A stretch of DNA of 64,000 nt from an uncultured Bacteroidota bacterium (GTDB lineage: Bacteria > Bacteroidota > Bacteroidia > Bacteroidales > UBA12077), in assembly GCA_913055635.1 (NCBI GenBank), contig CAJXLK010000005.1, positions 1 to 64,000 on the forward strand. Direction: 5' to 3'. The translations under genes and the position numbers were made by a program. Shown here in pieces: positions 1 to 64,000 of the stretch. Position 1 is the stretch's first letter. Every line of letters begins with the position of its first letter. The notes below the pieces were generated by a model. It saw only the letters and a list, made by a program, of their open reading frames with translations. It ran no database searches and was not told the DNA's origin.

Positions 1-1
1 G

Positions 2-73
2 AGGTCGCGGGCGGATTCGAACCGCCGTAACCGGTTTTGCAGACCGGTGCCTAAGCCCCTCGGCCACGCGACC
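2..73 (-). tRNA. tRNA-Cys (anticodon GCA)
   Basis: Read on the minus strand, the segment folds as a tRNA: a GGTCGCG/CGCGACC acceptor stem, a TTCGAATC T-loop and an anticodon loop CTGCAAA, giving anticodon GCA for cysteine. The discriminator base is U73, as is usual for tRNA-Cys. Only one further base of the 3' end lies inside the window, so a genome-encoded CCA cannot be judged. Confidence 0.95.
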
Positions 74-568
74 CTTTTTTGCACTTTTCAGCGCTGTTAA
101 ACTGCAAAGATAAAAATTTCAACTTACATACCTAAATACCGCCCCAATTTTTACCAACCCCCAATTCTTAACGTTCCCCAACAGGCCATTATTGAGTGAG
201 TACTTCTTTATAAGTCAATCTGTTGAAACTTATTGAGTGAGCACTTCTTTATAAGTCAATCTGTTGAAACTTCTTTATTGCCCGAAAAAGCTGATATTAA
301 GCAAGAATCCATCAGATCCATGCCCCTTTTTATAATAAAACCCGCTTTTTTGGGTTTATACCTGGTGAAAGCTGATTTTCTGCCCGGGTACCCAACCCCT
401 GCAACAATCGGTCCATGTGCCATGTTCGGTTAAACGTTGATGATATACTGGGCAAGATATACTTATTTGTGAACATTAATGGGTATTGTCCAAATGATAT
501 CTTCCTGCCAGAACGGGAACCGCACCAGTGGATTATAAATAGAAAAAGCGCATCAAAAGACATTCACT
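74..568. other. Spacer without a convincing gene
   Basis: About 495 bp lie between tRNA-Cys and pgeF. The open frames here (a 66-codon plus frame and a 77-codon minus frame) have no recognisable features. The only structure I see is the 41-bp tandem duplication at 189-270. Confidence 0.6.
189..270. repeat. Two tandem copies of a 41-bp unit
   Basis: Positions 189-229 and 230-270 are the same 41-bp sequence, starting TTATTGAGTGAG and ending CTGTTGAAAC, with one T/C difference. The near-identity suggests a recent duplication. No function is evident. Confidence 0.9.
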
Positions 569-1363
569 ATGATCAAAAATGTTCATGAAATAGCGCCCCT
601 TCGCTTTTTTTCTCACCTTTATCAGTATGACCGCCTGCTGCACTTTGTTTCTTCCCGGGGTGGCGGCGTCAGCAAAGGGATCTACCACTCGCTTAATTTA
701 AGCTACACCGCCGGAGATGACCCTGAACATGTGACCGAAAACCGCAAACGCCTGGCCGAAGAGCTGGATATTACTCCGGCCCATTTCTTGTTCCCGGGAC
801 AATGCCATACAGCCAATATTGAAGTCATTCACAACCTGGATCAGGTCAAAGAGGGCATCACCGAAACCGATGCCCTGATTACCCGGGTACCCCAGGTTTG
901 TATATCTGTGCTGGTTGCCGACTGTGTCCCCCTTTTGTTTTATGATCCCCAGAAGCAGGTCGTGGCCGCTGCCCATGCCGGCTGGCGCGGTACCGTCCAG
1001 TCCATTGCCGCTAAAGTCGTTGAAACCCTGAAACAGGAATTCGACGTCAGCCCGGCCAACCTGCTGGTCGGTATAGGCCCGTCAATCGGCCCCGATAGCT
1101 ATGAAGTGGGTGAAGAGGTGATCCGCGAGGTGAAAAGCAATATCCACCTTGAAAACGAGGAGGTCCTTTCCCATCAATCTCCCGGGAAAGCTTATCTGAA
1201 CCTGTGGGCTGCCAACCGCCTTCAGCTGCTAAACGGCGGAGTGAATCCCCGACACATCGAAGAATCACGCATCGATACCTTCGAGAGTTCCGATCTGTTC
1301 TTCTCGGCCCGCCAGCTTGGCAATCCCTGTGGAAGATTTGCCGCGGGAATTATGATCCGCTGA
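569..1363 (+). CDS. pgeF: Purine nucleoside phosphorylase / multicopper polyphenol oxidase family (PgeF/YfiH)
   Basis: A 264-residue protein of the YfiH/YlmD/LACC1 family. Members have been described as laccase-like and later as purine nucleoside phosphorylase/adenosine deaminase enzymes, or as peptidoglycan-editing factors. The metal ligands are visible as His80 (GQCH), Cys119 (ADCVP) and His136 (AHAGWRG), with the usual family spacing. Length matches the family. It is monocistronic on the plus strand and convergent with yqeY, the last gene of the dcw operon. The ATG at 569 gives a normal N-terminus. Family assignment is secure; the physiological substrate is not decided by sequence. Confidence 0.9.
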   Translation: MIKNVHEIAPLRFFSHLYQYDRLLHFVSSRGGGVSKGIYHSLNLSYTAGDDPEHVTENRKRLAEELDITPAHFLFPGQCHTANIEVIHNLDQVKEGITETDALITRVPQVCISVLVADCVPLLFYDPQKQVVAAAHAGWRGTVQSIAAKVVETLKQEFDVSPANLLVGIGPSIGPDSYEVGEEVIREVKSNIHLENEEVLSHQSPGKAYLNLWAANRLQLLNGGVNPRHIEESRIDTFESSDLFFSARQLGNPCGRFAAGIMIR

Positions 1364-1463
1364 TCAAACCAAACCCAGACCTACCCGGCCTGGGTTGAGC
1401 ATTGGTGTATATTCAAAAGACAAACCGAACCTGTGAACTGCAAGGGGTATAACCCGTCACCTT

Positions 1464-1922
1464 TTACTCACCACCCGAGAGCATTGATTTGACCTTGTCG
1501 GCAATGACTTTGCCTTCTGCTTTGCCGGCCAACTGCCTGTTGGCTATGCCCATAACCTTGCCCATGTCTTTCATCGACGATGCACCCGTCTCTTCAATGA
1601 TGCCCTGTATGATGCTGGTTAACTCCTCATCGCTGATGGGCTCGGGAAGGAATTCATTGATGACTTCCGCCTCATTGCGCTCGGCCTCTGCCAGATCACT
1701 CCTGTTCTGCTGCTCATAAACCTCAGCCGACTCTTTCCTTTGCTTCAGCTGCTTTTGCAAAACCTGTACCTCCTTTTCCTCACTCAGCTGTTGGTTGGCC
1801 CCTTTTTCCGTCTTGGCTTTCCACAGCGCCGTCTTGATCGAGCGCAGGGCTTCAAGCCTTTGCTTTTGCTTGTTCTTGAGGGCTTCTTTGATTTCACCCT
1901 CTACTTTTTCCAGTATTGCCAT
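1464..1922 (-). CDS. yqeY: GatB/YqeY domain protein
   Basis: A 152-residue YqeY-family protein: a charged helical N-terminal half (roughly residues 1-95, rich in Glu, Lys and Gln) followed by the GatB/YqeY tail with the pattern NEFLPEPISDEELTSII. The family shares its C-terminal domain with the GatB subunit of tRNA amidotransferase and probably binds tRNA, but its function is not settled. It ends the ftsZ-ybjQ-yqeY gene string with 20 bp to ybjQ, so it is probably co-transcribed. A yqeY gene behind ftsZ is a common arrangement in Bacteroidota. Confidence 0.9.
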   Translation of the reverse strand: MAILEKVEGEIKEALKNKQKQRLEALRSIKTALWKAKTEKGANQQLSEEKEVQVLQKQLKQRKESAEVYEQQNRSDLAEAERNEAEVINEFLPEPISDEELTSIIQGIIEETGASSMKDMGKVMGIANRQLAGKAEGKVIADKVKSMLSGGE

Positions 1923-1942
1923 AGCTTTTGAGTTTTAACGTA

Positions 1943-2263
1943 TCAAACGTCCTTAAGTTTAACAGCCGTTCCAAATGCCAGTATTTCACTCACCCCCTGC
2001 GCTACATTGGAAGTGGTGAAACGAACATTGATAACGGCATCTGCATTCAATTTTTTGGCTTCCTCAACCATCCTCTCGAGGGCGGCGTTCCTGGTGTTGG
2101 TTAGCAGGTCGGAATATTCGCTCACCTCTCCACCCGCAAAATTTTTAATAAAAGCCACAATGTCGCGTCCGAAAAAACGGGCCCGCGTGGAGTTGCCACG
2201 CACCAAACCCAGGGTTTCGGACACTTCCTTATGAGCAATGTTTTCTGTGTTGGCAATGAGCAT
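1943..2263 (-). CDS. YbjQ/UPF0145 family protein
   Basis: A 106-residue protein of the YbjQ (UPF0145) family: one domain with the signatures ARFFGRDI and LNADAVINVRF and a glycine-rich strand near the end. The fold is a small heavy-metal-binding-like domain that assembles as a pentamer in solved homologues. The cellular role is unknown. It starts 11 bp after the ftsZ stop and sits between ftsZ and yqeY, so it appears to be expressed with the division operon. I do not know this gene as a standard member of the dcw cluster. Confidence 0.85.
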   Translation of the reverse strand: MLIANTENIAHKEVSETLGLVRGNSTRARFFGRDIVAFIKNFAGGEVSEYSDLLTNTRNAALERMVEEAKKLNADAVINVRFTTSNVAQGVSEILAFGTAVKLKDV

Positions 2264-2274
2264 GGTCCTGATTA

Positions 2275-3792
2275 TTAATCAACGTTATCATGCAGATAGG
2301 AATTGTTTTCCCTTAAGCGGGTTTCATTGTTTTCTTCGTCGTCCGAAAGGGTGTAGCGTGAAATTTTGGTTTCTTTGCTGGGTTTGGATTGGTCCAGTTT
2401 GATTTTTTTGCGTTTGTAGGCCGGTTCATTCTCCAGGGCTTCGATGTTTTTGAGGTTGCGCATGATGTTTTTGGAGTTGACCGCCGTTTGATCCCTGCTT
2501 TCGCGAAGTTTTTCCATCACCTGGTCTTTGTCGATGGTTTCATGCTCCTGATCCCTTTCATCACTGCCCTTGCGGCTTTTTACCACAAACTGTTCCTCCT
2601 CGCTTTCCTCGCGCTCATCACGTAGGTCAAAGTTGAAGGTCCGCTGTTGGGTTGCTCTTGACCGGGAAGGTTGATTTTCCGGCTTTTTGTAGGAGCCGGA
2701 ATCGACCAGCTGGCCCTTTTGTTTGGTTGGAGATTCTTTTTGAACAGGATCTTTATAGGGGGTGTCCTGCAAGGTGACCTTCTTTTTATGTGATTTTTTG
2801 GCGTAAAGCTCGGGGATGCTGCTGTCTTCAAATCCGGTGGCAATGATCGTAACACTGATCTTATTGCCCAGCGATTCTTCGGTACCGGTACCCCAAATGA
2901 TGTTGGGATTGGCACCGACCTCGGCGTTGATGTAGTCGGTGATCTCTCCGATCTCATCCATGGTGATCTCTTCCGCCCCCGAATTGATGTTGAGCAGGAT
3001 ATTTTCCGTTCCGGTGATGTCATTGTCATTGAGTAGGGGAGAGGTCAGGGCCTTTTCTATGGCCTTGGTGGCCCGGTTTTCTCCTTCCGCCATACCCGTG
3101 CCCATAATGGCTACCCCGCTGTCGGTCAGGACAGTTTGTACATCGGCAAAATCCACATTGATGTAACCCGGTACGGTGATGATCTCAGCAATGCCCTTGG
3201 CCGCGGCAGCCAGGATGTTATCGGCGTGCGAGAAGGCCTGGGAAAGTTTCATGTTGCCGGCCACCTCCCGCAGCTTTTCATTGTTGATCACCAGCAGCGA
3301 ATCCACGTACTGGCCCAGCTCATGGATGCCTTCAATGGCCTGTTGTATCCTGCGCTGGCCCTCAAAGCGAAAGGGAATGGTGACAATGGCTACCGTCAAA
3401 ATGCCTTGCTCCCGGGCGGCCTTGGCTATGATGGGAATGGCTCCCGTGCCTGTTCCACCACCCATGCCCGCCGTTAAAAAGACCATCTTGGTGTTGCTCG
3501 AGAGGATGTCCATGACCTGGTCCAGGCTTTCAATGGCCGCTTCCCGGCCTATCTCCGGCTTGTTGCCGGCCCCCCGGCCCTCGGTTAAAGACTCTCCCAA
3601 TTGAACCTTTACCGATACCGGACTCTTGGAAAGCGCCTGGGCATCCGTGTTGCATACCACAAAATTGACATCCTTGATGCCTTCATTGTACATGTGGTTG
3701 ATCGCATTGCCCCCGCCGCCTCCTATACCTACTACTTTGATGATGGAGGAGCGGTCCACCGGCAAATCAAAATGCATCAATTCCTCGGCCAT
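2275..3792 (-). CDS. ftsZ: Cell division GTPase FtsZ
   Basis: The tubulin homologue that polymerises into the division ring at midcell. At 505 residues it is long, as in other Bacteroidota, because of an extended charged linker (about residues 335-490) between the GTPase core and the C-terminal peptide. The nucleotide-binding motif GGGTGTG lies at 111-117, and the N-terminal GIGGGGGNA loop and the NTDAQAL strand are intact. The protein ends LHDNVD, a tail typical of the phylum that binds FtsA and other partners. A 210-bp repeat-bearing gap separates it from upstream ftsA, so ftsZ may have its own promoter there. Confidence 0.98.
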   Translation of the reverse strand: MAEELMHFDLPVDRSSIIKVVGIGGGGGNAINHMYNEGIKDVNFVVCNTDAQALSKSPVSVKVQLGESLTEGRGAGNKPEIGREAAIESLDQVMDILSSNTKMVFLTAGMGGGTGTGAIPIIAKAAREQGILTVAIVTIPFRFEGQRRIQQAIEGIHELGQYVDSLLVINNEKLREVAGNMKLSQAFSHADNILAAAAKGIAEIITVPGYINVDFADVQTVLTDSGVAIMGTGMAEGENRATKAIEKALTSPLLNDNDITGTENILLNINSGAEEITMDEIGEITDYINAEVGANPNIIWGTGTEESLGNKISVTIIATGFEDSSIPELYAKKSHKKKVTLQDTPYKDPVQKESPTKQKGQLVDSGSYKKPENQPSRSRATQQRTFNFDLRDEREESEEEQFVVKSRKGSDERDQEHETIDKDQVMEKLRESRDQTAVNSKNIMRNLKNIEALENEPAYKRKKIKLDQSKPSKETKISRYTLSDDEENNETRLRENNSYLHDNVD

Positions 3793-3837
3793 AATATGCT
3801 GTTTTTTTTTCTTTTAACATTACCTTGAGCCTTACTG

Positions 3838-4011
3838 CCATAGTTTAGCTTGAATCCCTGTGGGTTCTGCTTGCATTGCTGCCATCGTTCAGGTTGAATC
3901 TTTGCAGATCCTATGATATCAATTCCATAGTTCAGATTAAATCTTTGCGGATCCTATTGCATTGCTGCCATCGTTTTGGTTGAATCCCTGCGATGATCCT
4001 GCTTACATCTC
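3838..4011. repeat. Four 43-44-bp tandem repeats between ftsA and ftsZ
   Basis: Unit starts are at about 3838, 3882, 3925 and 3968. Each begins CCATAG or CCATCG, followed by TTYRG-TTGAATC and a GATCCT block. Units 1 and 3 end TTGCATTGCTG. The fourth unit runs over the ftsA stop codon (4003-4005) into the last codons of ftsA. The copies are diverged (roughly 70-80 percent alike by eye). No terminator with a T-run was seen in the gap. Confidence 0.75.
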
Positions 4012-5319
4012 CGCATCGTTTTCTTCAAAGATTTCACTGAAGGCTTGTTTAACCCGCCATAAAAGACCTTTCTTGCCATTTCCCTGGTCTTTTTGCGGGG
4101 CCTCTTCCTGTTCATTCTCTTGTTGGTTTTCATCGGATTCTTCCCGGGGAACCTTATTCTGGGCATGAAATTCAAAGCCTTTCAGTACCAAACCTACACT
4201 GGTCGAGAACATGGGGTTGTTTACTTCCGGTACACTCTCCGATGCCAGATTTTCCCCGGGATAACCAAGACGTACATCCATCCCGGTGACAAATTTGACC
4301 AGCTGGGGGAGATCTTTCAACAGGGCACCCCCACCGGTAACGACTATACCGGCGCTGAGCCGTTCATAATAGCCCGAGTTTTCTATTTCATACAATACCG
4401 CGTTGAGGATTTCCTCCATGCGCGACTGGATGATGTAGGCCAGGCTTTTTAGCGATATTTCCTTGGGTTCGCGTCCGCTGATCCCTGGTATGGAGACCAC
4501 CTCGTCTTCCCGGGCCAGATCACCCAGGGCGGAACCATACTGTATCTTGAGCAGTTCAGCCTGCCGCTGGAGTATCGAGGAGCCCTCCTTGATGTCTTTG
4601 GTGACCACATCCCCTCCAAACGGAATGACTGCCGTGTGGCGGATGATGTCGTCATAGTAAACCGCTACATCGGTGGTGCCCCCGCCAATGTCTACCAGGG
4701 CCACACCTGCCTCTTTCTCATCAGCGGTCAGCACCGCCGAGGAGGAAGCCAATGGCTCCAGGATCAACTCATTCAGCGATAAATCGGCTTTGTTGATGCA
4801 TTTGCCAATGTTGCGGGCTGAGGTGATCTGACCAATGACAATGTGGAAATTGGCCTCTACCCGACGCCCTAGCATCCCCACCGGGTTTTTGATGCCCGTC
4901 TCGTTATCCACAATGAAGTTTTGTGGCAGTACATGAATGATTTCTTCGCCCACATCAATCGAGATGTTATACATCTCGCGAATTAGATTGTCAATGTCTT
5001 TGCGGGTGATCTCATCCTCATACGAATCGCGGTTGATGTAGCCGCGGTTGCGGATGGTCTTGATGTGCTGTCCGGCAATGCCGACAAAAACATCCGAGAT
5101 CATGGTCCCCGAGGCCGCCTGGACCTCTTCAACCGTCTTTTGGATGGCATTAACCGTCTCATCAATATTCTGGACGACCCCCCGCTTGATACCCGTCGAG
5201 GGCGTCTTGGAGATGCCCAGAATCTCGATCTTACCGTTTTCTTTCTTCTTCCCGGTAACGGCAACAACTTTGGTTGTTCCAATGTCTATGGCAGCAACGA
5301 ATGGCTCTTGTGAACTCAT
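4003..5319 (-). CDS. ftsA: Cell division protein FtsA
   Basis: Actin-like ATPase that tethers FtsZ filaments to the inner membrane. The 438-residue product begins EPFVAAIDIGTTKVVAVTG, the phosphate-1 loop of the actin fold. It carries the IGGGTTDVAVY phosphate-2 motif and the adenosine motif VVTGGGALLKDLP. The C-terminus (GLLWRVKQAFSEIFEEND) is an amphipathic helix fitting the membrane-targeting sequence. It is 6 bp downstream of ftsQ in the same operon. The last codons overlap a tandem repeat unit that continues into the ftsA-ftsZ gap. Confidence 0.97.
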   Translation of the reverse strand: MSSQEPFVAAIDIGTTKVVAVTGKKKENGKIEILGISKTPSTGIKRGVVQNIDETVNAIQKTVEEVQAASGTMISDVFVGIAGQHIKTIRNRGYINRDSYEDEITRKDIDNLIREMYNISIDVGEEIIHVLPQNFIVDNETGIKNPVGMLGRRVEANFHIVIGQITSARNIGKCINKADLSLNELILEPLASSSAVLTADEKEAGVALVDIGGGTTDVAVYYDDIIRHTAVIPFGGDVVTKDIKEGSSILQRQAELLKIQYGSALGDLAREDEVVSIPGISGREPKEISLKSLAYIIQSRMEEILNAVLYEIENSGYYERLSAGIVVTGGGALLKDLPQLVKFVTGMDVRLGYPGENLASESVPEVNNPMFSTSVGLVLKGFEFHAQNKVPREESDENQQENEQEEAPQKDQGNGKKGLLWRVKQAFSEIFEENDAEM

Positions 5320-5325
5320 CTTGAT

Positions 5326-6117
5326 CTATCTTTTGGTGCAAACGATTTGATTGTCGTATTCTAAGTTGATCTTTAAATATTTATTCCACCCTGTATTGTT
5401 GAAACCCTTTTCATATAAGGCTTTTAGGTGTCGAAACTTCTTGCGGTACCCCTCATACGGGCCCAGTTTGATTAAGTGACCGCCAACCCTGGGAATAAGC
5501 TCGTATTCTCCTTCCCGGTTCAGGTATATCTGTTCAATCTGAGCTTCCCAGAAAGGATGGTTGTGGATGAACCGGGCCAGGTCAAAGATCTTACATATCG
5601 CATAGTTCTTCTTTCCATCGTAATCGCCCGGACAGGGCAGTTTATTTTGCCGGGCCGGCTCAAAAAATTCCTTGATCTCCCCGCTGGCCACAAGCACATG
5701 GGAGGTGTATCCCTGTGAAACGGGCAGAATAACACCTTCCGGATCGATGTAATAACTGCGCCCGCGGGCATTGATGACCCGGACAATGGGATTGCGCTGG
5801 TCAATGCGGATGTGCAGATCTCCATTCCCGGTGAAGTAAAGTTCTGCCTGTTTAACCAGCGGCTTGTCTGCCAAATATCGCTCAATTTGCCGGATGTTGA
5901 TGTTGCTGGTCTCTTCCCCCCGGATTTTCGTGCCCAGGTTGTGGATGATGTTCTGAACCTTGCTCCGGGTTATGAACTGGTCCTGCAGGCTGTCACTGAT
6001 CGTTACTTTTACCTTTGAACAGATGGTTCGTTCCCTTTTCTTGTTGACAAACGAAAGGGCCACCGCCAAATAAAGCAGGATGCCACCCCAAAGCGCTATT
6101 TGTTTGAACCTTTTCAT
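5326..6117 (-). CDS. ftsQ: Cell division protein FtsQ
   Basis: A bitopic membrane protein of the divisome that links early and late division proteins. At 263 residues it has a short basic cytoplasmic N-terminus, one membrane segment (about residues 7-24), a POTRA-like region (about 38-110) and the FtsQ/DivIB beta domain. Sequence conservation in this family is low; the call rests on topology, size and position between murC and ftsA. Its ATG overlaps the murC stop (ATGA), implying translational coupling. Confidence 0.9.
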   Translation of the reverse strand: MKRFKQIALWGGILLYLAVALSFVNKKRERTICSKVKVTISDSLQDQFITRSKVQNIIHNLGTKIRGEETSNINIRQIERYLADKPLVKQAELYFTGNGDLHIRIDQRNPIVRVINARGRSYYIDPEGVILPVSQGYTSHVLVASGEIKEFFEPARQNKLPCPGDYDGKKNYAICKIFDLARFIHNHPFWEAQIEQIYLNREGEYELIPRVGGHLIKLGPYEGYRKKFRHLKALYEKGFNNTGWNKYLKINLEYDNQIVCTKR

Positions 6118-7505
6118 TGTGCTGCAACCCGTTTTTCCATCATTTGCCGGATGGGTTCGACCATTTGATCAATGTCCCCGGCCCCAAGAGTCACCAGGGT
6201 TTCAATATTGCGGTTGTCCAGCAACCCCAACAATTCCTTCTTGCTGGCGATTTGTGCCGGTATATGTTGAACCTGATCCAGGATGATCCGGGATGAAACC
6301 CCTTCTATGGGCTTTTCCCGCGCCGGATAGATATCCAGCAGGATCAGCTCATCCAGTAACTCAAGGCTTTCGGCAAATTCCCGGGCAAAATCCCGGGTGC
6401 GCGAATATAGATGTGGCTGAAAAATACCAGTAATCCGCTTTTTAGGATAAAATTCGCGTATGGAACTTATCGTGTAGGATATTTCAGCAGGATGGTGCGC
6501 GTAATCATCAATGTAGAGCATATTTGCCTGGTTGAACTGTACATCCAGCCTCCGCTCGATGCCCTGGAAAGTCGACAGGTTTTTGTAGAGAAATTCCCGG
6601 CCCAATCCCTGCAGGTAAGCAGCACTCAATGCCGCAATGGCGTTTTCTACGTTGACCTTCCCCGGCAGATGCAGTGAGAAGCCCTCTAATGTTTTTTCCG
6701 GGGTGACCAAATCGAAGAAGTATTTGCCTTCGCGAATGGTCAGGTTCAATGGGTAAAAGTCAGCCCCGGGGTTTAACGAGTAGCTGTAGGTTTTCAGTTT
6801 GCTGGTGATCTGGGGGTTGATTTTCAGGTTGCTGTGATGAAGCAAAATCCCTTGCTCGGGAAGCCTGCCGATAAACTCATCAAAGGCCTTGCGGATAGAG
6901 TCTTCATTGTGGTAAATGTCCAAATGGTCGGCATCGATCGAGGTGATCACCGCCATATTGGGATGCAGGTTTAGGAACGAGCGGTCAAACTCATCGGCTT
7001 CGGCTACCATGATGTTGCTTTTGGCATTGACCAGCACGTTGCTCTGGTAATTCTTGACCACCCCGCCCAGGAAAGCATTGCAGCCCGAATCGCTTTGATG
7101 CAGAAGATGAGCAATTATCGAAGAAACGGTGGTCTTGCCATGGGTGCCGGCAACCGCCAGGCAACGCTTGTTCCTGGAGATCTCGCCCATGACCTGCGAG
7201 CGCTTGAGCACTGTATAGCCGTGATCGGTGAAGAAGTTCAGCTCCTTGTGATCGGAAGGAATAGCCGGAGTATAGATGATCAGCGTCCTTTTTTTGTTTT
7301 GGGTGAAGGGCGAAGGAATCAAATCAGGTTCGTCCTCGTAGTGAATGATCACCCCTTCCCGCTCCAGTTTTTGTGTCAGCGGCTTGGAGACCACGTCATA
7401 ACCGGCCACTTCTTTGCCCAGGGCATTGAAATACCGGGCCAGGGCGCTCATGCCAATGCCACCGACGCCAATTAGGTAAACTCGATTGATTCGCTCCAGA
7501 TTCAT
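6114..7505 (-). CDS. murC: UDP-N-acetylmuramate--L-alanine ligase
   Basis: Cytoplasmic Mur ligase that adds L-alanine to UDP-MurNAc in peptidoglycan precursor synthesis. The 463-residue protein shows the N-terminal nucleotide-binding GVGGIGMS motif (13-20), the Mur ATP loop AGTHGKTT (119-126), an EADEFDRSF segment and a C-terminal ligase domain with the YAHHPAEI motif. It overlaps murG upstream and ftsQ downstream by four bases each (ATGA), a compact operon arrangement. Confidence 0.98.
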   Translation of the reverse strand: MNLERINRVYLIGVGGIGMSALARYFNALGKEVAGYDVVSKPLTQKLEREGVIIHYEDEPDLIPSPFTQNKKRTLIIYTPAIPSDHKELNFFTDHGYTVLKRSQVMGEISRNKRCLAVAGTHGKTTVSSIIAHLLHQSDSGCNAFLGGVVKNYQSNVLVNAKSNIMVAEADEFDRSFLNLHPNMAVITSIDADHLDIYHNEDSIRKAFDEFIGRLPEQGILLHHSNLKINPQITSKLKTYSYSLNPGADFYPLNLTIREGKYFFDLVTPEKTLEGFSLHLPGKVNVENAIAALSAAYLQGLGREFLYKNLSTFQGIERRLDVQFNQANMLYIDDYAHHPAEISYTISSIREFYPKKRITGIFQPHLYSRTRDFAREFAESLELLDELILLDIYPAREKPIEGVSSRIILDQVQHIPAQIASKKELLGLLDNRNIETLVTLGAGDIDQMVEPIRQMMEKRVAAQ

Positions 7506-8629
7506 GATTTAATCAGTTTTAACGTCTCCTGCGCAATCTTATGCGCAGAATCCGGTTTAGCAATTTCACCAATATGGCGGGCCAGGGCTTCGGCCTGCTG
7601 ATCATGGTCTATTATGCCAAAGGCTTTTTGTACCAATACATAGGGGGCCTCCTCATCCGGGACCAGCAGGGCCGCGTTGCGGTCGGCCAGCGACCGGGCA
7701 TTTTTGGTCTGGTGATCTTCCGCTACATTGGGCGAGGGCACCAGGATCACCGGTTTTTTTACCAGGGCCAGCTCCGAGATGGTCCCGGCTCCAGCCCGGG
7801 AAATGATCAGGTCGGCCGCTGCATAGGCCAAATCCATCCGGTCAATGAAATCAACCAAACGAATGTTGGGCAAACTAAACGAGGCCATCGCTTTGACCGC
7901 TTGCTCATGATAATTACCCCCGCATTGCCAGATCATCTGTACCTGGCGCTTCTCAAAATCATGCAGGTGGCGCATGATGCTCTCGTTGATCGAACGTGCT
8001 CCCTGACTTCCTCCCAAAACCAAAATGGTCTTGATCTGCGGGGAAAGATCAAAATGTTCCATGGCCTGCTGCTTCTTATTGGCCTGTGGAATTAACGCTT
8101 CCCTTACCGGATTGCCGGTAAGCTCAATCTTATCGCCGGGGAAATATTTGTCCATCCCTTCATAGGCCACGCATATCTTTGCGGCCCGATGCGCCAGCAT
8201 CCGGTTGGTGATCCCGGCGTATGAATTTTGTTCCTGCAACAGCACCGGAATGCCCCTTCGGCTGGCTACCCGCAGAACCGGCCCGCTGGCATAGCCGCCT
8301 ACCCCAACAACTGCATCCGGCTGAAAATGTTTGATGATGCGCTTCGATTTGACCAAACTCCTTATCAACTTAAAGGGAACCAACAGGTTCTTCCAGGTGA
8401 GCCGGCGTTGTATCCCTGCTACCGGTAATCCAATGATGTGATAGCCGGCATCCGGTACCTTGCGCATTTCCATCTTGCCTTTGGCCCCCACGAAAAGAAT
8501 GCGGATCTGGGGGTTGATGCGCTGAAGGGCATTGGCAATGGCAAGGGCCGGAAAAACATGGCCGCCGGTGCCGCCACCGCTGATGATGATATGTGGCGCT
8601 TTCTTATGCATGTGTCGCTTTTTTGGCAT
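7502..8629 (-). CDS. murG: UDP-N-acetylglucosamine--undecaprenyl-P-P-MurNAc-peptide transferase (lipid II synthase)
   Basis: Membrane-associated GT-B glycosyltransferase that adds GlcNAc to lipid I to make lipid II. The 375-residue frame has the N-terminal SGGGTGGHVFPALAIA motif, a second GGSQGA loop and the C-terminal donor-binding ISRAGAGTISE motif. The frame from 8629 overlaps the end of ftsW by 26 bp. An alternative ATG at 8611 gives the more usual short N-terminus and an 8-bp overlap, so the exact start is uncertain. Confidence 0.96.
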   Translation of the reverse strand: MPKKRHMHKKAPHIIISGGGTGGHVFPALAIANALQRINPQIRILFVGAKGKMEMRKVPDAGYHIIGLPVAGIQRRLTWKNLLVPFKLIRSLVKSKRIIKHFQPDAVVGVGGYASGPVLRVASRRGIPVLLQEQNSYAGITNRMLAHRAAKICVAYEGMDKYFPGDKIELTGNPVREALIPQANKKQQAMEHFDLSPQIKTILVLGGSQGARSINESIMRHLHDFEKRQVQMIWQCGGNYHEQAVKAMASFSLPNIRLVDFIDRMDLAYAAADLIISRAGAGTISELALVKKPVILVPSPNVAEDHQTKNARSLADRNAALLVPDEEAPYVLVQKAFGIIDHDQQAEALARHIGEIAKPDSAHKIAQETLKLIKS

Positions 8630-9782
8630 CGTTTCCCGAAGTTTTTTTGCCCGAAGTTTCTTTGCCCGCTGAACGGCTTACACTTAATATGATTCCTATA
8701 GCCAGGCTGCTGAAAAGCAATGACGATCCGCCCATGCTTACAAAAGGTAGGGTCTGGCCGGTGACCGGGATCAGATGAACGGTTACCCCCATGTTGATCA
8801 CCGCCTGAATGACCAGCAACAGGGTCAGCCCCGTGGCCAAGAAAGCCCCGAATGTCCGGGTGCTCCGCCTGACAATCACCCCGGCCCGGTACAGCAAAAC
8901 CATATACAAGAACAAAATGAATAGCCCGCCCACAAATCCATATTCCTCTACTATAATGGCATATATGAAATCCGAATAAGCGTAGGGCAGAAAATCCCGC
9001 TGGGTGCTGTTGCCAGGGCCTTTGCCCAAAACACCCCCCGTGGCAATGGCAATCTTCGACTGTTTGACCTGGTAATTGTCTGATGATTCACCATCTGTGA
9101 AATGCTCAATCCGGCTTTCCCAGGTGTCAATGCGCCCCTGCTCCCCGCTTAAAAGCAAACTCCCCACCAGTATGCCCAGTAAGACCACCCCGAGCATGAC
9201 CATTGAGGCGATGTACTTGATTTTAACCCGCCCGACAAACATCAGGATCATGACGGTGGCAAAAAGAATCAGCGCCGTGGAGAGGTTCTCCGGTAGAATC
9301 AACCCGCAAATGATCAGGGCCGGCACAAAAAGATAACCCACCACCTCTTTGAAGTTGGTGATCCGGTATTGCTTGACCGACAGGATACGGGCAGTATACA
9401 TCACCAGGGCCAGTTTGGCAAAATCGGAGGTCTGAATGGTCAGACCGATGCCCGGAAGGGTCAGCCACCTTTTGGCCTGGTTCACACTGGTGCCCATCAC
9501 CAGGGTCAAAATCAACAGAACAAAAGCCACAATGAGCAGCAGCTGGGAAAGCTTCGAGTAAAACTTATAGGGGATGTTGTGGGTGATGAAAATGACCACC
9601 AAACTTAATACCAGCAATGAAAAGTGCTTGAGGATGTAGGAAGCGGTGCTGGCATCCTGCGACTGATAAGCCAGCGAGCCCGTTGAACTGTATACCGCCA
9701 GCAACGAGAATAACGAGAGCAGGAGCACAACCCCCCAGATAACCCCGTCGCCTTTGAAGTATTTTGCCAGTATATCCCGCAT
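8604..9782 (-). CDS. ftsW: SEDS glycosyltransferase FtsW
   Basis: Polytopic SEDS-family peptidoglycan polymerase that works with FtsI in septal wall synthesis. The 392-residue protein has about ten hydrophobic segments and SEDS-family signatures such as the LPGIGLTIQTSDFAKLALV stretch, the loop with GPGNSTQRDFLPYAYSDF, and PVTGQTLPFVSMGGSS near the C-terminus. It lies between murD and murG in the classic dcw order, with 17 bp to murD. Confidence 0.97.
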   Translation of the reverse strand: MRDILAKYFKGDGVIWGVVLLLSLFSLLAVYSSTGSLAYQSQDASTASYILKHFSLLVLSLVVIFITHNIPYKFYSKLSQLLLIVAFVLLILTLVMGTSVNQAKRWLTLPGIGLTIQTSDFAKLALVMYTARILSVKQYRITNFKEVVGYLFVPALIICGLILPENLSTALILFATVMILMFVGRVKIKYIASMVMLGVVLLGILVGSLLLSGEQGRIDTWESRIEHFTDGESSDNYQVKQSKIAIATGGVLGKGPGNSTQRDFLPYAYSDFIYAIIVEEYGFVGGLFILFLYMVLLYRAGVIVRRSTRTFGAFLATGLTLLLVIQAVINMGVTVHLIPVTGQTLPFVSMGGSSLLFSSLAIGIILSVSRSAGKETSGKKTSGNDAKKATHA

Positions 9783-9799
9783 CTGCTCAATTTTTGGGT

Positions 9800-11137
9800 T
9801 TAAAGTTTGCGTACCGCTTTTTTGAACTGGTTGCCCCGGTCTTCATAGTTTTCAAACAGATCGAAACTTGCACAAGCCGGTGATAGCAAAACCGTGTCGC
9901 CCTTTTTGCTCAGGTAATAAGCTGTTTGTACAGCTTCCTGCGCCGTGGTGGTGTCCACAATGGTATCAACCAGATCGCTAAACGCATGATGAATCTTGTT
10001 ATTGTCAACGCCCAGGCATATGATGGCCTTGACCTTGTCGCGCACCAGATCCCGAAGGCCGCTGTAGTCATTGCCCTTGTCCTGCCCCCCGGCAATCCAT
10101 ATCAGGTTATCCGGCATGCTCTCCAGGGCATACCACGTCGAGTTGACATTGGTGGCCTTGGAATCATTGATGAAATGAATGCCATGGATCTTTAAAACAT
10201 GCTCAAGGCGGTGTTCAACCCCCTTGAAATGGGCCAGGCTTTTGCGTATGGATTCCTTGCGGATATCCAGGGCCCGGGCCGCAATGGAAGCGGCCATTGA
10301 GTTGTAGGCATTGTGTTTGCCCTTTAAAGCCAGATCATGTATTGACATAGTGAATGGGTTGTTTTTATACTGGATCAACATGGTTTCATTTTCAATCCAC
10401 CCGGCCTGCCGGCGATCATTACCCAGGGTGAACCCGGCCAACCGGGCCGGAAGAGAGAGCCGGCCGAGGTGTCGGCCAATAACCGGATCATCTGCGTTGT
10501 AGATGAAAAGATCACTGGCCGCCAGGTTGCTCGTTATCCTGAATTTTGATGCTACATACTGCTCCATTTGATGGCCATACCGGTCAAGGTGATCGGGTGT
10601 GATGTTCAGCAATACCGCAATATCAGGCTTGAAATGGTATATCCCGTCGAGCTGGAAAGAACTCAGCTCAATGACAAAATAGTCATGATCCTCCATGGCC
10701 ACCTGATAAGCCAGGCTGTTGCCCACATTTCCGGCCAGCCCGGCATCCAGCCCGGCATCCTTTAATATCTGATGCACCAGCTTGGTGGTGGTGGTTTTCC
10801 CATTGCTCCCGGTGATGCATATTTTAAAAGACCTGGTATAACGCCCGGCAAACTCAATTTCTGAAATTACCGGAATGTTTTTGCCCCGGGCTTTTGCTAC
10901 CATCTCGGCCTGGTCAGGAATGCCCGGACTTTTTATGACTTCTCCGGCCTCCAGTATTGCCCCCTCGCTGTGGCCCTCCTGCTCGTAAGCAATGCCCCAT
11001 TCTTCCAACAGCTGCACGTAGTTCTCCCGTATGACGCCATTGTCCGAGACAAATACATCATATCCCTGCTTTTTTGCCAAAACAGCAGATCCCGTTCCGC
11101 TTTCTCCAGCTCCCAATATGACCAGGCGTTTGCTCAT
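9800..11137 (-). CDS. murD: UDP-N-acetylmuramoyl-L-alanine--D-glutamate ligase
   Basis: Cytoplasmic Mur ligase adding D-glutamate to UDP-MurNAc-L-Ala. The 445-residue protein has an N-terminal Rossmann-type start (LVILGAGESGTGSAVLA), the ATP loop TGSNGKTTTT (about 108-117), the HLDRYGHQMEQY segment and the FINDSKATN motif typical of MurD. It is 10 bp downstream of mraY in the operon. Confidence 0.97.
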   Translation of the reverse strand: MSKRLVILGAGESGTGSAVLAKKQGYDVFVSDNGVIRENYVQLLEEWGIAYEQEGHSEGAILEAGEVIKSPGIPDQAEMVAKARGKNIPVISEIEFAGRYTRSFKICITGSNGKTTTTKLVHQILKDAGLDAGLAGNVGNSLAYQVAMEDHDYFVIELSSFQLDGIYHFKPDIAVLLNITPDHLDRYGHQMEQYVASKFRITSNLAASDLFIYNADDPVIGRHLGRLSLPARLAGFTLGNDRRQAGWIENETMLIQYKNNPFTMSIHDLALKGKHNAYNSMAASIAARALDIRKESIRKSLAHFKGVEHRLEHVLKIHGIHFINDSKATNVNSTWYALESMPDNLIWIAGGQDKGNDYSGLRDLVRDKVKAIICLGVDNNKIHHAFSDLVDTIVDTTTAQEAVQTAYYLSKKGDTVLLSPACASFDLFENYEDRGNQFKKAVRKL

Positions 11138-11147
11138 GTTTGTTGTT

Positions 11148-12404
11148 CTATCTGATCTTTAGTGTAACGATGGTGATCACCGCCAACAATATGGCAACGA
11201 TCATAAACCGGATGACAATCTTGGGTTCAGGGTACCCCTTCATTTGATAGTGATGATGGATGGGAGTCATCCTGAAAATGCGGCGCCCCACTCCGTACTT
11301 TTTGCGCGTATATTTGAAGTAAGAAACCTGCAACAACACAGAGATGCTCTCAACGAAGAAAACACCGCACAGAATGGGTATCAGCAATTCCTTGCGAATG
11401 ATGATCGCATAAACGGCAATGATCCCCCCCAGGGCCAGGCTCCCGGTATCGCCCATGAAAACCTGGGCCGGATAAGAATTGTACCACATAAACCCAATGG
11501 TGGCCCCGATGAAGGCACTGATGTAGACCACCAGCTCACCCGTATAGGGTATATACATGATGTTTAGGTAATCGGCATAAATCATGTTGCCCGATACATA
11601 GGCCAAAATGCCCAATGTAGCCCCGATAATGGCCGAGGTGCCTGTGGCCAGCCCGTCCAGCCCGTCGGTTAGATTGGCCCCGTTGGAAACGGCCGTGACA
11701 ATAAGAATGGTGACGATCACAAAGGCTATCCAGGCCAGCTTTTCACTGTGCTTGCCCGTAAAAGCCACCAGGTATTCATAGTCGAATTCGTTGTTTTTGA
11801 GAAAAGGAATGGTCGTGATCGTCGATTTGACGTCTTTTACGAATTGTTTCTCGTTATCCCTGTCCCGGTCGTAATCGTTCATTACCTGAACCGCTGTTTT
11901 ATCGGCAATTTCTTCTTTGTCAACCTTTTGTCGAACAGTGACATCTTCACTCATATACAGGGTGAGCCCCACGATTAACCCCAGCACCACCTGCCCCCCG
12001 ATTTTGAATTTGCCGGCCAAACCGCTCTTATTCTTTTTGAAAATCTTGATGTAATCGTCCACAAAACCCACCAGGCCCAGCCATATGGTGGTGATCAGCA
12101 TCAGGATGATATAGATATTGTTGAGGTTGGCGAACAGCAGGGTCGGAATCAGAATGGAGGCCAGGATGATCAGACCGCCCATACTCGGGGTGCCGGCCTT
12201 CACTTTTTCTCCTTTCAGGCCCAGTTCCCTGATCTTTTCTCCAATCTGCTGGCGCACCAAAAAATTGATGATCCGCCGCCCGAAGATCAGCGATATGATC
12301 AGGGAGGTGATCACGGTCATGGCCGAACGAAAGGAGATGTATTGAAACATCCCCGCGCCGGGCACATCCAGTTGATCGAGGTATTGAAAAAGATGATATA
12401 GCAT
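11148..12404 (-). CDS. mraY: Phospho-N-acetylmuramoyl-pentapeptide transferase (lipid I synthase)
   Basis: Integral membrane enzyme that moves phospho-MurNAc-pentapeptide onto undecaprenyl phosphate. The 418-residue protein has about ten membrane helices and the catalytic motifs [17 protein letters not shown] and the cytoplasmic [11 protein letters not shown] segment. It is longer than the usual 320-360 residues because of a charged insertion (about residues 155-210, rich in Asp, Lys and Glu). I recall similar long MraY proteins in other Bacteroidota. Four bases separate it from murE. Confidence 0.97.
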
Positions 12405-12408
12405 AGCG

Positions 12409-13872
12409 TTAATTGTGAATATTAAATATTTCCTTTATCACCTCCCGGTCATCAAAATGGTGGCGGACCCCCTGAATTTCCTGATAGGTTTCATGGCCTT
12501 TCCCGGCCACCATAATGATATCGCCGGATTGAGCCATCATGCAGGCCGAGCGGATGGCCTCGCGGCGGTCGGATATGCTCACGATACGCTGATCCTGCTG
12601 CGGAGACACCTCCCGGCGCATATCGTCCAAAATGGCCTGCGGATCCTCGCTCCTGGGATTGTCCGAGGTCAAAACCACCCGGTTGCTGTATTTTAATGCA
12701 ATGGCTGTCATCCGGGGCCTCTTGCTTTTGTCCCGGTCCCCGCCGGCTCCTACTACCGTAATCAGCTGTTGCTGCTTCTTTTGAACTTCCTGGACCGTCG
12801 ACAATACATTCTCCAAAGCATCCGGGCTGTGGGCATAATCCACCACCGCCGTTTTACCCCCCTCTGAACGAAACGTCTCAAATCGCCCTTCCACCGGCAT
12901 CAACTTGCTGATGTCCTTCAGCAATTCTTCCTCCCGGTAACCCAGCAGTTTGGCCGTGGCGTAAACCCCCAGCAAATTGTAAGCGTTGAACCTCCCCACA
13001 AGCGGGGTCCAGAGTTCCCGGTGGTCGATGGTTAAAAGGGTCCCGTCGATGTGCTTCTCCAAAATCCGAGCCTTGAAATCAGCATGCCGCTTCAGGGCAA
13101 AAGTGTATGCCGAAGCCCGGCAGTTTTCAACCATGATCGAGCCCCGGCGATCGTCGGCGTTGATCAGGGCAAAGCCGCCGGGTTCAATATAATGGTCGAA
13201 AAGCTTTTTCTTCGAGTGGATATAATCGTCGAATGTTTTATGATAATCCAAATGTTCATGGGTGATGTTGGTGAACACCCCCCCGTGGAAATTCAATCCG
13301 GCAGTGCGATTTTGTTTGAGCGCATGTGAACTGACTTCCATAAAAGCATAGCGGCATCCCTGTTCAACCATATTGCTGAGCAGGGCATTGATTTGTACTG
13401 CATCAGGGGTAGTGAAGCGTGTTTTTAGCCTTTCGCGACCCACATAATTGGCAATGGTAGATATCAGACCTGCCTGGATGCCATGCTGAAGGAACAAACC
13501 ATGCAGAAGCGTCGCTGTGGTGGTCTTGCCATTGGTTCCGGTGATCCCGATCAGTTTAAGGCGGTAGGAGGGATGGTCGTAGAAATTCGCGGCCATCTGG
13601 CCCAATGCCTTCGAGGTATCTTCAACCTGCAGGTAAGTAACCCCCTGGTTCTGATTTTGAGGCATGCGTTCACACACCACCACAGTGGCACCCTGATCTG
13701 CTGCAGTCTGGATATAGGAATGCCCGTCTACCTGCAGCCCCCGCACCGCAACAAAAACATCTCCTTTGCCTACCGCCCGCGAGTCAAACCGGATGTTGGC
13801 GGCACGCCCCTCCAGGCTGCCGGCATGATCCAGCAATTGAATGCCTTCCAGTATGTCGCTCAATGCTTTCAT
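12409..13872 (-). CDS. murE: UDP-MurNAc-L-Ala-D-Glu--meso-diaminopimelate ligase
   Basis: Cytoplasmic Mur ligase adding the third stem-peptide residue. The 487-residue protein carries the ATP loop TGTNGKTTT (111-119), EVSSHAL (179-185) and HEHLDYHKT. The DNPR motif at 404-407 is the signature of enzymes that select meso-diaminopimelate rather than lysine, so the wall is predicted to be of the meso-DAP type. The ATG shares a base with the ftsI stop (TGATG). No murF follows, so murF must lie elsewhere. Confidence 0.97.
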
Positions 13873-16001
13873 CAGTGAAACGTCATGGTTAAAGTGACCT
13901 GATCGCCCGGCTCGATGCGTTCGCCAGGCTCCACCGACTGATCCCTCACACTTCCCCGTCCGCGCACTTTTACATTCAATCCCAGGTTCTCCAGAATGTA
14001 CACCGCGTCCTTTACACCCATGCCTACCACATTGGGCATGGTGTGCTGGTCAATGTAGCGGTTGGCCAAATCAATCAGCGAATCCTTCTTGCGGGTTACC
14101 ACCCACCTCGAATCCACATGGCGCTCATTGACCTTTACCCCAATGTCGCGGAGCACACGCTTCAATTCCTGGCGGTGGCTGTGCTTGGTGAAGGGGATCT
14201 CCTTCGAATCGCCATTCCCGGCCAGCTTTAACCCATCGTGCATGTCAAAGCTGGTCGCGTAAACCTTATCGGCGATCTCTTTGAATACCGGCCCGGCTAC
14301 TACATTGCCGTAATAAACATCCCGGGTGGGGCTGTTTACCACCACAATGCAGGAGTAAATCGGGTCGTTGGCCGGGAAATAACCGACAAAAGAAGCCTGA
14401 TAACTGATGCCCGAATCGCTGCGATAACCGTATTTTTGGTTGGCGATCTGAGCTGTGCCGGTTTTCCCGGCTATCTCATAGTTCTGGTTTTTTAAATTCT
14501 GCGCCGTGCCTTCTTCCACCACCCCTTTCAGCAGGTTTTGTACTTTGTCAATGGTTGGCTGCGAACAGATGGAGGGGTTGATCACCTGCTTGTTGAAAGT
14601 TTTGACCTCTTGCCCGTGTTCCTTAATTTTCTTGACAAATTGGGGCTTGACCATCTTGCCGTCATTGGCCACGGCATTGTAAAAGGTCAATATTTGCAGC
14701 GGGGTCAGCCGCACTTCATAGCCGATCGACATCATCGGCAAAGAAAGCCCCGACCAGTACTTATCGCCGGGATATTTGATCCGCGGTTCGCCTTCCCCTT
14801 TGATCTTTAACCCCAGCTTTTCATCCAGGTTCATGCTGTAGAGACGGTCGATGAACTGGCTGGGGTTTTCCCGGTAATGCCGGGTGATGATTTTGGAAAT
14901 GCCTACATTGGAGGAATGGGTGAAGGCTTTGCGAACGGTGATTTTGCCATATCCCCCGGGCTTGGTATCGGAAAGCTTTTTGTCGTAATAATAGACGGTG
15001 CCGTCGCCCGTGTCAATGGTGTCCTGAAGGCTCACGTAGTTGTCTTCCAGGGCTGCTATAATAGAGGCCAGCTTAAATGTGGAGCCCGGCTCTCGGCTTT
15101 CTCCCACAGCGTAATTATAGATCTCCTTGTATCTGCCCGATTCGGTTTTGCCCAGGTTGGCAATGGCCTTGACTTTGCCGGTCTTCACTTCCATCAAAAC
15201 GGCAGTGCCGTGGTCGGCATTGTGCTCTTTGAGCTGCTCACGAAGGGCACTCTCGGCCACATCCTGGATGTTGATGTCGATGGTGGTCACTACATCCTGT
15301 CCACTCTGCGGCTCAATCTCGTTTTCATCACTCACCGGGATCCATACCCCGCCCTGTATCCTGCGCATCATACGTACCCCTTTGACCCCCTTCAGGTAAG
15401 AATCATACGCCCCCTCTATGCCAACAATGTTGCCGCCTTCCCAATCCGTGGTATAACCAATGGTCCGGGAAGCCAGGTTGTCATGGGGCTGAATGCGAAT
15501 GTTCTTCTGAATCACGATGAAACCTCCTTTGTATCGCCCTTTCCTTAATAAAGGGAACGTTTTGAGCTTTTTCAATTCCTTATAATTGACCCGCTCCTTG
15601 ACCAGGTGAAAACGTTCACCGTTTTTGCGGGCACGGTAAAGCTCCCGGCGGTAGCGGGAAGCCGACTTGTCTTCAAATAAACCGGCCAGGCGCCGCGAAA
15701 GGGTGTCAAGCTTGTTGAAGTACCGCTCACGGCCCATCTCTAAACCCGTGCTGCGGGTGTCCAGCCTGATCTCGTAAAAAGGCACCGAGCTGGCCAATAA
15801 ACGCCCGTGACTCGAATAGATGTCGCCCCGGTTCGACTCTACCATCACACTTTTCATATGCAGCTCCTCGGCCTTCTTGCTTAGTTCCTGCCCCTGAAAA
15901 ACCTGCAGGTACAGGATCTTTCCGGCGATCAAAAGACCAAAAAGCAGTATAACCGCATATACCACACCAACACGCCATACGATGTCCTTCTTTAATGGCA
16001 T
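13872..16001 (-). CDS. ftsI: Septal penicillin-binding protein FtsI with PASTA domain
   Basis: Class B penicillin-binding protein, the transpeptidase of septal peptidoglycan synthesis. The 709-residue protein has one N-terminal membrane helix (about 11-31), a PBP dimerisation domain, and a transpeptidase domain with SxxK at 307-310 (STFK), SxN at 363-365 (SSN) and KTGT at 513-516. A single C-terminal PASTA domain (about 653-708, MPNVVGMGVKDAVYIL) is present. It lies directly after ftsL, with two bases between the genes. Confidence 0.97.
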   Translation of the reverse strand: MPLKKDIVWRVGVVYAVILLFGLLIAGKILYLQVFQGQELSKKAEELHMKSVMVESNRGDIYSSHGRLLASSVPFYEIRLDTRSTGLEMGRERYFNKLDTLSRRLAGLFEDKSASRYRRELYRARKNGERFHLVKERVNYKELKKLKTFPLLRKGRYKGGFIVIQKNIRIQPHDNLASRTIGYTTDWEGGNIVGIEGAYDSYLKGVKGVRMMRRIQGGVWIPVSDENEIEPQSGQDVVTTIDINIQDVAESALREQLKEHNADHGTAVLMEVKTGKVKAIANLGKTESGRYKEIYNYAVGESREPGSTFKLASIIAALEDNYVSLQDTIDTGDGTVYYYDKKLSDTKPGGYGKITVRKAFTHSSNVGISKIITRHYRENPSQFIDRLYSMNLDEKLGLKIKGEGEPRIKYPGDKYWSGLSLPMMSIGYEVRLTPLQILTFYNAVANDGKMVKPQFVKKIKEHGQEVKTFNKQVINPSICSQPTIDKVQNLLKGVVEEGTAQNLKNQNYEIAGKTGTAQIANQKYGYRSDSGISYQASFVGYFPANDPIYSCIVVVNSPTRDVYYGNVVAGPVFKEIADKVYATSFDMHDGLKLAGNGDSKEIPFTKHSHRQELKRVLRDIGVKVNERHVDSRWVVTRKKDSLIDLANRYIDQHTMPNVVGMGVKDAVYILENLGLNVKVRGRGSVRDQSVEPGERIEPGDQVTLTMTFH

Positions 16002-16003
16002 AG

Positions 16004-16390
16004 CTACTCTTCCTTTTCCACCACAATTTTGCGCGGGGGCGTGAGCGATTCCCGCAAACCCATGTCCTTCTCCTTGATTAACCGTACCACCTCCGATTGC
16101 TTGCTTAAATGCATCAGCTCGGCCGAAGTGGATATCGCCCTGGCCCGAAGCTCCCTGACCTCATCCTGAAGCCTGGAATTTTCCCGGACCACATTTTCCG
16201 CATGATAGCGGTTGGCAATGTAAAATAAAGCCAAAAGCGTCAGGAAAAGAATGAAAGGCAGCTGACGAACCACCTTCTCGCGGGTCAGCAATGAGCCCCC
16301 CAAAAAACCCTTAAGCGTTCCGCCTCGCCGGAGCTCTTTGCGCTCCTGCTTCTCATCAATGAACTCTACGTTTTTGCGCTCATCCTTCAT
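16004..16390 (-). CDS. ftsL: FtsL-like division protein
   Basis: A 128-residue bitopic protein: a charged cytoplasmic N-terminus (about 1-42), one membrane helix (about 45-62, LPFILFLTLLALFYIANRY) and a periplasmic coiled-coil-like tail. FtsL proteins are poorly conserved; the call rests on size, topology and position between rsmH and ftsI. It would form the FtsQLB-type subcomplex that activates FtsW/FtsI. Confidence 0.85.
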   Translation of the reverse strand: MKDERKNVEFIDEKQERKELRRGGTLKGFLGGSLLTREKVVRQLPFILFLTLLALFYIANRYHAENVVRENSRLQDEVRELRARAISTSAELMHLSKQSEVVRLIKEKDMGLRESLTPPRKIVVEKEE

Positions 16391-16435
16391 AATCCCGGTT
16401 TCTTTTGTATTAGCTGCTGGTCAATACTTCCTGTG

Positions 16436-17329
16436 TTACAACTTTTCAGCAATTCTTAACTTCGCACTGCGCGCCCGGTTGTTGCCCCGGAGCTCCTCGG
16501 CTCCCGGAGTGATGACTTTCTTGTTGATCATCTGCCAGGGAACCTGCATCTGCCCATAAAAATCCTTCTCCACCCGCCCCTCAAAATTGCCGGTTTTGAT
16601 GTAGTTTTTTACCGTACGATCTTCCACCGAATGATAGGAGATTACCGCTAATCTACCACCTTTTTTCAACATTTCTTTGCTTTGGGTCAGAAAATATTTT
16701 AGGCTCTCAACCTCCCCATTTACTTCTATGCGAAGGGCCTGGAATATCCGCGCCAGAAATTTGTTGCGCTGCTTCACCGGCGTGAGCCCCGATAATAGCT
16801 CCACCAAATCGCCGGTATGTTCAATGTTGCTTTTTGCCCGCTCCTGAATAATCGCCTCGACAATGAATCGGGCTTTCTTAAGCTCCCCGTATTGCCTGAA
16901 AATCTCCAGCAACCGCGATGGCGTATAGGTGTTTAAAACCTCAGCGGCCGTTAATGTACTTTTTTGATTCATGCGCATGTCCAGGGGCGCTTCGTAACGA
17001 AAAGAAAAACCCCGCTCCGGGCTGTCCAGGTGATGAGACGATACCCCCAGATCAGCCAATATCCCATCCAGCTTCTGAAACCCGAGGTATTTGACGAAGT
17101 TTTTCATGTATCTGAAATTATGCGGAATAAAAATAAGCCGCTCGTCCTCCATGATGTTTGCCTGGGCCGCCAAATCCTGGTCAAAGGCCACCAACCAGCC
17201 GCGACCCAGCTCTTCCAGAATCCTCTTGCTGTGGCCACCACCACCAAAAGTGGCATCTACGTAAATGCCACCCGGGTTGATGTTCAATCCCCCAATACTC
17301 TCTTTCAATAATACTGCCTGATGAAACAT
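16436..17329 (-). CDS. rsmH: 16S rRNA (cytosine-1402-N4)-methyltransferase RsmH
   Basis: Methylates N4 of C1402 in the ribosomal P site. With the start at 17329 (MFHQAVLLKESIGGL) the protein has 297 residues, the normal family size. The open frame runs 42 codons further upstream but would then lie inside mraZ, so the ATG at 17329, preceded by an AGGGGGGGG stretch, is preferred. Motifs include VDATFGGGGHSKRIL (SAM binding), DLGVSSHHLD and ISYHSVEDRTVKNY. It is the second gene of the dcw operon. Confidence 0.97.
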   Translation of the reverse strand: MFHQAVLLKESIGGLNINPGGIYVDATFGGGGHSKRILEELGRGWLVAFDQDLAAQANIMEDERLIFIPHNFRYMKNFVKYLGFQKLDGILADLGVSSHHLDSPERGFSFRYEAPLDMRMNQKSTLTAAEVLNTYTPSRLLEIFRQYGELKKARFIVEAIIQERAKSNIEHTGDLVELLSGLTPVKQRNKFLARIFQALRIEVNGEVESLKYFLTQSKEMLKKGGRLAVISYHSVEDRTVKNYIKTGNFEGRVEKDFYGQMQVPWQMINKKVITPGAEELRGNNRARSAKLRIAEKL

Positions 17330-17339
17330 AGCCCCCCCC

Positions 17340-17804
17340 TTATTGACCTTCTTCCGATGAGGTACCCATGATCTTCTCGGCAAGTTCGGCAAAATCCTCC
17401 TCCGACTCATCAATGCGTTCATACAGATGTTTGGCCCATATCTCGATTTTGCCATCCTGACCCGCCATGATCACTTCCCTGGAGATCTCTACCTGATCCA
17501 GTAACCTTTTGGGGATGAGCAGCCGTCCGTTCCCATCAAGTGCCAGTTCCGCTGTGCCTTTATAAAAATTTCTCAGGAATTTGTTGTGCTCCTTATTATA
17601 GGGATTGATCCGCTGACGGATCAGTTGATTTTGCCGTTCCCATTCATCAAAGGGATAGAGCACAAGACAGGGCTCGAAGATGTCTTTCTTGACCACGAAC
17701 CGGTCGCCCGAAGCAGAATCCATCTGCTTTTTGAAGCCCGAAGGGAAGGTGATCCGTCCCTTCTCGTCGACCCGGCATGTATAATCTCCTATAAACGTGG
17801 CCAT
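17340..17804 (-). CDS. mraZ: Transcriptional regulator MraZ
   Basis: First gene of the division/cell-wall operon. The 154-residue protein has two SpoVT/AbrB-like repeats: the first around residues 5-50 (CRVDEKGRITFPSGFKKQ), the second around 80-125 (LDGNGRLLIPKRLLDQ). MraZ is a DNA-binding regulator that in other bacteria binds repeats in front of its own operon. A good Bacteroidota-type promoter lies 22 bp upstream of its start. Confidence 0.96.
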   Translation of the reverse strand: MATFIGDYTCRVDEKGRITFPSGFKKQMDSASGDRFVVKKDIFEPCLVLYPFDEWERQNQLIRQRINPYNKEHNKFLRNFYKGTAELALDGNGRLLIPKRLLDQVEISREVIMAGQDGKIEIWAKHLYERIDESEEDFAELAEKIMGTSSEEGQ

Positions 17805-17825
17805 ACACTACACCTAAATTAAATG

Positions 17826-17856
17826 TAAAGATAAAGAAAATATTTCCACAAGCAAC
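17826..17856 (-). promoter_or_regulatory. Putative promoter of the mraZ (dcw) operon
   Basis: On the minus strand GTTG (17853-17856) is followed after 19 bp by TATCTTTA (17826-17833). This fits the Bacteroidota consensus TTTG-N19-TAnnTTTG with one mismatch in each box. It would place the transcript start about 15 bases before the mraZ ATG. Confidence 0.6.
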
Positions 17857-18009
17857 CACTTTAACCCATTTTTTACCACGGTGTTGAAAACTTTTCCCAT
17901 TTCCGGCCATTGGGCATTCCCAGATTGGCCCGTTTGCAAAGGGAATAGGATTGTTGGTTTAAGGGAAATTTTGTATTTTTACTCACTTTTTTAAACGGAT
18001 AAAGCGTTT

Positions 18010-18861
18010 ATGATGGAGGAGCCACATCAACCTGATCGAATCAATATCCGGGAAGTCTTTCGCAAAAAGAATCCCCGGGTGGCCCGGCTAATTCCAGGGT
18101 TTGTATACCGTTACCTCAGGCGCATCATTCACCAGGATGAGATCAATGAAGTGTTGCCCCGGATCCGGCATCTTGAAGGACTGGACTTTGTCCGGGCAGG
18201 ATTGGATGAATTCAACATTGATATTCGTTCCTTTGGCAAAGAACATATTCCCCGGGAAGGGCGATTTATCTTTGTGGCCAATCACCCCCTGGGCGGGCTT
18301 GATGGATTGGCTTTTGCCAGGGAGGTGGGCGATATCTATCCCGATGTGAAGTTTATTGTCAATGATATTTTACTGAACATCAAGAACCTGGAACCCATCT
18401 TTGTTCCGGTCAATAAGCACGGCAAACAATCCAGTGATTACGTCAGGCGAATTGAAGCGACATACCACAGCAATGCCCAGATTCTGAACTTTCCAGCCGG
18501 GCTGTGTTCAAGAAAAATCAAGGGGAAGATAGTCGATCTGCCCTGGCACAAGAGTTTTATCAATAAAGCCCAAAAGCATCAGCGGCATATCATTCCAGTT
18601 CACATCAGCGGGAAGAATTCCAATTTTTTCTATAACCTGGCCAATCTGAGGGTCTTCCTCGGGATCAAAAGCAACATTGAAATGTTCTATCTGCCCAATG
18701 AAATGTTTAAGCAACAGGCCGCCCACATCGATCTGACCTTTGGAAAACCCATCGATTACCGCTGGCTGGATAAACGCTTTTCCCCCCAGCAATGGGCCAC
18801 TAAAATCAAGGAACACGTTTACCGGTTGGAGTCCAATAGCCAGGAGGAATTTGTTCCTTAG
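18010..18861 (+). CDS. glsA: Glycerophospholipid-type acyltransferase, putative glycine-lipid O-acyltransferase (GlsA-like)
   Basis: A 283-residue member of the PlsC/LPLAT acyltransferase superfamily. The active-site block reads VANHPLGGLDG, in which His and Asp are five residues apart instead of the classical four. A second block, FPAGLCSRKIKG, stands in place of the substrate-binding PEGTRS. Next to it lies a GNAT/hemolysin-like gene. In Bacteroides thetaiotaomicron such a neighbouring pair (glsB, glsA) makes N-acyl glycine and then O-acylated glycine lipids. The pairing supports GlsA; substrate is inferred, not seen. It is divergent from mraZ. Confidence 0.7.
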   Translation: MMEEPHQPDRINIREVFRKKNPRVARLIPGFVYRYLRRIIHQDEINEVLPRIRHLEGLDFVRAGLDEFNIDIRSFGKEHIPREGRFIFVANHPLGGLDGLAFAREVGDIYPDVKFIVNDILLNIKNLEPIFVPVNKHGKQSSDYVRRIEATYHSNAQILNFPAGLCSRKIKGKIVDLPWHKSFINKAQKHQRHIIPVHISGKNSNFFYNLANLRVFLGIKSNIEMFYLPNEMFKQQAAHIDLTFGKPIDYRWLDKRFSPQQWATKIKEHVYRLESNSQEEFVP

Positions 18862-18905
18862 CAATCACAAAAAAATTCATAGTTTTGACCCCTAAAAACG
18901 AATAC

Positions 18906-19838
18906 ATGCAGGATATTGTCGACCCGGTTGATAAGGCGCTTTTACGAGAGGAGCTGACAGCCGACAAATTTCTTCGCCATACCAACTATGGGAACAATCA
19001 CCTCTATATTGTCACCCATCAGGATTCGCCACAGGTGATGAGGGAGATAGGCCGGCTCCGGGAAGTTACTTTCCGCCAGGCGGGAGGTGGCACAGGCAAA
19101 GACATTGATCTGGATAAATTCGATGTGAGCGAAGATCCATATAATCAGCTTATCTCATGGGATCCGAGAGAGGAAGAAATTTTAGGGGGGTATCGCTTTA
19201 AGGTCTGCAATGACCATACCCGGCCTGAAAACCTGGCTACCTATAAGCTTTTTCATTTTACGGAGGGATTCAACCAGCATTATCTGCCATATACCATTGA
19301 ATTGGGCCGGTCTTTTATTCAGCCTACCTTCCAGTCGACCGGGAACAGGCGCAAGACCCTCTACGCTCTGGATAATCTGTGGGACGGGTTGGGCGCACTG
19401 GTGGTGCTGCACCCACAGCATCGGTATTTCTTCGGAAAGGTGACCATGTATCCTCATTTCAACCGGAAGGCCCGCGATCTGATCCTCTACTTCCTCCATG
19501 AACAGTTTAATGATGCCCGCGAGCTGGTTCACCCCAAAGAACCGGAAACCTTCGAGACGGATGTCCGTGAGCTGGAAACCTTATTCAGGGACAAATCCTA
19601 TGAACAGGGCCTAAAGATCCTCTCCCAGCAGGTTCGCCAGTTGGGCGAAAACATTCCACCCCTGATCAATGCCTATATGAACCTTTCCAGAACCATGAAG
19701 ATATTTGGCACGGCTTTGAACGAATCCTTTGGAAATGTGGAGGAAACCGGCATTATGATTACCATCGCCGATATTTATCCCAAAAAGGTCAAACGCCATG
19801 TGGATTCCTTTAACCGGGATGAGGAAAGTGAATCGTGA
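18906..19838 (+). CDS. glsB: Hemolysin-like GNAT acyltransferase, putative glycine N-acyltransferase (GlsB-like)
   Basis: A 310-residue protein of the OlsB/hemolysin-like acyl-ACP acyltransferase family. Recognisable family blocks are RLREVTFRQAGGGTGKDID, the ILGGYRFKVC strand, ELGRSFIQPTFQ and LDNLWDGLGALVV. OlsB transfers a 3-hydroxy-acyl chain to ornithine; the Bacteroides homologue GlsB acts on glycine. The start is placed at ATG 18906; the frame also has a TTG at 18885. It follows the GlsA-like gene by 44 bp, so the two form a likely operon for amino-acid-based membrane lipids. Confidence 0.7.
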   Translation: MQDIVDPVDKALLREELTADKFLRHTNYGNNHLYIVTHQDSPQVMREIGRLREVTFRQAGGGTGKDIDLDKFDVSEDPYNQLISWDPREEEILGGYRFKVCNDHTRPENLATYKLFHFTEGFNQHYLPYTIELGRSFIQPTFQSTGNRRKTLYALDNLWDGLGALVVLHPQHRYFFGKVTMYPHFNRKARDLILYFLHEQFNDARELVHPKEPETFETDVRELETLFRDKSYEQGLKILSQQVRQLGENIPPLINAYMNLSRTMKIFGTALNESFGNVEETGIMITIADIYPKKVKRHVDSFNRDEESES

Positions 19839-20064
19839 ATCCTGCCGCTTGTGATGTATAAGTAAGACCGCCGTTTAGGTTTTAATAATTCCACGGGCCG
19901 TGTTTCAATCGTGGGCCGGGTCGTGTTTATTATGCGGCGGATTGCCTTCCGGTAATGACACCGGCGTGGGGTCAATTGGTCAAGTTGACTGTTTTTTAGT
20001 TCATTCCGCTGGTCGGATTTCAATATGGCGCCAGGGCTCTTCTTCTTAAGTCCTTGAGCCGGTA

Positions 20065-21966
20065 TCAATAAGCCCGTCGATCGCGGCCTTCGATGAAATC
20101 AATGAATGCGGTGTTGACCACCTTGTTGCCCCCCGGCGTGGGATAATTGCCGGTAAAGTACCAGTCGCCGGTGTTGTCGGGAATGGCCTGGTGCAGGCTG
20201 TCAATTTTCTGATAAACGATCTGAACCTCTGCATTGATGTTGTCTGCCTTAAGCAATTCACTGATCTTGGCCGAGATCTGTTCATCGGTGAAGGGCCGGT
20301 ATATTTCCTTGACATAGTTGACCACCTGCTCTTTGGGTAGGTTTTCCTGCTCCTTCGATTTGTTGTAAACATCGTTGATCACCTCTTCCATACCATGTTC
20401 CTTGAGCAGGGCGATGGCGGCCTGAAAGGCCACAAAATTTCCCAGCTTGGCCATGTCAATGCCATAGCAGTCAGGATAACGGATTTGGGGAGAAGAAGAA
20501 ACCACCACGATCTTTTTGGGTTCGAGGCGGTCGAGTATTTGTAAGATGCTCTCTTTTAGGGTAGTACCTCTTACAATGCTGTCGTCAATGATTACCAGGT
20601 TGTCAACCCCTTTTCGTACCGTTCCGTAAGTGACATCATAAACATGGCCCACCAGGTCCTTACGCCCGCTCTCCTGTGCAATGAAGGTGCGCAGTTTGAC
20701 GTCTTTAATGGCAATTTTTTCAACCCGGATCTTTTTGGTCAGCAACTGGTCAAGGTAGGCTTCAGTGAGCTGCTCCTTGTTTTTGACGATCTCCTTTTTC
20801 TTGTCCTCCAGCTGATGGTCTTCCAGCCCGTGCAAAAGCCCGTAATAAGCAATTTCTGCGGTGTTGGGGATAAAAGAAAAAACGGTGTTTTCCAGGTCGC
20901 CCCCGATTGCATTTAATACCTCAGGAACCAACAATTCGCCAAGTTTCCTGCGCTCCCGGTAGATGTCCTTGTCACTGCCCCGCGAGAAATAGATCCGCTC
21001 AAACGAGCAGGCTCGCTTTTCCTGGGGCACCCGGATCTCTTTTTCCCGGACACGCCCGTCTTTTTTCATGATTAAGGCCGATCCCGGCGAAACCTCCCGA
21101 ACCTGCTCGGCCGGAACATTCATGACGGTCTGGATCACCGGCCGCTCGGATGCGGCTACCACAATTTCATCGTCTTGATAGTAAAAAGCCGGCCGAATGC
21201 CCCAGGGATCCCGCATGATGAATGAGTCGCCATGGCCAATGATCCCCCCTATGGTGTATCCTCCATCCCAATCTTTGCTCGATTCTTGTAATATCTTGCT
21301 GATGCTCATGTTTTTGGCAATCTGCTCCGAGATCTCCTTGTTGTTGTATCCCTCATTCTTGTAATTGCGAAACAGCAACTGGTTCTCTTCGTCCAAAAAA
21401 TGCCCCACTTTTTCCAGCATCGTCTCCGTGTCTGAATAATCCTTGGGATGCTGGCCCAGCTCAATTAATAGTTGAAACAACTCATCCACATTGGTCAGGT
21501 TGAAATTGCCGGCCAAAACCAGGTTCCTCGATTTCCAGTTGTTCTCGCGCATTACCGGATGCACATATTCGATGTTGTTCTGGCCAAAGGTGCCATAGCG
21601 CAGATGACCCAGGTAGATTTCCCCGGCAAAGGGCAGGTGTTCCTTCGCCCATACCGGATCGCGCAACAACTCATCTCGGCCCTGACTGATCTGGTTGTGG
21701 GCCGCTTCAATCTCATCAAACACCCGCTTGATCGGCCTGCTCTTATTGGTGCGTACCCGGTGGATGTATTTCAGGCCGGGGGGCAGATCAAACTTTAAAT
21801 TGGTGATCCCAGCTCCGTCCTGCCCCCGGTTGTGCTGCTTCTCCATTAACAAATACAGCTTCTGCAAACCATACATCCAACTGCCATACTTGGCCTGGTA
21901 ATATTCCAGGGGTTTTAAAAATCGAATCATCCCTATTCCGCACTCGTGCTGAATTTGATCGCTCAT
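20065..21966 (-). CDS. Amidophosphoribosyltransferase-like protein (PurF family)
   Basis: A 633-residue protein with an N-terminal class II glutamine amidotransferase domain (Cys9 in HECGIG; QHNRGQDGAGI at about 44-54) and a C-terminal phosphoribosyltransferase domain with the PRPP loop VIIDDSIVRGTT. It is about 130-160 residues longer than typical PurF (about 470-500). The extra length is partly in the N-terminal domain and partly in a C-terminal extension past the PRPP domain. Bacteroidota often carry this longer homologue in addition to ordinary PurF, so a role in the first step of purine synthesis is plausible but not certain. Confidence 0.8.
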   Translation of the reverse strand: MSDQIQHECGIGMIRFLKPLEYYQAKYGSWMYGLQKLYLLMEKQHNRGQDGAGITNLKFDLPPGLKYIHRVRTNKSRPIKRVFDEIEAAHNQISQGRDELLRDPVWAKEHLPFAGEIYLGHLRYGTFGQNNIEYVHPVMRENNWKSRNLVLAGNFNLTNVDELFQLLIELGQHPKDYSDTETMLEKVGHFLDEENQLLFRNYKNEGYNNKEISEQIAKNMSISKILQESSKDWDGGYTIGGIIGHGDSFIMRDPWGIRPAFYYQDDEIVVAASERPVIQTVMNVPAEQVREVSPGSALIMKKDGRVREKEIRVPQEKRACSFERIYFSRGSDKDIYRERRKLGELLVPEVLNAIGGDLENTVFSFIPNTAEIAYYGLLHGLEDHQLEDKKKEIVKNKEQLTEAYLDQLLTKKIRVEKIAIKDVKLRTFIAQESGRKDLVGHVYDVTYGTVRKGVDNLVIIDDSIVRGTTLKESILQILDRLEPKKIVVVSSSPQIRYPDCYGIDMAKLGNFVAFQAAIALLKEHGMEEVINDVYNKSKEQENLPKEQVVNYVKEIYRPFTDEQISAKISELLKADNINAEVQIVYQKIDSLHQAIPDNTGDWYFTGNYPTPGGNKVVNTAFIDFIEGRDRRAY

Positions 21967-21981
21967 TGTCGCCTCCTGGTC

Positions 21982-22443
21982 TTATTCGTCTAACGCTGGT
22001 AAATTAATCTTGTCTGGTATGATGAAGGCCGAGGGAAATTGCCGTTTGATCTTTTTCAGCGATTTGATCGCCTCGATTTTGGTGCGAAAATCCCCGACGT
22101 AAACTTTATAGTAAGGCCTTACGTATTCCCTGTATACCGGAATATCCGGGTAATTTTCATAGAACCGTGTCTTGTATTCTTCCGACTCTTCCCGTGCATG
22201 GGTCCCCAAATCCGAATAAATCCGAATCCGGTACCCCTCAATCCTGGGATTTTGCTTGTTCTGAAGGGTGTGCCTGAAAATCAGTTCCCTGATCAGACTG
22301 TCCTGATGAAAACGGATGTTGCCGTGGCTCTCGCGTTCAATTTGGGTGAATATGTCTGGGGCTGTGGCCTCGGTGGTATCCACCTGCGCCATTGCCCCTG
22401 AACAAACAAAAATCATCGCTGCAATTAACCAAGGACATTTCAT
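21982..22443 (-). CDS. Secreted SPOR-domain protein
   Basis: With the start at ATG 22443 the 153-residue product begins MKCPWLIAAMIFVCSGAMAQ, a clear signal peptide. The frame extends 37 codons further but with an unlikely basic N-terminus. The C-terminal part (about residues 70-145) reads as a SPOR domain: GYRIRIYSDLG, then YYKVYVGDFRTKIEA and FPSAFIIPDKI. SPOR domains bind denuded glycan strands of peptidoglycan, often at division sites. It starts 427 bp upstream of the end of its intergenic neighbours and lies just 15 bp before the PurF-like gene on the same strand. Confidence 0.75.
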   Translation of the reverse strand: MKCPWLIAAMIFVCSGAMAQVDTTEATAPDIFTQIERESHGNIRFHQDSLIRELIFRHTLQNKQNPRIEGYRIRIYSDLGTHAREESEEYKTRFYENYPDIPVYREYVRPYYKVYVGDFRTKIEAIKSLKKIKRQFPSAFIIPDKINLPALDE

Positions 22444-22600
22444 AAAAAGTGCATTTTTACAGCAAACCATTTGGCCCTGCCGCTTTTGCGAAGTCGCTTT
22501 TACGCGATGTATCACCCGCCTGCACCGATGGCCATACTGGTTTTGCCGATTCAAAATTAATCAATTTTAGGGTAACCTCTAAATCCTTGGGCCAAATTGA

Positions 22601-23059
22601 TTAATTGTTCAATTTCAGGGTCTTATTCCTTGTGAATGGAACATCCTTTTTGTAAAGGAACGATCTGACGGTAAGATTGCCTTCAAGCTTTAAATCCAGG
22701 GCTCCCTTTCGGATGATTTCCATGGCTGATAACCCCGATTCCAGGAGATCGGAAAAGCTGACCATTAACTTGAGCTGGTGAACCTGGTCGGAATTTGCCG
22801 GCAGCTTGATGATTTCCTGGTTGCTGATATTGCCCGCTTTGCTGTCATTGATATAGGCCGTTGCCCTGATCTGGGTGACCTTGATCCTGTAAAAATTGGG
22901 ATTTCGAATGGGAACCGATAAATGCAGGTTGACCTGCTGGTCCGAAAGACCGGCGAGCTTAAGATCTTTGGGTTGGCCAACTTCAACCGGATCAAGCGGT
23001 TTGCAGGCGGCTGCTGACAGGATGACCATCAGCAACAGCCAGGTTCTGATCATACGCAT
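22601..23059 (-). CDS. LEA-14-like (water stress/hypersensitive response) lipoprotein
   Basis: A 152-residue protein with a lipoprotein signal peptide ending AAAC at Cys19. The rest forms a single beta-sandwich of the LEA type 2 kind: QVNLHLSVPIRNPNFYRIKV, typical of this fold, followed by alternating strands. Such proteins are probably membrane-anchored; their function is unknown. Its ATG is only two bases from the end of the upstream deaminase gene, so the two are likely co-transcribed. Confidence 0.7.
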   Translation of the reverse strand: MRMIRTWLLLMVILSAAACKPLDPVEVGQPKDLKLAGLSDQQVNLHLSVPIRNPNFYRIKVTQIRATAYINDSKAGNISNQEIIKLPANSDQVHQLKLMVSFSDLLESGLSAMEIIRKGALDLKLEGNLTVRSFLYKKDVPFTRNKTLKLNN

Positions 23060-23061
23060 CT

Positions 23062-23499
23062 TTATTTCCTTTTTTGTTTGAAATAATCAATCAAAAGATT
23101 GCTGCAGGCATCTTCCATGATCCCGGACGAAAGTTTGGTTTTGGGGTGCAGCAGATCAAGCCCCTGACTGAGAAATCCCTTTTTGGTGTCTTCCGCCCCA
23201 TAAACAATCCGCGAAACCTGGGTCCAGTATGCCGCTCCTGCACACATCGGGCACGGCTCAATGGTTACATACAAAGTGCAGCCCGTTAAATATTTGGATC
23301 CCATTTGGTTTTCGGCCGCGGTGAATGCCTGCATCTCAGCATGTGCCGTGGCATCATTCAGGGTCTCTGTTAAATTGTGCGCCCGCGCCACAATTTCTCC
23401 ATTACACACAATGATCGCACCAACCGGCACTTCATCCCGCAACATCGCCTTCTTGGCCTCCTTGATCGCCTCTTTCATGAAATGTTCATCACTCATCAT
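23062..23499 (-). CDS. tadA: tRNA-adenosine/nucleoside deaminase (TadA family)
   Basis: Zinc deaminase, 145 residues from ATG 23499 (MMSDEHFMKEAIKEA). The metal and catalytic motifs are HAEMQAF and EPCPMCAGA with the usual spacing, and the C-terminus (LIDYFKQKRK) matches TadA, which makes inosine-34 in tRNA-Arg. Related guanine deaminases share the core, so TadA is the best but not the only reading. The longer frame from 23538 adds 13 unlikely residues. Confidence 0.8.
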   Translation of the reverse strand: MMSDEHFMKEAIKEAKKAMLRDEVPVGAIIVCNGEIVARAHNLTETLNDATAHAEMQAFTAAENQMGSKYLTGCTLYVTIEPCPMCAGAAYWTQVSRIVYGAEDTKKGFLSQGLDLLHPKTKLSSGIMEDACSNLLIDYFKQKRK

Positions 23500-23605
23500 A
23501 GTCCACCCGATTTGAACCCAGCCATTGGGGATTTGCAATATCTTTTAAAGCTTGCAAAATAACAAAATTAGACGGGTTCGTCTTGCTTTCCGGTTAAATT
23601 TTCTT

Positions 23606-24349
23606 TTAATGGTGGATCTCCTGCAGATACCCCTCAAGGGCTTTGGCATCCTCAATGGCGTATCCATGAAGGTCATTGTTGAAATAGCAATAGACCTGCT
23701 TTACCCGGCCTTCTTCGGTCAGCCTTTGAATGCTTTCAGCCCAGCTTTTTAATTGATCATCAGAGTACTTCGATGCATAGGGTTGATCGGGCCCGTGGAA
23801 TCTGAAGTAGGCGATTTGGGAGGTGGCGATCACCGTTGAAGGCATGTTTAGCCCGGATACCACCACGAAACCTGCCTGATAATCGGCCAGCAGCTTCCGG
23901 GTCTCTTCGCACCACCAGGAAGGATGCCTGAATTCAATGACATTGTTGCGCTCAGCCTCGGTTTGTTCCAGGAAAGCCCGCAAGAGGGCAACATTTTCCG
24001 GGTTTTTATGCAGACCGGGCGGCACCTGAAACAGGATACACCCGGTTTGATCACCCAGCGCGTTGGTCATTTGGTAAAATTTTTGCAGGTCGTCTCCTAC
24101 CTCATGGAATCTTTTGCGGTGGGTGATCTGCCGGTGGGCCTTGAATGTCATCTGAAAATCTTCAGGTATTTTCTTCACCCATCCCTTCAGCATGTTCTGA
24201 AAGGGATAGCGATAAAACGACATGTTCAGCTCCACAGTATTGAAATGTTGACTGTAATAGGAAAGCCATTGGTTCTTTGCCCAGTCCTGTGGGTAGAACA
24301 CACCCTGCCAATGGGCATAACTCCAGCCGCTTGTGCCTATATGAATCAT
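23606..24349 (-). CDS. DUF72 domain protein
   Basis: A 247-residue protein of the DUF72 (YecE-like) family with a TIM-barrel-like fold. It starts MIHIGTSGWSYAHWQGVFYP, the family hallmark, and contains FNTVELNMSFYRYP, FTFKAHRQITH-type strands and the AYFRFHGPDQPY motif. ATG 24349 is chosen over the longer frame (24427) because it gives the conserved N-terminus. No biochemical function is established for the family. Confidence 0.88.
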   Translation of the reverse strand: MIHIGTSGWSYAHWQGVFYPQDWAKNQWLSYYSQHFNTVELNMSFYRYPFQNMLKGWVKKIPEDFQMTFKAHRQITHRKRFHEVGDDLQKFYQMTNALGDQTGCILFQVPPGLHKNPENVALLRAFLEQTEAERNNVIEFRHPSWWCEETRKLLADYQAGFVVVSGLNMPSTVIATSQIAYFRFHGPDQPYASKYSDDQLKSWAESIQRLTEEGRVKQVYCYFNNDLHGYAIEDAKALEGYLQEIHH

Positions 24350-24611
24350 GGGCGGTAAATTTTTTTGTCTGCCAGGGAATAGTTTTTTAAATTTAAAGAA
24401 AATATGGCAAAATGCCATTGGGTTCATGTAGCTAAAGCCCGGTTCACGTTATGAGATTTGCAGAAAATTGGTAAACTGACAATGAATGATGGGTGGTCTT
24501 TCCCGGGTCCCTTTATTACTCATCCACTGGCTCCGGGTCCAGATGCAATGCTTCCTTTTAAGGATAAGCTAAATCAATGGATCAGGCGGGTTGCACGAAG
24601 AACATCAATCT

Positions 24612-25526
24612 ATGGATGAAAGCCAACTTGAGCAAGCCATTGGGATTTCTTCCCGGCAGGTTACAGCGGGCCTGGAAGAAGCCCTTCGACAGGCCCTTGA
24701 GGATATGCGGCGCGATCGCATCGTCCTGGGCCTTAGTGGAGGTCTCGACTCAGCCGTAGTTGCCGCCCTGAGCCGGCGGGTGCTGCCGGGCGAACGTATT
24801 TTAGCCCTGATCATGCCCGATCGCGAAACCCATCCCGTTAATACCGCCGATGCCGTTGATCTGGCCTGTCAATTGGGCATCAAAAGCCGCATTATTCACC
24901 TCGACCGATACCTGGAAAGCGCCAACGTGCACTTTCCGATCCCTTTCATCGGCTACTCCCTGAAATCCCGACTGGTGAAGATTTTTTACCGGAAGATGCG
25001 GCGCCGTACCGGCGAAACCCCTTTCCAGACTATACTGAAAGGCGGATGGGACAGTTCTTTTAGCCGTTATCTCAATAAAGGTACCGCCAATTATCGCTTT
25101 AAACATCGCCTCCGGTTGACCTTCCTGTATCAGGCCGCCGAAGAAATGAATGCACTGGCTGTCGGGGCTGCCAATAAAACCGAGTTTATGACCGGTTTTT
25201 TTGTGAAGTTTGGCATTGACCACAATGCCGATATCATGCCCCTGATGAACCTTTACAAAAGCCAGGTTTTTCAACTGGCTTCCGGATTGGAGCTGCCCCA
25301 AAGGATCATAGATAAAGCCCCGAGCCCCGATATGATCCCCGGCATTACCGATGAATTTGCTTTTGAATTGTCTTACCGTGAACTGGATATGCTCCTGTAT
25401 GCCCTGGAAAATGAGATCCGCCCCGAGGGCAGCCTGAGCGAAAAATACCGGTACGTACGCTCCCTGGTTGATTATTCGCACCATATGCGTCACATGATCA
25501 TCCCAAATCTTTTTGACCCCGCTTAG
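24612..25526 (+). CDS. nadE: NAD+ synthase (ammonia-type NadE family)
   Basis: ATP-dependent amidation of nicotinate adenine dinucleotide. The 304-residue protein (start ATG 24612) has the PP-loop SGGLDSAVV, the AANKTEFMTGFFVKFG strand equivalent to the NadE NKSE region, and the DIMPLMNLYKSQVFQLA and PSPDMIPGITDE motifs. No glutaminase domain is present. The middle (about 105-165) is longer and more basic than in short NadE proteins. The last three codons and the TAG stop (GAC CCC GCT TAG) lie within the first copy of a palindromic repeat array, so the native C-terminus has probably been altered. Confidence 0.85.
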   Translation: MDESQLEQAIGISSRQVTAGLEEALRQALEDMRRDRIVLGLSGGLDSAVVAALSRRVLPGERILALIMPDRETHPVNTADAVDLACQLGIKSRIIHLDRYLESANVHFPIPFIGYSLKSRLVKIFYRKMRRRTGETPFQTILKGGWDSSFSRYLNKGTANYRFKHRLRLTFLYQAAEEMNALAVGAANKTEFMTGFFVKFGIDHNADIMPLMNLYKSQVFQLASGLELPQRIIDKAPSPDMIPGITDEFAFELSYRELDMLLYALENEIRPEGSLSEKYRYVRSLVDYSHHMRHMIIPNLFDPA

Positions 25527-25723
25527 CGGGGTCATCATCCCCCCGCTTAGCGGGGTCACCATCCCCCCGCTTAGCGGGGTCATCATCCCCCGCTTAGCGG
25601 GGTCACCAATCCCTGCTTAGCGGGGTCAACATCATCCCCCGCTTAGCGGGGTCAAAATCATCCCCCCGCTTAGCGGGGTCAAAATCATCCCCCGCTTAGC
25701 GGGGTCAAAATCATCCCCCCGCT
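25517..25723. repeat. Tandem array of the palindrome CCCCGCTTAGCGGGG (8 copies plus a half copy)
   Basis: Copies lie at 25517, 25541, 25565, 25588, 25611 (one C to T change), 25637, 25664 and 25690. A half copy (CCCCGCT) is at 25717-25723. The period is 23-27 bp, with short AT-containing linkers such as TCATCATCC or TCAAAATCATCC. Each palindrome has 7-bp perfect arms around one T. The first copy contains the nadE stop codon. The linkers are far too short for CRISPR spacers. Confidence 0.95.
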
Positions 25724-25848
25724 CGGTTTAATTTCTTCATCTGGGAGAGTTTAACCCGGCAACCACCGAACGGTATCAAGTGCCACCGGATAGCGGGGCC
25801 ATTTTCCCGAGGAAGCAAGCCCCCGGCTACTCGTTTAAAACCAAAGCC

Positions 25849-26277
25849 ATGGGAAATAAACCCGACCACTATTATCGCCAGTCAGCGGTTATCCCTTATC
25901 TATATGATCAGGGAGATACAAAGGTTTTGTTGATTACCACCCTGAAAAGCAGGAAATGGACCCTGCCCAAGGGCATTGTCGAGCCTGGTCTATCGCCCTG
26001 GTTTTCTGCCTTGAAAGAAGCCTTTGAGGAGGCAGGCATTCGCGGTGAAGTTGAAAAACAGGTGTTTGGACGGTTTGAATACTTTAAATGGGGCGGAACG
26101 TGCTCGGTCGAGGTTTTTTTGATGCGGATCACTCAAATGCTGGACAAATGGCCTGAACAGCAACGAGACCGGTGTTTGGTGGATCCATGCGCGGCCCAAC
26201 AGATCATTGGAAGAGCAGAAATGAAGCCTCTTCTTCGTGAATTTTGCGCCCGTACGAAATCTTTCCCCGACCATTGA
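25849..26277 (+). CDS. Nudix hydrolase
   Basis: A 142-residue protein (start ATG 25849) of the Nudix superfamily, which hydrolyses nucleoside diphosphates linked to another group. The Nudix box is recognisable as KGIVEPGLSPWFSALKEAFE followed by EAGI. The catalytic Glu residues of the REUxEE part are kept (KEAFEE), but the first box glutamate is replaced by Leu (PGLS instead of PGES). The N-terminal strand has KSRKWTLPKG, common in diadenosine-polyphosphate and inositol-phosphate Nudix enzymes. Substrate unknown. The upstream frame from 25780 overlaps the repeat-rich spacer and is not favoured. Confidence 0.82.
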   Translation: MGNKPDHYYRQSAVIPYLYDQGDTKVLLITTLKSRKWTLPKGIVEPGLSPWFSALKEAFEEAGIRGEVEKQVFGRFEYFKWGGTCSVEVFLMRITQMLDKWPEQQRDRCLVDPCAAQQIIGRAEMKPLLREFCARTKSFPDH

Positions 26278-26361
26278 AGCCTGCGGAGCCGGAAATGAAT
26301 TTTATTCCCGGCCCTCCGCAACGTTGATTGATTTTCTGTCATCTATTAAATAAAGTATATT

Positions 26362-26985
26362 ATGCAGATCGGTGGTTGGAAGCTTACCCCTGGATTATTT
26401 GCAGGAATAGGGTTGTTGCTGTTGATGATGGGCTCCTGCGAGGAGGACAATACCCGTATGGTTTATCAACTCAATGAACCCGACACCCTGAGCAGTGAAG
26501 TATATCAGGTCTACAGTGAGATGATTCAAGCCAGGTTCCCCGACCAGCAATACATCGTGATCCGCCAGGAAACCGATACGGCTGTTAACCGCCCTTTCTG
26601 CCGGGAACTTATGAAGGCCGATTCCGTCGATTTAAGCGAATCCACGGTGAGCCAATATTTATTCCGCAACCAGGAACTGAAAAATTTGGGCTACTACTTT
26701 GATATTCAGCCCGAAATTAAACTTATCACTGGAGAGGAATTGAATTCCTATGAATCCTGGAATAGCTTTCATGATAAACATCCCGATGGGGAAGGGGTGA
26801 TGATCCTGAATATGCCCGGATTTAATGATGACAAATCCGGTGCCCTCTTTGAGTATTCCTGGCTTACCGGCGATGATAGAGCAGGACACTACATGGTTTA
26901 CCTCAAATATCAATCGGCTGACTGGAACCTCGTGGCCCATGAAAAGATTGAAAACAATTCCACGGATCATCCCCCAGCCATTTGA
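26362..26985 (+). CDS. Putative lipoprotein of unknown function
   Basis: A 207-residue protein with a hydrophobic N-terminus ending MGSC, so a lipoprotein cut before Cys26 is likely. The mature part is acidic, has no repeats I recognise, and lacks further membrane segments. I do not recognise the family. It is 84 bp downstream of the Nudix gene and convergent with the cupin gene at 27079. Confidence 0.7.
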   Translation: MQIGGWKLTPGLFAGIGLLLLMMGSCEEDNTRMVYQLNEPDTLSSEVYQVYSEMIQARFPDQQYIVIRQETDTAVNRPFCRELMKADSVDLSESTVSQYLFRNQELKNLGYYFDIQPEIKLITGEELNSYESWNSFHDKHPDGEGVMILNMPGFNDDKSGALFEYSWLTGDDRAGHYMVYLKYQSADWNLVAHEKIENNSTDHPPAI

Positions 26986-27078
26986 GCCAGCCATGATGCT
27001 TTGCCCCGTTTTTACCTTCTGGTTTTTATTTAAGGCCCATTGCTCTGATCTATCAAAACAATGGAAGGGCAGCCATTG

Positions 27079-27444
27079 CTATAGAAATCCGGGGTCCTTT
27101 ACTGTGCGCCCACTTTTGGTATTCCCGGTATTCAGCGTCGAGGCAGGCTCAAACAACATGACGTGGGCCTCTTCCTCCGCCTCCGGTTGATGAAGGATGC
27201 CCCTGGGTACAATCAGCATTTCTCCCGCCTCCAGTTCAATGGTTCGATCAGATAAACCGATCCGGATTTTACCATCAATCACCAGAAACATCTCATCTTC
27301 TTCTTCATGCTGGTGCCAGTCAAATCTTCCTTTAAACTTGGCCAGCTTCACCTGTTGTCCGTTGAGCTCGCCGATCACTCCGGGATGCCAGTACTGGCTG
27401 ATCCTGGCAAACTTGTCGCTGAGATTGATTTTTTGTGGTGTCAT
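27079..27444 (-). CDS. Small cupin-domain protein
   Basis: A 121-residue single-domain cupin. Motif 1 is visible as FDWHQHEEEDEMFLVIDGKI (two His and a Glu as metal ligands) and motif 2 as GEMLIVPRGILHQP (third His). Such small cupins bind a divalent metal; the ligand or reaction cannot be told from sequence. It is transcribed away from hcp, sharing a 250-bp divergent spacer that contains a strong palindrome. Confidence 0.82.
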   Translation of the reverse strand: MTPQKINLSDKFARISQYWHPGVIGELNGQQVKLAKFKGRFDWHQHEEEDEMFLVIDGKIRIGLSDRTIELEAGEMLIVPRGILHQPEAEEEAHVMLFEPASTLNTGNTKSGRTVKDPGFL

Positions 27445-27638
27445 GGTCGTGCTTTTATGCTAAGCCCAATTTATGGAAAATTGCCCGTATTTTGAAGACA
27501 ACCGATGTCCTCCTTTTGTGAACCTTTTTCAATCTGTCGATCAGACTATTATTGGGCAAAGTTATTTTGAATTGTTCTAAATAGACAAACACCTCTGAAA
27601 ATCTTTATTTAGGATTTGGAGGTTTGCCATTAAAAAGC

Positions 27639-27666
27639 TTATTTTGGTATTTCAATACTAAAATAA
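27639..27666. promoter_or_regulatory. 28-bp palindrome upstream of hcp (putative operator)
   Basis: The arms TTATTTTGGTATT and AATACTAAAATAA are separated by two bases and pair at 12 of 13 positions. The site is AT-rich, ends 28 bp before the hcp ATG and lies between the divergent cupin and hcp genes. Its symmetry and position suit a dimeric repressor or Crp/Fnr-type regulator. It does not fit a terminator because no T-run follows a GC-rich stem. Confidence 0.5.
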
Positions 27667-27694
27667 TCAAATAACCCGGTAAAACCTTCAATCT

Positions 27695-29368
27695 ATGGAC
27701 ATGAAAATGTTTTGTTACCAGTGTCAGGAAGCAGCCAAAAATACCGGCTGCACCATAAAGGGATCCTGCGGCAAGTCAGCTGATGAATCGAACCTGATGG
27801 ACCTTTTGATTTATGTGGTCAAGGGAATATCCATTTATTCAAAAAAAGCCCGCGAACAAGGTTTGCAATATGATCAGGAGCGGGTGAACCGGTTCGTTTT
27901 CGAGGGGTTGTTTGCCACCATTACCAACACCAATTTTGATCAGGATGCCATAATAGAATACATCCGTCAGGGGTTGGATGTGCGCAACAGCCTCAGGCAA
28001 ACCCTTAAAGAACAGGGGCTGCAGTTTAGCCAGGATGAACTTCATGATGCGGCTACCTGGCAGGGATTCACCAAAGATGAATTCTTGAGAAAAGGCCATG
28101 CCATTGGCGTATTGGATACGGAAAATGAGGACATCAGGTCGCTGCGGGAATTGGTCACCTATGGGGTAAAAGGCATTGCTGCTTATGCAGAGCACGCCTG
28201 GAACCTAAACCACAAGAATGATGAGGTTTATCACTTCATGCAGGATGCCCTGGCTGCTACCACCGACGAGCGTCTTGGTGCGGATGATCTGATCAGCTGG
28301 GTGATGCAGACTGGAAAGCATGGGGTGGATGTGATGGCCCTGTTGGATCAGGCCAACACTTCTGCCTACGGCCATCCTGAGATCAGCGAGGTGAACCTGG
28401 GTGTGCGCAATCGACCGGGTATACTGATCAGTGGCCATGATCTCAGGGATATGGAAGAACTCCTGGAGCAAACCAAAGACGCCGGCGTAGATGTTTATAC
28501 CCACAGTGAAATGCTGCCGGCCAACTATTACCCGGCCTTCAAGAAATACGACCATTTTGTGGGCAATTACGGCAATTCCTGGTGGCAACAGAAGAGCGAA
28601 TTTGAAACCTTTAATGGCCCCATTCTGTTCACCACCAATTGCATCGTGCCCCCGAGCAAAAGCGCTACTTACCGCGGGCGGATCTATACCACCGGGGCAG
28701 CCGGCCTGGAAGGAGCCACCCATATCCCGGCCCGCAAAAACGGACAGCCGAAAGATTTTACACCCATTATCGAGCATGCCAAAAAATGCAACCCGCCCCG
28801 GGAAATTGAATCGGGCAAGATTGTTGGCGGCTTTGCCCACAACCAGGTGGAACAGCTTGCCGATAAAGTGGTGGATGCCGTTAAATCCGGGGCCATCAGG
28901 AAATTCTTTGTCATGGCCGGATGTGATGGCCGTTTCAAGAGCAGAGAGTACTATACCCGATTTGCCGAACAACTGCCCGAGGATACGGTCATTTTAACCG
29001 CCGGCTGTGCCAAGTACCGCTACAATAAACTGAATCTTGGCGATATTGGGGGTATCCCAAGAATCCTCGACGCCGGCCAGTGCAATGACTCCTATTCCTT
29101 GGCTGTCATTGCTTTAAAGCTTAAGGAAATATTTGAGCTCAACGACATCAATGAACTGCCCATCGAATATAACATTGCCTGGTATGAGCAGAAAGCCGTT
29201 ATTGTACTGCTTGCCTTGCTTTACCTGGGCGTTAAGAACATCAAGCTGGGCCCGACGCTGCCTGCTTTTCTCTCGCCCAATGTTGCCAATGTGCTGGTCG
29301 ACAAGTTTGGCATCAGCGGCATCAATACCGTCGAATCCGATATGGATGCCATGCTTAACCCCGCTTAG
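27695..29368 (+). CDS. hcp: Hybrid-cluster protein (hydroxylamine/NO reductase)
   Basis: Fe-S protein that reduces hydroxylamine in vitro and nitric oxide in vivo, protecting anaerobes from nitrosative stress. The 557-residue product has the N-terminal cluster motif C-x2-C-x8-C-x5-C ([15 protein letters not shown] then SCGK). This is the spacing of class I proteins from strict anaerobes; the enterobacterial class II spacing is longer. Hybrid-cluster ligand regions [24 protein letters not shown] and [10 protein letters not shown] are intact. The C-terminus ends MLNPA, where CCC GCT TAG comes from a palindromic repeat, so the array supplies the stop codon. Confidence 0.96.
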
Positions 29369-29545
29369 CGGGGGTAGTTTTTTCCCAACCCCGCTTAGCG
29401 GGGTCTGATGTTTAACCCCGCTTAGCGGGGGGTGGTTTTTCTCCAACCCCGCTTAGCGGGGTCTGATGCTTCACCCCCGCTTAGCGGGGTTCTCTTCAGC
29501 CCAAGCCAGGCGGGGGCAATATTTTCCCAATCCTGCTTAGCCGGG
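29359..29545. repeat. Second array of the CCCCGCTTAGCGGGG palindrome, at the hcp 3' end
   Basis: Full copies lie at 29359, 29389, 29416, 29447 and 29475, with a degenerate copy at 29531-29545 (TCCTGCTTAGCCGGG). Linkers of 12-16 bp alternate between T-rich (TAGTTTTTTCCCAA, TGGTTTTTCTCCAA) and CTGATG-containing types, so the array has a higher-order period of about 58 bp. The first copy holds the hcp stop codon. Confidence 0.93.
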
Positions 29546-29595
29546 TGGATCCATGAATCGATTAATTTCTACAACTTAATTTAAGATTGAGCCCT

Positions 29596-29934
29596 ATGCA
29601 TACCCTCCATATCAGTCAGGCCGAATCCCGCAAAAATCCCCACGGGGTGGATGCCAGAAAGCTCTATGATTCTGAGCATGCTATGGTTACCCACATTACC
29701 CTTCACCCCGGAGAACAGCTTAAGCGCCACATCACCCCGGTGGATGTGTATTTTTATGTCCTGGAAGGACACGGAACCATTGAAATTGGGAATGAGACCA
29801 GGGAAGTCACTGCCGATACCCTGATTGACAGCCCCGCGAAAATCCCCCATTGCTGGTATAACCATTCGGATGGGATCCTTCGTGTTCTCGTCTCAAAGGT
29901 TCCCCGGCCCAAAGAGCAGACAAAAATTCTCTGA
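29596..29934 (+). CDS. Small cupin-domain protein
   Basis: A 112-residue cupin (start ATG 29596; a TTG three codons earlier is possible). Motif 1 is HPGEQLKRHITPVDVYFYVL and motif 2 is TLIDSPAKIPHCWYNHSDG. Metal-ligand His residues are present but the first motif lacks the usual second His of the HxH pair. It is downstream of hcp beyond the repeat array. Function unknown; a stress or redox link is only suggested by its neighbour. Confidence 0.78.
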   Translation: MHTLHISQAESRKNPHGVDARKLYDSEHAMVTHITLHPGEQLKRHITPVDVYFYVLEGHGTIEIGNETREVTADTLIDSPAKIPHCWYNHSDGILRVLVSKVPRPKEQTKIL

Positions 29935-30016
29935 TTTTACTGGCTCGCCGCTGGTGGCCACCGAAGTCTGTTGGTTCTGTTATACCAAACCTGTTGCAAG
30001 CATTCTGTTACACGGA

Positions 30017-30100
30017 TCCCGCTTAGTGGGGGGATAAAAAAACAAGACCCCGCTCATATGTTTGCGGGAGAAAAAACAGCCCTCGTTCAGCGGGGTCTGG
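30017..30100. repeat. Degenerate CCCCGCTTAGCGGGG cluster at the zupT 3' side
   Basis: Three decayed relatives of the palindrome are visible: TCCCGCTTAGTGGGG at 30017-30031, a split copy CCCCGC...GCGGG at 30048-30068, and CCTCGTTCAGCGGGG at about 30084-30098. The cluster lies between the cupin gene and zupT (convergent). Confidence 0.6.
30036..30068 (-). terminator. Probable terminator for zupT
   Basis: On the minus strand CCCGC (30064-30068) pairs with GCGGG (30049-30053) around a 10-base loop, followed by TCTTG and then a run of seven T residues (30036-30042). It lies 50 bp after the zupT stop and is built from a decayed copy of the palindromic repeat. Confidence 0.55.
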
Positions 30101-30117
30101 GTAGTGGGGGGTTAAGG

Positions 30118-30927
30118 TCAGGCAAATAAAAGCAGGCTGATGGCCATCACAGCCATACCTCCTACCAGCCCGTATATGGAAAGATGGTGCTCGCCATATT
30201 CGCGCGCGGCCGGCAGCAGTTCATCAATGGAGATGAAAACCATGATGCCCGCCACCGCAGCAAATAAGATGCCGAAGATCATGGGCGAGAGAAAAGGCCG
30301 AAGGATCAGATACCCGATAATGGCCCCCAGCGGTTCGGCCAGACCCGAGAGAAAGGAATGACAGAAGGCCTTCCGCTTATTGTCCGTGGCATAGTATATG
30401 GGAACCGATACAGCAATGCCTTCCGGGATGTTGTGGATGGCAATGGCCACGGCAATGGCCACCCCCAGGCTCGGATCGCTTAAGGCAGCGGTAAAGGTAG
30501 CCAGGCCTTCGGGAAAATTGTGGATGGCAATGGCCAGAGCCGTGAAAAAGCCCATCTTCATCAGCCGCGGATCTTTGATCACTTTTCCGGGGGCACTGAC
30601 CTGCTCAACAGTGCGAATCTCATGGGGGTTTTCTCCCGAAGGAATCAAATAATCAATCAGCCCGATGAACAGAATGCCCCCAAAAAACGAGGCCACCGTT
30701 ACAGCATAGCCCGGATCCGAACCCAACTCGCCAACCAGCGATTCTTTGGCTTTGAAGAAAATCTCGATCATCGAGACGTAAATCATCACCCCGGCCGAAA
30801 AACCCAGCGAAATAGAAAGGAAACGGGTGTTGGTGGTTTTGGTGAAGAAGGCCAGGACGCTACCGATACCTGTTGAAAGCCCTGCAAAAGCAGTCAGCCC
30901 GAATGCCAACAGAAAATTTTCTTCCAT
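30118..30927 (-). CDS. zupT: ZIP-family zinc transporter ZupT
   Basis: Inner-membrane divalent metal importer of the ZIP family. The 269-residue protein has eight predicted membrane helices. The metal-binding motifs are [10 protein letters not shown] in helix 4 and [17 protein letters not shown] in helix 5, both characteristic of ZupT. Length matches the family. It stands alone between the hcp region and rnhA. Confidence 0.93.
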
Positions 30928-31036
30928 GATGCCCTTTTATTTGACGTTCATCTCTTATGACAATTCCCATCGAAATCAACGCTCTTTGTGGGATGGTATT
31001 GGAAACAAGTCGACAGGGGGTTTTGTTGTTGTCGAT

Positions 31037-31504
31037 TCACTGGTCCCCTGAAGCCTCGTATTCATGGTCGATGGAGAGGTCGGGTTGTTTGGAGGCTTCC
31101 ACTGCCAGATGATCACACCTCTCGTTTTCTGTGATGTCGGCATGGCCCTGTACCCAGTAAAAAGTAACGTGGTGTTTGCGGTAAACCTCCAGGAGTTTTT
31201 TCCACAGGTCCGGGTTTTTTCTTTTTTTGAAGTTTTTCTTTTCCCAGTTGAAAACCCAGCCTTTCTCAATGGCATCGGCCACGTATTTGGAGTCGGTATA
31301 CACGGTGACCCGTGAACCTTCAACCTTGAGTTTTTCCAGTGCTTTGATCACGGCCAAAAGCTCCATGCGGTTGTTGGTGGTTTTGCGGAAACCCTCCGAG
31401 AGTTCCCGGCGATGCTGTCCCGACATCATAACCACCCCGTAACCCCCGGGGCCCGGATTGCCCCGTGATGCACCGTCGGTGTATATGGTGATGTTATGGG
31501 CCAT
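31037..31504 (-). CDS. rnhA: Ribonuclease HI
   Basis: Degrades the RNA strand of RNA-DNA hybrids. The 155-residue protein is of the Escherichia coli type. Catalytic carboxylates are visible in ITIYTDGASRGNPGPGGYG (Asp), NNRMELLAVI (Glu), VYTDSKYV (Asp) and NERCDHLA (Asp), as is the basic protrusion rich in Lys (NWEKKNFKKRKNPD). It is preceded by the terminator of the S46 peptidase gene. Confidence 0.96.
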   Translation of the reverse strand: MAHNITIYTDGASRGNPGPGGYGVVMMSGQHRRELSEGFRKTTNNRMELLAVIKALEKLKVEGSRVTVYTDSKYVADAIEKGWVFNWEKKNFKKRKNPDLWKKLLEVYRKHHVTFYWVQGHADITENERCDHLAVEASKQPDLSIDHEYEASGDQ

Positions 31505-31574
31505 ATGCGTTTTTTTATCCTTTGGAAGAATTGGTTTTTGGTCAAAAATAACAAAAAAGACGACCCTTCCACCT

Positions 31575-31630
31575 AAAAAAAGCGAAGGAACAGCCTCCGG
31601 GTTAAAAAAACCTGCAGAGGTGTTCCTTCG
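31575..31630 (-). terminator. Strong terminator for the S46 peptidase transcript
   Basis: On the minus strand a long hairpin pairs CGAAGGAACACCTC with GAGGCTGTTCCTTCG (one bulged base) and is followed by CTTTTTTT (31575-31582). It lies about 230 bp beyond the peptidase stop codon, after a 16-bp repeat array, and 70 bp before rnhA. Confidence 0.75.
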
Positions 31631-31667
31631 GAAGTCAGTTTATGTTGACGCGTTGTTGATCCGCCTG

Positions 31668-31862
31668 GAGGATTAACCGGCCGGGGGCTAATCAACCCGG
31701 AGGCTCATTCTGCCGAGGTGAACCCGCCCGGGAGTTAAACCGGCCGAAGGCTAACCCGGTTGGGGGTTAATTTTGCCGAGGTTAATTCGGCCGATGGTTA
31801 ACTCGGCCGATGGTTACCCCTGCCGACTGTACCCCTGCCGGGGGTTAAACCGGCTGGTGCCA
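31668..31862. repeat. Array of about twelve 16-bp repeats at the 3' end of the S46 peptidase gene
   Basis: Read on the minus strand the array consists of units close to GCCGRNTTAACCNYCG: for example GCCGGTTTAACCCCCG, GCAGGGGTAACCATCG, GCCGAGTTAACCATCG, GCCGAATTAACCTCG and GCCGGTTTAACTCCCG. It starts right after the peptidase stop codon, and the region around that stop (CAGTTAATGG) resembles a unit. Most units contain TAA or TAG. Period is 15-17 bp. Confidence 0.85.
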
Positions 31863-34022
31863 TTAACTGTCGCGGATGGTCATTTCTTCGATCAGTCGGT
31901 CAGCACCAGCCATCTTGTCGATGACGAAAAGCACGTAGCGGATGTCAACGCTGATGGTTCGTTGCAGTTTGGGGGCGAACTGGATGTCGCCGGTCATGGC
32001 TTCCCAGTTGCCGTCAAAGGCAATGCCAATCAGCTCGCCTTCATCGTTCATTACCGGGCTACCGGAGTTTCCACCGGTGATGTCATTGTCGGAGATGAAG
32101 CAGACATTCATCGTTCCGTCCTCGCCATAGGGGCCATAGTCCTTTTCCTGGTAAAGCTCTTTGAGCTTATCGGGAACAATGAACTCTTTGTCGGTGGGAT
32201 CCTCTTTCTGCATGATTCCCTTTAATGTGGTGTAGTAATCATAATGAACCGCATCGCGGGGATAATAATCGTTGATGTCTCCGTAAGTCAGCCGCATGGT
32301 AAAGTTGGCATCGGGATAGAATTTCTTGTCGGGTTTCATTTCCCTCAGCCCTTGCATGAAAAGGCGTTGTCCTTTGCTGAGTTTTTGGTCATAGCTCTGG
32401 AATTTCGACCTCATGCTCATCACCATATCCTGGATGGACTGGGCTGCGGAAAAGGCCGGGTCATTCTCCAGGGCCGCCTGGCTGGGATCATCCAGGAATT
32501 CATTCACCTGGTCCATGGAAGTAAACATGGAATTGTCAAAGACCACATCGCTGTATTTGGCGTAGCTGCCGTCGTAGAGGTTATCGATCTTTTTGAAGAA
32601 GGAAGGTTTGAATTCATCGTCCACATTTTCATCGAACACCTCCAACATGGCCGTCATCAGTTTGCGGTCGGTGGGGGAATGGTAATCCTTGTAGAAATCT
32701 TTTATCCGGCTGCGGATGTTCTTCACCTCGGCCTTTATAGCTGCGGTGCTGTCGGGGTGGTTTTTCAGCACCCGGTGCAGCCCCTGGAAGCGGGAAGCGA
32801 AACGGGTGATCTCAAAACCACCGTAAAGGGCTTCGTTCAGGTAAAGAACAGATTTATAGAATTTCTTGCGCTCTTTGTAGGCATCCTGGATGGTTTGCAG
32901 GACCTGGCCGTATTTTTCCCGGCGGTCTTCATCCTGGGAAACCCATTCCCTGAAGCGGTCTTCCAGCTGCTGGCGGTCTTCGATTACGTTGATCCGGCGC
33001 AGGCCTTCATTCTGGCCAACGCTGTATTTGTAATAATTGCTGACCCTTGAGTGCTTGGAAGAATATTTGAGTTCAAGTTCCTCGCTCGAGTTCATCGCCT
33101 TTTCCATGATCTTGAGGATCTTTTCGCGCACTTTGATGCGGGTGGGGTTGACCAGATTTTTGGCTTCTTTCACCCCGTAGGAAGTCATATACCGGTCGGT
33201 TCCACCGGGAAATCCCATGATCATTGAAAAGTCGCCTTCCTTGACGCCTTCCAGGGAGATGGGCAGGTGGTGCTTCGGATTGAGGGGCTCATTTTCCTCG
33301 GAGTATTCGGCTGGTTCGCCATCGGGGCCGGCGTATACCCTAAAAATGCTGAAATCACCGGTATGACGCGGCCACATCCAGTTGTCGGTGTCTCCGCCAA
33401 AATTGCCGATGGACTTGGGGGGCGCCCCTACCAGGCGTACGTCTTTGTAGGTCTCATAAACCATCAGGTAAAACTCGTTGCCGGAGAAAAAGCTCTTCAC
33501 ATTGGCATTGTAATGGTTGTCCTGGGTGGCTTCATTTTCAATTTGGGAAGTTATTTTCCTGATTTTTCCGGAGCGTTCGCCCTCGCTCATGTCTTCTTCC
33601 AGGGCGGAAGTGACCCGGTCGGTTACATCTTCCATCCGAACCAAAAATGAAACGGTCAGCCCCTCAATGGGCTTTTCTTCCTCCATCGATTTGGACCAGA
33701 ATCCGTTTTTCAGGTAATTGTGCTCCTGGGTGCTGACTTCGTGAATGGCGCCTTCCCCGCAGTGATGGTTGGTCAAAATCAGGCCTTTGTCAGAGACCAC
33801 CTCGCCGGTACAATAACCCCCGAAGTTTACCACAGCATCTTTAATGCTTGAGTTGTTTATGCTATAAATGTCTTCTGCAGATAATTTCAGACCCATTTCC
33901 TGCATTTCATCCATGTTCATCTTTTCCAACATGGTTAAAAGCCACATGCCTTCATCGGCTTTGGCTGCAAATCCAATGGTCATTAAAAATCCAAGTAATA
34001 AGCCGGTTACTTTTTTCATCAT
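31863..34022 (-). CDS. S46-family dipeptidyl-peptidase (DPP7-like)
   Basis: Periplasmic serine exopeptidase that removes dipeptides from peptide N-termini. With ATG 34022 the 719-residue protein has a signal peptide (MMKKVTGLLLGFLMTIGFAAKA). Triad regions: LTNHHCGEGAIHE (His), WMWPRHTGDFSIFRVY (Asp) and GGNSGSPVMND (Ser). The S1-pocket segment reads IAFDGNWEAMTGDI. A Gly at this site is characteristic of DPP7 (hydrophobic P1), whereas DPP11 has Arg and cuts after Asp/Glu. The frame extends 37 codons upstream without a signal peptide and is not preferred. Confidence 0.92.
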   Translation of the reverse strand: MMKKVTGLLLGFLMTIGFAAKADEGMWLLTMLEKMNMDEMQEMGLKLSAEDIYSINNSSIKDAVVNFGGYCTGEVVSDKGLILTNHHCGEGAIHEVSTQEHNYLKNGFWSKSMEEEKPIEGLTVSFLVRMEDVTDRVTSALEEDMSEGERSGKIRKITSQIENEATQDNHYNANVKSFFSGNEFYLMVYETYKDVRLVGAPPKSIGNFGGDTDNWMWPRHTGDFSIFRVYAGPDGEPAEYSEENEPLNPKHHLPISLEGVKEGDFSMIMGFPGGTDRYMTSYGVKEAKNLVNPTRIKVREKILKIMEKAMNSSEELELKYSSKHSRVSNYYKYSVGQNEGLRRINVIEDRQQLEDRFREWVSQDEDRREKYGQVLQTIQDAYKERKKFYKSVLYLNEALYGGFEITRFASRFQGLHRVLKNHPDSTAAIKAEVKNIRSRIKDFYKDYHSPTDRKLMTAMLEVFDENVDDEFKPSFFKKIDNLYDGSYAKYSDVVFDNSMFTSMDQVNEFLDDPSQAALENDPAFSAAQSIQDMVMSMRSKFQSYDQKLSKGQRLFMQGLREMKPDKKFYPDANFTMRLTYGDINDYYPRDAVHYDYYTTLKGIMQKEDPTDKEFIVPDKLKELYQEKDYGPYGEDGTMNVCFISDNDITGGNSGSPVMNDEGELIGIAFDGNWEAMTGDIQFAPKLQRTISVDIRYVLFVIDKMAGADRLIEEMTIRDS

Positions 34023-34184
34023 GGTTATTTGTTTTAAATAATTAGACAGTTGATTAATGAGGCTGTCGGGAGATGAGGGATTATCCAGACAGGTTGTTTT
34101 AAGCTTTTTCAAACAAATAGCGAATTTAAGCATTTATATTTTAAATAAAAAGGATTAGGTTTGCAGATAAATGGCAACAGGCAT

Positions 34185-35255
34185 ATGAGTCAGGAAAGCA
34201 GCAGGGATATCCGTGCATTGAGCCAGGAAGAGCTTCAGATCTTTTTCAGTGAACAAGGCCGGAAGGCTTTTCATGGCAAGCAGGTGTATGAGTGGTTGTG
34301 GAAGAAAGGCACCACTGATTTTTCTCAGATGACCAATCTTTCCAGGGAAGCCCGCAAGCTGCTGGCCGAGCACTTTCACATTTCGGCACTCAGGCTTGAT
34401 CAGCAGCAGGAGAGCCGGGACGGGACCATTAAGATGGCTTTTCACACCGAAGAAGGACAGGTCCTTGAAAGCGTTTTGATCCCCTCCGGTAAAAGGGCCA
34501 CGGCCTGCATTTCATCTCAAATAGGCTGTAAGCTGGCTTGCACCTTTTGCGCCACCGGTAAAATCCCTTTCAAACGCAACCTTACCGTTGGTGAGATTTA
34601 TGACCAGGTAACCACCCTGCGTGAAACCGCCCTTCAGAAAAAGGGCCTTTCCCTGACCAATATTGTTTTTATGGGCATGGGCGAACCCCTGATGAATTAT
34701 CAGCACGTTACCGGAGCCATTGATATGCTGTGTGGCGATAAAGGCCTGGGCATCTCACCCCGGCGCATCACCATCTCTACTGTCGGTATTCCCCATTATA
34801 TTAAGAAACTGGCAGATCAGAGTTACCGCACCGAACTTGCTGTTTCCCTGCATTCCGCCCTGGATGAAACCCGCTCCACCCTGGTGCCCATTAACCGAAG
34901 GTATGGCCTGGAAGAACTGAAACAGGCCCTGAAATATTTTGTCCATAAAACAGGCAAACGCATCACCTTTGAATACCTGATGCTCAAAGACATTAATGAC
35001 AGCTTGGCTGAAGCACGCGCCCTGGCCGACTATTCAAGGAATTTTCCCGTTAAGGTCAACCTGATCGAATACAATGAAGTAGAAGGCACCGGTTACCTCA
35101 AATCACCCCCTGAACAGGTAGAGGCATTCAAAGACCTTCTGGAAAGCCGCAACATGATTGTCAACCTTCGTCAGAGCCGTGGCGAAGACATTGATGCTGC
35201 ATGTGGTCAGTTGGCCGGAAAGAAAGGCAATCAGACGGATTCGCCAAACCACTGA
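34185..35255 (+). CDS. rlmN: Dual-specificity RNA (adenine-C2) methyltransferase RlmN
   Basis: Radical SAM enzyme that methylates C2 of A2503 in 23S rRNA and A37 in some tRNAs. The 356-residue protein (ATG 34185) carries the CxxxCxxC cluster motif CKLACTFC, the GMGEPLMNY motif, ITISTVGIPHYI and the C-terminal RQSRGEDIDAACGQL segment whose cysteine forms the methyl-carrying residue. A TTG eight codons upstream is a less likely start. Divergent from the S46 peptidase gene. Confidence 0.96.
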   Translation: MSQESSRDIRALSQEELQIFFSEQGRKAFHGKQVYEWLWKKGTTDFSQMTNLSREARKLLAEHFHISALRLDQQQESRDGTIKMAFHTEEGQVLESVLIPSGKRATACISSQIGCKLACTFCATGKIPFKRNLTVGEIYDQVTTLRETALQKKGLSLTNIVFMGMGEPLMNYQHVTGAIDMLCGDKGLGISPRRITISTVGIPHYIKKLADQSYRTELAVSLHSALDETRSTLVPINRRYGLEELKQALKYFVHKTGKRITFEYLMLKDINDSLAEARALADYSRNFPVKVNLIEYNEVEGTGYLKSPPEQVEAFKDLLESRNMIVNLRQSRGEDIDAACGQLAGKKGNQTDSPNH

Positions 35256-35291
35256 AGACAAACCTGGCGGGGATGGAGATAAGAAAGCTCC

Positions 35292-35846
35292 CTATTTGGG
35301 CTCGTCCTCTTTTTTGGGTTTTTCAAAGCTATAGACTTCCCCTTCAATATAGAAGGTAGGCACTTCACCAAAACCTCCCTGCGATTCCTTTTCAGTGACC
35401 AGGATCATCACACCTCCCATATTGGCCGCCCTCCTTTTCATCCTGATGACTGCGGTTCGCTCTGCCGACTTGGCCGTCCGATTGCGCTTGGAGGATTGGC
35501 CTTTCACCGTACCCAGCCTGTAAAGGTCTTTGACATCCTTCTTTTTATGAGTCAGTACAACGTTCTGCCAGTCTTTTTGGTTGAGGCTCTGCACCAACGG
35601 GTCATTGAAGACTTCCTTCCGGCCCGAATCGAAGATGATTTTCTGGATGTTTTTGGTCTTCATCGATTTTTGTTCACCGGTCTCAGGATCTACATACTGT
35701 ATCTCTGCATAGTATATACTTTTCACATTGACCAGTTTTTTCCTTTGGCCCAGCAGATAAATGGTATCCAGTTTGGATTCTTCCTGGGCAAATGCACTCC
35801 CGCCTAATGTTGTTATGGCCAGCAATAAAAGAAGCAGATTTTTCAT
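35292..35846 (-). CDS. Secreted protein of unknown function
   Basis: A 184-residue protein from ATG 35846 with a signal peptide (MKNLLLLLLAITTLGGSAFA). The mature part begins QEESKLDTIYLLGQRKKLVNV and contains a strand-rich stretch (YYAEIQYVDPETGEQKSM, IQKIIFDSGRKEVF) resembling the small beta domains of secreted Bacteroidota proteins that report on a DTIYLxxG motif. It then has a very basic middle and an acidic, lysine-rich end. I do not recognise the family. It is convergent with rlmN. Confidence 0.65.
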   Translation of the reverse strand: MKNLLLLLLAITTLGGSAFAQEESKLDTIYLLGQRKKLVNVKSIYYAEIQYVDPETGEQKSMKTKNIQKIIFDSGRKEVFNDPLVQSLNQKDWQNVVLTHKKKDVKDLYRLGTVKGQSSKRNRTAKSAERTAVIRMKRRAANMGGVMILVTEKESQGGFGEVPTFYIEGEVYSFEKPKKEDEPK

Positions 35847-35947
35847 GGTGATGGTGTTTTTAATCAAAGCAGCTGCTTGTAGTTGCTAAAATTACAAAAT
35901 TATCCAATAATGTGGTATGTTGTACAAAAATCCTGCTAAAAGAGTAT

Positions 35948-35955
35948 TAATTTTG
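35948..35955 (+). promoter_or_regulatory. Perfect -7 element (TAATTTTG) ahead of the MutS-family gene
   Basis: The octamer matches the Bacteroidota -7 consensus TAnnTTTG exactly and ends 23 bp before the ATG at 35979. No TTTG stands 19-20 bp upstream, so the -33 box is missing or weak. Confidence 0.35.
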
Positions 35956-35978
35956 CAAAGTTTGATAAATTACCCATC

Positions 35979-37772
35979 ATGTCTGCCAAATTGCTTGAAC
36001 AATACCAGGGGCTTTACAGTGATTATTCAGCGGGCCAACGTCTGAAGAGGAAAAAGCTGAATATAATTGCTTTACTGAGGCTCGTCACCTTTGTAGGAGG
36101 GATTTACCTGAGTTATCAGTTGATCACTTCAAATTTTTGGTACGGGATTACACTGGCTGCAGCTGTTCTGGCATTGTTTATTTATTTGGTTGTTCGTTTT
36201 GTGAAAGGCAAGCGCCAGCTGGCGTTACTTTCCAGTTTGATGGGCATAAATGCCAGAGAGATAGAGGCATTGAGGGGCAATGTGAAAAATTTTGATCCCG
36301 GGGAAGAATTTCGCGACGTGCAGCATCCTTTTGCCACGGACCTGGAGATCTTTGGGGAGGGCGGTCTTTTTCAGCACGTCAATCGCACTTCCACCTATGC
36401 CGGTAAGAATCAGCTGGCTACCTGGTTGTTGTCGCCTCTCCAACGGGAGGCTAAAATCAGGGACCGGCAATCTGCGGTTCATGAATTGATGCCCATGGTG
36501 TCCTGGCGACAGCGTTTTATGGCTGTCGGATACCAGGTGAGCCCCGAGCATTATAAGGATTCACAACTCATTGCCTGGAGCAAGGAACAACCTTCCATTG
36601 CAAAGAACCGGTATCTGAAGGTTTTCCGCTGGTTGCTGCCCGCTTTAACCCTGGCGGCCCTGGTTTTGTTTATCCTTCAGATTTTACCGGTGGGCTACTT
36701 TTTGGTGCTCGGCGCTGCTAACCTTTTGGTCTTGCGCAAAGCCTCGGGAAGAATCAAAGCCCAGCATCAGAGGGTGACCCGTCAGATGGATACCCTGCGG
36801 AATTATAGCCGGCTTTTTCGCCATATCGAACACCAAAACTTCGATTCAACCCCCCTCAACCACCTGAAACAACAATTCTTTGCCGATCATCAGTCTGCCA
36901 GTAAAGCCATTCAAAAGCTTTCCCACATTTCCGATGCCCTGGATAACCGGTTCAACCTTTTGGTGGGTACCCTGTTGAATCTGCTTTTCCTGTGGGACCT
37001 CCACCAGGTTATTCGTCTGGAAAACTGGCACCGGCATCATGCCGCCCATATTGAACAGTGGCTTGATGCCCTGGGTAGCTTTGATGCCTTCATCAGCCTG
37101 GCCCATTTTGCCCACAACCATCCCGATTTTAATTACCCCGAAATCAGCAATTCGACTGTTTTTGAGGCTACGGGAACCGGTCATCCCCTGATCCCCCCAA
37201 ACAAAAGGGTTACCAATGACCTTTCCATCCGCCAGCACGGCGCTTCTTTGTTGATTACCGGCGCCAATATGGCCGGTAAGAGTACTTTTTTGAGGACCAT
37301 AGGCGTTAACCTGGTCCTGGCAATGGCCGGGACTACAGTCTGTGCCCGTGATATGAAGTTTCGCATCACCCGCCTGTTTACCAGTATGAACATCACCGAT
37401 TCGCTCACCCGCAATGAATCCTATTTTTATGCCGAGATCAAACGCCTTAAGCAGCTTACCGATCATGCCCTGAAACAGGGCCCCCTGTTGGTCCTGCTCG
37501 ATGAGATATTAACCGGCACCAATACCCGCGATAAGGAGAAGGCTTCCCGGGCTTTTGTCGAACGCCTCCTCCAAATGAAGGTCAACAGCATCATAGCTAC
37601 CCATGACCTTTCGTTGACTTCCCTGGCGCAAGACCATCCCGGTACTTTGCGCAACGCCCGGTTTGAAGTGGAACTCGAGAACGGACGGATGAAATATGAC
37701 TACAAACTCCGCGATGGCGTGGCTCAAAATATGAATGCCCTGGATCTGCTCCGGGAGATGGGCCTGATATAG
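35979..37772 (+). CDS. Membrane-anchored MutS-family ATPase
   Basis: A 597-residue protein with the MutS ATPase domain at its C-terminus (about 390-590): Walker A LLITGANMAGKSTFLRT, a TNxNxSxxx-like segment FTSMNITDSLTRNESYFYAEI, Walker B PLLVLLDEILTGTNT and IIATHD. The mismatch-recognition and connector domains of MutS1 and the Smr domain of MutS2 are absent. Instead there are hydrophobic segments at about 33-72 and 213-250, predicting a membrane location. Such proteins are common in Bacteroidota but, as far as I know, uncharacterised; involvement in mismatch repair should not be assumed. Confidence 0.85.
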   Translation: MSAKLLEQYQGLYSDYSAGQRLKRKKLNIIALLRLVTFVGGIYLSYQLITSNFWYGITLAAAVLALFIYLVVRFVKGKRQLALLSSLMGINAREIEALRGNVKNFDPGEEFRDVQHPFATDLEIFGEGGLFQHVNRTSTYAGKNQLATWLLSPLQREAKIRDRQSAVHELMPMVSWRQRFMAVGYQVSPEHYKDSQLIAWSKEQPSIAKNRYLKVFRWLLPALTLAALVLFILQILPVGYFLVLGAANLLVLRKASGRIKAQHQRVTRQMDTLRNYSRLFRHIEHQNFDSTPLNHLKQQFFADHQSASKAIQKLSHISDALDNRFNLLVGTLLNLLFLWDLHQVIRLENWHRHHAAHIEQWLDALGSFDAFISLAHFAHNHPDFNYPEISNSTVFEATGTGHPLIPPNKRVTNDLSIRQHGASLLITGANMAGKSTFLRTIGVNLVLAMAGTTVCARDMKFRITRLFTSMNITDSLTRNESYFYAEIKRLKQLTDHALKQGPLLVLLDEILTGTNTRDKEKASRAFVERLLQMKVNSIIATHDLSLTSLAQDHPGTLRNARFEVELENGRMKYDYKLRDGVAQNMNALDLLREMGLI

Positions 37773-37916
37773 GACCACAAACCCACAAACGGCTTCACTC
37801 TCAGTATACATAGATCCGGCCGGTGCAGAGTAATTAACAATCTGGCTATCCCTTGTTGAAAAACTAATGGAGCCAGAAAGGATTCTTTTCTTTAATTTTA
37901 CAAAAAATCTACGGGT

Positions 37917-39755
37917 ATGGTAGCAAACTATTCTGAGGAGAGCATCAGAACGTTAGAGTGGAAAGAGCACATTCGTCGGCGGCCTGGGATGTATATCGGC
38001 AAACTGGGCGACGGGAATTCTCAGGACGATGGAATATATGTATTGTTGAAGGAAGTCCTTGACAATTCGATTGACGAGTACATGATGGGCTTTGGCAAAG
38101 TCATTGACGTGGAGGTCAAGGAGAGAAGCCTTTCTGTGCGGGATTACGGTCGGGGTATTCCCCTGGGTAAGGTGCGCGAGGTGGTCTCTAAAATGAATAC
38201 TGGCGCCAAATATGATTCCAGGGTCTTTAAAAAATCGGTAGGTCTTAATGGAGTGGGCATCAAAGCAGTGAATGCCCTGGCCAAAAATTTCAGGATTGAG
38301 TCGTATCGGGAAGGAACAATGACACGGGTTGAATTTTCCCGGGGCGACCTGGTTGAAGAGACCCATAATGAAACCACAGATCAGGCCAACGGCACGATGG
38401 TGGCCTTCACTCCTGATACCGAGCTTTTTGGTGATTATCATTATATAGAGGAATATGTTGAGAACATGCTCCGAAACTACGTTTATCTGAATGCGGGGCT
38501 GACCATTCGTTTAAACGGTCATGAGCTTTATTCGGAGAACGGCCTCCGCGATCTGCTTGAGGAAAACATGAGTTCGGAGGGGTTATACCCGATCATTCAT
38601 CTGAAGGGCGAGGACATCGAGATTGCCATGACCCACGGCAACCAATACGGAGAGGAGTATTACAGTTTTGTTAATGGCCAGCATACCACCCAGGGCGGAT
38701 CCCATCTCAATGCCTTTCGCGAAGCTCTGGTTAAAACCCTGCGTGACTTCTATAAAAAAGATTATGATGCCTCGGATATTCGCACTTCGGTGATTGCTGC
38801 CGTCAGCATCAAGGTCGAGGAGCCGGTCTTTGAGTCGCAAACCAAGACCAAGCTGGGTAGCAAGGATATGGGGCCGCAGGGGCCGACCATTCGCAATTAC
38901 ATCAATGATTTTGTCAAGACCCGCCTGGACAACTACCTCCACATGAACCAGGCGACAGCCGACGCGCTGATCAAGAAAATTGTGGCTTCTGAAAAGGAAC
39001 GCAAAGAGATCAACAGCGTCAAAAAACTGGCCAAGAAGCGGGCCAAAAAAGCCAACCTGCATAACCGCAAGCTGCGGGACTGCCGGATTCATTACAACAG
39101 CAACCATGAGCGCCGCATGGAATCAACCATCTTTATCACCGAGGGGGATTCAGCCAGCGGCTCCATTACCAAAGCCCGTGATGTCAATACCCAGGCCGTC
39201 TTTAGCCTTAAGGGCAAACCCCTCAATACCTTCGGGCTGACCAAGAAAATTGTCTACGAAAATGAGGAATTCAACCTTCTACAGGCTGCCCTTAATATTG
39301 AAGAAGGCCTGGAAAATCTGCGCTACAACAACATTGTTATTGCCACCGATGCCGATGTCGATGGCATGCACATCCGCCTGCTGCTGATTACCTTTTTCCT
39401 TCAGTTTTACCCGGATCTGGTTAAAAACGGCAACCTCTATATCCTCCAAACACCGCTGTTCAGGGTACGCGATAAAAAACATACCTTTTACTGTTACAGC
39501 GATGAAGAAAAAGACCAGGCTGTGAAAAAACTGGGCAAAAAAGCTGAAGTGACCCGTTTTAAAGGACTGGGAGAAATATCCCCGGACGAATTTAAGCGTT
39601 TCATCCGCGAGGATATTCGCCTCGAACCGGTTCGCCTGCATAAGGAAGACGCCATTAAAAATTTACTGGCCTTCTATATGGGCAAGAACTCGCCCCAGCG
39701 GCAGGAATTCATTGTCGACAACCTTCGGGTTGAAGAACAACTCACGGAGGCTTAA
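37917..39755 (+). CDS. parE: DNA topoisomerase IV subunit B
   Basis: ATPase subunit of type IIA topoisomerase. The 612-residue protein has the GHKL ATP-binding domain ([35 protein letters not shown]), the transducer region, and the TOPRIM domain with EGDSASG and the [10 protein letters not shown] metal site. The length (about 610) and the immediately following parC-like gene favour topoisomerase IV over gyrase. The upstream spacer contains TAATTTTA as a possible -7 box but no clear partner. Confidence 0.93.
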
Positions 39756-39913
39756 AGCGTTTTTATTAAATATAACCGGGGTTGAGTATGGTTCAGGTTT
39801 CCCGGTTGGTGAGCAACTTTCACAAGCTTAATGCCTTTGCCATCGGCAATGAGCTCAAGCCGACCCCCGGTAAGTTATAAATAAGTATGATTTAGTGTGA
39901 AGCAAGTTGAATC

Positions 39914-42523
39914 ATGAGTGAATACACAGACGATCAGCCCCAACAGGAAGGACAGGACGCCTCCGGTGCCTGGCAGGGCAATGGAGGTAACGGTGAGGAG
40001 ATGCACCGGATCACCCACCTGTCAGGCATGTATAAGGATTGGTTCCTGGATTATGCTTCTTATGTGATATTGGAACGTGCCGTGCCCCACCTCAACGACG
40101 GGCTCAAACCTGTTCAGCGAAGGATATTGCATACCATGCGCCAAATGGATGATGGCCGTTTCATCAAGGTGGCCAACATCATTGGCTATACCATGCAGTA
40201 CCATCCCCACGGGGATGCTTCCATCGGAGAAGCCCTCATTCAACTGGGCCAGAAAGATTTACTTGTTGAAAGCCAGGGAAACTGGGGCAACCTGATGACC
40301 GGCGACAGCGCTGCTGCACCCCGTTATATCGAAGCCCGCCTCTCCGACTTTGCCCGGGAGGTGGTGTTCAACCCCAAAACCACCCAGTGGAAAACTTCCT
40401 ATGACGGACGCAAACAGGAACCCATTACCCTGCCCGTGAAATTTCCCCTCCTCCTGGCCCAGGGCGTCGAAGGCATCGCCGTCGGCCTGGCCTCTAAAAT
40501 CCTGCCCCATAACTTCAATGAGTTGATCGATGCCGCCGTGGCTTACCTCAAAGACCAATCCTTTGAACTGTGGCCCGACTTTCCAACCGGCGGTATCGCC
40601 GACTTCTCCAAATACAACGACGGCAAAAGAGGCGGCCAGGTCAAGGTGCGCGCACGAATCGACAAACGTGACAAAAAAACCCTGGCCATTACCGAATTGC
40701 CTTATGGCAAAACCACCAACTCTCTGATCGATTCCATCCTCAAAGCCAACGACAAGGGCAAAATCAAAATTAAACGCATCGACGACAATACCGCCGAAGA
40801 TGTCGAAATCCTGATCCATCTGGCCAATGGAACATCACCGGATAAAACCATTGACGCCCTGTTTGCCTTCACCGATTGTGAGGTCTCAATATCTCCCAAT
40901 GCCTGCGTGATTGATGATTTAAAACCCCGTTTTATGGGAGTCAGCGATATGTTGACCATCTCCGTCGACAATACCCGCGAGCTGCTGCGCCAGGAACTGG
41001 AAATCAAAAAGGGCGAACTCCAGGAAAGCTGGCACATGTCGTCGCTGGAGAAAATATTTATTGAACATCGCATTTATAACGACATCGAGCAATGTGAAAC
41101 ATGGCAGCAGATCCTTACAACCATCGATCAGGGGCTGGAACCTTTCAAAAAACAGCTCATGCGTAAAGTGACCCATGAAGACCTGGTCAAACTCACTGAA
41201 ATCCGAATCAAGCGGATCTCTAAATACGATTCCAAAAAAGCCGATGAATACATAAAAAAACTAGAGCAGGAAATCGCAGAGGTTAACCGGCAACTGGGCC
41301 GCCTTACCCACTATACCATTGAGTATTTCAAAAGAATAAAAAAGAAATACGGCAAAAACAGGCAGCGCAAGAGCGAAATCCGCAACCTGGAAGCCATTGA
41401 AGCCACCAAAGTGGTGGAGGCCAATGAAAAACTTTATGTTCAACGCCAGGAAGGATTCGTAGGCACCGGCCTGAAAAAAGCCGAATACGTCGCCGATTGT
41501 TCTGACATCGATGAAATCATTGTTTTCAGAAGGGACGGAACCTACCTGATTACCAAGGTGGATGAGAAAATCTTTGTAGGCAAGGATATCCTTGAAGTGA
41601 AGGTTTTTAAGCGCAATGATGAGCGGACCATTTATAACCTGATATACCGGGATGGGATGAATGGCCCCATTATGATGAAAAGATGCCCCATAACCGGTAT
41701 CACCCGCGACCGGGAATATGACATTACCAAAGGCACCCCCGGCTCGAAAATTCTGTATATGAGCGTCAACCCCAATGGTGAAGCTGAAAAGCTTCGGGTG
41801 TACCTTCAACCCAAACCCCGTTTGAAAAAGCGGGTAATCGACATGGATTTCAGCGAACTGGCTATCCGGGGGAGAGGCGCCCAGGGCAATATCCTTACCC
41901 GCCATGCCGTTCATAAAATTGCCCTTCAGCGCGAAGGCGTACCCACCCTGGGCGGTAAACATATATGGTTTGACCCGGAAGTCCTGCGGCTTAATACCGA
42001 AGAAAAAGGCAAGTACCTGGGTGAATTCAGCGGCGATGATAAAATCCTGGTGCTTAGCCAACGCGGAACCTTTAAATTTACTTCTTACGACCTGACCAAT
42101 CATTATGAGGATGAGATCAGGTTGATCGAAAAATTTGATCCTGAACGCCTTTTTTCAGCCGTCTATTTTGATGCCGATCAGGGTTACTTTTACGTTAAGC
42201 GGTTCCGCCTGGAATACACCACCAAGGAAACCAGCTTTATTGGAGATCATCAAGACTCATACCTGCTTCACTTATTTGTAGATACTTATCCGCGGGTTAG
42301 GCTTGAGTTTGGGGGCAGGAATAAAAACAAGGAAGACAGGGAGATTTACATCCACGAGTTCATCGGAGAAAAAAGCTTTAAAGCCCGGGGTAAACGACTG
42401 ACTCAGGGTGAACTGAAGAAAATTCATGTACTGGATCCCTTGCCTGAGCCTCAGGAAACCTCCGGCCAGGATGATGATCAGGATGAACAGGACCAGATGA
42501 GTCTTGAGTTCAATGGAGGATGA
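39914..42523 (+). CDS. parC: DNA topoisomerase IV subunit A
   Basis: DNA-cleaving subunit. The 869-residue protein shows the winged-helix/tower core: LNDGLKPVQRRILHTM, HPHGDASIGEAL and the catalytic tyrosine in AAPRYIEARLS (about residue 140). After a long coiled-coil region the C-terminal part is a diverged beta-pinwheel; the gyrase GyrA-box is not evident. It follows parE by 158 bp; together they form topoisomerase IV for chromosome decatenation. The acidic C-terminal tail ends QMSLEFNGG. Confidence 0.93.
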   Translation: MSEYTDDQPQQEGQDASGAWQGNGGNGEEMHRITHLSGMYKDWFLDYASYVILERAVPHLNDGLKPVQRRILHTMRQMDDGRFIKVANIIGYTMQYHPHGDASIGEALIQLGQKDLLVESQGNWGNLMTGDSAAAPRYIEARLSDFAREVVFNPKTTQWKTSYDGRKQEPITLPVKFPLLLAQGVEGIAVGLASKILPHNFNELIDAAVAYLKDQSFELWPDFPTGGIADFSKYNDGKRGGQVKVRARIDKRDKKTLAITELPYGKTTNSLIDSILKANDKGKIKIKRIDDNTAEDVEILIHLANGTSPDKTIDALFAFTDCEVSISPNACVIDDLKPRFMGVSDMLTISVDNTRELLRQELEIKKGELQESWHMSSLEKIFIEHRIYNDIEQCETWQQILTTIDQGLEPFKKQLMRKVTHEDLVKLTEIRIKRISKYDSKKADEYIKKLEQEIAEVNRQLGRLTHYTIEYFKRIKKKYGKNRQRKSEIRNLEAIEATKVVEANEKLYVQRQEGFVGTGLKKAEYVADCSDIDEIIVFRRDGTYLITKVDEKIFVGKDILEVKVFKRNDERTIYNLIYRDGMNGPIMMKRCPITGITRDREYDITKGTPGSKILYMSVNPNGEAEKLRVYLQPKPRLKKRVIDMDFSELAIRGRGAQGNILTRHAVHKIALQREGVPTLGGKHIWFDPEVLRLNTEEKGKYLGEFSGDDKILVLSQRGTFKFTSYDLTNHYEDEIRLIEKFDPERLFSAVYFDADQGYFYVKRFRLEYTTKETSFIGDHQDSYLLHLFVDTYPRVRLEFGGRNKNKEDREIYIHEFIGEKSFKARGKRLTQGELKKIHVLDPLPEPQETSGQDDDQDEQDQMSLEFNGG

Positions 42524-42527
42524 GGTG

Positions 42528-43040
42528 ATGATTGTTTATTTAATTGGTTTCATGGGCAGCGGTAAAACCACTGTTGCAGCCAAACTGGCTTCAAGATGGG
42601 GATACCCGGCTTACGATCTGGATCAGATGATCGAAAAAGCAGAGGGGTTGGCGGTGAAAGAACTATTCAGCCGGTATGGGGAAGAACAATTTAGAGCCAT
42701 GGAACATCAGTACCTGAGCACTTTCAATAAGGTTAACCGGGGTGTTGTTTCCACCGGAGGGGGAACCCCCTGCTATTTTGACAACATGGCCTTCATGAAT
42801 TCAACCGGCATCACCGTTTACCTCCGGATGACCCCCGGCCAGCTCTATGGCCGATTGAAACAGGCTGGCTCAAACCGCCCTGTTATTCAGGGTTATACCG
42901 GGCAGGCCCTGTTGGATTTTATTGATCATAAGCTGGGTCAGCGCGAGCCCTTTTACCGCCAAGCGACGCTGGAAATTTCCGGCTTTGATTTGGATATCAG
43001 AGACTTAGAAAGGGAAATTTTTCACTTCCAGGGGCAATAA
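42528..43040 (+). CDS. aroK: Shikimate kinase
   Basis: Phosphorylates shikimate in aromatic amino acid synthesis. The 170-residue protein (ATG 42528, after GGAGGATGAGG) starts MIVYLIGFMGSGKTTVA with the P-loop. It has YDLDQMIEKAEG (shikimate-binding Asp), FRAMEHQYL (Arg/Glu), STGGGTPCY (glycine-rich motif) and a lid with NRPVIQ. It begins four bases after the parC stop. The frame also opens 8 codons earlier, inside parC, and that start is rejected. Confidence 0.93.
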   Translation: MIVYLIGFMGSGKTTVAAKLASRWGYPAYDLDQMIEKAEGLAVKELFSRYGEEQFRAMEHQYLSTFNKVNRGVVSTGGGTPCYFDNMAFMNSTGITVYLRMTPGQLYGRLKQAGSNRPVIQGYTGQALLDFIDHKLGQREPFYRQATLEISGFDLDIRDLEREIFHFQGQ

Positions 43041-43403
43041 AACCATCATTCAGAGAGTCCTATAGATAAACCGACAGCGGTCTGGCCCCCATTGCTCAGA
43101 AAACCAGGCCCGCGTATGGCGCGCTTTTGAACACGGAATTAAATAAACTTGTTAATAAATATAAGTCTGCTTTATGCCTGTCTGCTATATGGCGCGGGCA
43201 AAAAATTAATGTTCACTTTGCCAGCGAATAACGGGGCGTTGAAAACTTCATTTAAATGTTAATAAATACAGCGACACACCTCTTTGTTGACAAGCTTTCT
43301 ATTCATAACTTGCAAGAACATCCGGGATATGGAAAAATCTGGCAAATAGCCCAAAAAAACTATATGCCATATAATACATGCCATTTGACCTGAAAATAAT
43401 CAA
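43041..43403. other. Spacer upstream of the nrdJ leader repeats
   Basis: No gene seen. The segment has a 13-bp palindrome, TATATGCCATATA (43362-43374), two copies of GTTAATAAATA and two stretches with TATGGCGCG. These could be regulatory, for example for a ribonucleotide reductase repressor, but do not match the NrdR-box consensus convincingly. Confidence 0.4.
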
Positions 43404-43541
43404 ATGAAACCCGCATGCAGGGATCTGCACCGCAAGGAGGTATGTAAGTCATGCGGGCTCTGTGAAGGGGAAACGATATATATGCGGGGTGGTTCCAGAC
43501 AATACCGATGTACAAACTTTAATAAGTCCTTATACTCATGA
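43404..43541 (+). CDS. Possible 45-residue zinc-ribbon-like peptide of a dispersed family
   Basis: An open frame from ATG 43404 to TGA 43541 would encode MKPACRDLHRKEV, then CKSCGLCEGETIY, then MRGGSRQYRCTNFNKSLYS. Cysteines in C-x2-C-x2-C plus a later YRC look like a small zinc ribbon, as found at the N-terminus of some transposases and in small regulators. The start (M-K-P-x-x-x-x-L-H-x-K) recurs in two other open copies at 62127 and, inverted, 62663. It is followed at once by a broken second copy. Coding status is uncertain: an 8-bp CCCGCATG/CATGCGGG inverted repeat in it could equally mean a structured RNA or a palindromic mobile element. Confidence 0.35.
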   Translation: MKPACRDLHRKEVCKSCGLCEGETIYMRGGSRQYRCTNFNKSLYS

Positions 43542-43673
43542 ACCCGTACCACGGAATTATGCAACAAGGATATTTATAAAGCATGGGGGGTCCATGGTAA
43601 GGTGTTAAAACAACTGCATAACTTACAATACAATACCGATTTACAAACTTTAATAAGTCCTTATACTCATGAA
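43499..43673 (+). repeat. 44-bp direct repeat ending in an ATG (43499-43542 and 43630-43673)
   Basis: The two 44-bp blocks start ACAATACCGAT and end ACTCATGAA; they differ at one base. The ATG in the second block is the called start of nrdJ, and the ATG in the first opens the decayed copy. They are the best-conserved part of the tandemly duplicated 138-bp unit. Confidence 0.92.
43538..43672 (+). pseudogene. Decayed second copy of the 45-codon unit
   Basis: This 135-bp segment aligns in frame with the preceding 138-bp unit. It begins ATGAACCCGTACC, has CAACAAGGATA and a GGGGGGTCCATGG block, contains three in-frame stops, and ends with the same QYR-x-TNFNKSLYS codons (Phe for Cys) before TGA. 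Its ATG overlaps the TGA of the first copy. Its terminal TGA overlaps the nrdJ start codon. Confidence 0.5.
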
Positions 43674-46257
43674 ACTATATACCAATATGGACATAAAAGG
43701 CAAAGAAACCGAACAGGAAACAAAAAACACCGGATCCTTCAGCAAAATGAAACCCCACACTTATGACGAAGTTTTTCAGAGCGCATTGGAGTATTTCAAC
43801 GGGGATGAACTGGCTGCCCGGGTATGGGCCAGTAAATATGCCCTGAAGGATTCCAACGGAAATTTATTTGAGAAAAATCCCGATGAGATGCATCGGCGTC
43901 TGGCCAGGGAAATTGCCAGAATTGAAAATAAGTATCCCAATCCCATGAGCGAGGAGGATATTTATGAGTTATTAAAAGGCTTTCGCTACATTGTACCCCA
44001 GGGCGGTCCGATGGCTGGTATTGGCAATGACTATCAGATTGCCTCGCTTTCCAATTGCTTTGTCATCGGCAGCGGGGCTGATTCATATGGGGGCATCATG
44101 AAGACCGACCAGGAGCAGGTGCAACTGATGAAGCGAAGGGGAGGAGTCGGGCATGATCTGTCTCATATCCGTCCTTCCGGAAGTCCTGTTCTGAACAGCG
44201 CCCTGACTTCAACCGGTGTGGTGCCTTTTATGGAAAGATTTTCCAATTCCACCCGTGAAGTAGCTCAGGATGGCCGCCGCGGTGCGTTGATGCTGACCAT
44301 TTCAGTGCGCCATCCCGATGCCGAACATTTTATTGATGCCAAACTGGAAACGGGAAAGGTTACCGGAGCCAATGTGTCGGTCAAGATAGATGATGAATTC
44401 ATGGATGCGGTGATCAACAACAAATCCTATGTCCAGCAATTCCCCATTGATTCGCCGAATCCTTCCTACAAACAAACCATCAATGCGCGCGACCTTTGGC
44501 AGAAAATTGTTCATAATGCCTGGCAATCGGCTGAACCCGGAGTGCTTTTCTGGGATACCGTCACCCGTGAATCAGTTGCCGACTCCTATGCCGATGAAGG
44601 CTTTAAAACTGTCTCCACCAATCCCTGTGGAGAGATTCCGCTTTGTCCCTATGATAGCTGCCGGCTCCTGGCCATTAATCTTTACAGTTATGTAGAGCAG
44701 CCCTTTACCCAACAGGCGAAGTTCAATTTTGAAAAATTTCGAAGCCATATTGGATATGCCCAGCGAATCATGGATGACATCATCGACATTGAAGTGGAAA
44801 AAGTAGATGCCATCATCCATAAGATTGAAAACGATCCGGAGGATTTTGAGATTAAGCGGGTAGAGTATAATATGTGGCAGAACATCCGAAAGAAAGCACT
44901 TCAGGGCCGCAGGACCGGCATTGGGATTACAGCCGAGGGGGATATGCAGGCTGCCCTGGGTCTGACTTATGGCAGTGAGAATGGCATCGATTTCTCGGAA
45001 GAAGTCCATAAAACCATTGCCGTGGAGGCCTACCGTTCATCGGTTAAATTGGCCAGAGAACGCGGGCCTTTTGAAATTTACTCCTCTGAAAAGGAAAAGG
45101 ATAATCCCCTGATCCATCGCCTTCGCCATGAAGACGAGCAGCTTTACCAGGAGATGACCCAATACGGGAGGCGTAATATTTCTCTGTTAACCATTGCCCC
45201 CACCGGCACGACCAGCCTGATGACCCAAACCACTTCCGGCATCGAACCGGTGTTTATGCCGGTTTATAAGCGCCGCCGCAAGGTTAATCCCAGCGATACC
45301 CAGAGCAACGTCAGTTATGTCGACGAAGTTGGCGATTCATGGGAAGAATATAATGTGTTCCATCATAAATTTATTGAATGGCTTAGGATCAATGGCTATG
45401 ATCCCGATCAGGTCCGCCACTATGACGATGATCAGCTGGATCAGGTCATTCAAAAAACCCCTTACCACCAGGCTACATCCAATGATGTGGACTGGGTCAG
45501 CAAAGTCAAGATGCAGGGACGCATTCAAAAATGGGTCGACCATTCCATCAGCGTGACCATCAACCTGCCCGAAAAAACCCCGGAGGATCTGGTGGGCAAA
45601 CTCTATATTACCGGATGGCAGAGTGGCTGCAAGGGCATTACCGTCTACCGCGAAGGCTCCCGCAGTGGGGTACTGGTGAGCAATAAAAACAAGTCCAAGC
45701 AGGAGGAGACTTCCATTAAACGCCCCAGGGTCCTCGATGCAGAAATTATTCGCTTTAAAAATGAAAGTGAAGATTGGATTGCTTTCATTGGCCTGAAGGA
45801 TGGCCGCCCCTACGAAATCTTTACGGGTTTGGCCGATGAGGAAGTCCTGCCCATTCCGCGCACGGTTACCAGGGGCAAGATCATCAAAGTCAAAAAAGAC
45901 ACCGGCTCCAGCCGCTATGATTTCCAGTATACCGATAAATTTGGGTATGAAAACACCCTGGGGGGCATATCCCATATGTTCAACAAGGAATTCTGGAACT
46001 ATGCCAAGCTGATATCCGGGGTCTTACGCCATGGCATGCCCCTGCCTGATGTGGTAAACCTGGTTTCATCGCTGAGCCTTAATACTGAAACCATCAATAC
46101 CTGGAAGAAAGGTGTTGAAAGGGCCCTGAAACGTTATATACCCGATGGAACCAAAGCCCGCAAGGGTACCAGGTGCGAAAATTGCGGGGCGGAAGCCCTG
46201 GTCTATCAGGAAGGATGCCTGATTTGCCAGAATTGCGGCTATTCCAAATGTGGTTGA
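43669..46257 (+). CDS. nrdJ: Class II (adenosylcobalamin-dependent) ribonucleoside-diphosphate reductase
   Basis: Reduces ribonucleotides using a B12-generated thiyl radical, with or without oxygen. The 862-residue protein has the N-terminal SLSNCFVIG region, the radical-cysteine motif NPCGEIPLCPYDSCRL, PTGTTSLMTQTTSGIEP, and a C-terminal zinc-ribbon CENCGAEALVYQ...CQNCGYSKCG that carries the redox cysteines. A candidate start 6 codons further on (ATG 43687, MDIKGKET) exists. ATG 43669 lies in a duplicated block, so the true start is open. I saw no B12-box (GCCACTG) for a cobalamin riboswitch upstream. Confidence 0.93.
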   Translation: MKLYTNMDIKGKETEQETKNTGSFSKMKPHTYDEVFQSALEYFNGDELAARVWASKYALKDSNGNLFEKNPDEMHRRLAREIARIENKYPNPMSEEDIYELLKGFRYIVPQGGPMAGIGNDYQIASLSNCFVIGSGADSYGGIMKTDQEQVQLMKRRGGVGHDLSHIRPSGSPVLNSALTSTGVVPFMERFSNSTREVAQDGRRGALMLTISVRHPDAEHFIDAKLETGKVTGANVSVKIDDEFMDAVINNKSYVQQFPIDSPNPSYKQTINARDLWQKIVHNAWQSAEPGVLFWDTVTRESVADSYADEGFKTVSTNPCGEIPLCPYDSCRLLAINLYSYVEQPFTQQAKFNFEKFRSHIGYAQRIMDDIIDIEVEKVDAIIHKIENDPEDFEIKRVEYNMWQNIRKKALQGRRTGIGITAEGDMQAALGLTYGSENGIDFSEEVHKTIAVEAYRSSVKLARERGPFEIYSSEKEKDNPLIHRLRHEDEQLYQEMTQYGRRNISLLTIAPTGTTSLMTQTTSGIEPVFMPVYKRRRKVNPSDTQSNVSYVDEVGDSWEEYNVFHHKFIEWLRINGYDPDQVRHYDDDQLDQVIQKTPYHQATSNDVDWVSKVKMQGRIQKWVDHSISVTINLPEKTPEDLVGKLYITGWQSGCKGITVYREGSRSGVLVSNKNKSKQEETSIKRPRVLDAEIIRFKNESEDWIAFIGLKDGRPYEIFTGLADEEVLPIPRTVTRGKIIKVKKDTGSSRYDFQYTDKFGYENTLGGISHMFNKEFWNYAKLISGVLRHGMPLPDVVNLVSSLSLNTETINTWKKGVERALKRYIPDGTKARKGTRCENCGAEALVYQEGCLICQNCGYSKCG

Positions 46258-46381
46258 TGCTCCTCCATTGATCGTGGCCGCTTTGTTCGCCCTGCCTCCC
46301 AACAACTCATGCTTTTTAAGGTTGGGATCAAAGGGGGTGAAGAATGGACAATGCCTGGTTGATCACCAACAAACAAGTGTA

Positions 46382-46430
46382 AATAGAAATTCCGGTATCG
46401 TCGCGATCCCGGAGTTTCTATTGGTTTTTT
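46382..46430 (+). terminator. Rho-independent terminator of nrdJ
   Basis: A 19-bp stem pairs AATAGAAATTCCGGTATCG with CGATCCCGGAGTTTCTATT (two mismatches) around the loop TCG, followed by GG and six T residues (46425-46430). It lies 125 bp after the nrdJ stop. Confidence 0.88.
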
Positions 46431-46591
46431 CCTGCCCCGGGGCTTTCTTCGGCTTTCATGCTGACCCCACCCGCTGGTATGATCCGGGGCTTTTGACTCG
46501 GGCACTGGTTAAAAGCCCATTTTTATATGGATTGTCCTTTCATTTTGTTTAATATTGCCTGAATGTTTGACCTGAATTAACCTCATTGGGC

Positions 46592-47938
46592 ATGTGGTAT
46601 ATACCCCGGCGTCAGGTGAGCAACGTGACGGGCCTCCAGGTGGTAAACATATTGCGGTTTGTCACCTTTTTAATTATTGCCATTGTTTTTACCAAGATTG
46701 GTTTATCCAAAAAACAAATCGGTCTGTTTGAGATTTCGTTGTTCATTGTCAGCATTTCCAACTTTTTTTGGGTGACCGGGATCATTCAGGCTTTTCTTCC
46801 CCTTTATAAAGGCAGCCGTACTTTTGGTGACCTGGCCAATGAGGACGAGCGCAAGTCGCCGGAGATTTTTAACACCTATGTCACCCTCACCGGCTTCAGT
46901 GTATTTGTCTTTTTGGTGGGGCTGATCATTCAGGACAATTTTTCGGTTTTTGGCTACCGCGGTCAGGTACCCCTGCTAAATGTCACCCTTTGGTATTTAT
47001 TGCTGAGCAGCCCGGCCAATTTGGTGGAATACATTTACATGGTGCGCAAGAAATCGGGCAATACCCTGAGTTATGCCTATATCACCTATACCATCCAGCT
47101 TTTAGCCGCTATTCTGCCGCCTGTTTACGGTTACAGTGTGATCTGGTCGCTCCGCGGACTGGTCATGGTGGCCATCATCCGCAATATATGGCTGATTACT
47201 TTGCTCCACAACTACGCCCGTATCCGGTTTTCTTTCCCTTTTATTAAGGAGTTGCTTTTCTATGCCACGCCCTTGTTGTTCAGTTCCCTGGTTAGTGGCT
47301 CAGCCCAGTATGTCGACGGGTTGGTGGTGTCCATTCATTTTTCTGCTGATAAATTTGCGGTGTTTCGATTTGGCGCCAAGGAACTGCCTTTTGTGATTAT
47401 GCTGGCCACCGGCCTGAGCAACGCCATGCTGACCGAATTTTCATCCAAAGAGAACGTTCAGGCTACCCTCCATAAGATCAAAACCAAGTCGCTGCGGATC
47501 ATGCATACCATGTATCCCTTGTCCATTGTCTTGCTTTTGTTTGCTGATCCCCTTTATAAATTGATGTTTAGCCCGGAATTTACCCGAAGTGCAGATATTT
47601 TTGTGGTTTACCTGCTCACCATCCTTAGCCGCATGTTGTTTCCCCATACCATTCTGATGGGGATGAAAAAAACACGTGCAGTTTTGATTGTCTCCGTGGG
47701 TGAAGTCATCGTCAACGTCCTGTTGAGTTTCTGGCTGGTGAATCATTACGGCACCGTCGGTGTGGCCCTGGGTACGATCATTGCCTATTTCCTGGCCAAA
47801 GTCACTTTAATCATTTATAATTATGTGCGCCTGGACATTCCCCCTCAAAGGTACATCCCTATTAAGTGGTACGTGGTATATAGTGTGCTTTTGGGGGCCA
47901 TCTTCATCCTGCTCGACCACAACATCATTGTGATTTAA
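46592..47938 (+). CDS. Polysaccharide flippase-like membrane protein (MOP superfamily)
   Basis: A 448-residue protein with about twelve hydrophobic segments, a layout matching Wzx/MATE-type flippases of the MOP superfamily, which move lipid-linked oligosaccharides across the inner membrane. Recognisable features are VNILRFVTFLIIAIVFTKIG at the N-terminus, the central LFYATPLLFSSLVSGSAQYVD, and YGTVGVALGTIIAYF near the end. ATG 46592 is used instead of an upstream TTG. No glycosyltransferase neighbours are present, so the transported lipid cannot be predicted. Confidence 0.8.
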   Translation: MWYIPRRQVSNVTGLQVVNILRFVTFLIIAIVFTKIGLSKKQIGLFEISLFIVSISNFFWVTGIIQAFLPLYKGSRTFGDLANEDERKSPEIFNTYVTLTGFSVFVFLVGLIIQDNFSVFGYRGQVPLLNVTLWYLLLSSPANLVEYIYMVRKKSGNTLSYAYITYTIQLLAAILPPVYGYSVIWSLRGLVMVAIIRNIWLITLLHNYARIRFSFPFIKELLFYATPLLFSSLVSGSAQYVDGLVVSIHFSADKFAVFRFGAKELPFVIMLATGLSNAMLTEFSSKENVQATLHKIKTKSLRIMHTMYPLSIVLLLFADPLYKLMFSPEFTRSADIFVVYLLTILSRMLFPHTILMGMKKTRAVLIVSVGEVIVNVLLSFWLVNHYGTVGVALGTIIAYFLAKVTLIIYNYVRLDIPPQRYIPIKWYVVYSVLLGAIFILLDHNIIVI

Positions 47939-48002
47939 CCTGGCTTCCCTTCTCCCCTTAAACAGACCTGTATGTATTTTTTTTTCACAACAGCTCAACC
48001 GA

Positions 48003-48105
48003 TAGCCCGCATGTATTTTCTATAATAAGGCACAGATGGCCCGTACCATGTAGTTTTGCACAATAAGGCACAGATGGCTCATATACAAATTGATACACAA
48101 CAAGG
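48003..48105. repeat. Imperfect tandem repeats related to the dispersed CAACAAGG element
   Basis: A 17-bp block AATAAGGCACAGATGGC occurs at 48024-48040 and 48062-48078 (period 38). Each is preceded by CCCGCATG- or CCCGTACCATGTAG-like sequence, and a third unit ends ACACAACAAGGCG (48096-48107). The order CCCGCAT...CA(A/C)AAGG resembles the elements at 43404 and 62127. Confidence 0.55.
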
Positions 48106-48107
48106 CG

Positions 48108-48149
48108 AAAAAAAACCGGCCTGATCAGGATTGTAGTGATCAGGCCGGT
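48108..48149 (-). terminator. Rho-independent terminator of kbl
   Basis: A perfect 13-bp stem (ACCGGCCTGATCA at 48115-48127 with TGATCAGGCCGGT at 48137-48149) and a 9-base loop are followed on the minus strand by eight T residues (48108-48115). It lies 25 bp after the kbl stop codon. Confidence 0.92.
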
Positions 48150-48173
48150 CCATCATGACGAAGATGGCGTTGA

Positions 48174-49397
48174 TCAGCCTTTATAGTTTTTTAGTACATC
48201 CAGCACATAGTCGATGTCCTGCTGGGTATGATCAGCACAAACCTGGAACCTTATTTCCTCATCGCCCTGGGGTACTACCGGGTAAGCCAGGCCGGTGGCC
48301 AGGATGCCGTTTTCAGCAAGATACCCGACGATGGCTTTTGTTTTTTGGGTATCTCTTACCATCAGGGGGACCACCGGATGAGCTCCTTCAATGGTCTCGA
48401 AACCGGCTGCCTTCAGTCCATCCTGGAAGCGCTGGGTTACCTGGCTGAGGTGGTTCAGCAGGTTACGCCCTTCATCCGAATCCAGTATGTCTACAGCCTG
48501 AATGGCCGCTTCGCTTTCGGATACGGTGATGGGATTGGAATAGACATAAGTGGGGGAGGTCTCCCGCAGGAAGGTGATCACCTCGGAAGAAGATACCACA
48601 TAACCCCCATTTACCCCAAAGGCTTTTCCAAGGGTGCCCACCAGCACATCAACCTTCACATCACAGTATTCCTCCGTGCCGCGGCCTGTCTTTCCGATGG
48701 CCCCAATCCCGTGCGAATCATCAACAATCGAGATCACGCCCTCTTCATACTGGTCCTGGTATTTTTCACACAATTCGCTCAATTGCTTCAGGGGAGCATG
48801 GTCACCCCGCATGCTGAAAATGCCGTCGGTGATCACCAATGCCCGCTTCGCCCTACCGGCATTCTTCTTGAGGGCTTCCTCCAATTGATCCATGTCGTTG
48901 TGCTTGTAAATTTCCTTGCCCATGGGTTTGCCCAGTCGGATGGCATTGATGATGCAGTTGTGGTTCAGCTCGTCGCTGATCAGCACCGTCTCCTTGGTCG
49001 TTAGCGGATAAATCACCCCCAGGCTGGTGGCATAGGCCGAACTGAAAATCATCCCTTCTTCGCGGCCGTGAAAACCGGCCAATCGGTTTTCCAGATTGAT
49101 ATGAGAACGATAGGTCCCTACAATGAACCGAACGGCTCCCGGGCCAACCCCAAACTCCCGGGCCCCCTTTTCTTCGGCTTCTATCAGGTCCTGCCGCAGG
49201 GATAACCCAAGATAAGAATTGGAATTCATCCGGATGAACTCCTTGTCCCCGTATCCGTCCAGAAGATATCGCGGCCCACGCCCGTCGCGCGGCCCGATGA
49301 TTTGTTTTACTACTTTTTCCTTGCCTTTGGCCCTTCCACTTTCCTCCAACTGCCGTACATGATTGGAAAGCGCTTGGTTCAGTTTATTGAGTGCCAT
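48174..49397 (-). CDS. kbl: Glycine C-acetyltransferase (2-amino-3-ketobutyrate CoA ligase)
   Basis: PLP enzyme of the alpha-oxoamine synthase family that cleaves 2-amino-3-ketobutyrate with CoA into glycine and acetyl-CoA. The 407-residue protein shows VRFIVGTYRSHINLE, the DDSH motif (226-229) and the PLP lysine at 258 (VGTLGKAFG). Related family members (AONS, serine palmitoyltransferase) share these. The neighbouring threonine dehydrogenase gene, transcribed divergently, argues for Kbl. A strong ribosome-binding site (AAAGGAGG) precedes the ATG. Confidence 0.88.
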   Translation of the reverse strand: MALNKLNQALSNHVRQLEESGRAKGKEKVVKQIIGPRDGRGPRYLLDGYGDKEFIRMNSNSYLGLSLRQDLIEAEEKGAREFGVGPGAVRFIVGTYRSHINLENRLAGFHGREEGMIFSSAYATSLGVIYPLTTKETVLISDELNHNCIINAIRLGKPMGKEIYKHNDMDQLEEALKKNAGRAKRALVITDGIFSMRGDHAPLKQLSELCEKYQDQYEEGVISIVDDSHGIGAIGKTGRGTEEYCDVKVDVLVGTLGKAFGVNGGYVVSSSEVITFLRETSPTYVYSNPITVSESEAAIQAVDILDSDEGRNLLNHLSQVTQRFQDGLKAAGFETIEGAHPVVPLMVRDTQKTKAIVGYLAENGILATGLAYPVVPQGDEEIRFQVCADHTQQDIDYVLDVLKNYKG

Positions 49398-49617
49398 AAA
49401 ACCTCCTTTTTTTGAACAGTAATATATCTAATGTATTAATTTTAAGGCCATTATAGTTCTTCCCTCTGGAATGGTAAATTTAGCAAATTCTTGTGAATCT
49501 GTTGGTGGTGATGGATGAAATTTTAAACCGCCCCGACCTGTTATAGATCACCTGTAAAGTTTTTGATTTATATTATATTAGCGAACAAATTCACTCGAAT
49601 ACAAAAACCCATTGATA

Positions 49618-50568
49618 ATGAAAAAAATATTGGTTATAGGAGCAGCCGGTCAGATTGGTACTGATTTAACCCTCGAGCTTCGCAACCGCTTTGGAAGGGA
49701 CCATGTAGTAGCCTCCGACATCAAGTTGGCCAGCGATGATATCATGCAGCAAGGGCCTTTTGTCAAGCTGGATGCCATGGATAGTAAACAGCTGCAGTCT
49801 ATCATTGATGATTATGGCATTACAGAAATATATCATCTGGCTGCCATTCTATCGGGCAATGCCGAAAAAAATCCCAAGTGGGCATGGGATTTGAACATGA
49901 ACAGTTTGTTCAATGTTCTGGATGTTTCCCGCTCAAAAGGGATCAGTAAAATATTTTGGCCCAGCTCAATGGGGGCTTTTGGTCCGACAACCCCGGAATG
50001 GGACACCCCCCAGGTAACCGTTATGGAACCCACTACCGTTTATGGCATCAGCAAGCTGGCCGGAGAGCGGTGGGTGGAATATTACCACCATAAGTATGGC
50101 ATGGATATCAGGAGCCTGAGGTATCCCGGCCTGATCAGCTATAAGACCGAAGCCGGCGGTGGCACCACCGATTATGCCGTTGAGATTTTTTATCAGGCCA
50201 TCAAATGCGGCGAGTATGAATGCTTTTTGAGTGAAGATATGGCCTTGCCCATGATGTTCATGGACGACGCGGTGGAAGCAACCATACAACTGATGGAAGC
50301 ACCGGCCGATCAAGTCAAGGTGCGTTCCAGCTATAACCTTGGGGGCATCAGTTTTACCCCCAAAGAACTGGCCGATGAAATCCGTAAATACATCCCGAAC
50401 CTGGAAGTAACCTATAAACCCGATTTCCGCCAGGAAATTGCCGAATCATGGCCCCGGCGCATCAGTGATGAAGCCGCTCAGAAAGATTGGGGTTGGCAAC
50501 CCCAGTATGACCTGGAAAAGATGACCCGGGTGATGATCGAAAAGATCCGTGAAAAACTGGGTAAGTAA
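49618..50568 (+). CDS. tdh: L-threonine 3-dehydrogenase (SDR type)
   Basis: NAD-dependent oxidation of L-threonine to 2-amino-3-ketobutyrate. The 316-residue protein (ATG 49618) is of the extended SDR/epimerase fold: GAAGQIG nucleotide loop, IYHLAAILSG, WPSSMGAFGP (catalytic Ser) and the YGISK catalytic pair, plus LRYPGLISYKTEAGGGTTDY, which is specific to short-chain threonine dehydrogenases. It forms a divergent pair with kbl over a 220-bp spacer. Together they convert threonine to glycine and acetyl-CoA. Confidence 0.92.
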   Translation: MKKILVIGAAGQIGTDLTLELRNRFGRDHVVASDIKLASDDIMQQGPFVKLDAMDSKQLQSIIDDYGITEIYHLAAILSGNAEKNPKWAWDLNMNSLFNVLDVSRSKGISKIFWPSSMGAFGPTTPEWDTPQVTVMEPTTVYGISKLAGERWVEYYHHKYGMDIRSLRYPGLISYKTEAGGGTTDYAVEIFYQAIKCGEYECFLSEDMALPMMFMDDAVEATIQLMEAPADQVKVRSSYNLGGISFTPKELADEIRKYIPNLEVTYKPDFRQEIAESWPRRISDEAAQKDWGWQPQYDLEKMTRVMIEKIREKLGK

Positions 50569-50703
50569 AGCCCTTCTCTGTTCAACGGGCATAATGTGTT
50601 TCCGGTGCCTGGCCCCCGGGGGTATTGTATGACCTGGCGATGCTCAGCGTTTAAGGCGGGGTTAGGGACCGGGATCTACCCGGAACGTTTAAGGCCCATT
50701 GAT

Positions 50704-52494
50704 TTACCAAAGCTGGCTCAGGCGCTCACCCTGATTGACTCGGGCCACCGGGTAACGGCCAATGATGCTCTTCGACCAGGGTGAATGGTTGAAGATGTAT
50801 TCAAGCTGCCCTTGATGATCGCGGGCAAAAGCCGGATCCTGTTGCTTCTTCTGTTGATATTGCTCTTTCAGCCGGGGATGGTTGTTTAAATATTTGATGG
50901 CGTTGGCCTCGAACGAGTTGCCGGGATGGTTCCAGTCACGCCGCTCAAGACAAGTATCAAAGAAGGCCCATCGAAAGAAGGAGTCTTTTCCCTGTGGCTC
51001 CAGCATCTCAATGATGTATTGATTGTTGACCTGGCTGACCGGCACCACATAATCACCCCGGTAAAACGTGCGTTTTTCTTCCCTGGCTTCCAACTCAACC
51101 TTCTTATGATAATGCCGCCCGTTGTAAGAGCTTTTTAGCTGATCGTGACTGGTGATGTAATATTGCTCCACTTCAAGGGTGGTGTCCTGGTTTAACCGGT
51201 GCATGAGCGTTCCGTTGATTTTCATGCGATGAATTACATGGCGCCATGCCTGGGGAATGATATAGTATTCAGGCGCTTCGATCTGCCGGGTCGGTTGGTA
51301 ATGATTATAATAAGGAATGCTGTCCGCGTAAGGCTTCGAATGATCATAATCATGATAGGTCAAACCCGTTAGCTTGCTGGTAACTTCGCCCTTGTCGTAA
51401 CCCCGGAAATGAATCATCCGTTTCTTGGACGTATCCAGCTTATAGTCAAGGGTATAGATGTTTTTTTGGTTGGTTTGATGCCTGGCTTTTTTCCTGACGC
51501 GTTGGATTTGCCCGCTGTGTTGATGCGTGAATTGTGCCAGGGTTTGCATAAAGTGGTACACCGATTTTACCCGGTCCGGATATGGCTTGTAGACATGATT
51601 TTCAGTCATGAAACCCAGTACATTAAACATTCGGGCATAACCCGTCGACACCCGCGGCGATTGCAGGTAGGAGGTAATGCCCTGTCGCGGGTTTTGATTG
51701 TTGAACATCACATAGGGGATCATGTCGTAAGGGGTTTTTTCCATCCCCTGATAAAGTTCGGGGAGCATCGTATCGCGGAGGAAACCACCGAGCGCCTCGG
51801 GGAATGTATTGGGCTGGACCGATATAAGGGTGATCGTATGTTGGTGGTCTGATCCGTTGGTGGTATGGGTATCCAAAAATACATCGGGTTGCCAGACCTG
51901 GAACAACCGGGCCATTGACTGGGCGTTTCTCGTATCCTGTTTGGCATAATCCCTGTTCAGATCAATGTTTCTGCCGTTGCCCCTCCTGCCACTGGCATGC
52001 GGGGTGAGCTGGTTGGAACGAATATAGGGGGTCCGCTTTAAAGCCCCGCCCACAGAATAGACCGGTACAATACAAATGACCGTGTTTTCCAGATATTTTC
52101 CCGTTCCCTCCTTGTTGAGCAGGATGTCGTTGGCAAACTGTAAGCTGGCATCTATTCCACAGGGTTCGCCAGGATGAACCCCATTGTTGATCAATAAAAC
52201 CCGCTTGCCCTGTTGTTGGATATCGGAAGGCTGAAACATTTCTTCCTGCGAGATGACAAATAAATGTAAGGGTTTGCCCACATCGGTCTGCCCCCATTCG
52301 ATGAGCCTGGCCCGGTCAAAGACCTGATCCAGCTTTTGATATTTATTGATGGCTTCCTGGTAGGTAACCGACTGATTGTTCTGGTAGGCCAGTTCAATGA
52401 CATCTTCGGAAGGGACTTGATCACTGCAGGAACCGATGAGTATGAATCCCACTGCAATGAGCCCTAACAAGGGAATTCTTATGGTTGTTTTCAT
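50704..52494 (-). CDS. M14-family zinc carboxypeptidase, lipoprotein
   Basis: A 596-residue protein with a lipoprotein signal peptide (GFILIGSC, Cys23). The carboxypeptidase domain has the zinc motif HPGEPCG (His and Glu), the substrate-binding GRNIDLNRDYAKQD and the third ligand in FLDTHTTNGSD. The long C-terminal part (about 330-596) is a beta-rich extension without a familiar signature. It is likely a surface- or periplasm-exposed exopeptidase or amidase-like enzyme; its substrate is not predictable. Confidence 0.86.
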   Translation of the reverse strand: MKTTIRIPLLGLIAVGFILIGSCSDQVPSEDVIELAYQNNQSVTYQEAINKYQKLDQVFDRARLIEWGQTDVGKPLHLFVISQEEMFQPSDIQQQGKRVLLINNGVHPGEPCGIDASLQFANDILLNKEGTGKYLENTVICIVPVYSVGGALKRTPYIRSNQLTPHASGRRGNGRNIDLNRDYAKQDTRNAQSMARLFQVWQPDVFLDTHTTNGSDHQHTITLISVQPNTFPEALGGFLRDTMLPELYQGMEKTPYDMIPYVMFNNQNPRQGITSYLQSPRVSTGYARMFNVLGFMTENHVYKPYPDRVKSVYHFMQTLAQFTHQHSGQIQRVRKKARHQTNQKNIYTLDYKLDTSKKRMIHFRGYDKGEVTSKLTGLTYHDYDHSKPYADSIPYYNHYQPTRQIEAPEYYIIPQAWRHVIHRMKINGTLMHRLNQDTTLEVEQYYITSHDQLKSSYNGRHYHKKVELEAREEKRTFYRGDYVVPVSQVNNQYIIEMLEPQGKDSFFRWAFFDTCLERRDWNHPGNSFEANAIKYLNNHPRLKEQYQQKKQQDPAFARDHQGQLEYIFNHSPWSKSIIGRYPVARVNQGERLSQLW

Positions 52495-52568
52495 TTTGTA
52501 TCCTTTGTAAAATTATTATGACGATGCGCCCGGCCTAAGGTTTAGCCCCTGCCTTGAATTTAATCCCC

Positions 52569-52675
52569 CCCCGCTTAGCGGGGTTCGGTTTTTTTCCCCC
52601 CCGCTTAGCGGGGTCCGGTTTTTTTCACCCCCCGCTTAGCGGGGTCCGGTTTTTTTCACCCCCCGCTTAGCGGGG
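52569..52675. repeat. Third array of the CCCCGCTTAGCGGGG palindrome (4 copies)
   Basis: Copies lie at 52569, 52599, 52630 and 52661, with a 30-31-bp period. The linker is TCCGGTTTTTTTCACC or close to it, so each plus-strand unit looks like a GC hairpin followed by seven T residues, a terminator-like shape. The fourth copy lies inside the 3' end of the dehalogenase-like gene (minus strand). Confidence 0.95.
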
Positions 52676-53564
52676 TTCGGTTTATCCATTGGGCCAGGGC
52701 CTGTCCGATGGCGTGGGGGTGATCTTCCTGGATAAAATGCAGTCCCCTGCCAATGTAGCGTGCCTCCAGGTTGTTGATATGGCTCATGCACCATTGCAGG
52801 GCACCACCATTGATGATGCCCCCGGGCTTTGCATAAAGCAGTAGTTTGGGAATAGAGCTCTGCTGGAGGTATTGACTGTACTGGTCAACGATGTGTTTCA
52901 TCTGGCGGGGGCGGCCATTAATGGGTATTTGGCGGGGCCATGAGAGCATGGGCTTTCGGTGAAGCGCCCTCCTGAAAGGCGCTTTGTAAAAGCCCTTTTC
53001 CTGTTGGGTCAGTTTCCGGACCACCAAACGGGGCATAATCACGTTTAAAAATGCATTCAGCCCGTAAATCATTGCTTCTCCAATGACCGGTTGCCGCAAA
53101 CCCCAGAAACCAAGCCGGTACCAGAAAGGCAGATCCCCCCAACGCCAGGGCCGGACAATGGATTCCATGAATGCCATACCCTTAATATTACCGGGGTTTT
53201 TCATGGCATAATAAAAACCCAGGGCCGAGCCCCAGTCATGAACCACCAGGATGATGTGCTTCAGCCCAAGCTTATGGACAAAGGCCTCCAGGTAATGATA
53301 GTGATCTGTGAAATGGTAAGACAGTGCCGGTTTGTCCGATGCACCCATGCCAATCAAATCCGGAGCAATACACCTTCCCTGGCCAACCAGATACGGGATG
53401 ATGTTTCTCCATAGATAGGAAGAGGTGGGATTCCCGTGGAGCAGCAAAATTGGATCCCCTTCGCCTTCATCCCGGTAGCGAATCCTGGAACCGTGAACCT
53501 CTAAACTCTTGTTGGTGTAAGAAGAATTTTCAAGGGGGCTAGAGATGTTTTCCTTTTCTGTCAT
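52656..53564 (-). CDS. Haloalkane dehalogenase-like alpha/beta hydrolase (HLD-II type)
   Basis: A 302-residue alpha/beta hydrolase. All catalytic positions of the DhaA/LinB group appear: Asn45 (LHGNPTSSYLW), nucleophile Asp110 and Trp111 (VHDWGSALGF), acid Glu134 (AFMES) and His276 (GLHFIQEDHP). They equal DhaA N41, D106, W107, E130 and H272 with one constant offset of four. This predicts hydrolytic cleavage of carbon-halogen bonds, though natural substrates of such enzymes are mostly unknown. The last residues (TPLSGG) are translated from a palindromic repeat copy, and the stop lies in the repeat linker. The N-terminus may be a few residues too long. Confidence 0.85.
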   Translation of the reverse strand: MTEKENISSPLENSSYTNKSLEVHGSRIRYRDEGEGDPILLLHGNPTSSYLWRNIIPYLVGQGRCIAPDLIGMGASDKPALSYHFTDHYHYLEAFVHKLGLKHIILVVHDWGSALGFYYAMKNPGNIKGMAFMESIVRPWRWGDLPFWYRLGFWGLRQPVIGEAMIYGLNAFLNVIMPRLVVRKLTQQEKGFYKAPFRRALHRKPMLSWPRQIPINGRPRQMKHIVDQYSQYLQQSSIPKLLLYAKPGGIINGGALQWCMSHINNLEARYIGRGLHFIQEDHPHAIGQALAQWINRTPLSGG

Positions 53565-53735
53565 ATAAAAAAATGCATTGGGTCCATCCGGTGTATATTA
53601 CAACCCCTATCAAGCTTCTTTTACCATGAAATCCCTGAACACAGGCATGAGGGGAAGTATGCTCCTTTTCATCCCTACATGGCAAAAGGTTTTTGGGTTA
53701 AACAAATCAACTTATTCAACGAAGTGCAGTGTTTT

Positions 53736-53765
53736 TTTGTTCCACTGTTAAGTTTTATAATTTTA
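53736..53765 (+). promoter_or_regulatory. Putative promoter of the first aldo-keto reductase gene
   Basis: TTTG (53736-53739) followed after 18 bp by TAATTTTA (53758-53765) is close to the Bacteroidota TTTG-N19-TAnnTTTG consensus. It lies about 50 bp before the ATG at 53817. Confidence 0.45.
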
Positions 53766-53816
53766 GGTTGTTCTTTTAAAAGGTTAGAACAGGGAATTCA
53801 TTTAACACGTATTATT

Positions 53817-54818
53817 ATGGAATACAGAGAATTAGGAGGAAGCGGCATTCAGGTTTCAGCCATTACTTTTGGAGCCTGGGCCATCGGAGGTTTTATGTGG
53901 GGCGGAAGCAATGAGAAGGAGGCAATTCGGGCCATTCATCATGCCTATGACATGGGCATGACCACCATTGATACGGCTCCTATTTATGGCATGGGTTTGA
54001 GTGAAGAACTGGTAGGTCAGGCTGTAAAAGGCAATCGTGATCGTTTCCAGATATTCACTAAGTTTGGCATTAAATGGAACACCCGGGGTGATCAGCATCA
54101 ATTTCGTTCACAAAAGGATTACGAGGAACTGATGAATCAGGTGTACCTTTCCGCCAGGAAGGAAAGCATAATGCAGGAGTGTGAAGACAGCCTCAGGCGT
54201 TTGGGAACGGATTACATAGATTATTACCAGCATCACCGTCCGGGGGGAGATGTTCCCGTTTCAGAGGTCATGGAGGCTTTGGAGAAGCTCAAAGATCAGG
54301 GCAAAATTCGGGCTGCCGGGGTAAGCAATTACAGCCTGGAGGAGATGCAGGATGCCAGCCAAAGCATACAGATCGAAGCCAATCAATTGCCTTACAGCAT
54401 GGTGAAAAGGGAGATTGAGCGTGAGATCATTCCCTGGGTGGTGCAGCATCATAAAGGGGTTATCGCTTACAGTCCCTTGCAGAGAGGTGTTTTAACCGGC
54501 AAATACACCCCTGATCACCAATTGAGCCAGGGCGATCACCGCCGCGACTCGCGATTTTTCAAGGTTGAAAATATTAAAAAAATCAATGCGTTTTTGTCGA
54601 AAATTGAACCCATCGCCAGCCGGCATCAGGCCAGTCTCGCTCAACTGGTTTTGAACTGGACCATCCATCAGCCCGGTATTACCGTGGCTTTGGCCGGAGC
54701 CAGGAATCCTGAACAGGCCGAAGACAATGCCCGTGCTGCCGATATTCAGCTAACCACGCAAGAAATGAACCATATCAATACCCAGCTGGAAAAACTGGAA
54801 CTCGATATGGAGGCGTAA
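53817..54818 (+). CDS. Aldo-keto reductase (tandem paralogue 1)
   Basis: NAD(P)H-dependent oxidoreductase with a TIM barrel. From ATG 53817 the protein has 333 residues and begins MEYRELGGSGIQVSAITFG; the frame extends 46 codons upstream through the promoter and is rejected. The catalytic tetrad is visible: Asp and Tyr in TTIDTAPIYG, Lys in IFTKFGI and His in YYQHHRP. The cofactor end has LAGARNPEQAEDN. It shares most of its sequence with the gene at 55140 and is separated from it by a repeat array. Confidence 0.92.
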   Translation: MEYRELGGSGIQVSAITFGAWAIGGFMWGGSNEKEAIRAIHHAYDMGMTTIDTAPIYGMGLSEELVGQAVKGNRDRFQIFTKFGIKWNTRGDQHQFRSQKDYEELMNQVYLSARKESIMQECEDSLRRLGTDYIDYYQHHRPGGDVPVSEVMEALEKLKDQGKIRAAGVSNYSLEEMQDASQSIQIEANQLPYSMVKREIEREIIPWVVQHHKGVIAYSPLQRGVLTGKYTPDHQLSQGDHRRDSRFFKVENIKKINAFLSKIEPIASRHQASLAQLVLNWTIHQPGITVALAGARNPEQAEDNARAADIQLTTQEMNHINTQLEKLELDMEA

Positions 54819-54845
54819 CAGGACAGGGGCCTTAGTTTAAAAAAA

Positions 54846-55027
54846 CGGTTAAAAATGGATCCTTTTAACGGGGAAGTCAGCCCTGGGCAAATCGTTAAAA
54901 TCGATCTAGTTAACGGGGAAGTCATTCTTTATTAAAGCGTTAAAATGGATCTGTTTAACGGTGAAGTCTTTCTTTATCAAACGGTTATTAATGGATCCGT
55001 TTAACGGGGAAATAAGCCCTGGGCAAA
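54846..55027. repeat. Four 44-47-bp repeats between the two aldo-keto reductase genes
   Basis: Unit starts are at 54846, 54893, 54938 and 54982. Each begins with a small inverted repeat of the form CGTTAAAAtGGATCtgTTTAACG, followed by GGGAAGTC. Units 1 and 4 then have AGCCCTGGGCAAA; units 2 and 3 have TTCTTTATNAAA, so the array looks like a nested or block duplication. It starts 28 bp after the first gene's stop. Confidence 0.85.
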
Positions 55028-55049
55028 CCCAAAAAATGACAAACTGTGA

Positions 55050-55106
55050 ATGAAGTCATTGTCGGATTTTTACACAACAAGGTCTATTTTTATACAGCTT
55101 GTGGAT
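55050..55106 (+). repeat. Degenerate copy of the dispersed ATGAA...CAACAAGG element
   Basis: Starts ATGAAGTCATTGTCGG, has ACACAACAAGG followed by TCTATTTTTATACAGCTTG and GGATC. This matches the order and spacing of the copy at 43538 (CAACAAGG-ATATTTATAAAGCATG-GGGTCC). It ends 34 bp before the start of the second aldo-keto reductase gene. Confidence 0.45.
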
Positions 55107-55139
55107 CACTTCAAATTTCAATAATAAAAAAGATAGCAT

Positions 55140-56138
55140 ATGGTATATCGAGAATTAGGAGAAAGTGGCATTCAAATATCAGCCATCACTTTTGGGGCCT
55201 GGGCCATTGGTGGGTTTATGTGGGGCGGTAGCGATGAGAAACAGGCCATTGGAGCCATTCGTCGCGGTTACGATTTGGGCGTCACCACCATCGATACGGC
55301 CCCGATTTACGGGACGGGTTTGAGCGAAGAATTGGTTGGCAAAGCGGTCAAGGGCAACCGGGATAATTATCAGATCATGACCAAGTTTGGCATGAGGTGG
55401 AACAAAACCGGGACGCAACAGCAATTTTCCACCGACAAGGGCTATGAGGAGCTTTGGAATCAGGTTTATCTTGATGGGACTCGCGAGAGTGTCATCAAGG
55501 AAGTGGAAGAAAGTTTAAGGCGACTGGACACTGACTACATTGATTATTATCAGATGCACTGGCCCGTCGACAACGTTCCGATGGAAGAGACCATGGAAGC
55601 TCTGTTGCGATTAAAAGAGCAGGGTAAAATCCGGGCAGCTGGGGTATGTAATTTTTCTGCCGTTCAGCTACAGGAAGCGGAAAAAACCTTGCGCATTGAG
55701 GCCGATCAGGTACCCTACAGCATGGTTCGACGTGATGTAGAAGAAGATGTGATTCCTTATCTGAAAAAGAAAAATAAGGGCATTATTGCTTACAGTCCAA
55801 TGCAGCGGGGATTGCTTTCCGGCAAATATACCCCCGATACCCTGCTGGCCGAAGGCGATAATCGTAAGTATTCCAGGTTCTTTAAGGCTGAAAACATCCG
55901 CCGGGTGAATGCTTTCCTGGATCAGATCAAACCCATTGCTGAGGCCCATGATGCCAGCCTTGCCCAATTAGCCTTGGCCTGGACCATCCATCAGCCAGGT
56001 GTTTTGGCCGCCCTGGCCGGGTCCAGAACCCCGCATCAGATTGATGACAATGCCAAGGCTGCCGATATTGAATTGTCTGATCAGGAACTGGACACCATTC
56101 AGCAACATTTGAACGCGCTTCATTTGGACCTGAATTGA
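55140..56138 (+). CDS. Aldo-keto reductase (tandem paralogue 2)
   Basis: A 332-residue aldo-keto reductase that begins MVYRELGESGIQISAITFG. It has the same tetrad motifs as its neighbour: TTIDTAPIYG (Asp, Tyr), IMTKFGM (Lys) and YYQMHWPVD (His). Long stretches are identical to the gene at 53817 (FGAWAIGGFMWGGS, LSEELVG), so the two arose by tandem duplication and then diverged. Substrates are unknown. It probably has its own promoter within the spacer. Confidence 0.92.
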   Translation: MVYRELGESGIQISAITFGAWAIGGFMWGGSDEKQAIGAIRRGYDLGVTTIDTAPIYGTGLSEELVGKAVKGNRDNYQIMTKFGMRWNKTGTQQQFSTDKGYEELWNQVYLDGTRESVIKEVEESLRRLDTDYIDYYQMHWPVDNVPMEETMEALLRLKEQGKIRAAGVCNFSAVQLQEAEKTLRIEADQVPYSMVRRDVEEDVIPYLKKKNKGIIAYSPMQRGLLSGKYTPDTLLAEGDNRKYSRFFKAENIRRVNAFLDQIKPIAEAHDASLAQLALAWTIHQPGVLAALAGSRTPHQIDDNAKAADIELSDQELDTIQQHLNALHLDLN

Positions 56139-56349
56139 TAAAATCCTCTTTTTTAACCGGCCACTCAAAAATTATTTTGTTATTTTACAGCTGATCAATC
56201 TTCCAAGGAAGGAATAATGATATGCAGGACGCTTCACCACTGGAAGATGTACAACGGGAGAGGGGGGTAAAAACAGGAGTTCCTCTCACTTCATTGATTT
56301 GCAAAATGATAAAGACCTGAGGCCTTACGTGCCTTTTGATTCAAATAGA

Positions 56350-57147
56350 ATGAACCGTTTTAAAGATCGGGTGATATGGATAACCGGTGCTTCATCCGGT
56401 ATTGGATCTGCTCTGGCTATTGAACTGGCCCGGGTGGGTGCTGTTTTGGCTCTGTCGGGCCGCGATCCCAGATCCCTCGGCAATATTGTCCGGGAAGTTG
56501 AACATATGGGGGCCCGGGCAAAAGCCTTCCCTTTTGATATTTCCGCCAGCCCAAATATCCCTGCCCTGGTTGAAGAGATTATCGGACATTTCGGCCGCAT
56601 TGATCTTTTGATTAACAATGCAGGCATCAGCCAGCGTGCCCGGGTGGAGGAGTCCGACTCCACCATTGACCGGAAAATAATGGAAGTCAATTATTTCGGC
56701 AACGTCGCCCTGACCCGCGCCCTGCTGCCCTATATGAAGCAACAGGGCTTTGGCCATATTGCCGTAACAACAAGCATCGTTGGCCTATTTGGCTTCCCCC
56801 TGCGCTCGGCATATGCAGCCTCCAAGCACGCCCTGCATGGTTTCTACGAAAGCCTCCGCACCGAATTAACGGATACCCCCCTGGCCATTACTTTCATTAT
56901 CCCTGGCCGCGTTAAAACCAACATTTCTTACCGGGCCCTGAACAAAAATATGCAGGAGCAGGGAATTTTGGATCAGGGCCAGGCCCGGGGTCTGCCTGCT
57001 TCTAAGGCGGCCCGGGTCATTCTGAAAGGCCTGGCCCGGCAAAAAAAGCAGATTCTCGTCGGCGGCAGGGAGTTGTATATGGTCTACATCCATAAATATT
57101 TTCCCTGGTTGTTTGACCATATTGTCCGAAAAATTAAACACGTTTAA
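56350..57147 (+). CDS. Short-chain dehydrogenase/reductase
   Basis: A 265-residue classical SDR (ATG 56350). Cofactor loop TGASSGIG, NNAG strand, catalytic Ser in TTSIVG and the YAASK catalytic pair are intact. The substrate loop and the C-terminal basic tail (KYFPWLFDHIVRKIKHV) resemble membrane-associated SDRs of the DHRS7 type, but the substrate is not clear. A TTG start 17 codons upstream is possible. Confidence 0.9.
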   Translation: MNRFKDRVIWITGASSGIGSALAIELARVGAVLALSGRDPRSLGNIVREVEHMGARAKAFPFDISASPNIPALVEEIIGHFGRIDLLINNAGISQRARVEESDSTIDRKIMEVNYFGNVALTRALLPYMKQQGFGHIAVTTSIVGLFGFPLRSAYAASKHALHGFYESLRTELTDTPLAITFIIPGRVKTNISYRALNKNMQEQGILDQGQARGLPASKAARVILKGLARQKKQILVGGRELYMVYIHKYFPWLFDHIVRKIKHV

Positions 57148-57242
57148 ACCAACTTCTTAGGGGACTCTTTGCCGCGTTTTTTTTTCCACTTTTGAGGGAA
57201 CAATTTTTTTGGTTATTTTTCGCTCTAAAACAAGGATGGTGA

Positions 57243-58325
57243 ATGATGGAAAAGAAGATAATTAGTGGAATCCAGCAAATAGGGATTGGCATTCACAATG
57301 TTGCTGAAGCCTGGAAATGGTACAAGGATACTTTTGGCACCGATATACGGGTTTTTGAAGATAAGACCATTGCAGAGCTGATGTTGCCTTATACCGGGGG
57401 TGTGGCCCGCAGGCGGCATGCAGCCCTGGCTCTGAATTTACAGGGAGGCGGAGGTTTTGAGATCTGGCAATATACCGAACGCACCCCCAAAAACGTCGAT
57501 TTTGAAGTGCAGCTGGGTGATTTGGGTATTTATGCCGCCAAGGTCAAATGCCGTGACCTGCATCAAACCTATCGCAGCTATCAGAGACGAAAGGTCCGCG
57601 TTTTGGCTCCCCCTATGAAGGGCCCTGACGGCCATGAGACGTTTTTTGTGGAAGACCCTTACGGAAACCTCTTCCAATTGATGGAGGGCAATCACTGGTA
57701 TAAAGATGAGAAAAAGCTTACTGGTGGCGCCTATGGCGCAGTGATTGGCGTATCTGATGTGGAAGCCTCCATGAAGGTCTATTCGGATATCCTGGGGTAT
57801 GACCAGGTGATCTATGACCAAAACCAACGTTTTGACGACCTGGATCCCCTCCCGGGCGGAGATCATCCCTTCAGAAGGGTCCTGCTTACCCACAGTGAAC
57901 CCCGCCAGGGTGGTTTCTCCCCCCTCCTGGGCGATTCCTGGATCGAACTGGTCGAGGTCAAAAACCGCCAGCCCCGGAAAATATATAAAGACCGGTTCTG
58001 GGGCGACCCCGGTTTTATTCACCTTTGCTTCGATATCCATGGAATGGACCTGCTTAAAAAGGAATGCCAGGATAAAGGCTTTTCCTTTACCGTCGATAGC
58101 AACGTCCATCACAATAAATCCCACAGCTTCGACATGGGCGAGGCGGCCGGCCACTTTTCCTATATTGAAGACCCCGACGGAACATTGATCGAATTTGTTG
58201 AAACCCACAAGGTGCCGGTTTTGAAAAAGTGGGGCTGGTACATTAACCTCAGAAAACGCAACCCCCATAAACCTTTACCCAATTGGATGATTAAAGCCAT
58301 GTCGTTCAACCGGGTCAGATTCTGA
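57243..58325 (+). CDS. Two-domain VOC (glyoxalase/dioxygenase superfamily) protein
   Basis: A 360-residue protein with two vicinal-oxygen-chelate domains: about 8-150 (IQQIGIGIHNVAEAWKWYKD...FFVEDPYGNLFQLME) and about 160-320 (AVIGVSDVEASMKVYSDILG...SYIEDPDGTLIEFVE). The paired DPxG...E ends are typical of metal-binding VOC modules, as in 4-hydroxyphenylpyruvate dioxygenase-like or extradiol enzymes. Some metal-ligand His residues seem to be absent or displaced, so activity is open. It stands alone downstream of the SDR gene. Confidence 0.82.
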   Translation: MMEKKIISGIQQIGIGIHNVAEAWKWYKDTFGTDIRVFEDKTIAELMLPYTGGVARRRHAALALNLQGGGGFEIWQYTERTPKNVDFEVQLGDLGIYAAKVKCRDLHQTYRSYQRRKVRVLAPPMKGPDGHETFFVEDPYGNLFQLMEGNHWYKDEKKLTGGAYGAVIGVSDVEASMKVYSDILGYDQVIYDQNQRFDDLDPLPGGDHPFRRVLLTHSEPRQGGFSPLLGDSWIELVEVKNRQPRKIYKDRFWGDPGFIHLCFDIHGMDLLKKECQDKGFSFTVDSNVHHNKSHSFDMGEAAGHFSYIEDPDGTLIEFVETHKVPVLKKWGWYINLRKRNPHKPLPNWMIKAMSFNRVRF

Positions 58326-58437
58326 TGGCTGTTCCCTTGTTTACTTCTACCCGACAGGTAATATTTAACCCGCTTTAGCGTTATAATTAACCTTTGGTTG
58401 TATTATAATCCATCATTTATAGCATAATCCATTAACC

Positions 58438-58914
58438 ATGAAAGACGAAGAAAAACAACGATCAGACTTATATAAAAAATATGCCCGCCAGGAAGGCAAA
58501 AAACAGGAGGAGGAACATGTAAATTTTGCCTATCGATTTGCGGATGGGGCGAAACGTTCGGTGGAAGGTTTCCTCGAGGGCATGGGAGAAGAATACAATG
58601 AAACGGTGGAGATGTCGCGTTTTTTCTTTAAACTCCTGGAGGAAAAACTTCAGCTGCGGGAAAGGGAATCACCCCCATCCAAAGAGGAAGTCAAAAAAGC
58701 CATCGAACAGCTCAAAGACATGGGCCGGGTTGGCGTTTTTGCTTCGGTCTCCATTCTCCCTGGCGGTGGCCTGTCTCTGCTGGGCCTCGAAATATTGGCC
58801 CGTAAATTTGGCATCAAAAATTTTTCCTTCATCCCTTCTTCTTTCCGAAAACGACTTTATAAAGATGTCAATAATACCAATGGCCCGGATCAGAATCACA
58901 AACGGGGTGGCTGA
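58438..58914 (+). CDS. Small LETM1-like protein of unknown function
   Basis: A 158-residue protein. The N-terminal two-thirds is highly charged and helical. The C-terminal part (EEVKKAIEQLKDMGRVGVF, then ILPGGGLSLLGLEILARKFG and PSSF) resembles the membrane/PGG segment of LETM1-like proteins: a moderately hydrophobic helix followed by a PSSF motif. This similarity is recalled from pattern only. Function unknown; a second, overlapping frame is a shadow. Confidence 0.6.
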   Translation: MKDEEKQRSDLYKKYARQEGKKQEEEHVNFAYRFADGAKRSVEGFLEGMGEEYNETVEMSRFFFKLLEEKLQLRERESPPSKEEVKKAIEQLKDMGRVGVFASVSILPGGGLSLLGLEILARKFGIKNFSFIPSSFRKRLYKDVNNTNGPDQNHKRGG

Positions 58915-59040
58915 CCAGGCCTGAACCCGCCTTCCTTTGATTGATTCAACATTGGACATTGCCTGTTTGTAGCCGTGGTTGACTGACCCTGCCTGATTCT
59001 ATTTCAGACTTTGAGTAATCCATTCCTTTGGATCTTGATT

Positions 59041-59320
59041 GATGAACTTTTACCGGTGCTGAATGATATACCAGGCCAGGGGTAAAGCCTTACCGGCAAC
59101 TTCGCTCCCCCCTTGAAGCATTGATAAGGGATAGAATTTTACGGGTAGCCCCGGTCTTGTTTGTCCCACAAGGCCAGGAGCAAAACTTTACTGCTGGCCC
59201 AGGTCCTGCCTTAAAGCACCGCCAGAGATAAAACTTTACTGCCAGCCTTAGCCATGGCTTGCTGCAGAAAGCCGGGGGTGAATCTTTACTGATTTACCCC
59301 GCTCTGCCTTTCAGATATGG
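59041..59320. repeat. Degenerate array of about six 48-bp units in the spacer before the TonB-dependent receptor
   Basis: Recurring blocks CTTTTACCGGTGCTG, CCTTACCGGCAAC, TTTTACGGGTAGCCC, CTTTACTGCTGGCCC, CTTTACTGCCAGCC and CTTTACTGATTTACC follow each other at roughly 45-50 bp, each preceded by a purine-rich stretch (ATAAAA, GGGTGAA) and followed by a GGTCTTG/GGTCCTG-like block. The copies are strongly diverged. The array lies in the 494-bp spacer after the LETM1-like gene. Confidence 0.65.
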
Positions 59321-59408
59321 CCTAAAGAATCAAATTTTTGCAGGGCGGCTGTAATAATTTGCTTGAAAATGGGTCTAACACCATGTTGAATCGAATAAAA
59401 AAGCAATT

Positions 59409-61865
59409 ATGAGCAGGAAGGTTTTAGCTACATTGATATCGTTATTGGTATTTCAAATGGGATCACTGGCGCAACACCCGGGAGGGGCTGCTTCAGGTGC
59501 CGGAACAAAAGGTGTAGTAAAAGGCAAAGTGATGGTTAAGGGCGACGGTCCGCTTGAATACGCCAACATCGCACTCTATAAGAGGGGCGATTCCTCACTG
59601 GTTACCGGTACAGTAACCAATGTGGAAGGAAGGTTCACCCTGAAAAAGGTTCCGATGGGCCGCTATTATATGGAATTGAACTTCATTGGTTTCAGCAGAA
59701 AAACCCTTGAGAATATTCGTTTAACCCCCTCCGCCCGGCGTAAAGATGTGGGCGTGGTTTATTTACAGGAAGCCACCCAGCAGATCGAGGGGGTGGAGGT
59801 GACCGCCGAACGGCCCCAGGTCCACTATAAAGTGGATAAGAAGGTGATTAATGTCGACAAGGATTATAGTGCCCAGGGGGGATCGGCCGTGGAAGTACTC
59901 AGGAATGTGCCTTCCATCCAGGTGGATATTGAAGGCAATGTGGAGTTAAGAGGAAGTTCCAGTTTCCGGGTGCTGGTCGATGGCAAACCATCTGTGCTGG
60001 AAGGCAGCGATGCCCTGCAACAGATACCGGCTTCGATGATCGATGACATCGAGATCATCACCAATCCTTCGGCCAAATATGACCCCGAGGGAACAGCTGG
60101 GATCATCAATGTGATCATGAAGAAAAACCGTGAACGGGGCCTTAACGGTATTGTTAAAGCCTCGGCCGGTACCAATAATGCCTATGATGCCAATGCCAAC
60201 CTGAGCTACCAGATCAATGACAAGATCAATGTTCACACCTCCATGAGTTACCGGGATTTTAATTTTGACATGACCGGGATCAGCAACCGGGAAAATTATT
60301 ATTCTGATACCACCTCCTTTATTGACCAAAACATGTCCAATACCATGGAACGGGATGGTTATTCGTTTAAAGCCGGGGTGGATTATGACCTGACATCCAG
60401 CAGCAGCCTTTCATTGTCAGGAAGGGCCGGCAATTTCAGCTTTGGCCGGGGTGGCAATACACGGATTGAAACTTACACCCAACCGGCTTCAAGCCACAAC
60501 CATCAAATCTCTTCCACCAGCTTCGACATCAGCCATGATTACTATACCATGAACCTGGATTATCAGAATAAATTTGATGAGAAAGGCCACAAGCTAGATG
60601 TATCGGCGAATTATTCTTTTTCTGACAACCGTGACCACAACAGTTTTCAGGAGTATCAGAGCAATGCGGATTGGGACAAGTTCAATGACGATGTTTATAA
60701 ACAACAGACCAATGAAACCAGCGACGAGGATGAACTGCAGGTGAAGCTTGACTATACACGCCCGTTGGCCTCCGGTAAGCTGGAAGCCGGTTACCAGGGT
60801 ACCTACGACCAAAACAATCAGCATTATGAGATGGATCGCTTCATTGATGGCCAGTGGAGCCAGGTTGGCGAGCGAACCAATGATGTCAACTATTCACGGA
60901 TGATTCAGGCCCTTTATGCCACTTATTCCGGCAAATTGCTGGGGATCGATTATAAGCTGGGTCTGCGGGGCGAATATACTGACCGGTTGCTGGAGCAAAA
61001 CATGCTGGATAAGTCTTATCCGATTGAACGCTTTGATGTCTTTCCCTCGGCCCATTTTTCAAAAAGTTTTTCAAGGGGCAACAACCTCTTTGTCAGCTAC
61101 AGCAGAAGGATACGGCGTCCGCGTAGCTGGTTTATCGATCCTTTTCAAACCTTCCGCGACCAGTATAACCTGCGGCAGGGCAACCCGGCCCTCAAACCGG
61201 AATATACCGATTCCTACGAGGCCGGCTATAAGATGACCTTTGGCAAGTCTTTTGCATCGCTGGAAGGCTATTATCGCAATACCCACAATGAGATCAGCCG
61301 GATTCAGCGCCTGGGGGAAGGCAACCGCCTGATCCATACCTTTGAAAACCTGGACAACGAGACTTCTCTGGGAACCGAATTGATGTTTAACACCAGCCTG
61401 GTCAAATGGTGGAACATGAACCTCAGCGCCCGGCTTTATCGTTACACCATCGATTCGCGCGTGAACGGCAAACAGGTGGAAAAGAAGAGCAACAACTGGG
61501 GAGGTCGTCTCAACAGCACCTTTAAGCTTCCCACCGGTACCCGCCTTCAGATTCGGGCCATGTACAGAGGCCCTTCTGTAACTGCCCAGGGCGAACGCCA
61601 GGGAATGCTCATGACCAGTGCCGCCATTAAACATTCCTTCCTGGATGATAAACTCTCTTTGACCCTCAATGGAAGAGGCCTTTTACAGGGGATGAACCGC
61701 GAAATGACATCTTCCGGCGCCGGCTTCGAAACCTATGACTACCGCGAACGCGAATCGCCCATCTTTCAATTCAATATCAGTTACACCATCAACAATTATA
61801 AGCGCAAAAGAGACCGGGGCCAGGGCGATGGAGGCCAGTATGAAGGCATGGACCAGATGTTCTAG
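59409..61865 (+). CDS. TonB-dependent receptor/outer membrane beta-barrel protein
   Basis: An 818-residue outer membrane protein. A signal peptide (MSRKVLATLISLLVFQMGSLAQ) is followed by a CarboxypepD-reg-like domain (about 36-120, GVVKGKVMVKGDGPLEYANI), a plug domain (about 130-235, EVLRNVPSIQVDIEGNVELR and SAKYDPEGTAGIINVI) and a long beta-barrel of alternating aromatic strands (LRQGNPALKPEYTDSYEAGY is typical). It matches the OMP_b-brl_3/TonB receptor class of Bacteroidota. No SusD-like partner lies beside it, so it is not a classical SusCD pair. Ligand unknown. Confidence 0.88.
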   Translation: MSRKVLATLISLLVFQMGSLAQHPGGAASGAGTKGVVKGKVMVKGDGPLEYANIALYKRGDSSLVTGTVTNVEGRFTLKKVPMGRYYMELNFIGFSRKTLENIRLTPSARRKDVGVVYLQEATQQIEGVEVTAERPQVHYKVDKKVINVDKDYSAQGGSAVEVLRNVPSIQVDIEGNVELRGSSSFRVLVDGKPSVLEGSDALQQIPASMIDDIEIITNPSAKYDPEGTAGIINVIMKKNRERGLNGIVKASAGTNNAYDANANLSYQINDKINVHTSMSYRDFNFDMTGISNRENYYSDTTSFIDQNMSNTMERDGYSFKAGVDYDLTSSSSLSLSGRAGNFSFGRGGNTRIETYTQPASSHNHQISSTSFDISHDYYTMNLDYQNKFDEKGHKLDVSANYSFSDNRDHNSFQEYQSNADWDKFNDDVYKQQTNETSDEDELQVKLDYTRPLASGKLEAGYQGTYDQNNQHYEMDRFIDGQWSQVGERTNDVNYSRMIQALYATYSGKLLGIDYKLGLRGEYTDRLLEQNMLDKSYPIERFDVFPSAHFSKSFSRGNNLFVSYSRRIRRPRSWFIDPFQTFRDQYNLRQGNPALKPEYTDSYEAGYKMTFGKSFASLEGYYRNTHNEISRIQRLGEGNRLIHTFENLDNETSLGTELMFNTSLVKWWNMNLSARLYRYTIDSRVNGKQVEKKSNNWGGRLNSTFKLPTGTRLQIRAMYRGPSVTAQGERQGMLMTSAAIKHSFLDDKLSLTLNGRGLLQGMNREMTSSGAGFETYDYRERESPIFQFNISYTINNYKRKRDRGQGDGGQYEGMDQMF

Positions 61866-61904
61866 CTCCATGTTCTAATCTTATCAATGATCTATGAACA
61901 GGAT

Positions 61905-62042
61905 ATGTCTTTACAACAATTTTTCCTGCCCTGGATTGTGGCCTTCGTTGCTCTTTTAAGGGGTGTGAATTGGTTCCAGCCGTTGAACAAGGATTTTCAG
62001 GCCTTTATAAATAAGCTCGATACCCAAGGTTCCGGCCAATAA
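61905..62042 (+). CDS. Possible 45-residue peptide
   Basis: ATG 61905 to TAA 62042 would encode MSLQQFFLPWIVAFVALLRG, then VNWFQPLNKDFQAFINKLDTQGSGQ. A hydrophobic stretch at residues 6-18 could be a short membrane segment. The opposite strand is open over the same span, so this may be a gene remnant. Weak support. Confidence 0.2.
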   Translation: MSLQQFFLPWIVAFVALLRGVNWFQPLNKDFQAFINKLDTQGSGQ

Positions 62043-62126
62043 GGTGATCAGGGTCGTTGTCTAAATGAACAGCGGCCCTGAACATTTTGAGAACCCCTTT
62101 ATCAAACTGGTTGGTAATTAATTTGA

Positions 62127-62190
62127 ATGAAACCTGCATCCAGTAACCTACACAACAAGGACATGATTATTCATGCAGGTTCCATACGGC
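62127..62190 (+). repeat. Copy of the dispersed ATGAAACC...CAACAAGG element, with a 9-bp inverted repeat
   Basis: Begins ATGAAACCTGCATCC, contains ACACAACAAGG and ends ATGCAGGTTCCATACGG. AACCTGCAT pairs perfectly with ATGCAGGTT around a 33-base loop. Translated from its ATG it reads M-K-P-A-S-S-N-L-H-N-K and stays open for 24 residues. Confidence 0.7.
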
Positions 62191-62258
62191 CAAATTATTA
62201 AATAAAAGATAACCGTATGAAAAGGTCATTTAGATTACGTGAGAATACTGAGGAATTT

Positions 62259-62328
62259 TTGAGACACCCCTGTTTCATCATTTTCTCATTTTATGTATTT
62301 TTGATTTGAGACAAAATTTTTGTTTCAA
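62259..62328. promoter_or_regulatory. Two similar palindromes (TTGAGACA...TGTTTCA)
   Basis: 62306-62328 is TTGAGACAAAA-T-TTTTGTTTCAA, pairing at 10 of 11 positions per arm. 62259-62277 is TTGAGACACCCCTGTTTCA, with the same outer bases and a shorter centre. Centres are 49 bp apart. They could be operator sites, but there is no gene start close by. Confidence 0.35.
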
Positions 62329-62601
62329 TTCTATTCCTGCGCTAGCTCATTCCATCCCCTGCCTGTTTTTGGCAAAGATATAGAAGGATTCACAAAGGGC
62401 AACGCCCAGGAATAGCGGGAGAACAAATAAGCTCTTTTAGGCTCCGGTTCTTTTCGCAGCAACAGCAATGTCCCTCCCGGTAACACCCCGGGTCAACTTG
62501 AGCAGCCTACAAAAGCACTGGAATTCATTCGTGCAAAGACGTATTAAGGGTTGTTAATCAGTATAGCATTATGCCATAATCAATTCTTATCGAAACGCTC
62601 A

Positions 62602-62663
62602 CCATGGAACCCACCCGCTTTTTTCACAGCCTTGTTGTGCAGGTTCCTACATGTGGGTTTCAT
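62602..62663 (-). repeat. Inverted copy of the dispersed element upstream of the gene at 62689
   Basis: On the minus strand it begins ATGAAACCCACATGTAGG, has CTGCACAACAAGG and ends GGGTGGGTTCCATGG. AACCCAC pairs with GTGGGTT. Its frame reads M-K-P-T-C-R-N-L-H-N-K and is open for 27 residues. It faces the copy at 62127, so the pair forms a large inverted repeat around about 410 bp. Confidence 0.7.
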
Positions 62664-62688
62664 TAATAAACCAATGAGCTAAAGAACC

Positions 62689-63123
62689 ATGAATGAGCTA
62701 GAAAAATTATCAGGCCGGATTCAGGATATTTCTGATTTTATAAACCGGCTGGAAAAATTAAAAGATACAGGCCGCTATCAAAAGGCCATTGATTCGATCG
62801 ACCAGATGCTTTTCAGCCAGTTTAATGTTACTTCCCATCAACTTGATTCCATTGACGAAGAGTTAACCCGCAAGCTTTATCACCATACCCAGTCTTACGC
62901 TCCTGAGCTGACCGAGGATCTGGCCCGTTTATTGACCGAGCGGGGCGACCTGCTTTATGATCAGCACCGGTTTGAAGAGAGCCGCCGGATATTGGGCGAA
63001 GCCCTGAACCTTTATGATTGGCTGAACCAGGAGCAGGATGATTTATCATTTAAACGGATGAACCGGATGGTATGGATCAATCAGCAGCTTTCAAGGATTG
63101 AACTCAAACGCTCCGGGAATTGA
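62689..63123 (+). CDS. Small helical protein of unknown function
   Basis: A 144-residue, soluble, probably all-helical protein. The region from about residue 70 (YAPELTEDLARLLTERGDLL, then YDQHRFEESRRILGEALNLY) has the spacing of TPR-like helical hairpins. I do not recognise the family with confidence; a relation to DUF6483-like helical proteins is a guess. Its stop codon is directly adjacent to the stop of the convergent pgi gene (63124), with no bases between. Confidence 0.65.
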   Translation: MNELEKLSGRIQDISDFINRLEKLKDTGRYQKAIDSIDQMLFSQFNVTSHQLDSIDEELTRKLYHHTQSYAPELTEDLARLLTERGDLLYDQHRFEESRRILGEALNLYDWLNQEQDDLSFKRMNRMVWINQQLSRIELKRSGN

Positions 63124-64000
63124 TCAGGTTTTATCGCGGTTGATTTTTTCCCATAAACGTTCGCCTTCTGCCTCATATCCGGGTTTACCCAGGAGGGCAA
63201 ACATATTGCTTTTATAGGCTTCGACCCCGGGTTGATTGAAAGGCTCTACGCCAAGCATCATTCCACTGATGGCACATGCTTTTTCAAAGAAATAGATCAC
63301 CTGGCCCAGGTGGTATTCATTGACCGTGGGAATGGATATGGTGATGTTGGGCACTTCCCCGTCGGTATGGGCCAGGCGGGTTCCTGCTTCGGCCATGGCG
63401 TTAACCTGGTAAAGCCTTTTCCCTGCGAGATAATTGAGGTTGTCGGTATCATCTGTGGCTTGCGGAACACTCAGGTGGTGGTAGGGCTCCTCGATCGAAA
63501 GGATTGTTTCAAACAATATCCGTCTGCCTTCCTGGATGTATTGACCCATCGAGTGAAGATCCGTTGTGAACTGGGCGATGGCCGGAAAAATGCCTTTGTG
63601 GTCTTTGCCTTCGCTTTCTCCAAAAAGTTGTTTCCACCATTCCATCAAATAGTACAGGCGGGCCTGGTAAATGCCGAGTATTTCAATGGCTTTTCCTTGG
63701 GTGTAGAGGGCATTGCGCATAACCGCGTAACGGGCAGCGGGATTATCTTTGGGATTGGTTTCAGAAGTGGTCTGACGCCTCATGCTTTCTGCCCCAGCCA
63801 GCAGTTGTTCAATGTCATAGCCTGCCATGGCAATGGGGACAAGCCCCACCGGGGTCAGCACTGAATAGCGCCCACCCACGTCGTCGGGAATGGAATAGGT
63901 CTGATAGCCCTTTTCTCCGGCAAGCTTGCGCAAAGCACCTTTTTCACGGTCGGTAATGGCGATGATCCGCCGGGCCGCTTCCTGGGCTCCTGCTTTCTTC
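63124..64000 (-). CDS. pgi: Glucose-6-phosphate isomerase (5' end outside the window)
   Basis: Interconverts glucose-6-phosphate and fructose-6-phosphate. The frame is open to the window edge, so only the C-terminal about 291 residues are seen. They read [20 protein letters not shown] then [20 protein letters not shown], the sugar-phosphate-binding part of the isomerase, followed by [11 protein letters not shown]-like and [13 protein letters not shown] segments and [17 protein letters not shown] near the end, which are typical for the bacterial (Bacillus-type, about 450-residue) enzyme. The gene's start lies beyond position 64000. Confidence 0.93.

Follow-up and report, generated by a model that had tools for sequence, protein, structure and literature searches.

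The 15-bp palindrome CCCCGCTTAGCGGGG, which forms tandem arrays at gene ends in the 64,000-nucleotide stretch of Bacteroidales DNA analysed here (the window), is very likely (probability roughly 0.85) a REP element of a Bacteroidetes-type RAYT/TnpAREP system that lacks the GT[AG]G tag and has the fixed core CTTAG. The original prediction, made from the window alone, had read the arrays as a mobile or recruited 3′-end module and had named a terminator, a transcript stabiliser and a REP-like element served by a Y1 transposase as possibilities. The last of these readings is the one supported here: the draft genome from which the window comes (the source genome) holds a single RAYT gene, the same repeats lie at its flanks, and the association recurs in relatives.

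Arrays of a 15-bp palindrome

The window holds 16 exact copies of CCCCGCTTAGCGGGG, distributed over three arrays (7 + 5 + 4; Table 1). With up to two mismatches allowed, we counted 35 strand-matches against 0.21 expected from dinucleotide shuffles, a number reached in none of 100 such shuffles of the window. The three arrays and the degenerate cluster described from the sequence alone are thereby borne out, and so is the divergence of linkers around a nearly invariant palindrome, with linkers alike within one array and different between arrays. The copies of array 1 are direct repeats separated by linkers of 8-12 bp. Arrays 1 and 2 begin within the 3′ ends of the NAD-synthase-domain gene and the prismane-family gene, respectively, and in both cases the TAG stop codon (25524-25526 and 29366-29368) lies in the first copy, while the alpha/beta-hydrolase frame reads through the nearest copy of array 3 to a TGA. 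The decayed cluster sits between a cupin gene (+) and a ZIP-transporter gene (-). The prismane-family gene has its closest matches in Bacteroidetes/Bacteroidales MAGs, two of them at 86 % identity. An Rfam search of the window returned tRNA only.

Table 1 Repeat arrays of the window and the genes that terminate in them
Feature	Position in window	Strand	Description
REP array 1	25517..25723	+	7 exact 15-mers (25517-25704), 1-mismatch copy at 25611, one partial copy
NAD synthase-domain gene	24591..25526	+	C-terminal ...FDPA*, terminates in array 1
REP array 2	29359..29545	+	5 exact copies (29359-29489) plus degenerate ones
Prismane-family gene	27695..29368	+	terminates in array 2; ...AMLNPA* vs ...AMLQ* in G002
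Decayed REP cluster	30017..30100	+	copy at 30017 with 2 mismatches
REP array 3	52569..52675	+	4 exact copies; linkers 15-16 bp containing T7
Alpha/beta-hydrolase gene	52656..53564	-	terminates in array 3

Two further kinds of tandem repeat were seen in the window. A 45-bp unit that itself contains an inverted repeat of the CGTTAAA...TTTAACG type is present in 3.7 copies at 54843-55011, in the intergenic region downstream of an aldo/keto reductase gene; the hairpin pattern written for it had no matches in 0.86 Mb sampled from the source genome and was too strict, missing the 54843-55011 array itself. Short 16-bp tandem repeats occupy positions 31765-31840, in the gap adjoining a peptidase S46 gene.

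Copy number and dialects in relatives

A genome-wide search for the 15-mer, which had been proposed as a check, returned 540 exact copies of CCCCGCTTAGCGGGG in the source draft genome (4,083,064 bases, 77 contigs) and none of the reversed pattern, a copy number in the range of REPs (>100 per genome). The source-genome arrays comprise 1-9 core copies each. The exact sequence is nearly private to this genome: the 58 relatives searched contained two copies in total, both in the congener G002, and exact direct pairs of CCCCGCTTAGCGGGG were found neither in viral contigs nor in an 84,980-species collection, from which the own or near-identical genomes may be absent. A class-wide search for CGCTTAGCG doublets gave a single isolated match in one of 394 other genomes.

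Related repeats of different sequence were found in other genomes. G002 carries 54 copies of CCGCTTAGCGG (1 for the reversed control), arranged in arrays of 12-bp period and in long hairpins with locus-specific outer arms, and G003 carries AGCGCTTAGCGCAGCGCTAAGCGCT-type pairs. For a common measure we used the doublet pattern GCTWAGC-N3-18-GCTWAGC with the reversed pattern as control; it occurs 88 times in the source genome (control 1), 104 times in G003 (1) and 40 times in G002 (0). A 25-nt dialect, GCTTAGCGGTTCnnAACCGCTTAGC and its variants, accounts for the doublets listed for G041 (10; control 8) and G034 (8; control 4) and for three of the four listed for G001 (control 1), and G048 has two doublets against one in its control. 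The element common to all dialects is CTTAG/CTAAG, around which three congeners (the source genome, G002 and G003) have three dialects. The clustered arrangement known from BIMEs and REPINs is present as well, as arrays in the source genome and as inverted pairs in G003.

In G002 we also noted a dispersed element of ~60 bp, GCCCGTGTnTATAGCTAAAT, that is enclosed by a pair of CCGCTAAGCGG copies in each of three positions (L186 7468-7550; L204 5081-5155 and 5544-5650), as if inserted into the repeat. A 20-base pattern of this element was absent from all other loci among the 291 examined.

A single RAYT gene in the source genome

The Y1 transposase for which a search had been suggested exists: the source genome has one RAYT-like gene of the HUH Y1 type, which is broken over two contig ends. 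Contig C51 ends with the codons for its first 75 aa and C64 starts with those for its last 144 aa; the two pieces overlap by 25 identical aa. Over the first 75 aa, identity is 68 % to the ortholog of G003 and 61 % to that of G002. G001-G004 have one RAYT match each, and several other relatives have 2-8 (further homologs). The three genes upstream of the RAYT gene are common to the source genome, G002 and G003, and the gene downstream is common to the source genome and G002, while the G003 contig stops before it. One gene in the source genome, with neighbours conserved in G002 and G003, is what a single-copy RAYT that does not itself spread should look like.

Residues H52, H54 and Y127, the HUH motif and single catalytic tyrosine expected of a RAYT, are invariant across seven aligned RAYTs. 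All seven match the NF047646 model (REP-associated tyrosine transposase) at E<=0.001, with a best match of E 1.3e-16 and 60.8 bits, which lies under the curated cut-off of 80. The sole PDB sequence match is the TnpArep structure 4er8 (E 9.3e-5), and the predicted fold, although of low confidence (mean pLDDT 62), also has 4er8 as its best match, so that the protein is recognised as a RAYT by model, sequence and fold. The Pfam Y1_Tnp model detects one of the seven. An early result obtained with PF01797, according to which G002-G004 had no RAYT and the source genome a weak, truncated match, was overturned by a protein-query search; since this search recovered RAYTs that PF01797 had missed, PF01797 is too insensitive here.

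The protein resembles subclass 2.6 of TnpAY1, a mostly Bacteroidetes group to which RAYT group 5 of Bertels et al. belongs; its genes are bordered by atypical structures that lack GT[AG]G and have further copies in the genome (PMC6006769). Shared features are the Bacteroidetes host, the SS motif and the tyrosine motif YIH[QN]NP, which reads YIHQNP in six of the seven aligned RAYTs and YIYQNP in one; a WQ motif was absent from view. In contrast to the published subclass (PMC6006769), the HUH motif is NHFH in all seven, where NH[LIV]H is given, and H54 and Y127 are 73 residues apart, where the published median HuH-Y spacing is 82.

CTTAG repeats accompany the RAYT

In the source genome, a palindrome array lies ~250 bp upstream of the RAYT gene (C51 480-580) and a second one ~720 bp past its stop codon (C64 1157-1300), beyond an open frame at 530-1057. 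We scanned both flanks of the RAYTs automatically for hairpins, over at most 450 bp and less at contig ends, and left a 65-aa RAYT fragment of G014 (no hairpin) out of the flank counts and the tree. A CTTAG hairpin was found on at least one side of nine of the 11 RAYTs of the clade and of none of the nine RAYTs outside it, six of which carry another hairpin instead, lacking CTTAG and with at least 12 bp of stem. The two clade members missed by the scan are those of G002, which has a CTTAG array on one side only that the doublet pattern misses too, and of G016, with CTTAG motifs and no clear hairpin. According to PMC2817692, two inverted REPs always flank a RAYT. Here, the scan placed hairpins on both sides in G003, G024, G008, G009 and G012, and inspection by eye did so for G014 and G021; a single side was occupied in the source genome (within 450 bp), in G002 and in G022, where only 118 bp of downstream sequence exist, and G016 is ambiguous. 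In a tree of 20 RAYTs (the source genome represented by its C-terminal piece, flanks labelled by hand, G002 and G016 labelled CTTAG) the CTTAG-flanked rows form one side of a branch with support 80/77, and none of 500 shuffles scored as low.

Furthermore, in six relatives taken together, 14 of the 19 CTTAG doublets of the whole genome lie at the RAYT (G008 2/2, G009 3/3, G024 2/3, G012 4/5, G014 2/3 and G022 1/3). Elsewhere in the clade the fractions are 0/1 in G016, 3/104 in G003, 0/40 in G002 and 0/0 in G021, whose RAYT has a flanking CTTAG hairpin though the genome has no doublet; in the source genome, 1 of the 88 doublets is on C51 and 6 are on C64. At least two doublets were found in 13 of 59 genomes, all with a RAYT homolog, which 16 of the other 46 genomes also have; none of the 30 genomes lacking a RAYT homolog reached two. 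The association is significant by Fisher's test (p=1.7e-5; p=2.5e-4 without the genus; p=0.99 for the reversed-pattern control), a test over 59 genomes that ignores shared ancestry and treats related genomes as independent. In the source genome, G002 and G003, the RAYT flank carries the dialect of its own genome. The RAYTs examined in G001 and G034 have other hairpins at their flanks, although both genomes hold CTTAG doublets.

Some RAYT homologs have flanking repeats of other kinds. The diverged RAYTs of two further congeners, G001 (L264) and G004 (L263), have CGGTCnGACCG palindromic repeats on both sides, possibly a second REP type, and those at L247, L248, L251, L252 and L253 have perfect or near-perfect hairpins of ~30-47 nt that differ in sequence and lack CTTAG.

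Hairpins without a foot tag

The 27 distinct 25-nt hairpins collected from the source genome, G001, G002, G034, G041 and the RAYT flanks have 97.8 % of their cells paired. The outer seven bases on each side are fixed by the GCTWAGC pattern or by choice, so that covariation is informative at the four apical pairs only; over the set, 33 cells were changed on both sides compared with 9.4 in shuffles (none of 500 as high), and the covariation score was 0.311 compared with 0.108. In many of these hairpins two CTTAG arms are opposed with a T.T mismatch. In the minimum-energy RNA fold of the window arrays, many copies likewise pair with one another and leave the centre base unpaired. This resembles the REP/BIME system of E. 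coli (4er8; PMC8266576), in which a single HUH-Y1 RAYT stands beside extragenic, clustered REPs with mispaired stem positions and a bulge in the stem is needed for activity. Unlike there, no GTAG foot is found here, and what stays constant is CTTAG, either as the apex of the 15-mer or within the stem, where it carries a T.T mismatch. Within 0-2 nt of the 15-mer, GTAG, GTGG and CGTC are absent from all 306 copy-strands examined. The missing foot counts against a classical REP, yet it agrees with the published subclass 2.6, whose members, like the RAYT here, are flanked by untagged structures with copies elsewhere in the genome (PMC6006769).

Position relative to genes and stop codons

Placement was assessed in 0.86 Mb of the source genome, with genes called by a simple codon-usage script instead of a standard gene finder. 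The 46 clusters in this sample occupy 26 tandem, eight convergent and nine divergent gaps, one lies inside a called gene and two lie at stretch edges, so that the repeats are extragenic, as REPs are. All three window arrays touch a gene end, as the original prediction had claimed for every array; the nine clusters between divergent genes show that this does not extend to the larger sample. The predicted 3′-end bias is real, with 21 of the 26 arrays in tandem gaps nearer to the 3′ end of the upstream gene (p=0.0025), and it recurs in G002 (19/20) and G003 (14/15), which have one and no divergent cluster, respectively. In the source genome, however, divergent gaps are about as densely occupied as the others (0.22 clusters per intergenic kb, compared with 0.25 in both tandem and convergent gaps). 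In 21 of the 26 tandem gaps the first copy reads CTTAG on the coding strand; this count is restricted to the source genome because palindromes of the form CTTAG...CTAAG, as in G003, always show CTTAG first.

The idea that insertion leaves a gene terminated, through TAG on one strand and TAA on the other, holds for few genes. Nine of 607 source-genome genes have their stop codon inside a repeat copy, in each case as ...PA-TAG in the same frame and orientation, and none there ends in a TAA of the repeat. In G003 there are three such genes among 380 (two TAG, one TAA) and in G002 none among 263. As a side observation, the nine called proteins of the source genome end in a repeat-encoded tail ...PA, mostly DPA or NPA.

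The strong hairpins and the 3′-end bias in three species would also fit palindromes that act as intrinsic terminators or mRNA 3′-end stabilisers and are kept at gene ends by selection, without mobility. Some copies are textbook bidirectional terminators, such as the one at L203 of G002, a symmetrical structure whose stem is preceded by A6 and followed by T7 and whose place is taken in the source genome by an unrelated ordinary terminator, and individual repeats may well terminate transcription. As a general function, however, termination is not supported by the T-tract counts: a T5 run lies within 12 nt of at least one copy in just 9 of 39 3′-proximal arrays of the source genome, 3 of 25 in G002 and 4 of 31 in G003, so that the combination of GC hairpin and transcript T-tract is not the rule. 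The T-tracts of array 3 are on the wrong strand for the preceding gene, opposite to the alpha/beta-hydrolase transcript, and selection at gene ends also leaves the divergent clusters, the 540 identical copies and the linkage to the RAYT unexplained. We therefore regard this explanation as improbable.

Orthologous positions across species

CTTAG repeats lie after the prismane gene in the source genome, G002 and G003 (L101), with a different sequence in each, and the gap between the cupin and ZIP-transporter genes is occupied by a REP in G003 but holds no REP in G002. Among ortholog pairs of the source genome and G002, two positions are shared, four are occupied in the source genome only, six in G002 only and 60 in neither (p=0.13); for the source genome and G003 the numbers are 2, 4, 6 and 75 (p=0.09), and for G002 and G003 there are four shared, one G002-only, six G003-only and 54 empty pairs (p=0.0014), with two of the four shared cases contributed by the pair of genes bordering a single gap. 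The stretches of G002 and G003 had mostly been selected for the repeats they contain, so the tables do not represent random sampling. We rejected a general conservation of positions, two of the three tests being not significant. The repeat positions thus show turnover with some shared sites. For the two patterns that had been named as speaking against a mobile module, copies scattered regardless of gene ends and the same arrays in all relatives, the outcome was mixed: some positions are shared with relatives and most are not, and the sequences differ, so that neither pattern describes what we find.

Discussion

We infer that the RAYT mobilises the CTTAG palindromes. The enzyme would nick and rejoin single-stranded CTTAG hairpins and thereby seed new copies, and a seeded copy would then multiply in place together with some flanking DNA, by tandem duplication and strand-switching, giving arrays with private linkers. 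Selection would remove intragenic insertions and leave copies in gaps, often right at stop codons, where a copy with CTTAG on the coding strand could itself provide the TAG. Two adjacent 15-mers can act as the two arms of one longer hairpin in which CTTAG meets CTTAG with a T.T mismatch, the form also taken by the hairpins at the RAYT, so that an array of n palindromes would offer up to n-1 overlapping RAYT-type hairpins.

We tentatively go one step further, to a proposal to which we give somewhat less than even odds. This RAYT lineage may read the CTTAG/CTTAG duplex with its T.T mismatch in both arms instead of a 5′ foot tag, and the nearly self-complementary core may chain adjacent copies into overlapping substrates, so that arrays would grow by themselves and the outer arms would be free to change between species. 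The series from the g2 relatives, whose hairpins lie almost exclusively at the RAYT, to the 540 copies of the source genome would then represent one system at different stages.

Slippage and strand-switching at quasi-palindromes probably shape the local arrays, as the locus-specific linkers, the half-units and the locus-specific outer arms that lengthen the stem suggest. As the whole explanation, with replication alone making the arrays and no transposase involved, this is very improbable, for it can neither put the same 15-mer at ~200 unlinked loci (extrapolated from 49 clusters in 0.86 Mb) nor produce species dialects that are the same at the RAYT flanks as elsewhere in each genome. Selected sites for a chromosome-organising or regulatory protein, with an incidental RAYT link, would account for a constant core with drifting arms, and several proteins have been reported to bind REPs elsewhere (PMC2817692), but the two doublets of G008 and the three of G009, all at the RAYT, are too few for a genome-wide protein site and make this explanation barely credible.

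The CTTAG repeats share features with several described systems. REPs of the GTAG and CGTC superfamilies lie mostly downstream of coding regions, near stop codons in the species shown, and their large clusters are tandem repeats together with flanking DNA segments (PMC3733652); the 3′ placement and the tandem clusters with flanking DNA are alike here, whereas neither tag is present and the core is CTTAG. The g2 relatives resemble the TIRtrons/TIRYT described in the same paper, in which a RAYT has private inverted repeats and few further copies, while in the genus of the window the number of repeat copies has grown into the tens or hundreds. The system fits best as a variant of the untagged Bacteroidetes REP/RAYT kind (subclass 2.6). 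In our literature search, RAYTs were nowhere linked to CTTAG repeats. Three features look new, namely the CTTAG core, the series of dialects and the large tandem arrays: we met none of them in PMC6006769, and a text search for CTTAG in that paper and in PMC3733652 gave no match, although the supplementary motif table of PMC6006769 may list CTTAG.

In the literature consulted, recognition of REPs has been worked out on tagged (GTAG) systems of Proteobacteria. The Bacteroidales series presented here, with one syntenic RAYT in several species, a fixed five-base core and arms that drift and yet covary, is a natural mutagenesis set for substrate recognition by an untagged RAYT. It also bears on the expansion of repeats, from a few copies beside the enzyme to hundreds genome-wide.
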